Assembly: GCA_012862575.1 (NCBI GenBank)
Contig: BLSF01000040.1
Coordinates: 330,035-394,034 of the forward strand
From: Parietichytrium sp. I65-24A
Taxonomy: Eukaryota; Sar; Bigyra; Thraustochytrida; Thraustochytriidae
Direction of reading: 5' to 3'
DNA: 64,000 nucleotides
Part shown: piece after piece, positions 1-64,000 of the stretch
How the letters are laid out: the number at the start of each line of letters is the position of its first letter
Numbering within the stretch: the stretch's first letter is position 1
Notes under the pieces: model-generated
What the model saw: only the letters and a program-made list of their open reading frames with translations
What the model was told of the DNA's origin: nothing
Databases searched by the model: none
Made by a program: the position numbers and the translations under genes

Positions 1-1160
1 ACCCGCTCGCGGTCGACATAGTCTGCTAGAACCTGCTGACGGTGTGTTCTAGTATGCTCGAGATATTTCTGACGCAGCTCTACCTCCAACTTGTCAATTT
101 CGAGCTTTGCCTTTTGAAGATCTGCCAACCGATGATCTAGTTCGCGCCTTTCTTTTTCTAGGGCAAGCTGTTCGATCTCTAGCTTTCTACGCTCTTGCTC
201 TCCTCTCGAGGTGCTCTGCTCGTACTTTTGAAGCAGACTTTGTCGCTCCTGGTAGAGCTCCTCTTGCATTTCTGCTTCTTTCGCCCGGAGCTGCTCTGCA
301 ATTCCTAGCTCGCGCTTCGCAAGCTCTTGCATCTTTGCCTTTAATTCTCGCCTCATCCTTTCTGCCTCACGAGCTAGCTCTATGCGGAAATGGCTCCGTT
401 CTTGAATCCGAATGTTTGTGAGCTCGTTTTCCCTTATGCGCGCGATTTCATTCTCAATACGAGCATCCGCCCTCTTCTCACATTCCCGCTGAAAACGAAG
501 CATTCGCTCCTCCGTGGAACGTTGTGGAAACAGAGCCTCTCTCTGAACAAGAGTGGCGTATTCCTCGCTGATGCGATTAAGTTTCCGGTCCAAGACCACC
601 GACGCGGAATCGCCTTCAAAACGGTCTTCGTCTGCCGTTTGCACCTGGCAGTCCTTGAGCACAATCCCTCGCCGGTTCACGACCTCGTGGCTTGCTGAGC
701 CAAAAGTCGCTCGTCTGATCATTTCTACAAGAAGTGGAGTTTCTCTCTCTTCGCCATGGTGAAACGCGCCATTGGCCCGGAGCATCTCATTCTCCTTCCG
801 GGACGCTTGAGTGGTAGGTGGCTTCCATTTAACAATTGCCTCCATCTCTGCTCTTCGCAGCGGCTCACGCCGTTCCAATCCAGCTTCGGGCATGAGCACG
901 CTCAATGTAAACATGCACTGCTCGAACTCTAGCCACTCCGCAACGATGCTGGACGCCAGGGATTTCTCCAAATCGAGCTGCGCTGTCTCATCCACATTCT
1001 CCACGACGTTCTTCCCCTGCCGCCTCCTGGGGTCATTCTTTCCCAGCGCCTGCAATTGGTGCACCAATTTCGCTCTCAGACCAGCTTTCGCAGCGTCCAC
1101 AGCACCGCATGAACGAAGTCCGCGGAAAACGCCTTCGCGAGCGTCCGCCAAGTCCTCCAT
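1..1160 (-). CDS. OFD1-like centriolar/ciliary protein, N-terminal part (cut by window edge)
   Basis: The minus strand is open from an ATG at 1160-1158 to the left window edge, about 386 codons, with a stop (TAG) at 1178-1176 just upstream. The product starts MEDLADAREG. Residues about 64-95 form a LisH-like helix pair (core IVAEWLEFEQ then LSVLMPEAGL), matching the LisH region of OFD1 in which a hydrophobic stretch ends in a PESGL-type motif. An upstream segment with AKAGLRAKLVHQL resembles the OFD1 extreme N-terminus. From about residue 190 on it is a long Glu/Arg/Gln-rich coiled coil, as in OFD1. OFD1 sits at centriole distal ends and centriolar satellites and is needed for distal appendages and ciliogenesis. 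If the assignment holds, the cell builds flagella. The C-terminal part lies outside the window. The identification rests on motif order and local similarity; another LisH/coiled-coil centrosomal protein is the alternative. Confidence 0.68.
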   Translation of the reverse strand, partial: MEDLADAREGVFRGLRSCGAVDAAKAGLRAKLVHQLQALGKNDPRRRQGKNVVENVDETAQLDLEKSLASSIVAEWLEFEQCMFTLSVLMPEAGLERREPLRRAEMEAIVKWKPPTTQASRKENEMLRANGAFHHGEERETPLLVEMIRRATFGSASHEVVNRRGIVLKDCQVQTADEDRFEGDSASVVLDRKLNRISEEYATLVQREALFPQRSTEERMLRFQRECEKRADARIENEIARIRENELTNIRIQERSHFRIELAREAERMRRELKAKMQELAKRELGIAEQLRAKEAEMQEELYQERQSLLQKYEQSTSRGEQERRKLEIEQLALEKERRELDHRLADLQKAKLEIDKLEVELRQKYLEHTRTHRQQVLADYVDRER

Positions 1161-1608
1161 CTCCCGTTCCTTTGTCTACCGATAACCTCGCAACGCCACA
1201 CTTCCTTCCTCCCGAGTTCGATGGCTGCCAATGTGCACTGCATTCATGTATGCTCCAACCACCGCCACACGCTCTGTCTCAGTCTTTGGCCTTCTTGAGC
1301 TGCCTTGTCCAAAAAACGAATCCAACCGCAAAGACAAGTCGGAGGCTGTGCCGGCGATAGTTGGGAGAAAGTTCTGCTCCTTGAGGGACAGAAGAGAGAA
1401 GAGAGAAAAGAGAAAAGAGAAAAGAGAGGGCACTTCAAGTGCGCCCTCACGCCAGTGCCTGCGCGCCAGACTAATATAAAGTGGTCCAAAGTGACTTGTT
1501 CGACGGGTAGTTTGGGATGGTTTCGAGGTCAGAAGATGTACTTTTGAAATGAGGCCAGTGTAGAATGAGGTATAGGTTGGTGATTGCCAGAAGTTTGGTA
1601 ACCAAGTG
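1161..1608. other. spacer between OFD1-like gene and tRNA-Gly
   Basis: No gene seen. It holds the presumed promoter of the minus-strand OFD1-like gene. A GA-rich purine tract runs at about 1383-1430, followed at about 1429-1447 by a short inverted repeat (GGGCACTT paired with AAGTGCGCCC, with a bulge). Confidence 0.5.
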
Positions 1609-1692
1609 GCGTTGGTAGGTTAGTGGCAAACTCCGACGTTGCCAACATTAGGTAGCTTCGTTGGGCCCCGGGTTCGATTCCCGGCCGACGCA
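1609..1692 (+). tRNA. tRNA-Gly (anticodon GCC) with a 13-nt intron
   Basis: A full cloverleaf can be drawn. The acceptor stem 1609-1615 pairs with 1685-1691 (one G-U), with discriminator A at 1692. The D stem is 1618-1621/1629-1632 and the anticodon stem 1634-1638/1659-1663. The T stem is 1668-1672/1680-1684 with loop TTCGATT. The anticodon-side loop is 20 nt (1639-1658); removing 13 nt after position 37 (about 1645-1657, the canonical tRNA intron site) leaves a 7-nt loop with anticodon GCC at 1641-1643. The internal B box at 1671-1681 reads GGTTCGATTCC, a perfect consensus. A T-run terminator follows. CCA is not encoded, as usual in eukaryotes. Confidence 0.93.
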
Positions 1693-1702
1693 ATTTGTCT
1701 TC

Positions 1703-1711
1703 TTTTTTTTT
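1703..1711 (+). terminator. RNA polymerase III T-run terminator of tRNA-Gly
   Basis: A run of nine T residues 11 nt after the tRNA discriminator base, the usual Pol III stop signal. Confidence 0.8.
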
Positions 1712-2848
1712 CGCTGAGCCTTGTCGATGTGTCGATGTCTGACTTTGTGAAGTTTCACGTTTTATTTTTCTGTTTTATTTTTGAATGCCAAGCTCGCGAG
1801 TACTCTCCACATTGCATTATCATACTTTGAAACTCTTTGATGGGTTCTCCCGTAATTGCGAGTGATTCGGCCGCTTAATCCCTCTCTGTGCCATTCGTCT
1901 TGTGCGTTCGATTATTCTCGAAGCACTCCAAAAGTCAAAACAGAGACCTGATAATTACTGAGTGCTGAAAAAGGTTTCGACGTTTGTTTGCGGACGCCAA
2001 ATTGTGCGTGAACTCAAGGCTTTTGTCACGGTGCCCATGTGCTCCTGATGTGCTCATGCGATCAAGTTCCTTTCGCCAGCCTCGCTGTCCGGAGTCTCCC
2101 TGAGCGGAACGCCATGGTCAAGAGTTGCGGATTCGCCGCAAGACGTCGAGGATTGTATGCCTCACTTGCAACTCTATCTCGCTCGTTGCATCGCATGCCA
2201 TTCTTCTCGTGCGTTCGCATAGATTCTCCAAGCTCTTCAAATTGAACAGGATGTCTGATAGGTACTGAGTATCAAAGAAAACTCAAGGTTTGCGGACGCC
2301 AAATTGAACAGGAACTTCAGGCTTTCGTCGCGGTGCAAGCCACAAAGCAAGGCACGAGAGAGCGCGTCAGACTTTGCTAGCTTAATCATCACGGACGTCT
2401 AGATTCTCTGACTCTGCTGACTCTCAAGGGGAGGCTCAAGCCAAGCACTTTCAGGGTCAAAATTCAAGGCTAAATCGAATCTTCTTCTTCTTCTTCGCGG
2501 TATACAACCCAATGTGGGCAGCCCCGTTTTCCTCCTATTCTTTGCAACGACCACCAGGTTTGGTGATTTGAGTAAATGTGGTTCCAAACAGCTTCTTTGA
2601 CTATAGCGCTCCACTCGATGAGACGCCGGATAGAAAGTCTGGTGAGAGAATTGTGATCTCATGAACACGTCAACAGTACAACATTTTTTCGTCTTGCTCT
2701 AGTTCTCAGTGATGAATCGATGTGTGCTAGTATGTAGCATCATGGGAGACAAATCAATTTGCACGAACCGTACAAGCTTTCACGGAAGCCGTCTGGCGGG
2801 CGACCAGTAGAATTTCGCAGAGCGGATAGATATGTATTTTTAAAAAAT
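1712..2848. other. spacer with diverged direct repeats
   Basis: No gene seen. It holds the paired diverged repeats described separately and a short GAA/TTC microsatellite near 2482-2498. Confidence 0.5.
1891..2335. repeat. two diverged direct repeat copies, ~305-bp period
   Basis: About 1891-2033 and about 2200-2335 share the same ordered blocks: GCCATTC, TGTGCGTTCG/CGTGCGTTCG, a TACTGAGT-type block, TTTGCGGACGCCAAATTG, then AGGCTTT(T/C)GTC(A/G)CGGTGC. Copies are clearly diverged, so this is an old segmental duplication or a repeat fragment. No ORF is conserved between them. Confidence 0.55.
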
Positions 2849-4669
2849 TTATTGTGAACTTTTGACGGTTTTTCGTTGGCGGGTTTCGGGGCTCCACCAG
2901 TTAAGGTTCTCGGCTGCACGAACTTCGGGATCGTTCAAGCGCGTAAAGAGAAAGAGCTCGGGATTTTTGGGCTGGTTGACGCCAGCTTCTGTATAGCAAA
3001 TGTCTTGCGCAGTCGTGGGGCTCTTGAACTCGATATTGTACTGCTGCACGAGGTTGAGGGTGAAAGCCTTTAATTCGACCTTAGCAAACGTTTCGCCAAT
3101 GCACATTCTGCTGTGGCCTCCAAATGCGGTAAGCGACCGCCTGGCGCTCTCACTGAATGGGTCGTCGGACATGAATCGAGTTGGGCGAAATTGATCTGCG
3201 TCATCTCCATACCATTCTCTCCTGCGAAACGCAGTCCTACCAGGAATGTTGACATTTGTCCCTTTAGGGATGAGCCAGCCTCCAATGGTCATATCCTCGT
3301 CATAATTGACTCGCTGGTTCACCGTAACAGTGGGATGGTAGCGCATAGACTCCTTCAAAAAGGCGTCCAAATACTCCATGGACCTCACCTCCTCCACTGT
3401 AGCAGAAGACTTTTTCCCAACGACAGCAGAAATGTCCTCTCGCAGCCTCTTCTGTAGGTCCTGGTGTTTGGCAAGATTCCATAAAATCCAATACATGCTT
3501 GCGTGGGTGGTGTCGTAAGCGCCATTCAGGAACCCGCACATCGTGGAAATCGCCCGTTCTTTGGAGAAAAATGGCTCACCGTTCTCATTCTTTGCAGTCA
3601 CAAGCAAGGTCAGCGCAGACACATCGTCTGCCCACTTTTTAGGATTGGCTTCGATATCCTTGCGCCGAGTTTCGATGAGAGAGAAACACAGCTCCCGCCA
3701 TTGTTTGATCGTATTGAGATACTCTCGGTAACCAGCTAAAAAGTAGGGTGGAATCGGCCAGAACATCCATTTGTTGATGTTGTGGATGAGATAGAGGTGG
3801 AGCTTCATGATGCGTTTGCCGATGTCCGATGTGGTCCATGCCCCTCCAAACAGAACTTGTCCCATCACATCGTAGATCAGAGGGGAGATCTCCTTGAAGA
3901 AGTCCACACCACCTTTTGCGCTGCCCCAGTTCTTTGACAGCAGACTCATCTCCCTGAAGGAAACGTCATTCACCTTGCGGAGCTGATCAGTGTTGGAAAT
4001 CATCTTTCCATAAACGAGCCGCAGCTTTTTAACCATTTCCCCGTGAGTGAACAAGAGGTTCTCCTTGCCTAAATAGGAGAGGAACATGTATGTTTCAAAA
4101 GGTCTAGATTTGGCCTTCTTGTAGAGCTCCAGGATGTGATCTGGGTTTGTGGTAGAAAAGTTGAGAATGGTTGGGCCCAAAAAGAACCGCGTAAATTCGC
4201 CATGCTTCTCGTGCATCTGAATAAAAAAGTTCTCCCCAAAGCCACCGCTGTCGAGAAGCTCCTTTACGTCGCCTAGTACCAGTGACGGGTTCGCCGACCC
4301 GGGGTACGTATCAAGGACCCACCTTCGCCACTTGAGAAACTGAACGTATCTCTTCAAGCAGTACGCCGTCAGAGCAACGAGTGTGCCGCCATACACCTTT
4401 TTCGCCGTGTCGCTCTTGGCCAGCTCCACGAGCTCTCGCCATTTCTTCAGCACCAGTTGCATCCCGTCTTGCGCCTCCGCCATTCTGCCTAGCGCGTGTT
4501 TCGCACTGATGCACTGGCTACGTGCTTGTCTGTCACTGATGTACCGCACGGTTTTCCTTCCACGCCCTTGCTTTTGCGCATTCAAGATCTGCCTGCTTTT
4601 ACATAAAGATTCTGCGGGAGGACATGCTCTCTTCGCTTGGCCAATTTGGGATAGGACAATCCTGTTCAC
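2849..4669 (-). CDS. cytochrome P450 monooxygenase
   Basis: A single-exon P450. In the 606-residue frame the heme loop reads FGGHSRMCIG with Cys523 as the thiolate ligand. The ExxR pair of helix K is E440-S-M-R443. The I-helix oxygen-activation motif is G383-A-Y-D386-T387-T388, and FRPTRF stands at the PERF position. An N-terminal hydrophobic stretch (YGGTLVALTAYCL) after the start is a likely ER anchor. Two starts are possible: 4669, or the internal ATG at 4483-4481 (MAEAQDGMQL, 544 aa). The second gives a normal P450 length and puts the anchor near the N-terminus, so I prefer it; the first 62 residues look like translated leader. All catalytic motifs are intact, so it should be an active heme-thiolate oxygenase. 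Substrate and CYP family cannot be read. The stop codon TAA lies inside AATAAA (2853-2848). Confidence 0.93.
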   Translation of the reverse strand: MNRIVLSQIGQAKRACPPAESLCKSRQILNAQKQGRGRKTVRYISDRQARSQCISAKHALGRMAEAQDGMQLVLKKWRELVELAKSDTAKKVYGGTLVALTAYCLKRYVQFLKWRRWVLDTYPGSANPSLVLGDVKELLDSGGFGENFFIQMHEKHGEFTRFFLGPTILNFSTTNPDHILELYKKAKSRPFETYMFLSYLGKENLLFTHGEMVKKLRLVYGKMISNTDQLRKVNDVSFREMSLLSKNWGSAKGGVDFFKEISPLIYDVMGQVLFGGAWTTSDIGKRIMKLHLYLIHNINKWMFWPIPPYFLAGYREYLNTIKQWRELCFSLIETRRKDIEANPKKWADDVSALTLLVTAKNENGEPFFSKERAISTMCGFLNGAYDTTHASMYWILWNLAKHQDLQKRLREDISAVVGKKSSATVEEVRSMEYLDAFLKESMRYHPTVTVNQRVNYDEDMTIGGWLIPKGTNVNIPGRTAFRRREWYGDDADQFRPTRFMSDDPFSESARRSLTAFGGHSRMCIGETFAKVELKAFTLNLVQQYNIEFKSPTTAQDICYTEAGVNQPKNPELFLFTRLNDPEVRAAENLNWWSPETRQRKTVKSSQ

Positions 4670-4824
4670 ATCGTCTGCACCTGTTGTCCTATCTTGTAGC
4701 CTTTCCTACCGCTGGCTTAGCGCAACTTTGCGATGCAGATCTTACTAATGCGAGGCGTGAAACCGTAAGTGCTAGTAGCTAGCTCGCTAGCCGAACGATT
4801 AGAGGTAACCGGACGGATGAAAAG

Positions 4825-6933
4825 TCACTCGGGCGTGTCGCTGGAGCTGCATTCCTTGGCGCAGAGAGCATCCTCCAGGGCATTTCCGCATTGGTCAGGA
4901 GAGGTGACGTTGAGTATCCCGAGCACAATGATTCGGTTTTGGTAAGACATGTCTATACATGCTCTGCCTAAGGCGGTGCGGAGCGCAGGAAGGTCACTCT
5001 CCTCCGTTTTGGGCATCGAAACCGAGAGCTTTGTGCACAGTGCAGTCGGGTTCTGTAGTTGCTCAAGGCGGGGTGCTTCTCGAGTCAAGAGCTGGGCGAC
5101 GGCACGGCACACACTGCAGGTCGAGGATGCGAACGAAGGGCCAATCGCTCTCAGTAAATCTTGCCACGATTCCTGGCGTTCGCAAGAGCCGACAATGTCC
5201 TCGCACACACGCCGCGGCAAGTGCTGATCCTGTATATCACCCAACTTGACAAAGTATTGCAGCAATTCATCGAAGTGATCGTCCAGAATCAATTGACAAG
5301 AACGTGTGATTGCAAGTTTGGTTCTGGGCAGGTCTTCCTTTTTCAACGAGCCTGGCACATCCATAGGGAGTTTGTTGCACAGCTTCTCGAGAATGTCAAA
5401 ATGGACTTGCTCGCTATGTGCAAATGCAATCGTTTTCCTGTCACCGGCCAAGGTGTGTTTGCGGTCACTATAAAGTTCAGCGACCCGATCTTGGCGTAGC
5501 TGTGCTTGACGAAAAATCTGCAGGCAAATACAGCAAGAAGATCTTTGATTATAGCCCTCACACGGCAAGGTGTCAAGCCCAGCATTGGTAAGCTCTCGTA
5601 GCGCGGGGTCGGCGTCACGGCCGATCCACGGCTCCGCATATACGATCTGAGGCATCGAAAGGAATACTACAATAGCTATTATGGTCGGCGCAAACAGAAT
5701 TATGAAGCGCAAAACGCGCCCCAAGAAACCGGGGCCAGAGCGAGCAGGTTTGGGTTCTTGGACTCCGCTTGACGTGTCGAGGTGTTGCGAAGTTGTCTCA
5801 GCAGCTAAGGAATCCTCCTCCAGAACGCTAGGTTCTTGAGGTGGTTTGGGGCTGCGTGGCTCGGCAGGTTTACTTCCGGCTGTGACAGGTTTCAGGAAGC
5901 CATCGTACGCCATCTTCTTCCGCTCCTTGTATTCGCGAATAGACTGTTTAACAGAATTCGCTTCCTTTTGAATATTCCCAGCCTGTTTCGGATGGGCTTC
6001 CATCGCACGTTTGATGCAAGCTGTGGCTTCGACGTACTCGCCCAGTTTGGTGGAAACTCTGCTTGCCCGGAGTAGCGCCTTGAGATTACTTGGATCAATA
6101 CTAAGAACAGCAACGCAAGCATCTTTGGACTCTTTCCATTTCCCCTGCTTTTCGAAGCAAGCTGAGATGTTCCCGGCTGTCTCGGCTCGTAGCTTGATCA
6201 AGTCGGGGTTTGTATTGTACTCATCGTGCTGGTCAAGCTCTTGCTCTTCTGGTTCCTGCCCGGGAATCGTGGGGGTTGGGGGAGGCGGAAGGTGCGATTC
6301 GCTGTGTTTGAGTCCCTCCTGATAGCACCGAAGAGCCTTGTCCAGCACACCAATGCGAAAGAAGTGGTTTCCCCTCTCCTTGCGTCTCCGCACTGCCGCC
6401 ACAAGCTCGGTTGGGGTCATTTCCACGGGCTCCTTTTCAATTTCTCCCATCTTGACCAATTCCACACGCGCCTCGATGTCCTCGTTCGGGCCCAGATCCG
6501 GAGGGAGGCCCTGATCTGCATAGGCGAATCTGTGGCTCACGTGCACCACTGCCAGCTCGCCAGGCTTCATCATCCGTATGGCCAGCATGACTCCCGGGAC
6601 CACGGCCTCGAGCGTTTGGTCGCCCACAGTGACAAGAAGCGGGCCTTGTCCGCCAGTCCGGGAGTCAAAGAAGAGCTTGCCACTCGACTTGACGCGCATT
6701 TCCAAGTGCACGTACACATTTTGCTTAAATTCGGGTGCGTCACCTTGGCCTTGGCGCTCCACCTTCTTCAAAACTGCGCCGCTGCCTCCGAGAAGGTCTT
6801 TCCATTCCGTGTCCTGTGACTCCGCCATGCCAGCGGATTGCGCTCTCTCCTTGCCACTGATCCTTTCCGTGTCTGCCGCTGCGGCGAGTTTTCCGTGTGG
6901 GGGATGTGGGGGACGGATTCCTTCGGGCTCCAA
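4825..6933 (-). CDS. FKBP8-like FKBP/TPR membrane protein with canopy/saposin-like C-terminal region
   Basis: Numbering is for the 702-aa frame. The ATG at 6828-6826 (MAESQDTEW) is an equally good start. Residues about 52-163 are an FKBP fold of the FKBP8 type: the G-K-L-F-F-D-S-R strand is present, but the prolyl-isomerase Trp is replaced in LEAVVPGVML, so isomerase activity may be weak. Residues about 183-345 are TPR helices (RGNHFFRIGVLDKALRCYQE; GNISACFEKQGKWKES). A Pro/Glu linker leads to one transmembrane helix at 408-427 (FIILFAPTIIAIVVFL). FKBP8 ends there; here about 275 more residues follow, with ordered cysteines: C467/C470, C519, C546, C577, C584, then C606/C609, C633, C659, C682, C691/C695. 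The first set matches canopy/saposin-like spacing. Inferred topology: cytosolic co-chaperone half, ER-luminal disulfide-bonded half. Confidence 0.83.
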   Translation of the reverse strand: MEPEGIRPPHPPHGKLAAAADTERISGKERAQSAGMAESQDTEWKDLLGGSGAVLKKVERQGQGDAPEFKQNVYVHLEMRVKSSGKLFFDSRTGGQGPLLVTVGDQTLEAVVPGVMLAIRMMKPGELAVVHVSHRFAYADQGLPPDLGPNEDIEARVELVKMGEIEKEPVEMTPTELVAAVRRRKERGNHFFRIGVLDKALRCYQEGLKHSESHLPPPPTPTIPGQEPEEQELDQHDEYNTNPDLIKLRAETAGNISACFEKQGKWKESKDACVAVLSIDPSNLKALLRASRVSTKLGEYVEATACIKRAMEAHPKQAGNIQKEANSVKQSIREYKERKKMAYDGFLKPVTAGSKPAEPRSPKPPQEPSVLEEDSLAAETTSQHLDTSSGVQEPKPARSGPGFLGRVLRFIILFAPTIIAIVVFLSMPQIVYAEPWIGRDADPALRELTNAGLDTLPCEGYNQRSSCCICLQIFRQAQLRQDRVAELYSDRKHTLAGDRKTIAFAHSEQVHFDILEKLCNKLPMDVPGSLKKEDLPRTKLAITRSCQLILDDHFDELLQYFVKLGDIQDQHLPRRVCEDIVGSCERQESWQDLLRAIGPSFASSTCSVCRAVAQLLTREAPRLEQLQNPTALCTKLSVSMPKTEESDLPALRTALGRACIDMSYQNRIIVLGILNVTSPDQCGNALEDALCAKECSSSDTPE

Positions 6934-8780
6934 CTCTGCTCCTCGCGCTGTCGCTGCTAGTTAGCTAGCTACTAGCTGCTTTTCTCTCAAGTCAAGTCAA
7001 CTGCGCAAATGGTATCAAATGATGCAGTGCGCCGGGGTTCCGTTATGTTAGGCGTCCGCGTCGAGGACACCTGTGCGCGGCGGTTAGTCTCTTGGGACAA
7101 GCCCTAAAGCTAGCTAGGCTGAGCCAGCATTCATAGTAGATAGAGTGCGTTATCAAGATTCATAACTCATTGACATGTGAATTCAAAACGAAGACTGCTC
7201 TTTTGGGACTCTGGCAATCTCTGGCATCTGGAGTGTAGTGCCGAGAGCAATTTCTCTCGATCCTCGCGGTCCTCGCGGACCCAACCGCGGACCACATCGC
7301 AAATAACGGAATCAGTGAAGCGGTCAGGATCAAAGAAAAGATGTGGGGTGAGAACGAAGTGCAAATTGCCAACGGGTTGCATTCTACTCAGCTCGTTGTT
7401 AACCAGTGTGAGATTTCTCTCCTTCATGAACTCTAAATCTATCTTTTCTTTTACAACTTCGAAGAGTCAGCCGCTGTGGATTTTGCTGCGGCATGCATTT
7501 CCCTTTGAATTAACTGTCCAAAGAAAAATAACTTCCCGTACCGTGCTGCGGCTCTCTCTGTCCCCGCAGCGCACCAACTCAGAGGGTTGAACGCAGGTCG
7601 CCTAGACCACTCTTGTGGAGTCTGGATGGTTTTGGATGTTCTCGACTCTGCTGCTTCCCTCTCACGCATCTGAACCGCCAACCAAAAAAAACAGATACTT
7701 TGCGTGTAGAAGTCGTAGAAGTGCTGGTATGCATAAACCAGCAACGCAATCCTGGCCGCCCGTCGTAATTACATGTAATTACTTCCAACTCGGATGAACG
7801 CATGTGTCATGACTCATAACAAATTTCCTTATTCAGTTCCTGGAACAGCTGAACCAGCTGTCAATGAGACGTATGTCGGACGACTCGGCCTCAGGACGGT
7901 CTTCGATCCCAAGATAATTTGTGAGGGCCAAGAAATCGTTGTACGCTAACGGGCTGGACTCTGACTCAACTTCCAACTTGTTGTGAGGCCCCAGTGTCAC
8001 TCCAAGTGCCTGCTATGGGGGCCCCAAGAAGACCAGCCACCAATAGACCTCCTCTTAAACGGAAGACTAATAGTGAACTTTCGCATTGTGACTGCCGTCC
8101 AAACCTCGAGAGCGCCACACGTTCACGTACAATTGCTAACCAGAATATTCGGGAATCCCGGAAGCTCTGTCGCGACTGGACGGGCGCGAAAAAGCCTATC
8201 TGATTCACAGGAGGGGAGAACTTGCGTTGTGGATTGCAGGAGTCGGGAGAGACTGTATTTGCTGTATAAGGATGTATAAGGCTTAAATTTATCTTCCACC
8301 GTGTTCATTCACACTGAACAGAGCAATGAACCTTGTGACAAAAAAAGTCGTGTGAGTCGCCGAGGAATACAGAAAGGCGAAATGAGAGAGGGCAAAAAAC
8401 AACAAAAATCCTCCGCTGTTTTTTAAAAAGTATTTTTACAATAATTTTTTTTTAATGGCAGTTCAATGCTGTGCTGCCAATTGAAAGATCCCAAGTGGGA
8501 GCGAGTGAGGCAAGTCAAGAGTCGTCCTTCAACTTGCACATGCATTCAACGCATCATCATCGCGACATCGACACCTGCGGTGCCGTAACGAGGGCGCGGG
8601 GTCGTTTATTTCTCCAGCAAGCCATTCAAGTTGCCTCAGCAAGCTTTTGAGAGACTCGATTAGATTGCGGATAGGAAAACTCACTCCGTCATCGTTGTTC
8701 ATGCTCCAGGAAAAGCCAAGACGAACACTGCTCTCCCATTCTCTCTTCTCTGTCTCGTATTTGTCTGTGACGTCACGGTG

Positions 8781-8806
8781 AGATAGATAGATAGATAGAT
8801 AGATAG
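8781..8806. repeat. AGAT microsatellite
   Basis: About six and a half uninterrupted AGAT units. Confidence 0.9.
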
Positions 8807-10578
8807 GTAGTTGGGGTCGCCAGTTGTACGTATTTTTTAAATAGGTGCCCACAGGGGCTCAGAGAGGCGCGAGATCCTGGGACATTCCTTTTCGATTGCT
8901 TCGCGAAAACGCAAAGCAGAGCACACGCTCGAGCCCCTTCTTCCTTCCGCCTGCTCACTCTACCCTCCGCCCGCCGAGAGTAGTGCCCTCGGTAGATATC
9001 TTCTCTGAGTATGATGGCACCTACTGTAAGCCGTAGCAGAGCGACTGTGAGAGTTGGTGCGTGTAGTAGGTGGTAATTACTTACAGACTGTGAGTTCACC
9101 TTTAGTATACTTCCACTGCCAAGCTCCTTCCCAACTTTTGCCCTTCTCTTCTTTCTCGCGCAGCTTTTTGTCTGCTCATGCGCTCGAGTGCAACCAACAC
9201 TGAGTGGGACTTCCAGAGGCATGTCCAAAAATCTGAACGACTCCAACGTAATCAGTATTTTGGTACTACCGCTGAGCATTTGGTACTGAGTACTGACGAT
9301 CAGAGCTGTTTCTCCACTCTTCCGCCTCCGTGCCACCTCGAGAAAAGTGGCCAGCGGTGGGCTGGTCTTGACATAGCGCTCTACACGCATTGGAATTTTT
9401 TTTCTTATTCTACATCATTCATGCAGGAGCCACAGGAGCCCTTCGGATGATTTTTGTTTCAGCACCCCAAAGGGTCGCGCTGCAAGTGAAATTTCAATTG
9501 AAAGATTGATAATTGATAATTATACAAAAACTGGCTTATGACTCGGCTAGGACGAGGACGAGTGGTGAGTTCCTACAGACATGCTACGTACTGTACTGAC
9601 TGCTTTATGTGACACCTCACGCACAGACATGGAGGCGACGCTTGATCATTAGGTTTTTTCAACTATCCATTTTGGTAGCTACGGATTTGGACGGCAGGCT
9701 TGCAACAGGTGTACTGTAAAAGCTATGCTCTTGCGTTGTGAGAAGGAGGACAGCAATCTGCGTTTGCAGTCTGAATTCCCTCTCTCTTTTTGCGTTTTTT
9801 GTATAATTTTAATTCACAGTCATTGAACAACAACGAAAGCTAAAACTAAACTAAACAAAAAAGATAGAGGTTGTGATAAATTCTGGATCTGTTTTCGCGA
9901 AAGAAATTACGGTCGTGCTCTTCCTTCTTTCCGTTGCCATGGACGTGTCATTCTTGAGTGAAAGAAAAACTTTGCAGAACTTGGCTGCGACAGCGAACGT
10001 GAAACGGATGATTGATTCACAATGAATGTCTGCAAGAGCGCAACACCGAACCGCTAAGGTAGACCGTATTGCAGCAGTAGTACTGACGTGCACACTCAAA
10101 TTGGACAGCGACGTTTGTTTTTGATTGAACTGTTCTGATCACATGTTCAAAAAAGTGCCAAAGAATTAGCTATGGATTGTACCGGTAAAGCTTAACTCTT
10201 GCCCAGACTCCATGGCGCTAGTACCACGTACCCACCATCGACGTCAACGAAGTTTCCTCCCGTCCGTGTCTGGAGGCTCGCTCCCTGGGATGGTTTTACT
10301 TTTGCTGCTGCACGTCAGTCTCACACGCACAAACGCAGGAATGAGCCTTGATGAGCCGCGTGCGCAAACCCCCAAGTTTTCCCATTTTGAATTCACAGAT
10401 AGCAGTATCATAGCTTCTGCCTGAGCGTCGTAAGCGGCGGTAACTCAGGTCAACTCATGTAAGTCCGTCCACCCAGCCGCTCCAACGCCTTCAGGTTTAT
10501 CACAGTTGAGCTGGGGTCTGTTGTTTCTGTGGTCTTGACTTCCACCCTGACCGGTGGGAGGGCCTTCCTCTTTCCGTT

Positions 10579-10630
10579 CCCTCCCTCCCTCCCTCCCTCC
10601 CTCCCTCTCCCTTCCTTCCTTCCTTCCTTT
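10579..10630. repeat. CCCT/TTCC pyrimidine microsatellite
   Basis: Seven or more CCCT units followed by four TTCC units, all pyrimidine on the plus strand. Confidence 0.9.
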
Positions 10631-13600
10631 CTCTCAAACAGAAGCTGTGAGCAACAACAGAGCAAGAGAGAAGGTGGTCAAGGAGGCTTGCTCAAGTTGG
10701 CGATGTTGGTGATGTCAGTGTTGGCTTTTGGCTTTTCTAGCGCTCTCGAGGGAGCTGAAGAAGGAAATGTTTGTGGAAAAGAATTGTGAGGAAGAGTGCG
10801 TTTTCCAGGGTGCTGGCTCAACCTGTTGGGTGGGTGGCACATCATGTGCGATTTGTCAGAGCTGCTAAGAGGGAAGCGAGAGGGGAGGCAGAAAGAAGAG
10901 GGAGGACATGTTCCCTGTGAATGTCAGTAACCTCCGACCAAACAAAACTTTGGCTCAAGCAATGGCTCTCTCCTTGGCTTGGCTTGCCTCCTTCTCCCTC
11001 TAGCCTCCTCCTCCTTCAATCTTTCCGCTCATCCTGCCTGGATGTGGGAGATAGCGATTCAGCTAGAACTCCTTTTCCTCACGAAGCAAAAACTAGGCGT
11101 TACACTTACCGAAACCGACAAACGATGAATTCAGCTTACTTTCGTGCTCTCAGGGGGGAAGGGATACAAGCACACTTATTGACTCTCATAGTGCATGATT
11201 ATTCGCAAAGAAGTTACCATTATAGAGATTCCTGCGATACCAAGTAAGAGTCAACACATACTAGATGACGGGCCTATCGCGATCCAATTGCATCTAGTCA
11301 GAGATTGCGATTCATATTTTATGAGAGTTCATTAGTACAAGTACTTGTACCGTCTGTTTGACTCGGCAACTCACACGCTGGTAAACTTCTCCTGACTAAG
11401 AGTACTACTTGTATGCATAGGAAGGTGAAACGGCTGGTGCCAACTGGGGCACACCGCGAAATATAAATTCTTCTTCAATTTAACGCCTTTATTTTACGGT
11501 CAACAGACTCGTTGCTTTTGGCGTCTCTCCGACCGCTGACTTGAAGGGTTTCAAGCGGTCCATGGTTCTGCGGAGTAATTTTCGAAGCAGGTTTGGAATG
11601 TCATGGCTTTCAAATGAAGCACATCAAAACGCACAACATATTCGCCACTCCCCTGTGGCAAAGCTTCTTTCTCATTTAAAGTGCTCTAGCACTCTGCCAC
11701 TTGTTGCGACATTCGAGTGACACGAAAGTCATCGAAGCCGTACACCGTGCGCTAGCCCACATAAGGCACGGCGCCTAAACGCTGGTCAACACACCTCCTT
11801 GCAATCCGCGAACTCGCTAATCATCTCGTCTAGCCACAGGGGACTAGCTAGCTCTTATTGCTAGCTAGCGACGCGCAACCAGTTGCAGGAGAGAGAGAGG
11901 AGAGGGATAGAGATGGTTGAGATCGATCGATGTTGAAGAAGAGGGGACTCAGAGAGTCAGAAAGAGTAGACTATCCAAGTTGTCGCGGCCGAAAACCGTC
12001 TCCGATACTGTTGTGCTGAGTACTAGTACCACATTGCGCTTTGTTCCGCCGTCCTAGTTTTAGATCTGGCCGACACAGTGGTCGCGCGAGCGCAAGGTTT
12101 TTGCCGACAATTGCCGACTTGCGCGCCCGTTGGGGTGGTGCTCCCGGCACTGCCCCTTGGTCTGATAAGAAGCACGCACAAGGTAAGCCGAGTGGACTTG
12201 CTCAAGCTCGGACTTCGGACCTTGGCTCTAGGTGGACCGGCTGTCTCTTCTGCCTTGTAAGATTGTGTGGTTGGGCTTGGTCATTTTCGGTGCAGCGATG
12301 AAGCCGTCCATTCCAGTGCAGAAGGATGCTATTGCAAAGCACTAGTGCTTGTACTTTTTTTTCCAGATGAAACGTCAAAGCTTCATCGTGATAAGCGCGT
12401 GATGTTTTTTTCGATCGGAAAAGAGGAACTGGATCAAATAACTTACACAACCTCCCGCGCAGTCTGCCCTCTGCGGCCAGGAGGGAGGGGACGAGCCTTA
12501 CACCCACACCTGGAGTCTGTCTGCTAAATTGCCGGTGTTGACTTTTCCTGCAAACATTGGATCCTGCACAAGACATCAGGAGGAAGGACTACTAAGGTTT
12601 TGACTACCGCAGTGAAACTACTCTTGAAGTCCATTTCGTAAATCCGTCAGCCCATCCCCTTTACTACCCGCTTCTCGGAACAAGAATTTTGTAAAGGGCT
12701 ACCCTGCTTGATAGCAGTGCAATAAGGAGAAGGAAGAACTTGGAGCGACAGTTTAAAAAAAGAAGCGGGAAAATGTATTGCTACGGGTATAAGAGTTGAA
12801 TTAAGCGAAGCTAGCATTGAATTCAATTGAGGAAAAATGAGCAAGAGCCCTTTCACGACTTCGGTATATCTTTCAGCTTCTTTTACAATTCAGAATGCAT
12901 AAAAAACAATTCTCTCTGGGGGAGTTTCTTTTAAAGAAGAGACCCCATCATCAACAAACCCGAGTTTCAGCCTCACAATGCCGTCCACTACAGATGGAAT
13001 GGCGCGAAGACATGCGTTCCAAGTTAACAGTCCAATTTTTTTTTTCTTGTTCTTGTTTCGAATTTTTCAATGTGAACTAGAATACAAAAACACAGTCACA
13101 ACAATGAATGAAAAAATGGAATGTTCGCGTACGTCTCCGGCCCAACTGATCAAACGTCGACCACTTCAGGCTACTTAGGAGTGTATAGCAAATCATCATA
13201 GAGAAAATAATTAAAGCAACTCCTATTCTTAAACTGATCCTCAGTAGATGTTTTTCGTAACTGGAAACATGTTGGCGGGAGGAGGCAGGAATCAGGGACA
13301 AAACAAAATCTGATCAGACTCTCCTTCTTTCTCCCTCAAGCCTCGTTTTCGCACAGACTTCTTCCTCTTTCCGATTGTGACATTCCACCACTTAAATTTT
13401 AAATTATGAACTCTCCAAAAGTACTTGAGTACGGATGAGAGCAAAAGATGTAACTGCGTAATCTTTAAAGGTACTTGAGGTCCTCAAGAAGGTGTCCTCA
13501 CAGTGTCAAAGCGCGTCAGTCTTGGCTGTGAGTATACGCAATGCTGTGAGACGAAAATGATGACACCTTTTGGCGAGGGCGAGGGCGGAGGAGTTGCATT

Positions 13601-16600
13601 GAAAAGTTGGCTTTACGCTTACGTCGGAAGTGATTCCAGTCAAAATCGCCACCAATAAGTTTTAAAAGCGAAAAATGGTCGGAGGCAGGTATGGAAACTT
13701 CCGAACTTTTTAGAGCCTTGCCTTCCTGCACGGGATTTTGCATTGTAGCGACCACTGTCACGCGATGCGGGGGCCGTCTATTTCCGCATACCAACTCATC
13801 AAGAAACAATCCCTTGTCGCGCAGTTTCCATTCCACATGCCGCATTCCGCATTCCACATTCCTCGATGCCATATGCCTTTCCCTTTTTGGCTGCAGACTG
13901 ACCGACCCTGAGCGAGCAGCTCGCAAATCGAACTCCATCAAGGTTTGGACCGCGAAATTTGTGAATCCAACTTCTTCTAAATTTACAGTCAATTGAAGAA
14001 GTCTAGCTAGCGGTCAATCTATCACCTTGCTGATTTGGCTGGTGGATTGACATTGAGCAAGCGAAGCCTTCGGAAGCTGTTTTACACTACACTTGACAAG
14101 TACCAAGAACACATTAGCGAACTTGTGTTAGTTTCTCTTTCCAGAGCCAACACGTGCTCTTGGAGTTGGAGAGGAGAAGCTTACACTGCTTACACCGTTT
14201 TTGGCGGAAGAGACGTACGCTGACTTTTGATACTCTTAATAAGCCTCAAATAATACCGGTATCTCCAACAGTGCAGGTGTGCATAACAATGAAGAAAAGC
14301 AATTCTCACCCTTCATTTTTCCTCTCATCGCTCTCATTCCAGAATTATTACGACCTAGCAAGAGATTACTTGCCATACTCCCTTGCTCAAGGCACATTTT
14401 ATGTACGACTCGTTTGCCTTTAGAGCAGACGGTGATGTGGTCAGTTCCCTTTTCGACCCACTGTCAGCGCGAAATACCACTCACAGTCGGTCACAGTCAG
14501 CATGACTCGGTCAATCTGCCCAGCTGCGAGGCTGTCTAAATTCACAGAGCTCTTTTCAAAGAAACACCATCTTTTTTTCTTGTTCTGCTTCGATCAAACG
14601 TAGAACTATTCTATACTCCTCCTTGTTATCTTTTTTTGGTCAATTGATTGATTGAGATAGGGAATAGAAAATAAAAAATAAAAAAGAATAAAAAAATGTT
14701 GAACTGCAAGCGGGAATATTGAAATCACACTCTGAACAGGCAAGAGGTAGCAAGGAAACAATACCACCCAGTATGATCCTGCCAAGGCTACGAGCGGGAG
14801 GACAGGTGTGCAGGTATCAAGTATCAAGTCCTGCTTCTTGGAGGAAAAAGTGTTGTGAAACACGAGCTCGGCAGAAGCCAGAATTGCTGCGGAAGTGTGC
14901 GATTCCGATCACACTCACTGTGGCAAGTTGAATCAAAAGTTGCAGCACGCGTTGGCGCTTTTCTTTTACGCCGCTGTGTCACCGCAGTAATGATGCTGGC
15001 GATGCTACAAGTACTTCTCTCCGTTTATTGTTTATCCACCGCAAGCGTGCAATCTTGTAATCTTGCAAGCGTATAAGAGAGTGGGAAGAGAGCGGAAGAG
15101 AGCGCCGACGGAAGAGACTCCCTCGGGCGAACCCATACGCGTCAGGTCAACGTTTCCGTCGCTGCAAACTTTCGAACGTGCAAGCAGTGGAATGAGCAGC
15201 AAGTTGTAGTGTTTGAAGGGCTCGGTGGTTTGGACAAGACTTCTCATCGGAATTGCGATTCAACTAGCACTACGTTAATGGTGAGGCTGTCAAGCTTGTC
15301 GTCAAAACTAGCGTACTAAGACAGCTAAGCTATTCCGGCTGCTCGCCTATGCCTCTCTCTCCTCCCAACTTAGGCTACTCGCCGAGCACCCCATGAGAGC
15401 GAACTTTAAAGTTTGCATTTTTCACTGTCACAAAGGGATTTTATGATGGCAGAGCACGGGGAGAGCGGAGTGAGCAAACGAGTGAGGACTTTCTCTCGCA
15501 AGGTGAGGACTCGTCTCCTCTGGCTTGCAAATTTGCTGTTTCCTCCTTGTAAAGTTTTCTTTTCTTGAATTTTGGAATTCAGATGGATGTTTGCATTCAC
15601 AACTAGTCCGAGCGCCTAGCTAGTACCTGCGATTTTTCTTGTGCGACTTTGCATCGCAGAGAATCAGAGCGTATGCGTACTTTTCTTACCCTTGGCTTTC
15701 ACATCTCGAACGAACTTTGGTCGGGCCAAATATAGCACGGTGAGGAAAAGGAAGAACTTTCACGAGTTCTGATCAAGGGGAATTGCGCCGAGTTGGGCAG
15801 CAAAAGTCTTCTGAATTCCCCCGACCTCTGATACCGTACAATTACCATAGCGCCTAACCGCGCTGTGGCTTACGGGATTATTTGCATCATAATCTTGTTG
15901 TGAGGGTGGGCTGGCCAGCGCCAACCACTGACGTCGTCAGTGGAGCAACCAAATACGAGACCACGCGAAACCTTTCACCCCGACCGATCGATGGTGAGTT
16001 CGAGTCAGTCGTTGGGGCGGCATTATTAATAACTCGTTTGCGGCGGTGCGCGATCGGACCGGAGCAAAAGGCTTTTAAGAAGAGAGTTCAACCTTCCAGC
16101 TGTGTCCCGACTGCATTTTCTTTTTTTCTTTGATTACATTTTATAGAAATGAAGATAGACGAAAGCCAAAGTCACTCTGCTCCCGCCCTTGGCGGTCTTG
16201 GCGGTCTTCTTCGTGTTTGTGCCTGGTCCCGGTAGGCACACTGCCATTTAGTTAACGAAAGGCGAGCTCACTCAATGCTTTAATGGGTTGTGGCATCTTT
16301 TGTGTATTCCTCCCCATGCAAACGGAACGTGCAAAGGATTGGACGTCTTTGCCAAATAGCAAACATCGACGGAATGGCTGGACGGCCATTCCCGGCGAAT
16401 CTTGGCTCCACAAACCTTCAATCAAACATCATGCGTGTTGGCAATGACTTGCTGCCAAAAAGTTCCCGCACTGACAAGCTCTCCTTCTTTGGTTGAGAGT
16501 GGTGCATCCAGGGTCCACGACCTTAGGCTCAGAGATGCTTCAGAGGCTCGCACTCCTCTTCATTAACGAGCAAGTTCTCTGCCGGCTCCGGTCCAACGTT

Positions 16601-16653
16601 CGATTCTGCCAAGTTGATTGTGTGCTCAGTAAAAGTTATTGTGAAAAAAAAAG

Positions 16654-16665
16654 TACTGACTGTGA
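16654..16665 (+). repeat. TACTGACTGTGA dispersed motif
   Basis: An exact copy of a 12-mer found at five intergenic places in the window; function unknown. Confidence 0.5.
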
Positions 16666-16850
16666 CATCTCCATCATGTTCTGAGAATGCAAAGAGTGAC
16701 GACACCTTCAAAAGCCAGGTGTAGGAACGTATCACGAGCAAATAATACACTCTCTCGGTAAGCAAGGTTTACTTTTACTTTGTTGTTCCAGGCTGTATTA
16801 CCTGTATGAATACGTACGTTCGAAGGTCTTGAGACATTTGCGCCTGTCAT

Positions 16851-17207
16851 TCAAGCATTCCCGCCAGAGACGGCCGACTTGATCAGCTCTCCGGCATCGT
16901 ACGCCGCTCGGAACAGCACGTCATAACTGTACGTACCGACGCCACCTCCTACAGCAACGGCACCCCCCAATTCGGGAATCGGGAAAATTTCCAGCGTTTA
17001 TGCTTCACATGAATGAACAAACTGTTCTCAAGCATGCAGTGTGTGACTCTCATACGCCACCATGCTCCCAACCGGCGTGACCTTGAGATTTTGAGATCCC
17101 ATGCGTGGGGTCTCTTCTATGAGCTCTTCTTTCTGAATGTCAACTCTTTTTCCGAACAGGTGTCGAAATATGCCAGCCTGGAAGAAAGCAAGAGTCTCAA
17201 GGAAGGC
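16851..17207 (-). pseudogene. possible gene relic with two in-frame stops
   Basis: On the minus strand one frame is open for 59 codons (17207 down to 17031) and reads like protein (GIFRHLFGKRVDIQKEEL; VTPVGSMVAYESHTLHA). It then meets TGA at 17030-17028 and TAA at 17000-16998, nine codons apart. The same frame then reads on for 48 codons (IFPIPELGGAVAVGGGVG; YDVLFRAAYDAGELIKSAV) to a TGA at 16853-16851. Persistence of one frame on both sides of two stops suggests a decayed gene. A small spliced gene with the stops in an intron is the alternative, though I found no good acceptor in phase. I do not recognise the family. Confidence 0.3.
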
Positions 17208-17330
17208 TCACACAGAGAGGAGGAAGTTTAAATTACAAGACCCGGCGGTGAAACGGCTTTACACCAGCCTCGACTACGAGCTATCGCGAACGTAGAGTGT
17301 TGCACTACCAAAAAAGAAGTCACCTGCAAG

Positions 17331-17394
17331 TGAATGAAAAACTCTAAAAACTAAAAATTCACTGAATGAAAAACTCTAAAAACTAAAAATTCAC
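17331..17394. repeat. perfect 32-bp tandem duplication
   Basis: The 32-base unit beginning TGAATGAAAAACTC occupies 17331-17362 and is repeated exactly at 17363-17394. Confidence 0.95.
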
Positions 17395-18539
17395 TGTCAG
17401 TTCTGAGACGTGAACTAATTTGAAAAATAAAAAGCTGAATCCCAAAGAGCTCTCTCATGTTTGTTCTTCCCAATGAAAGCTACTCTGCAGTACCCTTTCA
17501 AGCCAAAACTGACTTTCACTCGCGCTCACTCAGCTCGTGGCACCGTCCGCCACTCTGTAACACCTGGTCACTCGGTCTTCGTCCACCTACTGCAAAGGCT
17601 AAGTCCGATACATCTCCAAATCCAACCTGTGGACTTTGTCGCATCTCAAATCTCAAGCTTCTCTCGAGAAAGATGGACTTCAAACGATGGAAGAGAATGG
17701 CTCGTGAAGCTCCGAAATGCGCATGGAACGATTTCCTTTTAAAATCCAGAACTCAGAATGAGCATTGAGAATTGAGAATTGAGAATTCTGGATTCTGAAT
17801 TTGGAATTCAATTCAACCCTAATGCAGAGCTGCATGCAAATAGGCCTCCAGCTCCTCTCCAAAAGCATCGTCATTGAATGAACAAAACCGAGCCAGAGGC
17901 TCGCTCACGGACAAATGTTTATGTTCTTGCCCTCCCTCATGCCACTCAATTCAAAACGCTTGGAGTGCTCTGAGGAAAGAAGGAGTCTACCCTGTGTACT
18001 CCGTGCATGGAAGCGGGAGGCAAAGAAAGAGTTCTTGACTAAGAGTTCTTGACCTCCTACACGTCCTTTGAACTGTAAAACTTCCTCCTAGAGGGTAGGG
18101 TGGCGCTGGTTCTGGTATTCGGAAATACCTGCCTCGCAAATGAAAAGGACAGCGATTAGCATGGGCGCTCTATCTACCATTAATATATCATACCAGTCTC
18201 CGCTCCATCTGAATAAGACAAAATCCACTTCAAGAGAAGCACAACAAAACAATACAACAAAGGGCCTCGAGGCAGATCGTGCTTTCCACCTTCGGAGCAA
18301 AAACAAAAAAAGTAGATTGCAGACTTCGAAGAGAAAGTTGCATACTCGCCGTATAAAGCTCAAAACTACGGTAGCGCTAGTATAGCAAACGGACGCGGAG
18401 TGCAAGCAGGCAGCTACTTGAGCTACGAGCTGCTCGGTGCGTTTACTTTGTTGCTAGTAATACTAAGGACCACCCCTTTCCTCCACTCAACCGTCCCACG
18501 CGGCAAACATAGAACCAATGAGGCGGAGCTGTACGGAGT

Positions 18540-19350
18540 TGTAGTAATTTGTTGGGAGAAGGAAGAGGCTGTCCAAGGAGAAATTGGATGGGAGGAGGAG
18601 AATGTGAAAAAGGAGGAGAAAGAAGTGGAAGAGGAGGAGACAAGCTCATCAACGGAGTGAGGAGGATCGGTCTGATAATCAGCAGTATGAAGACACCGAA
18701 AGGAGGAGAGATGGAGAGAAAGAGAGAAAGAGGGAGAGCTGCGGGAGAAAGGCAGAGAGAGACAAACGCAGCTGCTTTCGGCGTACTCTGCTCTTTTTCC
18801 CCTCTGTCTTTTGCAACCTCTGCTGCCCCGTTTACTCACTAGCCCTCTCCATACACAAACTGAGACCCGACCTGCCTCCTCCCGCCCTCTCCCTCCGTCT
18901 CTCTAACTCTCTTTCTCTCTCTCCCCCTCTCTTCCCTTTCCCGTCTCTCCTCTACAGCATTCTGCCGCCTCCCTCCTTCCTTTCCCCCGCTCTCCTCTTG
19001 CCTTCTCCTCCTCCCGAGCAGGAGAAAGGAAAAGGGATGGGGAAAGAAGAAAGTAGAAAGAAGAAAGAAGATGGACGATAGCAGAAAGGGGAAACGGACT
19101 AGGCAAAAAGGGAAGAGGGAGAAGGGAGGAGGGAAAAGGGAAAAGTAGAAGAGACCCCAGCCAGCAGCCAATTCGCGGACTCTCCTCTCTCTTCGCGCGC
19201 GAAACCGCTAGAAACCACCCCGAAGCTTGGACTGTGCCGCGAAACACAGCGCGAGTGAACGTGAGAGACAGAGCGGCAAGAGACTTGCAGAGAGAGAGAG
19301 AAAGAAAGAAAGAAAGAAAGAGAGAAAGAAAGAAAGAAAGAAAGAAAGGA
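18540..19350. repeat. alternating polypurine/polypyrimidine tracts
   Basis: The plus strand is GA-rich at about 18540-18770, CT-rich at about 18838-19015, GA-rich again at about 19018-19150, and ends in a GA/GAAA microsatellite at 19289-19349. Opposite-sense tracts next to each other could pair in a transcript or form triplex DNA. ORFs in them are low-complexity artefacts. Confidence 0.7.
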
Positions 19351-20131
19351 GGTCAACCAACAGGTTACAGCACGGCGAAGAGAGCACTTGAGCGCAGGCC
19401 TCCAGCCAGCCGTCTCCAGAGCTCCAGAGCTCCAGAGCTGCAGTGATCCAGTGCGTTTATCTGATATTGGTTTGGACTGGGGGCTTCTTTATGCAGGAAG
19501 GCTGGGAGCGAGCGAGCGTACCTCGGGGATACTCGACGGGAGTGCGACGGGTGTTGGTGGTGTATTGACATTTCCCGGAGGTTGTCGTTGCTGCTGCACC
19601 GCCGTCTGTGCCGTCTGTGGTGCGCAAGCCGGGGTCGCACGCGTAACGCGCGGCATTTGCCATTTCTTTTTATTTTTTCGCCTTTCGCTGACCGGGTGTG
19701 GGAGCTGGAAACTGATACTGGGGCAGCAAATTGCGACCACATCGGGAAAGGCGCGCACAGCTCCCCGACGGGCGGGTTGGTTGGCCTCAACAGGTTGATT
19801 GACCCACGTCACCTCGCTGCCTTCTGAGGACTGACAGACGGTTCAGACTCCGAAAGGCAAAGAGGGTCGGGGAGGAAGGGGAAGGCGGGCAAAGGGCCTT
19901 TGCTTTCTGGCTTTTGATTTGTGTGTTGTTTGTCTGTCTGTCTGTTTGCTGGATTTTTCCGCCAGCTGCATTCTGCAAGAAAGAGCACTTTCTCTTTGTC
20001 GAAAGTGGATGGATTAGCGCTCAACTTCGTGTGTGCCCAACAATTTTGAACTCAAACAACTGCGATTTACGTAGTGGCTTGCGTCAGTCTCCTACCACCA
20101 ACCCAGCCAGCCCCCCAGCAGATATCTCATC

Positions 20132-22165
20132 ATGGATCGAAATCCGCAAGGTTTTGGCAGTGGGCAGATCCCCTTGCCCAACTCCGCACAACCAAACAGC
20201 ACCCCATACCAGCAATATTTATGGGTTCAACGGCACCAGGAAAACTTATTTCATGACCTTGCGCAGAGGCAGCAGCAACAGCAAGTGCAGCATGTCAGAG
20301 CTGCTGGGATGCCGTCTTATATTCGGGGGTTTGAGCGGTCACAGCAAGTGAACGAGACTCCCGGCAATGCGAACAACTCAAACAACGTCTCCGCTAACCC
20401 GCACAATGGCGGCGGACAGATGTTAGGCGACGAGAACATGCGCAAATTCAACACAGAACTTGCCATCTCGGTTATTAATGGCTGCGACGAAAACATCAGA
20501 CAAACAGAAGCGAGGCTTTCTGCCCTGGTTCACATGGCGCACCAAACGCAACTTGCTGCCATCGCAGAGCAGAAGGAGCAGACCCGGATGTTGGTAACTC
20601 AGCAGGGGTTTGGCCAAGTCATTGAACAACTTCATGCAGAGCTGGATCAGATCAAGGCGGATCTCTCCACAGCCAAGTTGCGCAGTCCCAATGCTTCCAA
20701 CACTGGGAGCGATGGCGCCGGGGGGACAGCCGCCGCCACAGACCTTTCCGCGAGCTCCTCTCGCAATTTGATCAATAGACTTAAAGACGCCACCGAGAAA
20801 GCCGTTCGCGAGGTGGAGAAGGCTGCCGAAGAAAGCCTCGCTGCAGCCGACTTGCGCTTGCAGAGTTGCCTGAGATTAGTCGAACAAGCAAAGGAGAAAT
20901 GGATGGCCTTTTTGAGTGCAACTCAAGGCACCGAAAAACTGCTTCACACCGTCGCGGAAACACTCGAGCAAACTGAGGACTCCAACTTTAAAGAGTTGCT
21001 GGACAAGGTGTTGGTCGAGAGGGACAGGTTGTCCAGCGCACGTAAAATGCTTGACATGAGCCACTGGACCGACATTTCCCACGCTGTCAACACCGCCACC
21101 GCACAGAACACCCGGAGCTCCGTGTCTGCAAGCCTGCCATCGGCGGCGCCGCACTCTACGCAAGATAGACCTGTTGCTGCTACTTTGCCGGCGTCTGTAT
21201 CCTCCTCCTCGGCATCCTCGGTGAGCACCGCGGAGCTCGAGGAAATGATGCGGACTCTGTCCAGTGGTCGAACTGGAGCCGTGCGGAAAAAGTGGAAAGA
21301 TTGCTTTGACAGCCTCAAGACCAAGATTTCACGGAAAAATGTCAACTGGACAAACCAGAAAAGCGAGACTCTCCTGCACCTATACCTCACTGAAGAGGGT
21401 GACGCTTACACCAAGGTGTTTAAATTTTTCAATGTACAAGGTTTTGACTTCAATATCGCAGACCAGGAAGGCAATACCGTCCTGCACCTGCTAATGAAGA
21501 ACAGGAGCAAAGGAAAAGAGGATGCCATCCGGTTCATTCTCGAAGAATGCTCGGTCAACCTGAATGTGGTCAACAACCGTGTGGACTCGGCACTTCATGT
21601 GTACGTACGCCAGGGGCCGGTGTACGTTCGCACAGTGCAGCTCTACGCGGACACGATGGGACTCTCGGGTTATTTTGACGTCAACGTCACGAATCAAGAG
21701 GGGAACAACGTTTTACACACCCTGGCCTCCAGCTTTCCCCGCCTCGACCTCAACGACGACATTCTCAGGACCCTGATTGGCTCTTTCTGCGAGAAAGGCG
21801 TCGACCTCGGCGCCAGAAACTCCAACAGCCACACCGTTCTGGAGATCGTCGAGGCAGCGCCACAGGCAATATCCGTCCTGCCTCGCACTGTAACGCTTCT
21901 TCGCCAGCGAATGGGCCTGCCTCAGCCGAACATCCACCTGCCTCGCTCGGCTGTGGCCTCGCCGTTCCACCTCGGCCTGCCCGGCTCCGCTCCCACGTCC
22001 GTTTCTTCCTCGGCCTTCATGGACGCCCTGCACCCGCGCTTCCAAGCTTCCCAGCGCCTGAACAGGGACGAGCCCAGCACGGCCTCGAGCCTTTCCTCCG
22101 CCGACGCCTCTCTGTCGCACAACACCAAGCGCCGTAGGACAGCTTCTTCCAGCGACTCGGACTGA
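20132..22165 (+). CDS. ankyrin-repeat-type protein with coiled coil and C-terminal nuclear signal
   Basis: A 677-aa single-exon gene. The N-terminus is Gln/Asn/Pro-rich and disordered, with a run of five Gln. Residues about 100-190 and 215-310 are predicted helical/coiled coil (EKAVREVEKAAEESLAAADL). A Ser/Ala-rich linker leads to residues about 405-600 with ankyrin-like units: SETLLHLYLTEEG, DFNIADQEGNTVLHLLMKN, LNVVNNRVDSALHVYVR and DVNVTNQEGNNVLHTLASS, each with the D/N-x-x-G-x-T/N-x-L-H core. The tail ends NTKRRRTASSSDSD, a basic nuclear-localisation pattern with acidic/Ser residues. The ATG at 20132 follows an in-frame untranslated leader. It is likely a nuclear scaffold or regulator; partner and pathway cannot be read from sequence. 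Confidence 0.83.
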   Translation: MDRNPQGFGSGQIPLPNSAQPNSTPYQQYLWVQRHQENLFHDLAQRQQQQQVQHVRAAGMPSYIRGFERSQQVNETPGNANNSNNVSANPHNGGGQMLGDENMRKFNTELAISVINGCDENIRQTEARLSALVHMAHQTQLAAIAEQKEQTRMLVTQQGFGQVIEQLHAELDQIKADLSTAKLRSPNASNTGSDGAGGTAAATDLSASSSRNLINRLKDATEKAVREVEKAAEESLAAADLRLQSCLRLVEQAKEKWMAFLSATQGTEKLLHTVAETLEQTEDSNFKELLDKVLVERDRLSSARKMLDMSHWTDISHAVNTATAQNTRSSVSASLPSAAPHSTQDRPVAATLPASVSSSSASSVSTAELEEMMRTLSSGRTGAVRKKWKDCFDSLKTKISRKNVNWTNQKSETLLHLYLTEEGDAYTKVFKFFNVQGFDFNIADQEGNTVLHLLMKNRSKGKEDAIRFILEECSVNLNVVNNRVDSALHVYVRQGPVYVRTVQLYADTMGLSGYFDVNVTNQEGNNVLHTLASSFPRLDLNDDILRTLIGSFCEKGVDLGARNSNSHTVLEIVEAAPQAISVLPRTVTLLRQRMGLPQPNIHLPRSAVASPFHLGLPGSAPTSVSSSAFMDALHPRFQASQRLNRDEPSTASSLSSADASLSHNTKRRRTASSSDSD

Positions 22166-22662
22166 GCCCTGCGTCCAGCCCACACTCCTTCTCTATCTGC
22201 CTCTCCAATTTCTGACTGTGAGACGTACACTCGCATTCAGTACTTGCCGTTTGCACTCTCTCTCTCTACTTGCTCTCCATGAGTCACTCACCAACAAAGA
22301 AAGAAAGAAAGAAGGAGGAAGCCACAACTTGTAAGACTTGTTGTGAGAGCCTCCCGTAGGCGGGCGTAGGTTAGCGCGTTTGGGGCGTCGTATCGTTTGC
22401 GCTAGCGCGGGCAAGTCTGCCTGTCGGGGCTTTAATCTGCAAGGACGTAGTGTCTCAAACTTGGTTGGCTTGTTCTTGACAGCCTTGATGCGCATCGCAC
22501 GCGGTTGTAACGTGACAGGCAGGCCTTGTGCTGCACCTGCCTCGCCAAGGAGCACGAGAGATGGGATGCCTCCCCGGTGGGGAGAGAAGGAAGCAAGGAA
22601 AGAACGAAAGATGGAAGGAATAACGCACGCTCATGCGCATTCATTCGCCCTGTTTGTTGTAC

Positions 22663-23205
22663 CAGTACTCACAGTCAGTACACTTGCCAAGCATTCGTTG
22701 TGTGACTGCTGTGAACCATTGACGACACTCTCACTGTGAACCTGGCTCACTACACGGTAGTGACATGAGTAGTTTATATAGCTAACTTTGATCATCTCAA
22801 GACAGATAGATATTCTGTATCATTCTCCTCGAAACGTGGAGTGACTGGAAACCTGAAATTTTGGATGGGAATGTCAACGATATCGGGACTGTTGATACTG
22901 CTTTCACTCGTGGGCATGGTAGGTGGATAGATGCATGGATCTCTTCTCCTCCCTAAATTCTGAACTACCTAACCAAGTGACTGTGAGTGTCATTTGCTTA
23001 GCACCCTTTCTTCACTTTCTTCTCTGATTGATGGATTTTTTTTTGATTCAATTCATACAGATTCAGGATTCAGTTACAATTTTCATTCAAAAGATTGGGG
23101 CTGAGACTGAAAGTGTGCCGCTGCGCAACTTGGTCGGATTTCCGTCGTAGCCCCTCACTTGAATCGCCCTCCTCTTCACGTTTCTGGTACTGACTGTGAG
23201 TACTG
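22663..23205. repeat. segment bounded by a perfect 19-bp inverted repeat
   Basis: The left arm, 22663-22681, reads CAGTACTCACAGTCAGTAC. The right arm, 23187-23205, is its exact reverse complement, enclosing 505 bp. Both arms contain the dispersed TACTGACTGTGA motif. No transposase ORF lies inside and no clear target-site duplication flanks the arms. It could be a short non-autonomous mobile element, or two copies of a regulatory motif in opposite orientation. Confidence 0.5.
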
Positions 23206-25506
23206 CGTACTGCCTCTTCATTTCCCGTTCCATTCCGAGTTTACCTCCTTTCTTCTCCTTTGCTCTCCTTCCCTTCTTCCCCCTCCTTCTCTCCTTTCGT
23301 GCTTTGCACTCGTTGGCACAGCTTGTTACAGCATGGCGAGTGTGAATAAGATAATGGCATGTGAGTACTGAATGGCGAGTTTGCAGCGCGATGTCAGCGC
23401 GCGACAGTCTCTGTTAGCAGCTAAACTTATGGCAAGCAAACCCCTTCTTCTTATTCCTCTTTCTCCTTTCTCTTGCTGTTCCTCGGACCGTTCCCGGTTG
23501 CTTGGCATTCTCAGCTCAGGCTTGCTCAGCTTGAGAAAGGGGTCACGACCAAGTTGGCTATTCACAGTCAGCACTGATTTCACTGAGTACTCGAAAGTGG
23601 AAGGGAATAATTAATCCGGAGCCCGGAGTCCTTATTCGGAAGAATTATGTCAACTTATGTCAACTATGAACTCCATTACTCTATGGCTGCCGAGGCTTCT
23701 TTTTCTGCACTCCTTCCTCGCTGTTGCCTAAATAAAAAATATAATCTCTTTTTCGTCTCTCCGTCTCTCCTCCTCTCTCTCTTGCCTCTCTGTTCTTGTC
23801 GACTTGCGCGGCACTTACGGAGTCCTGCGCTTGCTACCTTCGTCAGTAGCAGGAGAAGCAGCACGGAGGAAGTAGGTACCGATAGTGAATGAGATGGCCT
23901 CTCTCACCTCACGCCAGCCAGCATGTGAGGAATAAGCCTGAAGAACAAGTCGCACATGAAGTTGCCAAGCTAAAGCCTCTCTCTGTTCAGTGGCGTCCCT
24001 GCTGCCACTCTTCACTCTTGACGTCTTGACGTTGCTTCCTTTCTCTCTCTCTCCTTCTTTCTTTCTTTCTTTCCTTCGACTTTCAAGTGCTCATTAGTCC
24101 TGCACACTTCTCTCCTCTTTGGGAGTTGCTGTTGCTGCGCTCCAAGTGGTGGCAATGAAAATCAATCACACACAGTGGCAGTGGCAGTGGCAGTGGTGCA
24201 TGCTTATGTTGACAATGTTGACAAGTCGTTGACAGGAAGGAGAGAACATGAACGTGAAATGTATGTAGTAGCACATCTTGACCTACAGGTAGTTGAACTA
24301 TCTCCATCAATCATCGGCCACGAATTATCACCGATCGAACCACACCCAACGATGGATAACTTTGTTGGATGGATGGCATCTTTTGCAAGTTTTTTTTCTT
24401 TTTTAGCTGGCTGGTTTGCCAGTGACTCGGAAGAGACGAAAAAGACCCGGGTGCCGCGATCGATTACAAAAGTGACGTACTCTGTCAGTATGTATGTGTA
24501 TTTGGTGAGCCGCTCCAGCGGAAGCGAGCGACAGTGAGCAGGTGGAATACCTGTAGGGGGGTTGGGTGGTGGTGAGCTGAATTGATTCCTGTTGTTTGTG
24601 GCGACAATACCACAAGTTTTCTCCTTCTCTTTCTCTCTACATTCTCTCCGTCTCTCTCTCTTTCTGGCTCTCTCTCTCGTTTTATTTCCCGGATTGGACG
24701 GACTTGACGTCCCTCTCCCTTTCCTCTCTCTCTCTCTCTCTCTCTTTCTTTTCTGTTTCTCTGTTCTGTTCTCTCTTTCTCTCTTTCTCTCTTTCTTGAT
24801 TGAGTTGATTGATTCATTCGTGCATCACTCATTCTTCCTCCTCCCGCCTGTGTTCGTTCGTGTCAAGCAGCCACTAGTTAAGATCGCACGGTGCTACCAG
24901 TACTTCCTAACGGCGGAAGGTGAAGGCGGCATCAGAGATCCCAGATATGCCAGATGTAACGCCCACATAGTCTTCACCTAGGAGATTCTCTGCTCTAGCT
25001 AGTACACAGTCAATAGGTAACGAGAAGGTAGTTAGGAGGTAGGGCTAGCTATGGAGAGAGGGGGTTCCAAACTTACACTTCGCGCCACTGTTACCGTCTA
25101 GCTAGCTGGATGGTATCAGTCTAGTCTAGCTGAGACTTAAAGCGAGCTAGCTAGCTTTATTGATAGTTCATGGAATAGAAAGTGCTACTCAGTACCTTGT
25201 CACGAGTTGGAGAGTGTGCTGCGCCGTTGACAATCATCGTCACGCCCGTCGAGCGCGCTAAATTTCTAAATTCTAATTATTCTAAAATAGGTTGCTAGTA
25301 GCTAGTAGAGAGAGACAGGAGCCAGCCCGAGAGAGGCCGGAGAGGTGTTCGACGTTGGATCATTCACAAGGTGAGCTGTGAAATATTTTGGGTCCTACTG
25401 GCAAACTGCCATTCCTAAGCGAGATCCGTATGCCGTGTACTGGCCGAGAGTGTACACTTATACTAGTAGGTAACGACCATCAAGTCGGAAAGTTTGATGT
25501 TATCTT

Positions 25507-25532
25507 CATTCATTCATTCATTCATTCATTCA
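25507..25532. repeat. ATTC microsatellite
   Basis: Six uninterrupted CATT/ATTC units. Confidence 0.9.
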
Positions 25533-26189
25533 TCATTCACTGCCAATGTCCTGAACAAACATCAATCAAATGAATGAACAGTGAACAAGCATGTTTTCAA
25601 CGTTGACATCTTCAAGCGTGCGAAAACTTCCATCAAGGTAGCAAAGTTTTCAAATGCTTCATGTCCAGCACATGCCACCGTGTCCACGTGCCACTGGGGT
25701 ACTGGGCATACTGGGCCCTGGAGATCTCTTCTCAGCTCGATGGAGTGAATAGTCACTCACCTAGGCAGCCGGCGTCTGCAATGCGGCCAGAAATCAGTCA
25801 AGCCGTCGCAGCTTCCTAACTCTAACCGCTTTGCAACATCCAGCGTGTTGTTTACGTTCGAAGGTGTAAGTCCTGGCACAAGCAGAGGGAACCATGGAGT
25901 TGCTGCACCTTTGCTACATTTGCAAAGTGCACTCACTCTTCGATTCTTGCTTGGTTTCATCTCTGCCGGTTCTCAAGCTCGGGCTCCGAAGATGCCCCGC
26001 ATCGCCTGGACCGAGAACGATTGGAGAGACCTCCAAATGAGAGAAAAGGCGAAAGGCGGCGAAGACGCGATCTCAAGCCCAGACGTGAACAGTGTGCACA
26101 TATTGAACGTGAGGAAGGAAGAACCTTGAAAAAGAGTTACATTTTGCCGCATTTTCGTCAGTGTTGCCATTCGCACGCTACCAGATAAA

Positions 26190-26192
<3 letters not shown>

Positions 26193-26222
<30 letters not shown>
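26193..26222. repeat. GA microsatellite
   Basis: About fifteen uninterrupted GA dinucleotides. Confidence 0.9.
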
Positions 26223-26225
<3 letters not shown>

Positions 26226-26729
26226 TTGTGGAACGGTGCACCAATGGGGCGAATGTTCGACCGAATTATCAACACAAATTAAGAGAATCCGATCGATCTC
26301 CATGACGTTGAGGTCTGTGCGAGCTGGGAGAAGAAGATTTCCTCGTCGAAGAGCGGCAATTTGTTGGCGTGCTTGAACCTTTGCTGTATACATTTCTTCG
26401 AGAGAAGGCTTCTGAGGAGCGCGAAAGACGTATCGAGATCGCGGAAAGGTTGCAATTTTTACAGAAACAAAAGGCACCAGGCAAACTGTGCTTGCGTTGA
26501 TAAGCAAACCACAAATTTTGGTCAATTGCTGCGTTCAAAACACGTTGGTGGCAGGCAATCTAAAAAACAAATTCTGAACAAGGATAAGAAATTGCAAATT
26601 GAACTCTCGAGTCTCTCATTTTAATTTAAAACAAAAAAGAAAAGAAAAGAGAAAAAGTCAAGTCAGGGCCGCGGAAAGCGAGTACAGTCCTAGCGGCAAC
26701 AAATGGCACACAAGGATCCATCGGATCCA

Positions 26730-28766
26730 TCAAAAGTCAACACGGTCCAGGAAGCTCTCCACAGAGTCCTCGAGGTTGTCTTCACCCCCAGCGGGCGCCT
26801 CGGCTTTGGAGGACGAATACGCCGCCAGGACACGGTCGAGGTCAAGCTTCTTTGCGGATTCATCCGTGCCATCCCGCTTGTACACATGCGGGGCATACTC
26901 AACGAGCCAGTCGGGGCGGATCTTGGAGACCATGGGCACGTCTGGCGACAGCTCGGGAACGACAACCCATTCCGGGACGGGGCGAGCGTAGTCCACAAAG
27001 ACCGAGGGCCGCGCCAGGGTCATCCGCTGGCCCTCTCTGACCGCTACATAAGTATGGCCGTCCTGCGACAGCTTGGCCGCGTTCCAAAACAGCGAAGCGC
27101 ATAGGCAGCGTAAGAGGGAGTCCGAGTCTTCTTCACATGACAGTATCTGCGTGGCGTCCTCGCGCGCCATCGGCTTGACAGCGCGCAGCAGGTCGTCCCT
27201 CAGCGCTGCGGCCCTGGACAGCGCGTGGTGCCGGATCCCCAGGTGCTCGCACCAGCGCCTGCGCAGGCTCTTGGGCTGCGTCTCCCATCCCCGGAACAGG
27301 TTCACCAAGGTGACCAGGTCGCCATCCGCGCTGCCAAACAGTATCATACAGCTCTCCATCCTGTCCTTGCTGTCCTTGCTGTCCTTGCTGTCCGAGAGCG
27401 CGAGGTGGTAAAGCGGCTCATCGGCGTCCGCGAGGACCTGGAGCAGCGCCGCGAGCTGCAGCGCTTCCTGCGTGCAGCCAAATGCCAGCGACTGCAATAC
27501 AACGTTGGCTAGCGCGGGGCGCAGCGGCAGCAGGGCCACCAGACGCTCGCCCCTCGGCGCGACTAGCTCGCCGCGGTCGTCCAGCGCGCCAAGCGCATGC
27601 AGCTCGTCCAGCGCGCGCACGAGGGCCATGGCCGGCGGCGGGTCCGGCCCCAGCTCCACGTGCGCCACGTCGCGCACGCCAGCAGCCTTGAGCCGCAGCA
27701 CAGCCGCGCTCAGCTCTGCGTGCTGTAGCTCGGCTGGTGCCGCGGGCGCCAGCTCCCGCTCGAAGCACTCGCGCGTGCACAGCCGCAGCACCGTCACCGT
27801 CGCAAGCTGCCTGCCACCGCCGGCCAGCGCCATGCCGGCCGCCGCGCGCAATCCGGCCTCGCTCCTGCTCGCGAGCCCGACCGCCGCCGCGCCGCGCAGC
27901 GCCACGCCCGCGTGGGCGTCGAAGAAGCCCCTTCGCGCCGCCAGCATGGAGTCCACCACCGCCACGTTCCTGCCACTCGCGCCAGTCCCCGCGATCAGGT
28001 GCGCGAGCGGCTCGGCGTGCGCGGCGATCACGATCGCGCAGGGCGCCCTGCGTCGCGCGTGCTCCCGCGCGGCTGCCAGCTCGCCCGCGCGCGTCCAGAC
28101 CATCGCATCCACGCCCGCGCGCGCCACCATCTGCGCCACGCGACCGGCCTCGTCCGCCGCCGGCACGAACGCCAGCACCACCGCGCCGCCGCCGGCCAGC
28201 GACCGCACCGCGCGCGCGCACTCCTCCGACACGCGCGCGCACGGCTCCTCCAGGTACCGCACCACCGCCCGCATCCCGCGGGATCCACCACCGCCACCAG
28301 CGCCAGAACCGCCAGAAGAGGAGCGCGCGTCCGCCAGACGCACGCGCGAGTGACGTTCCAGGAACGCCGCCACGCGCCGCGCTTCCTCCGCCGCGCGGCA
28401 GGCCACCACGAGCACGGGCGCGGGCGCACCTTCCGCGCGGCGGGATCCCAATCCTGATCCCGATCCCAGTCTATACCGGGCGTGCATCCGCCGCGCCAGC
28501 GCCAGCTCCAGCGCGCCCGCGTCCACGCACACCACCTCCCCCGCGCGCGCCGCCGCCCGCCGCCGCGCCAGCCTCCGCGCCAGCTCGCGCGCCGTCACCA
28601 CGCCGTCCCCATCCCCGTCCTCATCCCCATGCACATCCCCTTCCCCGGCAACGTTCCCGCGCCGATGCGGATGCCTGCGCGCGAGGCGGGCGGCCAGTGC
28701 GCGCGCCTGGTCCCCGCGGTCGCAGAGGACCACCACCGCCACTGCCCGCAGGTCCGCGGACACCAT
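26730..28766 (-). CDS. degenerate DHX35-like DEAH-box helicase (probable pseudo-helicase)
   Basis: 678 aa, single exon. The C-terminal half follows DEAH/RHA helicases closely: winged-helix and ratchet region (LSAAVLRLKAAGVRDVAHV; ALDELHALGALDDRGELVAP; SLAFGCTQEALQLAALLQVL) and OB-fold with the terminal signature IRPDWLVEYAPHVYKR, as in DHX35. The helicase core is eroded. The protein starts near motif Ia with no Walker A. The DEAH site aligns with CVDAGALE, SAT with ACR, and the QRxGRxGR arginine-finger motif with the Ala/Gly-rich AGLRAAAGMALAGGGR. ATP hydrolysis is therefore unlikely. A missing upstream exon is improbable because the divergent Josephin gene starts 68-137 bp away. The 5' two thirds is very GC-rich. 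DHX35 relatives act in spliceosomes; a retained scaffolding role is inference. An SDSKDSKDSKD tract is a small coding repeat. Confidence 0.75.
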   Translation of the reverse strand: MVSADLRAVAVVVLCDRGDQARALAARLARRHPHRRGNVAGEGDVHGDEDGDGDGVVTARELARRLARRRAAARAGEVVCVDAGALELALARRMHARYRLGSGSGLGSRRAEGAPAPVLVVACRAAEEARRVAAFLERHSRVRLADARSSSGGSGAGGGGGSRGMRAVVRYLEEPCARVSEECARAVRSLAGGGAVVLAFVPAADEAGRVAQMVARAGVDAMVWTRAGELAAAREHARRRAPCAIVIAAHAEPLAHLIAGTGASGRNVAVVDSMLAARRGFFDAHAGVALRGAAAVGLASRSEAGLRAAAGMALAGGGRQLATVTVLRLCTRECFERELAPAAPAELQHAELSAAVLRLKAAGVRDVAHVELGPDPPPAMALVRALDELHALGALDDRGELVAPRGERLVALLPLRPALANVVLQSLAFGCTQEALQLAALLQVLADADEPLYHLALSDSKDSKDSKDRMESCMILFGSADGDLVTLVNLFRGWETQPKSLRRRWCEHLGIRHHALSRAAALRDDLLRAVKPMAREDATQILSCEEDSDSLLRCLCASLFWNAAKLSQDGHTYVAVREGQRMTLARPSVFVDYARPVPEWVVVPELSPDVPMVSKIRPDWLVEYAPHVYKRDGTDESAKKLDLDRVLAAYSSSKAEAPAGGEDNLEDSVESFLDRVDF

Positions 28767-28896
28767 ATCCTTCCGCGTACGCTGCCCACCGTCTCACCGT
28801 CTCACTGACTCCTCACTCACTCAACAGGGCGGGGTGTCCGCGGCGGGGACACACACACATACATACACACATACACACACGGAGACGGAGACGGAG
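28767..28896. promoter_or_regulatory. short bidirectional promoter between helicase-like and Josephin genes
   Basis: The two head-to-head genes are separated by 67 bp (first ATGs), or 130 bp if the Josephin starts at 28897. An ACAC/ATAC and GGAGAC microsatellite begins at about 28849 on the Josephin side. No TATA box is evident. Confidence 0.5.
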
Positions 28897-29487
28897 ATGG
28901 AGATGGGGGCCGCGCACGAGAGGCAGGAGAGGCTGCGGTGCGGGCTGCACGCGCTGAACGCGGTGCTGAGCGCGAGCGGGATGCGCAAGGCGTCCATCGC
29001 GGAGGTGGACGAGGCGGCGCGGCGCGCGGACGCGGCGGAGAAGGCGGTGATGGCGGAGGCGGGGGTGCGCGGGGGACAGTGGGGACAGTGGGGACAGTGG
29101 GGACAGTGGACGCTGTTCTCGGCGAACAGGTGGGCGTGGGTGGGCAACTACGGCGTGGCGGCGCTGCAGATGGCCGCGGCGGAAAGGGGACTGGCGCTCG
29201 AGCACCTGGCGGCGACGCGCGACGCGCTTGAGCAGTGGCTGGAGGACATGCGCGAAGGCCGCAACGAGGCCGCGGGACTGCTGTGCAACGCGCCGGGAAC
29301 GGCCCTGCTGGGCGTGGTCAAGGTGAGGCACTGGTTCGCCGTGGTCTTCCATCGCGGCAAGTTCTACGACATGGATTCCAAACTGGACCGCCCGGCTGTT
29401 TTTGACGACGCCAAACACACTCGGGACGCCATACTGGCCCGCGGCGACGGCCTGACGTTCCTGCAGGTCCGAAGGGAGGATGCCTAG
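28834..29487 (+). CDS. Josephin-domain deubiquitinase (JOSD1/2-like)
   Basis: 217 aa from the first ATG. Residues 6-21 (THTHTYTHTHTETETE) are a translated microsatellite, so ATG 28897 or 28903 is a likelier start, just before HERQERLRCGLHALNAVL. That motif holds the catalytic Cys36 of the Josephin fold. The catalytic His is H166 (VRHWFAVVF) and the third residue D181 in YDMDSKLDRP, closely matching JOSD1/2. GNYGVAALQMAAAERG matches the central Josephin helix. Josephins are Cys proteases that cleave ubiquitin chains. It has no ubiquitin-interacting motifs, so it is JOSD-like rather than ataxin-3-like. A 9-bp coding repeat (29076-29109) inserts GQWGQWGQWGQW in the variable loop. The gene is very GC-rich, like the divergent helicase gene. 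Confidence 0.9.
   Translation: MSAAGTHTHTYTHTHTETETEMEMGAAHERQERLRCGLHALNAVLSASGMRKASIAEVDEAARRADAAEKAVMAEAGVRGGQWGQWGQWGQWTLFSANRWAWVGNYGVAALQMAAAERGLALEHLAATRDALEQWLEDMREGRNEAAGLLCNAPGTALLGVVKVRHWFAVVFHRGKFYDMDSKLDRPAVFDDAKHTRDAILARGDGLTFLQVRREDA
29076..29109 (+). repeat. coding 9-bp tandem repeat (GGACAGTGG)
   Basis: Four near-perfect 9-bp units encode Gly-Gln-Trp repeats inside the Josephin gene; the tract keeps frame. Confidence 0.85.
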
Positions 29488-29754
29488 CGGAGGTCTTGGC
29501 GCTGCCCGTCCGACGGCTGTGCAAATCAGAACTGCGTGTCTCTTCAGCGACTATCAAAACTGAAGTGTAAAGTTATTTACATGTAAATATATTCTTTTTC
29601 TGAATTCTGAATTCTAAAGTCTGGACTCTCGGGATTCTCAAGTTGGCTCGTCATAACGACGACCTTGTCAAGAGCTGTTGTCGGGTTCTTGTCATTGTTG
29701 GTGTCCCTTTGCTTGCCCATTTCTGTTCAAACCCCTCGCCCTACAAAGAGCAAG

Positions 29755-30663
29755 CTACACATAGCGCTTCTTCAGCTGCACCAGCTCCCGGAGCTGGCCC
29801 TCGACTTGCAAGTGCTTTGCGTCGCCATCCACCAGCACCGGCTTTTCGCCCTCCAGCGTGAGAAAGTCGACGCTAATAAAGTCAAACTCCATGCGTCCCG
29901 TGAGAGTTTTCCGCGCCTCCGTGTACACCGCCGCCTGATGCTTCTGACCGCCGTACACCTGGAACAGCATCTTGATTCTCGGCGGGCGCCAAGCCAGCCT
30001 CCGCGTCGACCGATCCAGCGCGACGTTCCCTCCCTCTACACTGTAAGCCCTCATGATCCCCGACTTTAGCGGGTTCATCACCGACAGACCCATCGTAGAC
30101 TGCACCTTGGCGTTGTTGGCCACCTTCGCAAATGCCGCTTTCCTCACCAACTCTGGTCGAATGTAGAACCCGCGGGCCATCGCATACACGCCTCCCGCCG
30201 TCAACAGCCCGCTGCCAAATCCGGTCACGTACGCCCACCAGCCCACGGTCTTAAACGAGAGCCCCATGAACGTCGAAGTGAGCCACATGCTCGATTTGGA
30301 GATCACGTACGCGAACGCCCCTCCGACCACTACGTACGCGCCGTACTTGGTCACCGCGAACTTGATCTTCTCATTCCTGCTCATGTCCGCCCACCCCAAA
30401 TTCTTCACCCGGCCTGGGTCGTCTTCTACGATCCTCTCCGACTTGGGCGGCGCCGTGCACAGCCGTCTCTTGCTGCACTCTGCTCTCAGAGTCGGCGCCC
30501 TCGCCGCTGCCAACACATTCTTCCCGAACGCAGGCCGCAACGTCCACTGTCGTTCGAAGGCGCTCCTTGCCAAAGCCCCAACTGCGAGACCGCTCGAAGC
30601 ACAGTCCCGCGCTACACTCGCCCCGGCGCGCGCACGCACGGCGCTGAGTGCAAGTCGCTGCAT
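29755..30663 (-). CDS. probable mitochondrial inner-membrane protein, TIM21/COA1-like
   Basis: 302 aa. The first ~70 residues are rich in Arg/Ala/Ser with few acids (MQRLALSAVRARAGASVARD), a typical mitochondrial presequence. Two hydrophobic segments lie at about 107-121 and 141-163. The C-terminal domain resembles the TIM21/COA1 fold: a helix like RKAAFAKVANNAKVQSTMG, then strands KMLFQVYGG, AAVYTEARK and MEFDFISVDFL, which parallel TIM21's soluble domain (VYAEV, YDFRYIFVE). TIM21 links the TOM and TIM23 complexes; COA1 helps cytochrome-oxidase assembly. Classical TIM21 has one membrane span, so the second hydrophobic segment is unusual and another small mitochondrial membrane family is possible. 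It is convergent with the Josephin gene, 267 bp apart. Confidence 0.55.
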   Translation of the reverse strand: MQRLALSAVRARAGASVARDCASSGLAVGALARSAFERQWTLRPAFGKNVLAAARAPTLRAECSKRRLCTAPPKSERIVEDDPGRVKNLGWADMSRNEKIKFAVTKYGAYVVVGGAFAYVISKSSMWLTSTFMGLSFKTVGWWAYVTGFGSGLLTAGGVYAMARGFYIRPELVRKAAFAKVANNAKVQSTMGLSVMNPLKSGIMRAYSVEGGNVALDRSTRRLAWRPPRIKMLFQVYGGQKHQAAVYTEARKTLTGRMEFDFISVDFLTLEGEKPVLVDGDAKHLQVEGQLRELVQLKKRYV

Positions 30664-31485
30664 GCTTTTCGTGCACGTCTTTCTTCAACCAAGTCCAACC
30701 GTCAACTCCAAAGCCCAGACTCCAGATGCCGCGCTGCAAACAAAAACTGTTCGTCGGCTATTGTCAGTGTTCTCTTTTCCTGCAAGACCTGCACGAACGA
30801 CCTGCAGGACCTGCACTCGAACAGAGGCGGTCGCCAAGTGCAAAGTGCAAAGTGCAAACTCCCTTCAGTCGCGATAGGCCCACGGACACTGCTGCGTAAC
30901 GCGCTCGCCAAACAACGTACCTTTCTGTGCTCCGTGCTGCTGTACTCGCGCACCCTTGTGTTTGTGACTGCAAAGATCCTGCGAGGGAAGGAGGAAACAA
31001 ACCTGAGGCGACTCTAGAGTCTACCAGGTGCGCTTCTTTACCGGTAGTTTACCAACGTTGTAGTCAATCACAGAGCACAACAATGCACAGCATGGATGAT
31101 TCCATCGATGACTTGAGACTTTTGTGTGCTTCAATGAGGAGGACGTGTTTCACAAACCTGGAACATCCGACTCGAGCGCGCGATGGAAGAGGTCTCGCTG
31201 TCAGTCAAAGAGCTGCGATGGGCGCTTGGTCGATATGAATGTGGTGAATATCGCGCTCTTGGTGGCATGTATGTATGTATGGAGGGAGGGAGAACAATGT
31301 GCAAGTGCCCAGGTCAGATTTTTTCAGACACGCTGGGCATGCCGCTTGGGGCTCGGAAACTAATCAACGATGAAACTTAAAAGCGCCGAGGCGCGCAACG
31401 GCTTGGAACTCCCGCGAGAAAGTAAATGTATTTACAATGATTTCATGCTAGCTTAGAATACAGGTAAAGAGTGGGGGTCACAGTG
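30664..31485. other. intergenic spacer
   Basis: Contains the promoter side of the TIM21/COA1-like gene and the 3' flank of the first two-TM paralog. No gene seen. Confidence 0.5.
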
Positions 31486-32295
31486 TCATGGCTCGCTGCG
31501 CGTCGAAAGCGTTTGCGATGCAGCGGCAAACTTGCGCTCAAGTCGCGAAATGCGCTGTGTCCATGGACTATTGTAATGGACAAGAATCGTCAGGCGGATC
31601 AAATAAGCGCGCCTGAGAATTATATTGGTAGAAACCTCCAGGCAGCCCTTCGTGGCGAAATGCTCAGAAGGCTTCAAAGCTGTGATGTCATTCCAGCCGA
31701 TCATTGACAGCGGCGAACCGTAGCCCAAGTGGAAGCCAAATAGCGATATGTCACGGGTGCAGGCCTGGCCTGAATAGCACCCAACACCCTTTGTCGAAAT
31801 AAAGTACACGAGGTCTTCTACACACGGAACTCTGTGACGGCTCTTGAGCCTAAAGCAGCCAATGGTCACCACAGCAATCAAAACCATGGCAATTGCCAAT
31901 ACCAGGCATCCAATGGGGAAAACTCCCAAGCAGACGAGTGCAATTATGGTGATCGCGCAGAGGAAAACCGGCACCATGATGCGGAGCGGCGACGGCCACT
32001 CTCTTCTCAGCCACATTGCTGTAACAGGCTTCGCAATCGTGCGGTCACCACGGAAAACATAGAGCAGATCGCCTTGCGAAGAAGAAAGCGCCGACTTGAC
32101 CAACTCCCATGTCTCATCACCGGGATGTGACTCGCCCCTCTCGAGGTCCACACACTGCGATGAAGACTTTGAGGTGCTCCAGCGATCGATCGAGACGCTG
32201 GACGCTGCCGAAACCACAGAGTCTGCGTGTTTTTTTCTAAACATCCCTTTAAAATCTTTGAGCGAGCGCAAGCTTGGGTCCGCAAGGCCAAGCAA
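31486..32295 (-). CDS. two-TM membrane protein, paralog A of a local family
   Basis: 269 aa, single exon. A polar N-terminus leads to GDLLYVFRGDR, two close hydrophobic helices (RIMVPVFLCAITIIALVCLG; CLVLAIAMVLIAVVTIG), then VEDLVYFISTKGVGCYSG and GWNDITALKP. The same order occurs in the genes at 34519 and 37139: G(E/D)(L/V)LHxF motif, membrane hairpin, (L/V)VYFxTTxGVGS, then an aromatic W(K/N/D)D motif and a beta-rich tail. The tail after the hairpin could be a small PH-like sandwich; that is inference. Function unknown and family not recognised. This copy is the most diverged: its N-terminal motif lacks the PGHGE core. Confidence 0.72.
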   Translation of the reverse strand: MLGLADPSLRSLKDFKGMFRKKHADSVVSAASSVSIDRWSTSKSSSQCVDLERGESHPGDETWELVKSALSSSQGDLLYVFRGDRTIAKPVTAMWLRREWPSPLRIMVPVFLCAITIIALVCLGVFPIGCLVLAIAMVLIAVVTIGCFRLKSRHRVPCVEDLVYFISTKGVGCYSGQACTRDISLFGFHLGYGSPLSMIGWNDITALKPSEHFATKGCLEVSTNIILRRAYLIRLTILVHYNSPWTQRISRLERKFAAASQTLSTRSEP

Positions 32296-34518
32296 TCTAT
32301 TTGGGAATTAGAGGTCGCCGTCCTCCATACATTTTTGTTTTACTTTGACCACAAGCAACTCCGGTTAATTTGGAACGTCATCTCAATTGCAAGTCGGAGC
32401 GTCTTTCTGTTAAACCTGGAGCCCTATTTGCTCGCTCTTCATCGGATCTCGTGAGCAGTCTCCACCTACATAGAGAGCAGTTCTGGATCTTTTCGAACTG
32501 TAACACGAACACGACGGACCGATTTCAACGATCCCATCACATCGCATCTCACCTTACCACCGTTTCTCTAGCATAGCTTCAAGCCAACCACGAGCACCAC
32601 AAGCAATCGCAGGTGTATCTTGTGAAAAGCGCGTTCCGGTACTTGCTTCTCAGGATTTCTCAGGCCACCCACCTAGTCCCTCAATCATACTCGTTCCTCT
32701 CGATTGGATTCAATTTGGCAATCACCGACTTACCTGCCAGGAGAGGTAGGAATTCATTCCGGTAGGCGACGGTCCTGAAATTACCAAAACTGGTCGCGGT
32801 ATGTCGTGGCTCGTTCTTCTGCCTCTACTGCAGATAAGGAGGTGACTGACTGCTCGCCATCTTCTGGGTTGGCCGATGGGCTCCTCCATCTACTACTTCT
32901 CTCTACTGCACCAATAAGAGCGCTATGGCGGCAATGGCATAGTTTCCTTTCGTTACCGGTACGCCGTGACTAAACACCGGGTACGGCACTATCTGGTAGA
33001 GAGCGAATGAAAGCCAGATTACAGCCACATCGTGCTTACTATAGATTACTATAGTCGACACACGCTGTGAAGATGTAACAGCTGTAACCGCTATTTGGCT
33101 TTACTGTGAGGTAAAATTGGAACTCGCGAGCGCATCTTTTGGTGAGACGGCCCAAAACCCAATGCTGCTGGACATTTTTGTCAGGACCAAATTGCTGCTA
33201 GCTGGTAAAGTGCAAGCAGCGGCAGAAATGGCGAGCAAGCATGTCGATGAGGAGTCACGAAGCGGAGTGTTTTTATATTTTTTTAATATTTTGTATAAAG
33301 AATCAATACCGATTGTGCTCGGGCTCTCAGGAGAGAATGGCGCGTATCTTAGACATGCTCAAATCCTAAAATGTTTCTCTGATCGTCGACCTCCACGACT
33401 CGAGCCAGCATCATGGTCTTTCGGAAGGTTTGCATCTTTGCGCTCCGCCACAATCGGTACTAGCAAGTGCTACCTCAGGAAAAGAAGGCGAAAAGAGTCA
33501 GAAGTACCATTCGCGTGTGCCATCCTATCCTTCTCTGTCGATATTGTTTTGGTAGAATTTCGTTTAAACTACTCGCTCTACAAAACCTTGAAAGCTCGGG
33601 GAGTAATTTTGCGATACTTGTTTCTGGACATTTCTGGACGGGTAAAAGACTTGTGCGGATATTTGGCTTGATTCCTTTGTCGAATCAACACTCGATGTGG
33701 CGAATCGATGGAACGGACGTTATTCATTGACCACGGGGTGCAGAGTCCAACTCGCTCGCCTCTCACCTGAATGTCTGGTTGTCTTGCGGCTGCTGCAGTT
33801 GAGGGGCGCAAGGGAAACTCTCAGTGAGAGCGTAACTTGAAAGCTTTCATAGATGATTCGTCATCCGTGACGAATCGCATGTTCCCTTCAACCTCGGTTA
33901 TGGAGGTGCTCCTCTTACAGTCGCGCTCAATGCATGCCGAACGGTCACGGTGATGGCAACATATTATTTTTCACAAGTCATCTATTGTATTAGCAGGGGC
34001 TCTCAAATGATCGTCTCCCCTACTCTTGCTTATCCCGAGCTCCTCTGCTTCGATGTACGACGTCTATTAGAACAGCTGATGACTCACGTGTATTAGTTGT
34101 CCAAAAACAAAGGACCGGCCCTTAATAGCACTCAAAGACAATCATGTCTCTGCGACAGAATAAGAGAGTACTCGCGGTTCTTTTTTGGGCTCCAAGTATT
34201 TTCAGCAATAAACAATTTGAGCAGTCCGCAGAACCCACTATCGTCGCGCAACTTGCTACAGGAGAGTGCGTGGCACGAGCAGAATTGCCGCCAAGACTTG
34301 GAATGAAAGAAGAAAAAATAGCTTCCGGTCGAGAACAAACACTTTACACAGACTTTTTTTTGTTTTTTTTAACTCGACAGAGTTGATATGCAAGCTCGTT
34401 GCCTGTCAAAAATGGGAAAATGTGTCACAGAGAAGATTCATTTATGGGATTGTACGTAAGAATCGATGGATTAACAAATATCTATAACCTGCTTGTTTGC
34501 AGAGTGTGAGTGCCACCA
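32296..34518. other. intergenic spacer
   Basis: No supported gene. A 184-codon plus-strand ORF (33117-33671) lacks any family signature and follows no clear leader. The space between paralogs A and B shows no obvious third relic by eye. Confidence 0.45.
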
Positions 34519-35232
34519 TTACACCTTTGAAGTGTCATTGCCCTGATACTCCTGCAGTGCATTCAGTAATGTCTGCCTGTACGAGCTCTCGTACTCCTGC
34601 GTGATGAGCAGACATAGGTCAAACGTATCATTCCTGTGGTTATTCCCTGCTCCGACAGATATGGTCGTCTGTAACCTGGTATGGACTTCAAGAAGTCCAT
34701 CAAACGGCGTCAAAGTGGACTCCCGGATCTCTACTACATCTTTCCACGGGTAGAAGGTCAGCTTGTTGACCAGCCCCATCTGTACGGAAGGCTTGATATT
34801 ACTCTCCGAATCAGAGGCTCTTTCGCACACCGAGCCAACTCCCTGCGTGGTGACAAAGTACACCACGTCGTTCAACTGACGCAGGTTCTTCTTGTGGATT
34901 CCCATACAGCAAAAGAAGGCCCCGAGCGGCACAAGAAGAAAACCAAGTGGCCCTGCAATCGCATACGATGGGATATCCGAGTCGCCACCGAGAGCAAGTC
35001 CAAAGAGAATGAGCGGAATGATTGCAATGAAGAGAAACACCAACGGGCACGCCATCCTGCAGCACAGCCGTTTCTTCATTTTCTCCTTGATCAATGGGTA
35101 GTCCCCGCTGAACGTATGTAGCAATTCGCCGTGCCCTGGCTCCAAATACGGCTGTACCTTGCTCTGCAGGTCCGGCTGCACTACCGCCGAGCCACCAGAG
35201 CTGCCGCCATCAGCTTTGCCGCTCATGTCCAC
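34519..35232 (-). CDS. two-TM membrane protein, paralog B of a local family
   Basis: 237 aa. After a Ser/Gly-rich start comes YLEPGHGELLHTFSGDY. Two transmembrane helices follow (PLVFLFIAIIPLILFGLAL; AIAGPLGFLLVPLGAFFCC), with a basic stretch before (KEKMKKRLCCR) and a KKN turn after. Next are NDVVYFVTTQGVGSVCERA and LTFYPWKDVVEIRE, then a beta-rich C-terminus ending TSKV. The motifs pair one-to-one with paralogs A and C on the same strand, so the cluster arose by local duplication followed by strong divergence. Both termini are probably cytosolic because the hairpin is flanked by basic residues. Function unknown. Confidence 0.77.
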   Translation of the reverse strand: MDMSGKADGGSSGGSAVVQPDLQSKVQPYLEPGHGELLHTFSGDYPLIKEKMKKRLCCRMACPLVFLFIAIIPLILFGLALGGDSDIPSYAIAGPLGFLLVPLGAFFCCMGIHKKNLRQLNDVVYFVTTQGVGSVCERASDSESNIKPSVQMGLVNKLTFYPWKDVVEIRESTLTPFDGLLEVHTRLQTTISVGAGNNHRNDTFDLCLLITQEYESSYRQTLLNALQEYQGNDTSKV

Positions 35233-37138
35233 GTGCCTTCCCGAACTGGTGCTCCGCTCTCGACTACACCCGTGCCAGCGGCTGTGCCTCTCTCTCCTTG
35301 AATCCTTGACTCCTTGGCTCCTTGCTTCACCTTCCTATTCGATCAGGGATTGCCGATCCGGTGTTTTGTATGTGGCCTTGTACGGGGAGACCCCTCCTAG
35401 TTCGAACGAGCACAGAAAATTAACAGTCAGTCGCCTTTGTAATTGCACAGTCAGTCTCAGAAACTGCACACCCTGGACTGCACTATTCGCCGAGTATTAG
35501 GATAATTTTTAAGAGAGTATTAGCACACTCGGTTTTGGCGGGAACTTATTGTCCGTTTGTTTCGCCATGTTTAAAACGTTCAAGTTTCGCCACCACCATA
35601 CATTAGCTGTGCTTTCACAGGTTGCAAAATTTCTGTTCAGCCATGCAAGCGCCAACGTTTCTATGTCCCTTCTCGACACCATGCTCTAACTATTCGCGCT
35701 TTGGTTTTGCACTGCATCTGCTTTAAATTGTCCGAAATCCGATTTTTGCGCGCTCTGAGTCAAGACTATGGGGATCGTGCACTTAGGAGAAAATGTAGCC
35801 ATTGTCCGACTCACTGACAGTCGCTTCTTGCTACGGGGAAAAGCTAAACTGCATTCCCTTGCTTCTTTTTGACTTTCTTGTCGTGCTGACAGCAATGACA
35901 TGCTATGACAGCTATTCACCATCAAGTGCTAATATGCATCTTCTTGCTTCTCTTTACTGCCAGTTTAGTGCAAGTCTCGAGTCATAGAAAAGCGGTGGGA
36001 AGGAAAACACTTTTGCTAAGAGGGTCGGGGATCTCTAGCTAGTTGGAGGGGGGATTTGACCAAAAGTTGTCACGCCTATAGAGAGAAATACATAGCATTC
36101 GAGTTAATATAGCACTTTTAGCCGTGCATAAATGAGTCCTCGTGACGGAAATGTCGCTAAGACGCGGCTATCAAGATGGCCTATGTAGGAAATTTTAATC
36201 CGTACGGACCAAACTAAAAAAATTGAAAAAAGAACTTTCCCTTCTATGATTATGCGTGGCGAATCTTACACTGATGTTAAGTCAACGAAAAAAGCACTCC
36301 CTTGTTCACATCTCTTTAGCTTTCAACTCTCAAATTTCGATTTAAGGTTGGCTGGAGGACGTGGAAATGACATTCAACGCGCAAAACCTAACCTAACCCA
36401 GTTCGGGACCACGATTCGCGAATGCTTCATTCAACCGAGCTATATTTCGCAAAAGTTGGCAGCCTCCAGGAGAAGTCCAGGGGTTTTCCCGAGACGATTT
36501 TCCGGAGACTGCAAACCCAGGAAACTTGAGAATACTTGTTGTTACCATTCGTTTAGAATTACCTGTCAAACGTAAGCTCCCTGGCGCTCTTTAGTACTCC
36601 TCCCCGGATCCGAGTCTCGAGAGTCTCGAGTTGCAGAGCCCCATGGCATCCAGCGGATCATCGGCCACTTTCGACGATGAAATCGCCTATTCCAGACTTC
36701 GGCTGTCAAAACAATGATGAAAAAAATACAAACTCTTATTGGACCTCTTTCTNAGAATTACCTGTCAAACGTAAGCTCCCTGGCGCTCTTTAGTACTCCT
36801 CCCCGGATCCGAGTCTCGAGAGTCTCGAGTTGCAGAGGCCCATGGCATCCAGCGGATCATCGGCCACTTTCGACGATGAAATCGCCTATTCCAGACTTCG
36901 GCTGTCAAAACAATGATGAAAAAAATACAAACTCTTATTGGACCTCTTTCTGTATGTACGATTTGAATCTCTGAGAGGAACGAAAAGGCGCTCGAGGCCG
37001 CTTCACAACTATAAACTGTATCACGACGCCTCAGCGAGAGAGATCCAACACATGAATAAAACATCTTGTCATAATGAGCCGAGTGCAAGCAAGCAAGCAA
37101 CATCATTGTAGAAATCAGATATCTCAGAGGCTTTGCGC
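35233..37138. other. intergenic spacer with a duplicated segment
   Basis: No gene seen. It contains a 198-bp direct duplication around a single N, described separately. Confidence 0.5.
36555..36951. repeat. 198-bp direct duplication split by one N (likely assembly join)
   Basis: 36555-36752 and 36754-36951 are the same 198-bp sequence with one mismatch (GAGCCCC versus GAGGCCC). The base between them is N. Two contig ends that overlapped but were not merged would look exactly like this. A real recent tandem duplication is possible but less likely. Confidence 0.88.
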
Positions 37139-37969
37139 TCACACCTTGGACCGGCTGGCTTGCCATGCACTGTTTAATAGCTCTAAACATGGGCTCTCCT
37201 TGTGGTCTTGCAAGATAGTGAAGAAAGTATGCTCACTGCTGGATCCTGCTCCGGCGATCACCACCGCAATGTACTTCTCGCTTCGAGGCTCGACTTGAAT
37301 AGAGAAAACCTTGTCCCAGCGGTAAAATAGGAGCGATTGTTCCGTGCCATCCACATTGGAAGCAGACTTTCCTCCGACGGGAGCCAAGCAAACAGACCCA
37401 ACGCCTGACGTTGTGGCAAAATACACCACTCTTTCCAATGCTTCGTAGTAACTTGGATTTTGCGAGGGCAGTAATCTCTGCTGACAGATGACAATGCCGA
37501 TTCCGAAGACCCACGTAGCACCCAAGCAGATGCAGATGAACTCCATCATAGACAATCCTTGGATTGAAAACGACTCTGACGGGTCAGTCTCTTCTCCGCG
37601 AGCGCGTCTTATAGCGACATAACAAAGCACCGCAACTAATACAAGTGTCTGAGCGATCAGTCCCAGCACTGCATTTCTTCTCAATCTTTTCCTTTCGCTT
37701 TTTATGGACGCGATTGTTGAACGTTCGATCGGGAACACATGCAGCACCTCTCCATGCCCTGGCCCCAAGTACCTTCGAACGACCGATTCTGCATTCCTCC
37801 CCGTCACTCCGCTCGTCTGTGAGCCAGGAACTCCACCGGGGAGATGGCCGACAGTCCCGCTGAGATCCAGATGTTTCTTCCCCATACTTTCCGCGCGCCC
37901 GTGAACTTGGACTTGATGCACTGCCCGTGGAGTTCTGGGTCTGTTTGCCGCCACATCAGACCAAACCAC
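37139..37969 (-). CDS. two-TM membrane protein, paralog C of a local family
   Basis: 276 aa from the first ATG. The ATG at 37885-37883 (MGKKHLDLSG) gives about 248 aa and fits paralog B better. It carries YLGPGHGEVLHVFPIER, then a basic stretch, two membrane helices (VLGLIAQTLVLVAVLCYVAI; MEFICICLGATWVFGIGIVI), RVVYFATTSGVGSVCLAP and LLFYRWDKVFSIQ, and ends RSKV, like paralog B's TSKV. B and C are closer to each other than either is to A. The family's conserved core flanks the membrane hairpin. No enzyme motif is present; a lipid- or protein-binding role at a membrane is only a guess. Confidence 0.75.
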   Translation of the reverse strand: MVWSDVAANRPRTPRAVHQVQVHGRAESMGKKHLDLSGTVGHLPGGVPGSQTSGVTGRNAESVVRRYLGPGHGEVLHVFPIERSTIASIKSERKRLRRNAVLGLIAQTLVLVAVLCYVAIRRARGEETDPSESFSIQGLSMMEFICICLGATWVFGIGIVICQQRLLPSQNPSYYEALERVVYFATTSGVGSVCLAPVGGKSASNVDGTEQSLLFYRWDKVFSIQVEPRSEKYIAVVIAGAGSSSEHTFFTILQDHKESPCLELLNSAWQASRSKV

Positions 37970-38749
37970 ATCTCAGACACACCAGACACATCACCAAGGT
38001 TTATGAGCGATCCCATTTTCTCCCTCCTTGCATACGTACTATGCACTCCTACTGTACTTGACTAGAGTGCGTTTCACGGCATCATGATGATATGATGTAG
38101 CGGTTACAGATGGTTACAGGCGGTTATGCCCCGCCCTTGCCATTGTCCACGGCAACTGCTATGGTTTCCTCCTAGACCCCTCTAATGGATTAGTTAGTTG
38201 TTTTAGTAGCACCGGCTTCCTTAGGACTGTAGATAGAGAATTATATCATTACGATTGGTAGCGATTGACGAGCTGTTCATGAATAATTGTGCGTTCTCTG
38301 ATGCTCACGAACAACTTCGCGTTCCATTAGTATCATCTATCGCCAGCATTACGGAACTGAAAGCGAAGCATGAAGGAACCTTGAGAAGGAAGATTGCTTC
38401 GAATGCCACAACTGAAAGCTGTCTCCTACGGAATTGCCTATCCGATCAATACCCCGGGGGAATTCCCTCGAATTCTTCGTGGAATTCCCTCCCTCTTTTT
38501 CTTTGGCATTTCCGCGGATTTTTACACCTTCCCTCTCTGTTGCTACACTCTTCCGTAAGCTTACCATTCTCCTCTCTCTCTCTCTCTCTCTCTCTGTTTC
38601 AATCTTTGGCAAAAGCGGTTTCGAAGGGTACGCGCAAGAGTGCTCAGCGGTGAAGGGGTACGCGGATCGTAACGTGAGAGTTTGGCTCGCAGAGTAGCAA
38701 GCAGGACTGGCAGACAGGACAGAGTGTTGGAGTGTTGGAGTGAGGAGAA
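37970..38749. other. intergenic spacer, promoter side of proteasome gene
   Basis: No gene seen. A TC microsatellite lies at 38572-38595, about 155 bp before the proteasome start codon. The spacer separates divergently transcribed genes. Confidence 0.5.
38572..38595. repeat. TC microsatellite
   Basis: Twelve TC dinucleotides upstream of the proteasome beta-7 gene. Confidence 0.9.
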
Positions 38750-39694
38750 ATGGCGGATTTGAAGGCGGATCTGCGGTTCCCGTTCGTGGAAGGCGGTTTT
38801 CAGTTTGAGAACTACCAGCGAAACAAGGTGCTGCTGGGAGACAGCGCACTGAATGGCAAGTTTCCAAAGGCGCACAAGACCGGAACGACCATCGTGGGCG
38901 TGGTGTACAAGGGCGGCGTGGTCCTCGGTGCAGATACTCGCGCCACCAGCAACACGGTCGTGGACAAGAACTGCGCCAAGATTCACTATGTAAGTTTGCG
39001 GTTCGAGGAGGTTGATGGTCGGTGTAATGTGTGGTAAGCTGACATGGTGGTTTATTTTCTTTGTTGCTTTTGCCTTTTGTAGATCGCGCCCAACATCTAT
39101 TGCTGCGGAGCAGGTACTGCGGCGGACACTGAAATGACCACAGGGCAGATTAGCTCCCAGCTTGAGCTCCTCCGCCTAAACACCGGCAAAACCTCCCGGG
39201 TGGTCACTGCAATGACCATGCTCAAGCGACACTTGTTTAATTACCAAGGCCATGTTTCGGCTGCCCTTGTCCTCGGAGGCGTGGACGTCAACGGACCACA
39301 CCTTTACACCGTGTACCCACACGGCTCTACCGACAAACTCCCTTTCGTGACCATGGGATCCGGATCCCTCGCAGCCATGAGCGTTTTCGAGACACTGTAC
39401 AAGGACGATCTCACCGAAGCTGAGGCTGTCGATATCGTCTCTAAGGCTATCTTGGCTGGTGTGTACAATGATCTTGGTAGTGGAAGTAACGTGGATGTGT
39501 GCGTGCTTCGCATGAACGGAGAGGTAGATATGAAGCGCAACTACATGAAGCCAATGGATGTCGCTCCTCTCAAGGCCCGCGTCAAGACCCCTGCAGCCTT
39601 TGGCAACTGGCCAAAGGGCACTACAATTGTGGTTAGCACAGAAGAAGAGATCCTCTCAAGCGCCTCGTCCAGTGCGATGGAGGTTGACAGCTAG
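38750..39694 (+). CDS. PSMB7: 20S proteasome subunit beta type-7 (beta2, trypsin-like), two exons
   Basis: Exons are 38750-38989 and 39083-39694, with a 93-nt phase-0 intron (GTAAGT...TTTTGTAG), giving 283 aa. The splice joins KIHY to [18 protein letters not shown], restoring the family sequence. The propeptide ends at Gly45, and Thr46 ([20 protein letters not shown]) becomes the N-terminal nucleophile after autocleavage. [23 protein letters not shown] and [10 protein letters not shown] are diagnostic of beta2. The subunit cleaves after basic residues inside the 20S core. Length is close to the human protein (277 aa). Without splicing, the first exon would read into the intron and stop after 95 residues, so splicing is needed. 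Confidence 0.97.
38990..39082 (+). other. spliceosomal intron in the proteasome beta-7 gene
   Basis: Begins GTAAGT and ends with a T-rich tract and TAG; removal restores the conserved junction. Confidence 0.95.
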
Positions 39695-40414
39695 AGTCGC
39701 CGCAGCTCGCATGCCACTATACGCGTTTTTAATTTGCTCCCTGTTGTGCCTGCTCCCCTGCTCTCCATGACTCGCCCATCCTCAAGCCAGTTAACAAGAG
39801 CTTGGAATTGTTTTGACAGGCCCGGCGTTTTGGCCAGAGAGTAAAACCAAGCAACCGCATACAAAGCGCATACAAATACAGAGATACAGACGGAAAAGAA
39901 ACAAAGAAGAAATAGAAAAAAAAATATTAAACGTTCTCCCTCCTCAGGCCAACGTTTTCCGCCCTCCGCTTTGCCCAGGATTCCGTGAACTGGTTGGCCG
40001 AAAAGAGCAGAAGCAGATTTCAACTAAGAGAAGCGTATGCAAGCGCACCCAATCCTCTCGGAACAGAGATATTCGCAACACGAACCTAAGTCGCCAAAGT
40101 CTGCATTGACTCGCTACGAGCTGCTGCTTGCGCATGCTTTTCGCGACAGTCGCATTGATTCCTCCGAGGAGATGACAAACATCCTTGCTGCAGACAGAGT
40201 CTGCACAGTCTGCAGAGCCTAACCTTCTGCGTAAGAGACCCCTATCCCCGCGAGTGGCCAATGAAAGCTCAAGTTGGAGTTTGTCGAATGTTGGGCTAGT
40301 CTTGACAGAGTAGTTGACGACTGTGCTTGCGACGGTGCTCGCTTTGGCCCAGGGAGCGCATGCGGCGCGAAGGGCAGCTGCGGTGCATGGTGGTAGAAGA
40401 AAGGCAGGGCAGCA
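39695..40414. other. intergenic spacer
   Basis: Same-strand spacer between the proteasome and transporter genes; no gene seen. An A-rich stretch near 39895-39930 is a likely 3'-end region. Confidence 0.5.
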
Positions 40415-41794
40415 ATGCAGTTTCGGCACGCGAAAGAGTGCAGGGACGAGCGCGCCCTGCGGTATGAAGGGTGGAAAATCGGCGTGTCGGTGCTGCTGTT
40501 CTGGGTGGTGTCGTCGATTATCCCGGTGTACAACAAGGTGGTTTTCGATGGCCTGGCCGGCGATGCGGGGTTCCCGTTCCCGGTCACCACCGCGTTTCTG
40601 CAGTTGTCCTTCTGTGCAGTAGTTCTCGCCGTGATGAACATTTTTCAGCACTTGTGGAAATTGTGGGATGCCTCGCACCGTAACGCGGCTTCTTCGGCAG
40701 AGGTGCAGCAGCTCATCGAAGAGGAAGCGGACAAGGAGCAAGGTGACGCCGTTGACTTCAACTACGTTCGATCCAACATCCTTATGCAAAGGATTCGCGT
40801 TCTCGATGACTCGTGGATATGCGGCCCAAACTTTTTATTCAAATGCAGACTTACCTTGCCCATCGGCATCCTCTTCGGTCTCAAGTACGGCGTCACGAAC
40901 TGGGGGCTTCATCTCCTCCCCATCGCACCGCACCTTCTACTTCAAGCTACTGACCTTGCTTGGACTGTGCTCTTCGCTAGAATTATCGCACACGAAAAGC
41001 TTTCCAAGCCTGAGCTCGCGACCTGCGCCTTGTCGAGTGCGGGAACGGCATTAGTGGCATACCGCACAAAACAAGTGATTCCGGACGGCTTGTATGCTAT
41101 CGCTGTGAATCTTATCAGCCCAATCTTGCTCGGACTTTGTGTGACTACTTTGCGTTTGGCCACACACAGATTACTGGTCAAAGAGGCAGGCCCGAACGGC
41201 CGAACGAAGAATATGACGCCTTTTGAGCTTTCTGCAATCAAGTTGTGGATCTCCTCTATTACAATCTTGCCATTTGCTCTCGTCTTTGAAAATTATGGAT
41301 TGGCCCTATTTGGCAAGGTGTTTGTTCCGCCTTCAGAGCCGGCAGCGTTCGACGTGGCGGCAAATTCGTCTCCAGCACTCGGGCTGGCCTCTGTCGGGGG
41401 AGGCCTGTTTGTGCTGATTTTCCAAGTCAATATGACGTGGCTTAGCAAAATGGCCACTGCCGTGACGGTGGGCATGGTCGGCGGGATGAAAATCGTGCCT
41501 CAGTGGCTCACGGCAATCGCGTTTAGTCGAGAGCTGGATCTCGACACGCTAAATTTGTTAGGAGCAGCTGCCCTGCTTGTCAGTAGTTTGTTCTGGACGT
41601 ACTTGCGCTATGACCCTTCCTTGACAAACACGACCCCAAAGTACACCGACAAGTCTTTTCTCCGTCGGCGCTCTCGCTCACGTCTCAATAACAATGGTGT
41701 TTACAACGGGGGGTCCCGCCCCACAACCCCTACCAGCTCGAACGGGGCGGAAACGAGCGGGAGCTTTTCATCCTACGGCACCGCTCCGCGTTAA
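40415..41794 (+). CDS. drug/metabolite-type transporter of the triose-phosphate / nucleotide-sugar family
   Basis: 459 aa, about ten hydrophobic segments. The N-terminal WVVSSIIPVYNKVVFDG is the usual TPT first helix with the N-K motif. Later helices include HLLLQATDLAWTVLFARIIA with EKLSKPELATCALSSAGTA, and a C-terminal pair around MTWLSKMATAVTVGMVGGMK and TLNLLGAALLVSSLFWTYL. The family antiports phosphorylated C3-C6 compounds or nucleotide sugars across plastid or Golgi/ER membranes. No plastid presequence is evident, so Golgi/ER or mitochondrial location is likelier. A Ser/Thr-rich soluble tail (RRSRSRLNNNGVYNGG) follows the last helix. Substrate cannot be read. The minus strand has a 281-codon shadow ORF across the 5' end. 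Confidence 0.85.
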   Translation: MQFRHAKECRDERALRYEGWKIGVSVLLFWVVSSIIPVYNKVVFDGLAGDAGFPFPVTTAFLQLSFCAVVLAVMNIFQHLWKLWDASHRNAASSAEVQQLIEEEADKEQGDAVDFNYVRSNILMQRIRVLDDSWICGPNFLFKCRLTLPIGILFGLKYGVTNWGLHLLPIAPHLLLQATDLAWTVLFARIIAHEKLSKPELATCALSSAGTALVAYRTKQVIPDGLYAIAVNLISPILLGLCVTTLRLATHRLLVKEAGPNGRTKNMTPFELSAIKLWISSITILPFALVFENYGLALFGKVFVPPSEPAAFDVAANSSPALGLASVGGGLFVLIFQVNMTWLSKMATAVTVGMVGGMKIVPQWLTAIAFSRELDLDTLNLLGAAALLVSSLFWTYLRYDPSLTNTTPKYTDKSFLRRRSRSRLNNNGVYNGGSRPTTPTSSNGAETSGSFSSYGTAPR

Positions 41795-42562
41795 TGGCGT
41801 CACTTGTCCTTCATGGCTGTATTAGATTGGGGCCATCGCACTGTACCATTCTCGCACATTTGGGGTGGGTTCCGTGGTGGAGCCCTCACCTCTTCTCTCT
41901 GATGTCAATCTTGACTTGCAAAACGTTTCACCTGTTGATTTCGACGCCGATATCGCTCAAGCTCTCGTAAAATGCTTTGCGAGACAAACTTCTACTTTCT
42001 CCACTCCCTTCTCTCCAATAAATTGAAACGGAAATAGCATATTGTACGAACCTTACCTTCGAACCATTTCGAACCACGCCGCATCCGATCGATATCCACC
42101 ACCACACTCACCACACACTGCCTGCTTTGGTTAGCGAGTAGCACTAATAGCTCATAGTAGCTACTAGAGCACACTCTCGCTCTCATCGCGTCACTTAGGA
42201 CCCCGCGTGACGAGATCCAGCCCGTCGCTCCAGGCGACTTGGCAGACTTGGCTCATCTTGGCTCACATGGCTTATTTTCTTCATTCATTTTTTCTAAATT
42301 CTAATCACTTTGCTCGACTTGCCAGGGACGCAAGTCTCCGCCGGAAAGCCACGCAGCCGGACAAAGTCATAGACAGATTGATAGATTGATAGACTGATAG
42401 ATTGATAGATTGATAGATTGAGAAGCAGAAAAACCAGAGAGGTCGAAGAGGTTGAAGAGAGGAGCCTAAGGCTGGAAGTATCGCAGTAGAGAACAAGTCA
42501 AGTGCGGCCTCCAAGTCGGCAAGGCGGAAGGAGGGTGTGATGCGCAGTTCGCGCCTGGCGCG
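41795..42562. other. intergenic spacer
   Basis: Same-strand spacer upstream of the Kir gene. It contains a GATT/GATA microsatellite at 42373-42421 and a purine-rich leader after it. No gene seen. Confidence 0.5.
42373..42421. repeat. GATT/GATA microsatellite
   Basis: Alternating GATA and GATT tetramers, about 49 bp, 140 bp upstream of the Kir start codon. Confidence 0.85.
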
Positions 42563-45214
42563 ATGGAAGAAGGCTCTGCGTCGCCAGCAGTCCGCGTCCC
42601 GGTGCCCGATAGCAGGTCTATGAGCGCGAGCGAGCAGCCTCAGCGACAGCAGGAGCGTGTGCTTGGGAATGGAGAAGGGCGCAATGACGGTGGCCCGCGA
42701 CACGGCAGCCTGGAGGACGACAATACGGAAGGCGAATCGGAGGAGGACGTGAGGCTGGACGTGGAAGATAGGCTGCATTCGACACAGTCGTCGTCGAGGT
42801 CGTTCGTGGGGTCGTGGATGGCCATCAAAAAATACCTGTCTAGCGGAAGGGACGCGCGGATGAGTTCCAGGAGCTGGGCTCATCGGCGGTCCAGGAGTGG
42901 GTCGAGCAGGTCGCGCAGTAGGTCGAGTAGGTCGAGCAGATCGCGAACCCGGTCGAGCAGGTCGAGGTCGTCGGGACAGAGTAGCGCCAGCAGCAGGTCG
43001 CACCGGAGGCGAGTGACGAGCATTTCCAACATCTTCTCACATATGAGCAGCATGCATTCAGGCAGCGGGGATGTGTACTCTGTAAGCGACGTGGGGTGGT
43101 CCACGCGGATCCTGGCGCGGGATAAAACTTTCAACCAATGCTCTGGAAATCTCATCATCGACCAAGTGGCCACAAAGCAGGCGCTGCGCAACATCCTGAC
43201 TTTGTACACGGATGACTGGTTTCATCGCGTTTTAACCCAAAGGCTCTGGGTTATCATGGCAGGGATGGCCTTCATTTACTCGTGCTATCTCCTCTTCTTT
43301 GCCGGCATCTACTACTCCTTCGCGACCCCGGATAACGAGCTCTGTGCCTTAGACCCTGACTCAGAGATCCACGCTTTCCAGATGTCCTTCGCCTTTGCTT
43401 TGGAGACGGCTGCTACCTCAGGCTACGGCCTCCCGAGTGACAACACGAGGTCGTTTTGGGAGGCGTGCTCCTCTAGCCCGGTGACAGTGTGGTTCCAAAG
43501 CTTTTTCGGGATCCTCATCAATGCGCTGACCATTGGTCTCGTCGTCATGCGCCTCGGTAGAGCGGATCTTCGCGCTCATCAAGTGATTTTCAGCAACAAG
43601 GCCTGCATCACATTCATCGACGGCAAGTTTCACTTATCATTTCAGGTGTATGACTTGGACATTCATGCACCAATCGTTGAAGCTCACGTTCGAACATACG
43701 CCGTCCTCAATGAAAGCGATGGGATCTCTTTAGCCCATTTTCAAACGCGTTATATGCGTTTGCAGAATCCCAACGATGACCTTGGGTCTGGCTTGTTCTT
43801 GAGCGTACCTTGCACTGTCGTGCACGCAATTGATCAGTGGAGCCCTCTTTTGCCGCCCTCTTTGCGAAGGGAGCACTGGGTCACCCACGACGACAATTTT
43901 ACTCACAATGCCGCAAATCGGTATCAATACCCCAATATGGTTCTTCGTGAAACCGATGCCAGCTGCGGGGACCGCAGCGGTGCCTCATGCCCAGCGTGTG
44001 GCTACGAATACAACAACGACGAGGACCTCTTTCGTCATGTGCGGTACAGTCAGCATGTCGAAGCCATTTTATACCGCAGCCGAGCAGATGACGAGAAAAC
44101 CGAGTATGGAGGGAGAGTGCGCCGCGACTCTGAATTGAGCGGCATCTCAGGCTTTCATTCGGATACCTCGCGGAGTGCGCATGACTATATTACAGATGAA
44201 GATGACGCGCACCTTGAAGGTTTGGATACTTCACCTTCTGGCAAGCTATTGGCGATGACGGAAGAACTTCCTGAGCCACTTAATCTCCGCCGCGCTTCGC
44301 TTGTGAGCCCGGCGCCTTCCCCAAGTCCTCCGCCGGTCACCCCGACGAAGACGCAGAAAAAAGTCGACCAACACCAGGCAACAGATACTTCGAAGTCGTC
44401 ACTCCCTGAGGGTGAGGACTATCACACGGCCGAAGAGGCGTCCGTTTCCGAGCAGCGTACAATAGGATCTCGGAGCCGCCAAGACAGTGACTCAAGTGTG
44501 AGGAGTTTCAAGAGCCACTATAGCATGAGGAGTCACCTCAGCGCAAAGAGCATGCGAAGTGCGCACACCCATCACAGTGATCAGCACTCTGTCCGGTATA
44601 CCAACTCGCAGAAGAAATTAGCAAGAGAGTACGATGAACAAGTCCGTCGAGGAGGCTCCAAGAGCATCCATCAGCACAAAACTGTCCTGTTGGGGAGGAC
44701 GCCTCCAACTGTCGATAAGCAACTAAAGGAGCTAACTGACCTCAACCGCCTGGTGGGTCACGCAAATATTGACCTGGAAAACCTCATGACACATGACCGG
44801 ATCCTCACCCAAGAGGAGCTCACTAGAGAGGAGATTGAGCAAGAGGAACGGGAGCGGATGTCTCAGCACTCCAGGCCAAGGCCAGATCGCCAAGCTACCG
44901 CTAGTACAACTAAACCAAGGTCCAAAGTTGCGGACGACGTCAGATCCAAGCTCCGCGACTTCATTCTGCAAAGCGAGCTTGAAATCATTGTCATCGTGGA
45001 AGGTATCGAAGCTCAGTCTTCCATGACGTTTCAGGCGCGACACTCGTATACATACGACGACATCGTTTTCGATGAGTGGTTCGAGGAATGCTTTTACAAA
45101 AACGAAGAAACTGGCCAATTGACAATCGACCTTGATAAATTCCATGAGACTAGACCGGTGCGTCTAGACGAAGAGGGTCGCCCCGTGAATGTCCCAGTTC
45201 AATCTGTATTGTAG
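42563..45214 (+). CDS. inward-rectifier-type (Kir) potassium channel with RS-rich N-terminus and zinc-finger-bearing insertion
   Basis: 883 aa, single exon. Residues about 105-150 are Arg/Ser repeats. TM1 is about 228-250, the filter is T285-S286-G287-Y288-G289 (most Kirs have TIGYG), and TM2 is 308-328 with N320 at the site of the Kir2.1 rectification Asp, which predicts weak rectification. The cytoplasmic domain starts normally: IFSNKACITFIDGKFHL, IVEAHVRTYAVLN, TVVHAIDQWSPL. It is then interrupted at about 435-796 by a Ser-rich, disordered insertion. Inside it C476-x2-C479-x12-H492-x5-H498 has a C2H2 zinc-finger spacing. The domain resumes at 797: LEIIVIVEGIEA, SMTFQARHSYTYDDI, DLDKFHETRPV, the standard Kir C-terminal strands. 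Both halves of the Ig-like domain are intact, so the insertion replaces an ordinary surface loop. Confidence 0.9.
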   Translation: MEEGSASPAVRVPVPDSRSMSASEQPQRQQERVLGNGEGRNDGGPRHGSLEDDNTEGESEEDVRLDVEDRLHSTQSSSRSFVGSWMAIKKYLSSGRDARMSSRSWAHRRSRSGSSRSRSRSSRSSRSRTRSSRSRSSGQSSASSRSHRRRVTSISNIFSHMSSMHSGSGDVYSVSDVGWSTRILARDKTFNQCSGNLIIDQVATKQALRNILTLYTDDWFHRVLTQRLWVIMAGMAFIYSCYLLFFAGIYYSFATPDNELCALDPDSEIHAFQMSFAFALETAATSGYGLPSDNTRSFWEACSSSPVTVWFQSFFGILINALTIGLVVMRLGRADLRAHQVIFSNKACITFIDGKFHLSFQVYDLDIHAPIVEAHVRTYAVLNESDGISLAHFQTRYMRLQNPNDDLGSGLFLSVPCTVVHAIDQWSPLLPPSLRREHWVTHDDNFTHNAANRYQYPNMVLRETDASCGDRSGASCPACGYEYNNDEDLFRHVRYSQHVEAILYRSRADDEKTEYGGRVRRDSELSGISGFHSDTSRSAHDYITDEDDAHLEGLDTSPSGKLLAMTEELPEPLNLRRASLVSPAPSPSPPPVTPTKTQKKVDQHQATDTSKSSLPEGEDYHTAEEASVSEQRTIGSRSRQDSDSSVRSFKSHYSMRSHLSAKSMRSAHTHHSDQHSVRYTNSQKKLAREYDEQVRRGGSKSIHQHKTVLLGRTPPTVDKQLKELTDLNRLVGHANIDLENLMTHDRILTQEELTREEIEQEERERMSQHSRPRPDRQATASTTKPRSKVADDVRSKLRDFILQSELEIIVIVEGIEAQSSMTFQARHSYTYDDIVFDEWFEECFYKNEETGQLTIDLDKFHETRPVRLDEEGRPVNVPVQSVL

Positions 45215-45347
45215 TAAAATGGCGCGATTGGAGTGGGGAATTTGAATGAACGGACGGAACAAGTACTTTTTTGCACTTTGTTGTTTACAAAAGTGTTGTG
45301 ATAATGCGGAAAACGTCTTTCTCGAAATTAAAGTAAGAATAATAATT

Positions 45348-47810
45348 TCAACTTTCAGCGTAAAGCGTGACTAAATCAAAGCGGATCTTCTGCAAGTACG
45401 ACACACCATGCAAGACAAAGGGCTGCCCAGTCTCTTCGGTGATCTCCTCAATCAGGCTGTGAAGTCCTTCGTTCAACGTTCGGAGGTCCATCATCTCTTC
45501 CGCAGCAGCGGAAAGCTTTTGAGGGCTCTGCGGTCCTTGCGGCCCCTCTGAAGCGCGAGGGCTGAGCACTTTCCGTAGTGACTCAACTAGGCGCTCCCGT
45601 CTTTTAATGAGCTGAAAGGTGTGCAAAAGCTTATTTCGAAGCGCCGTGAGTCGAGTTACGCCAGACAAAACCTGAGTGTAATTCCCAGTGGACGGCACGT
45701 CCCCAAATCGATCCCGAAACTCCTCGCGATCGACTTGGTCCACATACAACTCTTCCCAAAGACTCTCGAGCAAACGAAAGCCTTCTTCAAAGGATTCCCG
45801 GATATTGGCGACATTGTCAATAGCCGAAAGCAATAAATCTATCTGTGTTTTCTCAGAGCTTGCTTGACGAAGTCTTTCGGCGCTGTTCAGATACAGCTCG
45901 GTGCTACACCAGTCAAATGGCGTTTCATCGTCATACTCATCATTAGCAAAGTCTCCGCTATCATCCAACGCGTTCTGCAACATGGCCTGTGCCCCTAATT
46001 GCATCCTAGTTTGCACAGCTCGAGGACTTGGAGCACCCTCGGGAGCTGTCTGTGGACGTTTCTGTGCATGACTATCTTTTGGCCCGTTGCTCTTTGTCCC
46101 TTTTGCCTTTTTGCCTCTCGCGTTGAGTTTTGAATTCGCTCCTTTCTTTCCCTTCCTAGCCCCAACCTTTACGTTGGAGGGATCGTATGAACTTCCATAA
46201 GTTCTTAAAATTACGTCCGGGGTATTAAAGGGGTGAACGTTTCTCTTCACCTTCTCGACAGGAGCCGCCTTTCTTTGCTTCTTCTCCGTCAGACGTTTCT
46301 CAACAAGGGCCTGTAAACTGCTGGGACCCCTGGGCTGAGAATGAAGCGCTACGGTGGAATCCCACAATGCCTCACGAATGGCGTTTTGTTGCTTCAGCTG
46401 TGCGGCTTTACCGTGTGGCCGCTTCACGCTAGCATTCCAGAGCTCTTGCTCGCGCTGGTTCAGAATGCCATGAAATAATAACCCTGCCGTAGCCGGACGA
46501 GGGTCAATCGTAGATGGCTTTTTGTGAAGTGGAACGTTCGAGCTCCATCGCTTGACCTCCGGGAGCTCCAGGTCATCGTCATTTTGCATCGGATTGGAAG
46601 AAGCGTCAAGGCCGATGGTAGTCCGCAACAACCTTATTTCTTCTTTCAGCTTTTGATTTTGGAGTTGGAGTCTTTCCATCTCTTTGCCTCCTCCAGCCTT
46701 GCCCCGTCGGGGAGACGTTGCTGATTTCTCACCCGCCCTCCTATTGCCTAGGCTTCGGGATCCCGGTTTCGCGCTTTTTACGCGCCCTGAAGGCACTGAC
46801 GCCTTTGTCGAAGCCACGGCGGATTTGGGCCTCGCAGGTGTCGCGACGGTCTTTGCGGCCCTTACACTTGCTTGAGGTGTCTTTGCTCTTGAGTTTATCG
46901 GCGCTTCCTTCGGCTTTGGAGAAGTTGGCTCTGCCTTAGGTTTTGGCCTTGCAGATTTTGCAGGTTGTGCATCTTTCTGTTGTTTCCCAGAATTAGTTTG
47001 TTTCTTAGACTTGACTGCGTCACCCTTCCTCTTCGGTGTTGTTGTAACTGGCTCATCCCCATACTTGCTCTCAAACTCTGGCTTTGCCATTTTCTTTGAA
47101 TCGGTCTTGTAACTTTTTTCCGACTCACTGGCTTTTTCCTCGATCACACCCTTGTCAGTATCTGGCGCGGCTTCTGACAAACGTTGCGCAGAGTCGATTG
47201 GCTCTTGCAAACCCAATGCTTTGTTCGATGTTTGCTTCGCGTCCGAGGCCTTCGGACTCGCAGCAGGTGACGGTGCGTCAAAATCGTCGAGTGCGTATTC
47301 GTCGCCAGCATCTTCATCCTCAATATCTTGATCATAATCGTCTCTTTCTGCATCATGGCCAGGGCCATTCTTGCGACCGCCTTCAGCACTATTCACGGAT
47401 CCCACGTCTTCCACCTCGCTGGGCATCTCGAACACTTGATCGGCACTCTCCTCGCCTTCAGCTTCGCTTCTCAATGTCCCCAGAGGGTCATACACCTGCC
47501 TCTCTGAATGCCCGTCAGAGGCTCCGTCTCCACCGACGTCACCAGCGCTCGTGGCATTGTATCCCGATGCAGCGCTTGGAGGTCTTGCACTCGGAGGTCT
47601 CGCGCTGGGCGGCCTCGCACTAGGCGGCCTGGCGCTGGGAGGCCGGTCCTTCTGTCTGGATAAGAGCGCCTCTACCTCTCCCTCAAAGTCGTCCTCTCCG
47701 TCCGAGCCGTCGGAGTCGTCGTCAAGCACATCGTCCAGGATCTGGCTACTCGCCACGCTACTCACGTCACTCACGTCGCTCATTGCCTTGACGCGGACAA
47801 ACGATCGCAC
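45348..47810 (-). CDS. large low-complexity protein with C-terminal helical domain
   Basis: 820 aa. A start at the ATG 47783-47781 (MSDVSDVSSV) is likelier. The first ~500 residues are disordered: an acidic stretch, five tandem PPSAR repeats, a DYDQDIEDEDAGDEYALDD acidic patch, and a long Lys/Pro/Ala/Ser basic region (KSARPKPKAEPTSPKP). A short coiled coil (EMERLQLQNQKLKEEIRLLR) follows. The C-terminal ~200 residues are helical and may be folded: FEEGFRLLESLWEELYVD, LRNKLLHTFQLIKRRER and TGQPFVLHGVSYLQKIRFD. The basic/Pro-rich plus coiled-coil layout is like that of microtubule-associated proteins, but I do not recognise a family. Convergent with the Kir gene, 133 bp apart. Confidence 0.73.
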   Translation of the reverse strand: MRSFVRVKAMSDVSDVSSVASSQILDDVLDDDSDGSDGEDDFEGEVEALLSRQKDRPPSARPPSARPPSARPPSARPPSAASGYNATSAGDVGGDGASDGHSERQVYDPLGTLRSEAEGEESADQVFEMPSEVEDVGSVNSAEGGRKNGPGHDAERDDYDQDIEDEDAGDEYALDDFDAPSPAASPKASDAKQTSNKALGLQEPIDSAQRLSEAAPDTDKGVIEEKASESEKSYKTDSKKMAKPEFESKYGDEPVTTTPKRKGDAVKSKKQTNSGKQQKDAQPAKSARPKPKAEPTSPKPKEAPINSRAKTPQASVRAAKTVATPARPKSAVASTKASVPSGRVKSAKPGSRSLGNRRAGEKSATSPRRGKAGGGKEMERLQLQNQKLKEEIRLLRTTIGLDASSNPMQNDDDLELPEVKRWSSNVPLHKKPSTIDPRPATAGLLFHGILNQREQELWNASVKRPHGKAAQLKQQNAIREALWDSTVALHSQPRGPSSLQALVEKRLTEKKQRKAAPVEKVKRNVHPFNTPDVILRTYGSSYDPSNVKVGARKGKKGANSKLNARGKKAKGTKSNGPKDSHAQKRPQTAPEGAPSPRAVQTRMQLGAQAMLQNALDDSGDFANDEYDDETPFDWCSTELYLNSAERLRQASSEKTQIDLLLSAIDNVANIRESFEEGFRLLESLWEELYVDQVDREEFRDRFGDVPSTGNYTQVLSGVTRLTALRNKLLHTFQLIKRRERLVESLRKVLSPRASEGPQGPQSPQKLSAAAEEMMDLRTLNEGLHSLIEEITEETGQPFVLHGVSYLQKIRFDLVTLYAES
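47551..47660 (-). repeat. coding 15-bp tandem repeat (PPSAR)x5
   Basis: Five near-identical 15-bp units encode Pro-Pro-Ser-Ala-Arg in the disordered protein; frame is kept. Confidence 0.85.
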
Positions 47811-48991
47811 CTAATATTGTCCCGAAGCTCCGCACAATCTACGCTACCCACCTCTTTCAAACCCTCCTTCGCTCTCAACGCCGCCGCAACTGCCACACGC
47901 GCAGGAGTCTCCGTCGATGTATGGTGCTTCCGCGCACACATGCAGAGCCTCTCGCATACCACGGTCACGGGTACAGCGCTCACTCTCCTGCGCCTGGGCG
48001 CTTGGCACCTGGCTCCGTCTCCACCTACACTTCCACCTCCACGGGTGCTACTGGGTGACTAAGTTGCACAAGTTGCGTTCCAACTCACTGTGAGCCAATA
48101 TTGATTGAATGAATGAACGAGCGAATGAAAGTATGCGAAGCGACTGCGGTGTTCTGTTCTGAATTCTCAAAGGTGGTGTGGCGGCCCCGTTCCTCGCCGA
48201 AAGACGTTGGGCGTTGAGACAGAGGTGGCGTCACAATGATGAGCACCACACGAGACGAGATCATTGTCATTGTCATTGTCCTTGTCCATCAATCAGCCAA
48301 TCAATCCATCATCTCAACAACAGAGGTCATAGAAAGCGAGAACGAATCACTATTCGCGACTTCTGGTGTTAGTCATGAGTGCAGTGCGTTGTGTCTTCAC
48401 AAACAAGGAATCAACCGTGTCACTGCGACTCTCCCGTCGCGGTGGCAAAGACACCGACTGCCAGGCATGCTAGTCAAGCAGATACCGGGAATAATAGGAC
48501 AAGACCTCGAGGGAATAAACGAAGGGCTCCCTGACCGGTAACGGATAGTTCGGGCAACCTGGGCACCGAAAAATGGCAAGTTAGAGCTGCCGAAATGTGG
48601 CGAAGAAGCTGGATAAAAGTCATTTTTCAATTTCTTTCTGTTAGTATAGTATGTGAGTTTTATCAATAAGAAGGAGTCCTGGCGCGACAGAGACCCAGGT
48701 ACAGGAGAGGACAAGGTCGATTTGTGTTTCATAGCGGTGATAGATTGACTAGAAGAGCTCTCTCTCTCCTTCTCTGCGTGTCATGTGGAGGTGCCCGTGA
48801 GGTCGGCCTAAGAAGAACTACTGTTCGTGACATTTCTGCGTGCGAAGTTAGCAGAGAGGTTGTGGAGAGCGACCAGTAGCTGGCATGCTAAGTGACGGAG
48901 AGTCGCGAAGCGTTCGCTGAGGGGAAGAAACCGAGGACAAGTACGCTCGTGGGTCGGTACGCTCGGGTTAGGGCGCGCGCCTCGTTAGACA
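47811..48991. other. divergent intergenic spacer
   Basis: Between the head-to-head disordered-protein gene (-) and the Rab-like gene (+). No gene seen; no TATA box evident. Confidence 0.5.
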
Positions 48992-49780
48992 GTGGTCGGG
49001 GCCGGGCACAAAGGCAAGATGACACACGAAGCGGAGAAATACCACTTTCTTATCAAAATCGCAATCGTCGGCGACAGAGACGTCGGCAAAACTCAGTTGC
49101 TGCAAGCCGAGGACAACGTTGACCCCAATGTCCCTGTTGCGGGGTTTGGATGGGGGACAGCAGAGCCGCGCGGTAACCCGAGCTCGCAAAGTCTCGGGCT
49201 ACAGCACTCGGCGGGCTCCTCCTTTATCAGGTTCAAAACGCGGGACTATACCTTTGGGGATATGGTGTACCGGATGCAGTATTGGGATTGCCCCGGCTCA
49301 GAAAAGTATATAGAGCTCACAACAAGGTATTGTGCTGGCACGTCCGGCATAATTCTCATGTTCGATCTGACGAGGCAGAGCTCATTCGAAAAAGCAAAAG
49401 AGTGGCTGGCGCATCTTCAAGAGCTCAACAAACACTCTGTGAAAATCTTAGTTGGAAACAAGGACAATTGTCTCAGCAGTCCCCGCCAAGTAGCTCGCTC
49501 GCAAGCCGAGGAGTTTGCGCGCTACCACGGCATGACTTATTTTGAAACGGACGCACTATCAAACATCCGCTGCCAGGCCGTATTTCACGACATTTTCCTT
49601 CAAATTGTAGAGGCGATCCCGCGGCCCCCTGAACCGCGATTCCTTGTGGACACGGGTATTAAAATTGGTCCTGCTTTACTCAATGACAAGGCGTATCGCT
49701 CTACTCTGGCCTCAGATTCTGCAAATCATCTTAGCCTTGGGTCACACAACCACATATCTTTTGCCATGGATTGGCTTTGA
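48992..49780 (+). CDS. divergent Rab/Ras-like small GTPase without prenylation site
   Basis: 262 aa from the first ATG; the ATG at 49019 (MTHEAEKYHF, 253 aa) is likelier and is used for numbering. The P-loop G18-D-R-D-V-G-K-T25 is canonical. G3 reads WDCPGSEKY instead of WDTAGQE, so the catalytic Gln is Ser. G4 reads GNKDNC instead of NKxD, putting Asn where guanine-specifying Asp belongs. G5 reads ETDALS for ETSAL. A ~35-residue insertion (Gly/Pro/Ser-rich) sits between P-loop and switch I/II. The C-terminus (SFAMDWL) has no cysteine, so no prenyl anchor. RASSF-like effectors cannot be deduced. IFT27/RABL-type and other non-prenylated Rab-like proteins are the nearest class I can name; exact orthology is unclear. 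Confidence 0.83.
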   Translation: MVGAGHKGKMTHEAEKYHFLIKIAIVGDRDVGKTQLLQAEDNVDPNVPVAGFGWGTAEPRGNPSSQSLGLQHSAGSSFIRFKTRDYTFGDMVYRMQYWDCPGSEKYIELTTRYCAGTSGIILMFDLTRQSSFEKAKEWLAHLQELNKHSVKILVGNKDNCLSSPRQVARSQAEEFARYHGMTYFETDALSNIRCQAVFHDIFLQIVEAIPRPPEPRFLVDTGIKIGPALLNDKAYRSTLASDSANHLSLGSHNHISFAMDWL

Positions 49781-49999
49781 AGTTTTTGCGAGTCGGAAGG
49801 AAGAGAACAGGTTCATGTATTTTATTCCTGCATAACGATTTCTAAACTGATTTTCGTCGCAATGATTCCGATTTCCTTTCTCAAGACAGTCAGTAGATCA
49901 GTCAAATCCAATCGAAAGCTTGACAAGTGAAGTCGGCGGTTCTAAAATACACAGTTTATCTTTTCTAGAGCTAACTATTCTACCTACCCTACACAATCA

Positions 50000-52900
50000 T
50001 CATTCAGACCCTTTTTCTTCCTCTTGCTCTTTAGCCTCGAGAGAATCCTCCTCCTTCTTTTCTGCAATAGGCTCAGCTGCTGGCTCGGACTCCACAACTG
50101 GTGGTTCTACACTTTCAGGAGGCGAAGCGCTCTTCTCCTCCTGCACCGCAATTGTGTCTTTTGGCTCGCTCTTTGGGACCTCATCCTCTGCGCCCGCTGC
50201 ATCTGGTGCGTCTTTTGCGTCGGAGGAGTCCGATTTGTCTTCCTCTTGATCCTTTGAGTGAATAGGCTGAGTAGACTCAGCGCCGGAAGCACCTGGCTGC
50301 TGGTCTGCTTTTGTCGGGGAGACTGTCTCGGGGTTAGCATTCCTTGGAGACTTTGCCTCCTCCTCTTTATCCTTTGCAGGCTTTGCTTCGACTCCTCCTT
50401 CCTTCGGAGAAACGGGCGGAGATTTTGAAACGGATGCAGACTTTGGCGATTTTGGTGACGTAGGCGGGCTTCGAACACTCGCTTCAAGCTTCTTCAATTC
50501 TGCATTCGCTGACTTGTCAAATTCGGCGGCAGCCGCTTTCTTCTGCTTTTCACGCTCCTCATTCTGCAATCTACGCTTCTCTTGCTCCTTTTGAACCTCT
50601 GCAAGGCGCTTCTCCGCTTGCTCTGTTTTGTTGGCGGATTCTTCGGACAACTGGATCCGTTTGCGCTCCAACTCCTTGAGCTCTTCCTTGAACTTGTCTG
50701 ACACCTTGCTCTGCCTTTCTTGGGCTTTCAGATGTTTGCGTCGAATCTTCTCCTCGAAGTCCTTCTGCCTCTGCTTGACACGACGAGCGGCATCCTTCTC
50801 TTTTTGCTCCTGCAGCAGCCTCTGCTTCTCTGCTTCGAATCCGCGTTTGCGTACAGCGAGCAAGGCAGCCTTTTCCCGTTCGAGCTTTTTGTCTGCATCG
50901 GTTCCAGTACCGGCTGCTGGAGCGGAAGCTCCCTGAGAACCATCTTGGGTCGAGTCCTTGTCTTCCTTTGAAGGGGTATCGTAGTGCTCCTTTTTAATCC
51001 TTTCGAATCGCTTTTTGGTCTCTTGTCGGAGTGCGTCGGCCTCCTCCTTCTCCTTCTGCTCGAGCTCCTCTCGCTCTTTACGCTTCTTTTCGTGATGCTC
51101 CTTCAGTAGCTGCCGCTCGTGAGCGCGGCGAGCTTGTTCTGCACGCTCTTTGGCTTCAGCTGCTGCAGCTTGTTTTCTCTTTGCTTCCATTTGCTCTGCG
51201 AGCTCTTCTTCCTCTCTCTTCTTTCTCTCCAGCATCTGGGTGCGATACAGTAGTTTCAACTCCTTTTGCCTCTTCTCATGGTCCTCAAGTTTTTTCTTGG
51301 CAAGCTTCTTCTCCCTCATTAGCTCTTTTTGTCGAGCAACATCAAGCTTTTCGACATGCTTGTGCGATTCCTTAGCAACGCTCTCATCCACCCGCGCAAG
51401 AAACTCTTTCTCCTTTTCAGTCAGCTTTGCAGCAGGCACCTCTATTTTTCCGTCAGGTCCTCTGACAAGCCTAGGTGTTGGCTTTGGCTCCTCAAAGGTG
51501 GAGCCAAAGCCTTGCACATGCTTACGAGGTTTCTTCAACTGCTTTTGTTGTGCCTTGATCGCTTCTTCTGGGTAAAGCGCGGTGTCAATTGGCTTTGTCT
51601 TCTCGCGTCGCTCCCACTTCACCTCCCTTATCGATTCCATAATTGCTTGGGCTTGCCCACTGTCGCTTGGCTTCGGTTCCCGGATAGGGAGAAGGACATG
51701 GACGTTGAAGGTCGCTGCGAGAAGGTCGTCAATAATCCCCAAGGCTACATTCACCGCCTCCATCTTTGACGCGCTCGGGTCCATCGCTGGATCTGCGATA
51801 TGCTCAGGGGGCTTGTGAGTGTAAGTGGGTATGCCGTCTAGAGCGGCCCATGCGTACAAAATCTTCTTTTGATTTGGGTCAGCAGATTGGTGACGGATTT
51901 GCTCAGTCCCTTGTGAGAGTGCTGACTTGCGGAAGTAGGACATGAGCGCAAGCACGCGACCCGAGGACTCAGTTTCAAAAGCAAATGCCGGCGCCGTCGC
52001 AGCCAAAATGGCTAGGGCATTCTTAAATTCATCAAAGTCAGCTTCGGTTCCCGGAGAACCGGCCTTGCCACGGAAAAACACTGCTTTGGCTTCTGCTTGC
52101 TCCACAACCTGCGGGACGAGATTGTAACTTCGTAAGAAGCGAAGCCAATGCTGTACGGACAACATGCCGTGCCGTACTTGAAAGTCATCGAAAGATTTCC
52201 CAAGGTTGGCGTTCAGGCTTGTTCCGGGCTCGACAGCGTGCTTAAAAATTGAATCGAGCAATGGCTTGAACCGTTCAAGCGCTTCAACCTCGCCCCGACA
52301 AACGACTGCCATGTTCTCCCACATTTGCTTTGTGGGACTTGCAGCGCGAGGAGAAGAAGAAGATCCCCACGCTCCGTTTTCCCGCCGTTTCTCCATTTTC
52401 TTGTCGATACGATTGCGCAACTTTTGCCTGATTTCCTTTTCCCTCCGACGCTCAGCTTCTTGAATCTCCTTTTGCTTCCGCATCCGCTCTTGGCGCTGCT
52501 TGTATATTCTATCAATGTCCAACTTGGCCATTTCATCTACTTCGTTTTCGTCTTCTGCACTTTGGCTGCTTTCGGCCTCAAGCATTGATCTCCTCCCAAA
52601 GTTAGACGACACCATTTTACCAGAGGTAGCTGCTTTGCCACGCTTGACTACCTTGTTTTCGTGCAAGACGTACTCGCGGCAAATTTTTTCCAGGTCGAAT
52701 ATTGCAATTTGGGCAGGGCGATCCGTTTCGCACCTCCTGATATCGTTTTGAATTTTCTTCTTCTGCAAGATCTTGGCAGATGGACACTGCAAAAGAAGCC
52801 TCGTGATAGGACTCTCTTCGGGTGACCCGTTGAGAAGCTTGAGAAATTTTACTTTGTCGACAAAGCCAGTGTCTGAAGGGTCAAGCTGCTCGCAGGCTTC

Positions 52901-55423
52901 CAATAGACCGGGGAACTTTGGCTTTGGTGCGGGCTTTGGTCGCTGAAGCATTCTCTTGGCTTTTGGCGACTCTGGCCCGGTTCGTTTTGCAGAAGATAGT
53001 CCTGATGTTGGTTTTGATGGTGATCTTGGTCCGTTCCCTGCGTCGTGCTTTTTCCCTTGGTCGGGATTCCAATCAGGAGTGGTGGACACCGAATCTGGAG
53101 TGCTCAGGATCTCCTGAAAACCTTCTTTGAGTGCCACACCCTGTACCTCGCCAATAGGTGAGCTCTCCCAGTCCTGAATGTCTTGCAGCAGCTCATCTTG
53201 CCATGGCTCATCCCCGCACTGCCCCTCGTTGGAGCGAGGAGAATGTGGCTGCGGGCTACCGTTTAGCCCGTCAGTTCCACCTTGAGGGGAATCCAAGTCT
53301 AGCTTCAGAGGCGAGTTGCTTGAAAGCGCAAACGAAGAGGAAATCACTTCAGGGAGTTGGGGTTCCGAGGCTTGCCTTTCAACTGACACCGAAGATCGCG
53401 CTTGCACGTCCTTTTGCAATCTACTGGGCGACCGAGCAACGCTTGGAGAATTTTGCTGGGGTGGATTTGTCGGCTTTGGCTTTTCAACAAGGGCCTGTGC
53501 GTTGAGCAGATCTGCAACTTGAGCTAGTTCAGGTGTTTTCTGCAAGATTGTCATGAGCTCCTTGTTAAGGGAAGGGTTTTCGAGCCCGATGAGTTTTGCC
53601 AAGACCTCAACGACAAGCTGTCGATGAACCGGGTCGAGAGAGGGATTCTTTAACATAGCTGTGCCGGAGGTGAAAACCCGAACAACAAAGTTGATGACGC
53701 TCTGGTTGAGCGAAAATCGTTTGCAGAGATGCGCCATCAAATCAGAGGCAGCCCGCCCGAACACCATATCGTTGAGAGCGATTCTAGCCGTGAGGTCCAT
53801 TAGCTTCATGCAGTCCTTAATATCGAGTCGCTGATGGCGAGCTAAAGTCCGCAAGAAGACCAAATCAAGATTGGAGAACCCATGTAGCGAGATTTGCTTA
53901 ACCAAAGGCGAGATTAGCACTCCGACGGGTGCAAATGGCATCTTTTTCAGGCAAAGAGCTAGATTGTTCAGGATGAAGTCGCGAAGGAGCTCATGCGTAT
54001 GAAATTCGATGAGTGAAAAGATGATCGTCTTGTAGAGGTATGGCGCGAAAGGTTTGTGCTGATTTGCGAAGACCTCCAAAAGCTGAAACGCTGAAGCAAG
54101 AGAGAACATTTGCAGTTCTAGCGACTTGGTTTGGCGAAAGGACTTGTTTAGCAGAACGAGGATGCCTTTCGGGATGGCAGGATCACGCTCGACATCTTTG
54201 GTAAACGTGGACCACACTTGAGACATCAAACCAAGCGCGGCTTGTCGGACAGCTACGGAAAGTTTTGCATCCGCAAAACGTGTGGCAAAAGATACCAAGA
54301 ATTTTGGAATGTCCCTCACGGAGAACTCCTTCGCCAAGGGATGCTCTGAGCGCTCGATAAGCTGCACTAGCTCGGTGGCAAAGTGCATATAACGGATTGC
54401 ATTGGGCATGCAGTCATTTAGGTCCACACGCACAAGATGGCTCAAATTCGAGGAAAGCTCCTTCCTAGCGGCGAGGGAAAGAATGTCACAAATTTGTAGC
54501 CGAGCTCCCGGTGCGGCCTCCCAGGCAGCAAGCATTGCGTTAATCCCCCAACCTGACCTCAGAAACGCCCACACAGAATCTGAGTAATCCTTAGCAGAGA
54601 ATCTCATGCGCTGAATACCTTTCCCTGAAGCATCCGCGTCAGTGAGAACACCTACAACTTGCAGAACTACGGATAAACTCTTTGCCACGCAAACTTCCTC
54701 GGGAGAAAAGAGCAATATAGCAATCAAACGAAGAAAGCCGAGAATGTCGTCGATCGAAGTCGCTTGCAAAAGAAGTTCCGCGATAGCATCTCGGCCAATA
54801 TAGAGTGCTTCCACCCAGTCCAGAACAGCATCGTAATCGTTTTTGGGTCCGCTGGAGAGAATTTGCTGCAAGTATGAGGCGTTTGGACCCGAAAGCAACG
54901 CAGCTATTTGCTCGAGTTGGATGTCTGGAAGCAAAATACGGTGCATCTCCTGCACGAGTAGCATGCCTATGGACTGGGCCTGAGCTTGCTGCCGAACTCC
55001 GCGCAAGTCATCATCAGTAATACTTATGGCAATACTTGGAGGGTTTTGCACGAGGTCCTCGTTCGACGCTAGTAATACCTGGGCCTGGAAAACCTCATCC
55101 ATCAGATTATTCAACGTCTCGCCACCAGAATGAACTATTTTCTCCGCGGTGTCGTCCTTTGTTGCTAACGAAATGCTGGAGTACTGGCCCAGCTCGGCAA
55201 GGATGTTTTTCCAGTTCTCGATGGGATCCAGCTCTGGAGTAATATGTGAGCAGTGCAATACGCTCTGCGCAAGCTGTGTCATGAGCACTCCCGACCGCAG
55301 AAGCTTCTCCTCATTGGGCAAGAGGCCGCCGGTGTCGTCGCCCTCGACCGCGCCAATTTTCCTCAGCCATTCGAGGACATTTGGCGCCAACCGCACCTTG
55401 CCCAGCCCTCCGGCCTTCCCCAT
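50000..55423 (-). CDS. 1807-aa CH-like / ARM-type / coiled-coil protein
   Basis: The longest gene in the window, single exon. Residues 1-115 look like a calponin-homology-type helical domain (LAPNVLEWLRKIG; PIENWKNILAELGQYSSI). Residues about 120-670 are helical repeats of ARM/HEAT character. A Ser/Pro linker (about 670-860) leads to a helix-loop segment with EF-hand-like flavour (LDPSDTGFVDKVKFLKLLNG), then a charged coiled coil at about 985-1035. A second folded helical segment lies near 1075-1180 (MLSVQHWLRFLRSYNLVPQV; DFDEFKNALAILAATAP), also EF-hand-like. Residues about 1330-1640 are an uninterrupted Lys/Glu/Arg coiled coil, and the tail is acidic/Pro/Ser. This is a cytoskeletal or centriole/cilium-type architecture. 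I do not recognise a named family. Convergent with the Rab-like gene, 219 bp apart. Confidence 0.82.
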   Translation of the reverse strand: MGKAGGLGKVRLAPNVLEWLRKIGAVEGDDTGGLLPNEEKLLRSGVLMTQLAQSVLHCSHITPELDPIENWKNILAELGQYSSISLATKDDTAEKIVHSGGETLNNLMDEVFQAQVLLASNEDLVQNPPSIAISITDDDLRGVRQQAQAQSIGMLLVQEMHRILLPDIQLEQIAALLSGPNASYLQQILSSGPKNDYDAVLDWVEALYIGRDAIAELLLQATSIDDILGFLRLIAILLFSPEEVCVAKSLSVVLQVVGVLTDADASGKGIQRMRFSAKDYSDSVWAFLRSGWGINAMLAAWEAAPGARLQICDILSLAARKELSSNLSHLVRVDLNDCMPNAIRYMHFATELVQLIERSEHPLAKEFSVRDIPKFLVSFATRFADAKLSVAVRQAALGLMSQVWSTFTKDVERDPAIPKGILVLLNKSFRQTKSLELQMFSLASAFQLLEVFANQHKPFAPYLYKTIIFSLIEFHTHELLRDFILNNLALCLKKMPFAPVGVLISPLVKQISLHGFSNLDLVFLRTLARHQRLDIKDCMKLMDLTARIALNDMVFGRAASDLMAHLCKRFSLNQSVINFVVRVFTSGTAMLKNPSLDPVHRQLVVEVLAKLIGLENPSLNKELMTILQKTPELAQVADLLNAQALVEKPKPTNPPQQNSPSVARSPSRLQKDVQARSSVSVERQASEPQLPEVISSSFALSSNSPLKLDLDSPQGGTDGLNGSPQPHSPRSNEGQCGDEPWQDELLQDIQDWESSPIGEVQGVALKEGFQEILSTPDSVSTTPDWNPDQGKKHDAGNGPRSPSKPTSGLSSAKRTGPESPKAKRMLQRPKPAPKPKFPGLLEACEQLDPSDTGFVDKVKFLKLLNGSPEESPITRLLLQCPSAKILQKKKIQNDIRRCETDRPAQIAIFDLEKICREYVLHENKVVKRGKAATSGKMVSSNFGRRSMLEAESSQSAEDENEVDEMAKLDIDRIYKQRQERMRKQKEIQEAERRREKEIRQKLRNRIDKKMEKRRENGAWGSSSSPRAASPTKQMWENMAVVCRGEVEALERFKPLLDSIFKHAVEPGTSLNANLGKSFDDFQVRHGMLSVQHWLRFLRSYNLVPQVVEQAEAKAVFFRGKAGSPGTEADFDEFKNALAILAATAPAFAFETESSGRVLALMSYFRKSALSQGTEQIRHQSADPNQKKILYAWAALDGIPTYTHKPPEHIADPAMDPSASKMEAVNVALGIIDDLLAATFNVHVLLPIREPKPSDSGQAQAIMESIREVKWERREKTKPIDTALYPEEAIKAQQKQLKKPRKHVQGFGSTFEEPKPTPRLVRGPDGKIEVPAAKLTEKEKEFLARVDESVAKESHKHVEKLDVARQKELMREKKLAKKKLEDHEKRQKELKLLYRTQMLERKKREEEELAEQMEAKRKQAAAAEAKERAEQARRAHERQLLKEHHEKKRKEREELEQKEKEEADALRQETKKRFERIKKEHYDTPSKEDKDSTQDGSQGASAPAAGTGTDADKKLEREKAALLAVRKRGFEAEKQRLLQEQKEKDAARRVKQRQKDFEEKIRRKHLKAQERQSKVSDKFKEELKELERKRIQLSEESANKTEQAEKRLAEVQKEQEKRRLQNEEREKQKKAAAAEFDKSANAELKKLEASVRSPPTSPKSPKSASVSKSPPVSPKEGGVEAKPAKDKEEEAKSPRNANPETVSPTKADQQPGASGAESTQPIHSKDQEEDKSDSSDAKDAPDAAGAEDEVPKSEPKDTIAVQEEKSASPPESVEPPVVESEPAAEPIAEKKEEDSLEAKEQEEEKGSE

Positions 55424-56506
55424 CCCGCCGAGAGCGACGAATTCGTCGCGCTTTCTCGCTCTTTTCTTTACGGTCCTTTGCGCTGCGCTGCACCGCGCAT
55501 CGACGCCAACACTTGCTTCTCGGCTGCTCGATCAACCGCCGCAACGGGCTGAAATGGGTGTCGTCCAATGCGCTCAGAGTCCAAACACAGCGTTCGCCAC
55601 TCCCTGCAAGAGCGAGAGAAGGACCGTCGCGAGCGAGTCGCCGACAAGCAAGCAAGCAAGCAACACGCGATCACGCGATGCGTGAGATGTATATATATAA
55701 CACAAAAACAAAGAAAAGCGTTGCCCGCCGATGATAGTAACCGGTCACCTTAATAAAAAGTCCGCCGTCCGTCACTTTTACTCCTACAACTCTCAGGTCA
55801 CTCTGTAGACTCTGTAGCTCGACTGCTCCCTCTCGGCACAACCCTTTTCCTTCACTTCCTTCTTTCGTTCGCCGTGCTCTGTGGCGCTTTCGCAACACTC
55901 AGTACTGACTGTGAATGCGATGAGCACCACTCACCATTTCATTCCAATGTCCAATGAACGCAAATGTGTCGGAACTGTGCTTTGCTGCGCTTCCTTGCCT
56001 TGTCGTTTGTTAAAACGAGTTCTCTTTCACACGTGAACAAGAAGAACGCCGCAGTGTTGGTACTGACTGTGAATACCCAGTAAAATAGACATGGCATGCA
56101 AGCAGACGCAAGTTATTTTGTCTTGCGAAATGAACGTTGGTGTTTTGCTGTCATCTCAAGTCATATATTACCACTACTGAGTACTAGTATCGTTTCGAGA
56201 ATGGGTTTGCAGTGAAGTAGGAGTGGTATAAGTCGCAGTAGGGCCATGAGAATAAATCCGTTTGGATGAACAAAGAACTGATCATGGGAGGAAAACAGTG
56301 TTTGGGACGGAAGTTTGGAGCATGGTGTGAGTTTGAGTGTCTGAACTATGGTGATTATATAAATTGGCGATTCTGAAGATTGGTGATTCTGAAAATCGGA
56401 ACCCCGAAGAGATAGTGTGACAAAAGGAGAGGACAAGATGATTGATTGATAGATAGCAATGAGGGTTTACATGTCATGGTTTTACGATGGTTTTTTATTA
56501 AACCAG
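55424..56506. other. intergenic spacer
   Basis: No gene seen. It holds two copies of the TACTGACTGTGA motif, both plus-oriented (55903-55914 and 56060-56071). Confidence 0.5.
55903..56075 (+). repeat. two TACTGACTGTGA motif copies
   Basis: 55903-55916 reads TACTGACTGTGAAT and 56060-56075 reads TACTGACTGTGAATAC; they share 14 bases, 157 bp apart in the same orientation. Confidence 0.55.
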
Positions 56507-57479
56507 TCAACTTGATGAGCCAGGCGGCGGTGCAGCCGATGGAACCGAGGAAGCCGACGTTTCCGAGTCCAGGGCTAGGCCGGCTAGTTTCTTCTCCGCA
56601 AGGATGATGGCAAGCGTCCTTTCTTCCTCAGCCGTGAAACAAAGCAAGTGGGCTTCCTGAAGCCCTTCGTACACAAAGTCCAAGATTGAATCCACAGCAA
56701 TCTGAAGCACGGCGGAGAGAGGCCGATTTCCCCTGTATATTCCGCTTGAAATGAGGCTAAAGCAGACGGACTTGACTTGATTTTCCTTTGCTTTCAGCAT
56801 ACTGTAAGAGCTGGACAAGTTAGGCAACAGGCCACCATGACATCTCCTGTCTCACAAGCAAATGAAAAAAAAAGAAAAAAGAAAGAAAAAGGTGCCAGAC
56901 TTACGCGTTGCAATACGTGGATCGGAGAAGTTTGTCCCCGTCCTCGTCGGAGGCGCACAATCCATAATTCGGACCCACCGCATGAATGCACAATTTCGCC
57001 GGGAGGTCTCCCCCCACCGTCACGACCGCCTCCCCTGTCCTGCATCTAACTTTCCTAGCCTTGTCGATTATCGGGAGCGCACTGCGCGCTGCAGCGAGCG
57101 CCTTGCCCCCTGCCCGCGAGATAGCTCCGTCCACACCGCCGCCTCCCAGACAGCCCTCGTTCGCCGCGTTCACGATCGCATCGCCGCTAAAGTTGACGAT
57201 ATTGCCCTTGGACAGAAACAGCCCAAATTTGGAATCTTCGCTTTCTCCCGCACCGGCTTCCGCTTTGGCTGTTTCTCGTTCGCCGGACCTTTCAAGATCG
57301 GTCTGCTGCGCAGCTCCGGCCAACTCCGGCAAATCTGCCTTGCCGTTGCTTGGGGCAGCGGCTGAGTCCGCGAACGCAGCTATGTTTTCCGCCAACAAAG
57401 GTACGCGCGTTGTTTTGTGTGCGGCCACTCGGATGGAGTCGACTGCGCGTACACCCAGCCGCATGTTACTACTAATCAC
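56507..57479 (-). CDS. macro-domain ADP-ribosyl hydrolase (MACROD-like), two exons
   Basis: Exon 1 is 57479-56905 and exon 2 is 56801-56507, with a 103-nt intron (GTAAGT...TTACAG), giving 289 aa. Without splicing the frame stops right after CNA; splicing joins it to MLKAKENQVKSVCFSLIS. Exon 1 carries the macro core: SGDAIVNAANEGCLGGGGVD (N104-A-A-N107 and the Gly loop 112-115), then LCIHAVGPNYG. Exon 2 gives SLISSGIYRGNRP, the second ligand loop, and a C-terminal helix, ending in a Ser/Pro tail. MACROD-type enzymes remove ADP-ribose from acidic residues or hydrolyse O-acetyl-ADP-ribose. The first ~85 residues are outside the fold; their basic start (RLGVRAVDSIRVAAHKTTR) could be a mitochondrial presequence, as in human MACROD1. 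Confidence 0.88.
56802..56904 (-). other. spliceosomal intron in the macro-domain gene
   Basis: GTAAGT donor, long T-rich tract, and a TTACAG acceptor; splicing restores the macro fold across the junction. Confidence 0.9.
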
Positions 57480-58086
57480 CTTGTCTTTGATAGACGAGTG
57501 TATGCCACTATGCGATGCACATGCGATGAACAGCAGTCATCATTGCTGAATGCATTGCCGCGCCTGTGCGATGCCTGTTGAGAATTAACTAATTAACTAG
57601 AGTAACTGTAAATGCGAGAGTAACTGTAAATGCTCGCTCGCTGTCAGTACTCGAGTACTGGACTGTTTCACTGAATGATGGAGGAAGGAGATACAGGCTT
57701 TGTTTTTCTTTCTTGATCAATCAATCAAAATATCAAAATCACTGTCAATCAAGATGATCGATCAATGCTTCAGGGTCCTACCAGGTACCTTCTTTCTCTT
57801 CAGCCTTTCTATTCAGGGCGGCGGAAGCAAAGAAAGAGTATGCATTGATACCAGAAATTAAAGCAGTTTTCCACCTAATCTAGTCGACTACCGGTACAGT
57901 ATTTTGCAGGTTTAGTGCTAGCCGTGGCGTATGTGGGACTACTATTGGTTTGCGTGCAAGATCGTTCGAGTTTCCGACTTGGCAAAATGTGCTTGCAGTT
58001 CCCAAACTCGAGCACGCAAATAGACAACTAGAGCAGGAGACAGGATCAGTGAAGGAAGAAACGCTTCGAACGAGTCGAAAACCAAC
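57480..58086. other. divergent intergenic spacer
   Basis: Between the macro-domain gene (-) and the first LEA-like gene (+). A short repeat (GAGTAACTGTAAATGC) occurs twice at about 57600-57631. No gene seen. Confidence 0.5.
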
Positions 58087-58767
58087 ATGCCAGGAAACTA
58101 CGCAGAGAACCCGGCGAGCCCCGCGGAGACCACGGTAGAGAGCTTCAAAAAGAATGTGGATTACTCGGTGAATTATGCCAAAGACGCTGCCGGAAATGCG
58201 GCGCAAATGGGCAAGGAAGCCGGCCAAGGAGCTAGGAGCGCAATGCAGAGCAAGTACGAGGCTGCGAAGGCCAACATGGCAGCCTTAGAGTCAGAAGCTG
58301 CAGACAAGGCAATCGAGACCAGGGAGAAGGCTTCGGAGCATGCTCATGATGCAGCAGATTTGGCCTCTGAGAAGGCCGGCCAAGCAAAGGAATCCGCAAA
58401 GGAGGCCAGAGACAACGTCTCTACGAAAGCCTCGGAGTTGAAGGCCCAGGCATCGGAGCGCGCAGAAGCTGCTTATGACGCCGCCAACCGAAAGGCCGAG
58501 GAGACCAAGGAGAATCTGTCAGAGAAGAAGCGTGATGCATCTGTGAAGGCTGAGGAGGTGAGGGAAAAAGCCTCTGACAAGGCTGATGCTGCCGGAGAGA
58601 AGGCATCAGAAAACTGGGACACCACCAAACATACCACAAAGGATGCGCTTAATGATGCTGCTGACCACATTGACACAAAAGGTGACCGCTCTGCGTATGA
58701 CTCCATCAAAGAGTCCGTTATGAACGCCAAGGACGCTGTCGTCGAGAAAGCATCCGAATGGTTCTAA
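58087..58767 (+). CDS. LEA group 3-like stress-protection protein (1)
   Basis: 226 aa, almost all Ala/Lys/Glu/Asp/Ser/Asn/Thr, with no Cys. An amphipathic 11-residue-like periodicity (ASEHAHDAADLASEKAGQAK; ASERAEAAYDAANRKAEETK) is typical of LEA_4/group 3 proteins, which are disordered in solution and fold to helices on drying, protecting proteins and membranes. The C-terminal block DRSAYDSIKESVMNAKDAVV matches TFDNIKDTVNNATTAVSEKL of the LEA-like gene at 61147, so the two are homologous. No signal peptide or membrane span. Likely cytosolic and strongly expressed. An AATAAA lies 70 nt after the stop. Confidence 0.8.
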   Translation: MPGNYAENPASPAETTVESFKKNVDYSVNYAKDAAGNAAQMGKEAGQGARSAMQSKYEAAKANMAALESEAADKAIETREKASEHAHDAADLASEKAGQAKESAKEARDNVSTKASELKAQASERAEAAYDAANRKAEETKENLSEKKRDASVKAEEVREKASDKADAAGEKASENWDTTKHTTKDALNDAADHIDTKGDRSAYDSIKESVMNAKDAVVEKASEWF

Positions 58768-61146
58768 AAGCGCTGCTGCAGGGAGTCTCGAGTACAAAAG
58801 AAAGAAACAAGAAACCTTGTATAAAATTAAATCTGTAATAAAAAAGATTGAGATTGAGTCTGATTGACAGACAGAAACTCTCAGGATTTAGAACAACAAA
58901 TTTCCTATTCTTCCTCTTGGGTAGCTAACATTACAAAAGGCGGTAATGCTGTTATGTTGTACGATATCAAATTATTTCTCTAGCGCCGGAAATTGAGGGG
59001 AACAAGTGCCCCGCAGCTACGTAAACGCAACCCCTCATTGTTCCGTTTGTTCGCTGTGGTGCCCTCCCCCGCAATTACCGTGTGCCTCAAAGAAAAGCCT
59101 GGATATTGCTGGTCGTGTATAGCCGCCCTCTAGTGTGAGGAATCTGCTTCGCCGATGATATCGGGGGCGCTCGAGAGGTAGCGTACCCTCACTCCACTCA
59201 GTAAGCATCTTACAGGTCCCTTATCTTCCCTTATCTTCACGCGCAGGACACCTTCAAGCACGAAGAGTCGCAGACTCTTAGGAGCGAGATAGTGTAGACG
59301 CTGCATTGTCTCCATGCTGATTATTTCATTTGACACATGTGAAAGTGTGTGTATCATACTCATACTGACAGTGAATGACTTGCTGCCTGAATTCTTCTGT
59401 TCTGAAATTCTGAATTCTGACTTCGAATTCTGGAAACCTTGCCGCATGAGCTGCGCGCTGAGGCTCGCAGAAGTGGGCCGTCCCACCTGCGGAATACAGC
59501 ATTGCAAGGCTTCAAGAGTCGACCCCTCTTCGCTCGTTGTGTAGCGAGCGACAGTGACCTCGTGAGGCTGTTGGGGCGGGCCTGCCTATCGCTCACGACT
59601 CGCGAACGAGTCTCACGGTCATAACGTCTCGAAGATGGCTTTGTTTCCGGCAAGTTCTTCGCAGCCTCTTTGCAGAAGAATTCGGAATTCCTAGGTTAGA
59701 ATTCGCATTGCTCGTTCAGCTCTCCGGAGCGAGCTGAAAATTGAATTAATTTAAGCTTGCTGTTGTCTTTAAAAGTACTGAAGTCTCGCTCATTGAGTCT
59801 ATCTCCGACAAACGAATACCTACACCTCAGAGCTTCTCACGATTTCTCACGGTAGCAGGTCACCACAATTCTTCCAAAGTGCATCTCACAGTCGATCGAG
59901 AGACCTTCGCAGCCACAGGCAAAGTTGGTACAGAAATTCGAGGTAACTTATTGAAGCGGGCAGCAATGCCTCATAAGTTACTGTGTTCTCGTTGGTAGTT
60001 GGCTGCTACTCAGTACTGTGTAAGTTTATCGCGCTAAGTACTTGGTGCCTTTGTGACAGCTGTGATACTACACCCCACCTTCCGATAGGGTTTGTTTACG
60101 CTCTCACTTCGTGGTTTCACTTGGTGATACTATCTGGAAAGATCTGAGTCTGTGCTTCAGTTGTTACGACTATAGTAGATGCGTGGAATCGTTTCTTCTT
60201 CTGCGCTGCGCGGGAGAGGAAAGTGGTGGGCAGAGTTTCCAGAATCAGTTTGCCGAAACTCAGAAAAATTCAGCAATCGGAAATCAGGCTTTACAGTCAG
60301 AATTCAGGAATGAATACATGATATTTCAGGGGCGTTGACGCGGTGAGCTTATCTGACTGTAAGAGCGTTTTCGTGAGGCCGAGGGAAAGCTGAATTGTGA
60401 GAGACATTGCGAATCTCAAGCGGAGGGATCCATTCGAGCGCGAACTGGAAGAAGATAGTGTAGGTGATGCATCGTCATGACTGTGACAGCGCACCTCGTA
60501 CTGGTAGTACTCTCATTCAGTACTGTCGAGTTCATAATCCCTGGCGCTTGAAACGCTGCTACGCCCTGCCTGCCCTACTGCTCAGAATCCGGAAGACCTC
60601 TTGATCAGGGCGTGAAGGTTACAAGAAACCCGTGAGCTTCTGGGAGAGTTCTAGCACTCATGCAAGCTTTGCGAGTGTTGCGTCAAGGCGCGTGCTGGAT
60701 CCGTTTGGCTCTTTCATTTTCTCAAGGAGAACCTGGACTCTAAACTAATTCTGGCATCGAGACGTCCGTGTATCCCTCTCAGCAAAAGCAATGCGGACGG
60801 CCTCACACCTCCAACGTGCTAGAGAGGGGCCGAGAAGTTCACCAAGAGGAAAGGACTGAATAGCCTGGGATCTGGGAGTGAAAAAAGAAACCTTCTGAGG
60901 CGCGGCGTGTTCTTCGTGAGGCTATTCAATGCGAGCACATCTGAGCTCCTCAGTCGAGGAGACCTGTGGCCATCGGCTTAGGCACGGCATACATCTTCCT
61001 TCATACGATCATGAATCGACTATTTGTGCAACCATGCACGAGGAGGATTGAGCAGTCGAATGCATGCAACCAGGCAGACCCAGAACTCAAGCAACAAGCA
61101 AAAGCAATACAACAACAAGAACAACAAGCAACCAACTTTTAGCAAA
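58768..61146. other. intergenic spacer and LEA-like gene 2 leader
   Basis: No gene seen. It holds GAATTCTGAATTC-type words near 59390-59430 and the CAA-rich leader of the next gene (about 61065-61146). Confidence 0.5.
58837..58842 (+). promoter_or_regulatory. polyadenylation signal AATAAA of LEA-like gene 1
   Basis: A canonical hexamer 70 nt after the stop codon. Confidence 0.55.
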
Positions 61147-61611
61147 ATGTCCCAGAACAGCACCATGGAGACCGTTCAGCAGAACGTCGAGGCAGGATGG
61201 AACAACGCCAAGGACGCCATGTCCAACGCTGCTGAGAAGACCAAGGAGACCGTCAACAGCGCGTCCAACACCGTTGGCGACAAGGCTGCTGAGGCCAAGA
61301 AGGGCGCATCTAACATGGCTGACCAGGCTGGAAACAAGGCCGAGGAGGCAAAGACCAAGGCTGAGCACCCATCCGACAGCACCGGAGACCAGATGGCTCG
61401 CAAGGGAGCTGAGATCAAGTCCTCCGTCAAGGACACCTTCGACCAGACCGGCAACAAGGCTGAGGAGATTGGCGACAAGGCTGACCACAGAACTGGCCCA
61501 TCCACCTTCGATAACATCAAGGACACCGTCAACAACGCCACCACCGCCGTCAGCGAGAAGCTCGGCGAGATGAAGGACAGCGTCACCGGCAACTCCACCA
61601 CCACCAACTAA
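61147..61611 (+). CDS. LEA-like stress-protection protein (2), highly biased codons
   Basis: 154 aa from the ATG at 61147 (MSQNSTMETVQQ). An upstream in-frame ATG at 61024 adds a low-complexity leader (NSSNKQKQYNNKNNKQ), so 61147 is chosen; it is preceded by AGCAAA. The sequence is a helix-prone LEA/CsbD-type repeat: NNAKDAMSNAAEKTKETVNS, GDKAAEAKKGASNMADQAGN, DQTGNKAEEIGDKADH. The TFDNIKDTVNNATTAV block pairs with the end of LEA-like gene 1. Nearly every Lys is AAG, with C-ending codons preferred, a sign of very high expression. The leader is CAA-rich and probably unstructured. Confidence 0.83.
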   Translation: MSQNSTMETVQQNVEAGWNNAKDAMSNAAEKTKETVNSASNTVGDKAAEAKKGASNMADQAGNKAEEAKTKAEHPSDSTGDQMARKGAEIKSSVKDTFDQTGNKAEEIGDKADHRTGPSTFDNIKDTVNNATTAVSEKLGEMKDSVTGNSTTTN

Positions 61612-64000
61612 ATTCAAGTATCATTATCTTGCAAGCGTGATTGCTGTACAGTATCTTCACGTAATGAAATAATCTGAATTCTGAAGGAAAATTCTATTGA
61701 TTCAACAAACAATCTTGCTCTTTGGAGTCGGTCGGTGTCACACACGCACAAGCTTTGCAGTTGCGGGTCAAGTGGCAATGCACAGAACTGTGAAAGGGAC
61801 CTGTATGACTTGGACAAAATTTAATTATTCTATAGCTCTGTGAAAATGAATTGGACTTGGCATGGTTCGTTTTCGTAATCAATCCGAACGGAAACAATCC
61901 AGCTAAGATTATTGTTCGCGTTGGAGAGCTCTCTATTTTCTAGTTTTTGTAAAAGCCAATCTGGCATTGTTGTAAAAGCCAATCTGGCATTGAGCAATGT
62001 TTTTCATCCTCTCAAAAGTCAGATGTATGGTGCCCCGAGCAAGAGCAAGAGAGTGGAGAACTTGAGATTGCGCGTCTCTCCCCTGCTTGTGCGGTGTGGA
62101 ACCTACGGCGCGGCAATATATGTGGATTCAGACCGGTTCTTGTCAACGGAACCGTGTTGAAAGACCAGATGCGGGAGCTCGTTCCAACCATGTAGCTCGA
62201 GACTTCGCTCTTGCTCTAGGCAGGAGGTGGGGTCCACGAGCCCTTCACCTGCCGAGAACCCGCGGTCCATCAAGTCCGCTTTTCCCGTTCCAACTAGCCT
62301 CCACGATCTCAATTTTCGACACTATTTCCCACAGTGCGGTCGCAACCTGTTGCATTCGCACCCGAAACGGTTAGAGAGTGTGCAGATGTGTGCATTCAAT
62401 TCCGACTATTCCGACATCAGTTCGCTCTCCGAGTCTAACTTCCTGCCTACCGCCGCGTGTCGAAATCCGGGTTCTTACCTGAGATCTCTTCCCGTCGCGC
62501 GATGGTTAGCGCGGATTTTCGGCCCTTAGAGATGTTGAGGCAAGCTAGTAGCGCGAGACTGAACCAACTAAAACTAAACTTCATTCCGCGTCGTAGATCG
62601 TAAGTGCCCTTCATACCACGAGAGGAGATCTCCGTTCAATCAAACAGACAATCAAGTCCAAGAACGTCCAGAACAAACTGTCTTGCTTGCGTAAGTGAGA
62701 CCGTGCGCTGGCCAGACTCCCGACTTAGCTAGTGTAGTTCTGCAAACAAGATAATTTACAGTTAACGCAAATTAGTTCTTCCAAATTGCAATTTCTCATC
62801 GGCAGTCAACAGAATAAGTTAGTTCTTCATGACACTTCATGACTCACCACCCCCGGAAAAAGAACACTTTAGAAACACAATTCCCGAAAGAAAGAAAGAA
62901 TAATCTTCGCCACTCTAGCGTTTCCGACAGACACTGGTAGCAACATTCTCGACACTTACGCCTCCCCACCGCATTCACTAAGGCTCCTCCGCAGGCCTGA
63001 GCTTCTCGATCCGGATCCAGATCCAGGCCCCACTGCACTCCTAAATCTTTACATCTTCATCCTCGAGTCAGCACTCGGTCGTACGCGCTGACTGCTGACT
63101 GAGTGCTTAGCTGAGTGTTGAGTGGCGAGTGCGCTGGGAGTCGACCTGTTTCTCATTGGTTCCAGAATGAAGTCCGCACTTTTCTCCGATTGGCTCTTCC
63201 CTTTGTATTCTTGCTTTCCGAAGAGTTTCCGAATTCCGAAGATTTTATTTTATTTTTTAAAGTTTGATTGTTTTTAGAGTCGAATAATGACTGAAGGTAT
63301 AGCTGATGAGCATGACACGATGTGTTCCACTCGAGATGGAGAGAAGATGGAGAGCTTGTTCTGGTTGGTTTGTTTGCTGTCGATTTGAGATACACTCACC
63401 GCTGTCACGGTGCTCTGCTCAGGGAGATTCTCCCTTTCTCTCTGCATTTGTCCCTATCCGCTTGGCTGGAGATGGGTTAGAGAAAGAGCTCCCGCGTAAA
63501 AGGGGGAGGAGCGCGAGGGAGGTTTGGAGAGTGCAAAACTACAGCACGCGAAAAGAAGTTTCGCACTCGTACCGTACGTACACTAGCTTGCCACAAACTG
63601 ACTTGGAAGTTTCCATCTTAAGAGCCGTGATGAAAAAATAGGATCGCATCGAATCAAGTGGTTTCTATTCGTTCGTTTTCACAGTCAAGTACAGAGTGAC
63701 TGAGTATAATTTGCAAACGAAACGCACTAGTGTAGTACGCTTTGACAGTCTGCCGGCCATGTCAGAGTTCAAAGATATTTCTTTCTCCTCGAGAGCAGGC
63801 GCGGCGGCAGGCGATCTAAATTCTGAAATACTAAAATCGAAATAAAGTATTGAGACGGGCTTAGAAGAGCTGCGCTGTGTCACGGTGGAGAGAGAGAGAG
63901 AGAGAGAAAGAGAGGGAACCGAGGCACAGGTGATTTTGATTGTTCGGGACTGCTAAAGCCTTAATTCCCTGATTCCATGAATACCGTCAACGCCATGACG
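61612..64000. other. terminal gene-poor region
   Basis: No gene recognised. It holds a 23-bp tandem duplication (about 61947-61993) and a GA microsatellite (about 63888-63915). Short ORFs have no family features. Confidence 0.5.
61947..61993. repeat. 23-bp tandem duplication
   Basis: The unit TTGTAAAAGCCAATCTGGCA plus TTG is present twice in direct succession. Confidence 0.85.

Follow-up and report, generated by a model that had tools for sequence, protein, structure and literature searches.

The gene at 42563-45214 on the forward strand of the window (the whole 64,000-nucleotide stretch of DNA analysed here) encodes, judging by its sequence, a Kir (inward-rectifier) channel whose IRK_C domain is split by residues 432-802. 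On comparison with its paralogs this insertion is layered, with a linker partly common to the three Kirs of the genome and a zinc-finger-like block and a long arm found in two of them. The best explanation that we can offer, and one to which we give about an even chance, is a Kir with a finger-plus-tether docking module placed immediately ahead of the strand that runs into the G-loop gate. The features concerned are the following.

42563..45214, forward strand: Kir-family channel open reading frame, one frame of 883 codons (883 aa) free of internal stops
42863..43015, forward strand: Arg/Ser-rich N-terminal tract (approximately residues 101-151), lying on tandem DNA repeats
43187..43561, forward strand: transmembrane and pore region (Pfam IRK, residues 209-333)
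43415..43429, forward strand: selectivity filter TSGYG (residues 285-289)
43520..43522, forward strand: N320, rectification-site position
43562..43855, forward strand: cytoplasmic Kir domain, first half (residues 334-431)
43856..44968, forward strand: whole insertion (residues 432-802, 371 aa), placed by phmmer, paralogs and alignment
43856..43963, forward strand: linker (residues 432-467), from the paralog comparison
43964..44062, forward strand: finger block (residues 468-500)
44063..44920, forward strand: Ser-rich arm (residues 501-786, 286 residues), predicted to be mostly disordered with few helices
44921..44968, forward strand: predicted helix returning into the Kir domain (approximately residues 787-802)
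44969..45166, forward strand: cytoplasmic Kir domain, second half (residues 803-868), its first strand running into the G-loop position

Both the IRK and the IRK_C domain pass their Pfam cut-offs in this protein, as expected of a member of the Kir family: IRK matches residues 209-333 (E 2.8e-9, 37.4 bits against a cut-off of 22.7), while IRK_C matches in two separate stretches (E 1.1e-19, 71.2 bits against a cut-off of 22.5), the stronger one being residues 801-868, and each half is above the cut-off on its own in the profile search of the genome (36.4 and 39.7 bits against 22.5). Besides these two families, Pfam returned solely a sub-cut-off Ion_trans match for the full-length protein. The selectivity filter follows the T-x-G-[YF]-G pattern of Kir channels. 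The top PDB chain in a phmmer search is Kir2.1 (7zdz_A, E 8.5e-22), which aligns in two blocks, residues 229-431 with chain positions 84-281 and residues 803-866 with 289-350. An earlier sequence-only reading of this DNA had proposed an insertion of about 360 residues inside an otherwise complete Kir cytoplasmic domain, and this is borne out, the insertion being 371 residues long with Kir matches on both sides. It ends at the strand EIIVIVEG, the end of which holds the G-loop position, named after the G-loop of known Kir structures; 11 residues separate the end of the insertion from G814, the Gly at that position.

The animal Kirs compared (Kir2.1, Kir2.2, Kir6.2 and GIRK2) have the two-helix pore and the cytoplasmic domain that the window protein matches on both sides of its insertion. 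At the insertion site itself the loop is 7 residues long in Kir2.1 by phmmer (7zdz_A, chain 281 to 289) and 9 in Kir6.2 (7w4o_A, 268 to 278), against 371 by phmmer, or 371-372, in the window protein. A short loop before the G-loop strand is a usual trait of Kir channels, though not among their defining domains, and the window protein lacks it. KirBac channels have the same domain pair and a G-loop strand that can be aligned; none of the 20 bacterial rows of alignment A4 (4 from 80 loci, 14 from 18 loci and 2 from plasmid records) has residues in the insertion columns. Among Pseudomonadota, 16 of 398 genomes carry IRK_C, which matches in one unbroken stretch in each of them. None of the other channels compared shows a finger-like module on a long flexible arm inside the Kir gating domain.

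Structure prediction of the interrupted domain, which had been proposed as a check, yields a Kir fold around the insertion. The large AlphaFold2 (AF2) model (residues 176-883, 21 aligned sequences) has a mean pLDDT of 57.4 and a pTM of 0.45, with ten-residue means of 62-94 over most pore and cytoplasmic strands and of 40-57 at about residues 386-415. Foldseek places Kir structures first among its PDB matches (best E 4.0e-12). Two of the 50 matches listed span the insertion, Kir2.2 (3spc, 666 columns, TM by target 0.57) and GIRK2 (3syp, 672 columns, TM by target 0.66), and the other 48 align over 222-277 columns only; together with the AF2 model, these two matches point to a complete, if predicted, cytoplasmic fold. 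Within the insertion the same model has a strand-strand-helix at residues 474-515, with moderate ten-residue means of 65-73, followed by an arm that is mostly below 40 with short predicted helices, the firmest lying at about residues 750-768 (one block at 82). A beta-beta-alpha finger followed by a mostly disordered arm is accordingly what the models predict.

Family searches of the 42.5 Mb, 172-contig genome recovered three Kir genes, in all of which IRK_C matches twice, in separate stretches: the window gene (contig C40, 883 aa), P0002 (contig C63, 732 aa) and P0003 (contig C57, L007:1948-3303, reverse strand), the last of these being a 451-codon frame that opens at TTG and has its first ATG further in. 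The C40 and C63 genes form the closest pair: in the part of the cytoplasmic domain that precedes the insertion they agree at 69 of 98 residues, and C40 and C57 at 41 of 97. A search for the same insertion in homologs, another of the proposed checks, finds a homologous one in P0002, about 306 residues long (counted by eye) and at the same point as in the window gene. P0003 matches Kir channels strongly (E 4.7e-34 to Kir2.1); its loop, which carries no finger, measures about 55 residues, against 5 for Kir2.1 in the same comparison. Six linker positions (H448, Y454, P457, V460, R462 and D465) are invariant across the three paralogs.

An artefact of the gene model, in which residues 432-802 or most of them would be an intron, is very improbable. 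The weak conservation of the arm (57 of 181 aligned residues identical, with 105 of its 286 residues unaligned) would suit it, but the insertion is open in both paralogs, the arm being stop-free at 501-780 in C40 and at 421-635 in C63 (3.3e-5 and 7.7e-4, respectively, under an order-1 Markov model trained on the stretch itself). Codon differences between C40 and C63 also speak against an intron. At codon positions 1, 2 and 3 they number 8, 9 and 27 in the finger block (33 codons), a coding-type change with the third-position bias that purifying selection and numerous silent substitutions would leave; the corresponding counts are 25, 17 and 68 in the Kir part before the insertion (98 codons), 17, 14 and 24 in the linker (36 codons), where the position bias is weaker and less clear, and 109, 84 and 126 in the arm (181 aligned codons), where there is little constraint. 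Thirteen in-frame GT-AG pairs join codons 428-470 to codons 770-806, using four GT sites, and none of these four is a GTRAG-like donor, nor was an in-frame GT[AG]AG donor found at codons 500-560; the scan covered in-frame GT-AG pairs within these ranges. Finally, the neighbouring Ras-like gene is a single frame, P-loop included. We have therefore set the intron reading aside, given the open frames in two paralogs, the coding-type change and the lack of splice-like pairs in the scanned ranges.

The finger block of the window protein contains the motif C476-x2-C479-x3-Y483-x5-L489-x2-H492-x5-H498, in which both the Cys-Cys-His-His spacing and the hydrophobic core (Y483 and L489) of a C2H2 finger are present; the C-x2-C-x12-H-x5-H pattern reported earlier at 476, 479, 492 and 498 is thus confirmed. 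When the residues of the window protein were shuffled, C-x2-C-x12-H-x3-5-H arose in 38 of 100,000 shuffles and the version also carrying the aromatic and Leu core in 0 of 100,000, this stricter pattern having been written after the motif was seen. That the four positions would be kept in homologs, a prediction by which the sequence-only reading could have failed, holds for three of them: C468, C476, C479 and H492 are conserved between the window protein and P0002, the single finger-bearing homolog, and H498 is replaced by Trp there, so that P0002 keeps three of the four C2H2 ligands.

Searches with an 82-aa fragment of the window protein and with a fragment of P0002 indicate that the finger resembles C2H2 fingers yet stays below Pfam cut-offs. 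Against Pfam, the window fragment matches zf-C2H2_4 (E 0.0069) and zf-C2H2 (E 0.056), both below cut-off and both behind the unrelated RepSA (E 0.0022, likewise sub-cut-off), and the best row for the P0002 fragment is zf-C2H2 (E 3.8e-4, 21.2 bits against a cut-off of 25.2). For PF00096 and PF13894 the bit scores are 14.4 and 17.5 with the window fragment and 21.2 and 21.0 with that of P0002, against cut-offs of 25.2 and 27. At full length the window protein has no zinc-finger family match in Pfam and P0002 matches zf-C2H2_4 at E 0.0035; NCBIfam gave one chance-level row for the three proteins. Among PDB sequences the window fragment has 18 matches at E <=10, including the consensus zinc finger 1mey_C (E 1.9e-5), the P0002 fragment has 65 at E <=1, with zinc-finger chains starting at E 4.6e-9, and a profile of both fragments again matches zinc-finger chains. 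Chains with several fingers gain such whole-chain E-values by adding up numerous weak stretches: in Aart (2i13), no single stretch does better than an i-Evalue of 1.8. Elsewhere in the 42.5 Mb genome the finger fragment matched nothing besides the C40 and C63 genes at E <=1, in a search that scores first-look candidates only.

Compared with classical C2H2 fingers (Pfam PF00096 and PF13894; PDB 1mey), the window protein shares the C-x2-C-x3-[FY]-x5-L-x2-H-x5-H arrangement, and the strand-strand-helix is matched in two AF2 runs; unlike them, its finger is single and below the Pfam cut-off, and the last His is missing in P0002. The second run, on an 84-aa fragment (two sequences, no metal), has a mean pLDDT of 52.2 and forms the strand-strand-helix at residues 474-511 with ten-residue means of 51-66. 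Foldseek of this weak model gave 204 matches at E <=10, 0 of 204 at <=0.001, with a best E of 0.78. Among the best 50 of these 204 rows, 35 are titled zinc finger, ZnF or ZF, three more (GAGA factor, BCL11A and TZAP) we presume to be C2H2 proteins, and 12 are other proteins; for this fragment model the result is consistent with a zinc finger and is not proof of one. A weak match to the fragment (E 1.5) is the Nizp1 finger (2nab), which is C2HR by its title and lacks the fourth His, as P0002 does. The Nizp1 C2HR finger has a protein-binding role.

The ligand pattern could also be read as a cytosolic zinc or redox sensor, in which C468, C476, C479 and H492 (CCCH) would hold zinc and its release would alter channel opening. 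These four are the sole Cys or His conserved in block 468-500 of both finger-bearing paralogs, and the site adjoins the G-loop strand. C468, however, stands 8 residues before C476, a spacing that to our knowledge matches no standard CCCH finger, and the profile likeness is to classical C2H2 fingers, so that we consider a sensor of this kind quite unlikely.

As the main alternative to a docking module, a permissive surface loop could have expanded because the channel tolerates it, the finger then being a relic or a structural plug and the arm having no specific role. The weak conservation of the arm and its mostly disordered AF2 model would be expected in that case, P0003 persists with its loop of about 55 residues and no finger, the fourth C2H2 ligand is missing in P0002, and the same protein carries another expanded segment, the repeat-borne Arg/Ser tract. 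Against this, the differences between C40 and C63 in the finger block fall mainly at third positions, as they do in the Kir part preceding it, and the invariant linker residues in three paralogs point the same way, though the linker as a whole is less biased by codon position. Such an expansion is possible, if rather improbable in our estimation.

As for the Arg/Ser-rich N-terminus itself, the tract noted earlier is present but is not a conserved module: it lies over tandem DNA repeats (42888-42966) and is absent from both P0002 and P0003, and we have rejected it as such on the latter ground. Separately, an 8-base tandem repeat (AGATTGAT, 5.9 copies) occupies window positions 42375-42421, about 140 bases upstream of the Kir start codon. 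The presence of a C2H2 motif and an Arg/Ser tract in one polypeptide might suggest that the two contact nucleic acid or splicing factors, and that the channel, or a piece cleaved off it, acts on gene expression. The finger is single, however, with membrane channel on both sides; Pfam finds no RNA-recognition motif beside the tract, such as an SR-type splicing factor has, and no other nucleic-acid domain in the full protein; and the finger-bearing P0002 has no Arg/Ser tract. We regard a role of this kind as barely plausible.

Two further features, the filter and N320, had likewise been singled out as unusual. This holds for the filter, where the Ser of TSGYG differs from both paralogs (TIGYG in P0002, and TIGYT in P0003, where Thr replaces the final Gly) and from the Kir2.1 and Kir6.2 rows (T-I-G-Y/F-G, in channels without a finger). 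Because of the Thr in its filter, the potassium selectivity of P0003 appears doubtful. It does not hold for N320, which we reject as an oddity: the rectification site has Asn in the C40 and C63 proteins, Asp in P0003, and Asn again in the Kir6.2 row, making it an ordinary residue.

Under the docking-module explanation, the cytoplasmic domain of a tetrameric Kir subunit would fold around the insertion of about 370 residues, which would enter the loop immediately before the beta strand leading into the G-loop gate and present one C2H2-like zinc finger, then the mostly disordered Ser-rich arm, then the return helix. The finger may serve as a place where other proteins dock, with a zinc ion holding it together at C476, C479 and H492, plus either H498 or C468. 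Kir subunits assemble as tetramers, and such a channel would carry four fingers around its cytoplasmic domain. When a partner binds, or the arm is phosphorylated, the G-loop strand could be put under tension or steadied, which would set channel activity; fixed at this strand, the module could influence the gate in the role of docking site or of sensor. That the lineage of this genome evolved a whole subfamily of finger-gated Kir channels, with four fingers (one from each subunit) wired to the G-loop strand, in which binding to the finger, or zinc or redox chemistry at the CCCH residues, opens or closes the pore, is a bolder proposal that we hold to be unlikely. Zinc in the cytoplasmic part of a potassium channel, as proposed here, has a parallel in Kv channels, whose T1 domains hold zinc sites, but the T1 domain is an N-terminal BTB fold with intersubunit zinc and has no relation to a C2H2 finger set into a Kir domain.

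Pattern searches of contig collections returned 0 relatives, with 27 (A1), 11 (A6) and 72 (A3) pattern matches in viral contigs and 27 (A1) in genome contigs; these collections consist of viral, bacterial and archaeal sequence and say little about other protists. In a partial library, no paper on a finger-bearing Kir was found among the matches listed, and none joining the name of this protist group with inward rectifiers. The authors of a study of a trypanosome cation channel describe it as having no significant identity to Kir channels (PMC3369953).

Several other genes of the window and the genome can be described briefly. The Ras-like GTPase frame (window 48992-49780, forward strand; Pfam Ras E 2.3e-27) has an apparent insertion of its own after the P-loop, which lies in frame at 49070, the Ras match starting from profile position 34. 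A 678-aa frame at 26730-28766 (reverse strand), with weak matches to OB_NTP_bind, HA2_N and HA2_C that are all below cut-off, is perhaps a piece of a DEAH-type helicase gene. A cytochrome P450 (2849-4669, reverse strand; E 5.1e-60) lies beside an FKBP-TPR protein (4825-6933, reverse strand; FKBP_C E 6.9e-9). Outside the window, the mitochondrial contig C141 (L121, G000:C141:21000-30900) encodes COX1 by Pfam, in two overlapping partial matches that are perhaps an assembly duplication, within a stretch containing runs of N, along with frames that we take to be cox2, nad9 and cob. The gene bodies read on this contig contain no TTA codon, with TTG and CTN common, and the few TTA in its frames stand before presumed start codons or, in COX1, after an ambiguous base. 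TTA is a stop in the mitochondrial code of Thraustochytrium (NCBI table 23), which the codon usage seen here would fit, and the host is on this ground probably a thraustochytrid or a near relative of one.

Gating in Kir channels depends on a compactly built cytoplasmic domain, and the loop that takes up the insertion directly precedes the strand bearing the G-loop gate. If a finger and an arm of 286 residues are tolerated, or put to use, at this place, the channel would offer a natural experiment on how the gate senses force or binding at this loop. It would also reveal a permissive insertion site for engineered Kir regulators, and it adds a channel architecture from a protist group.
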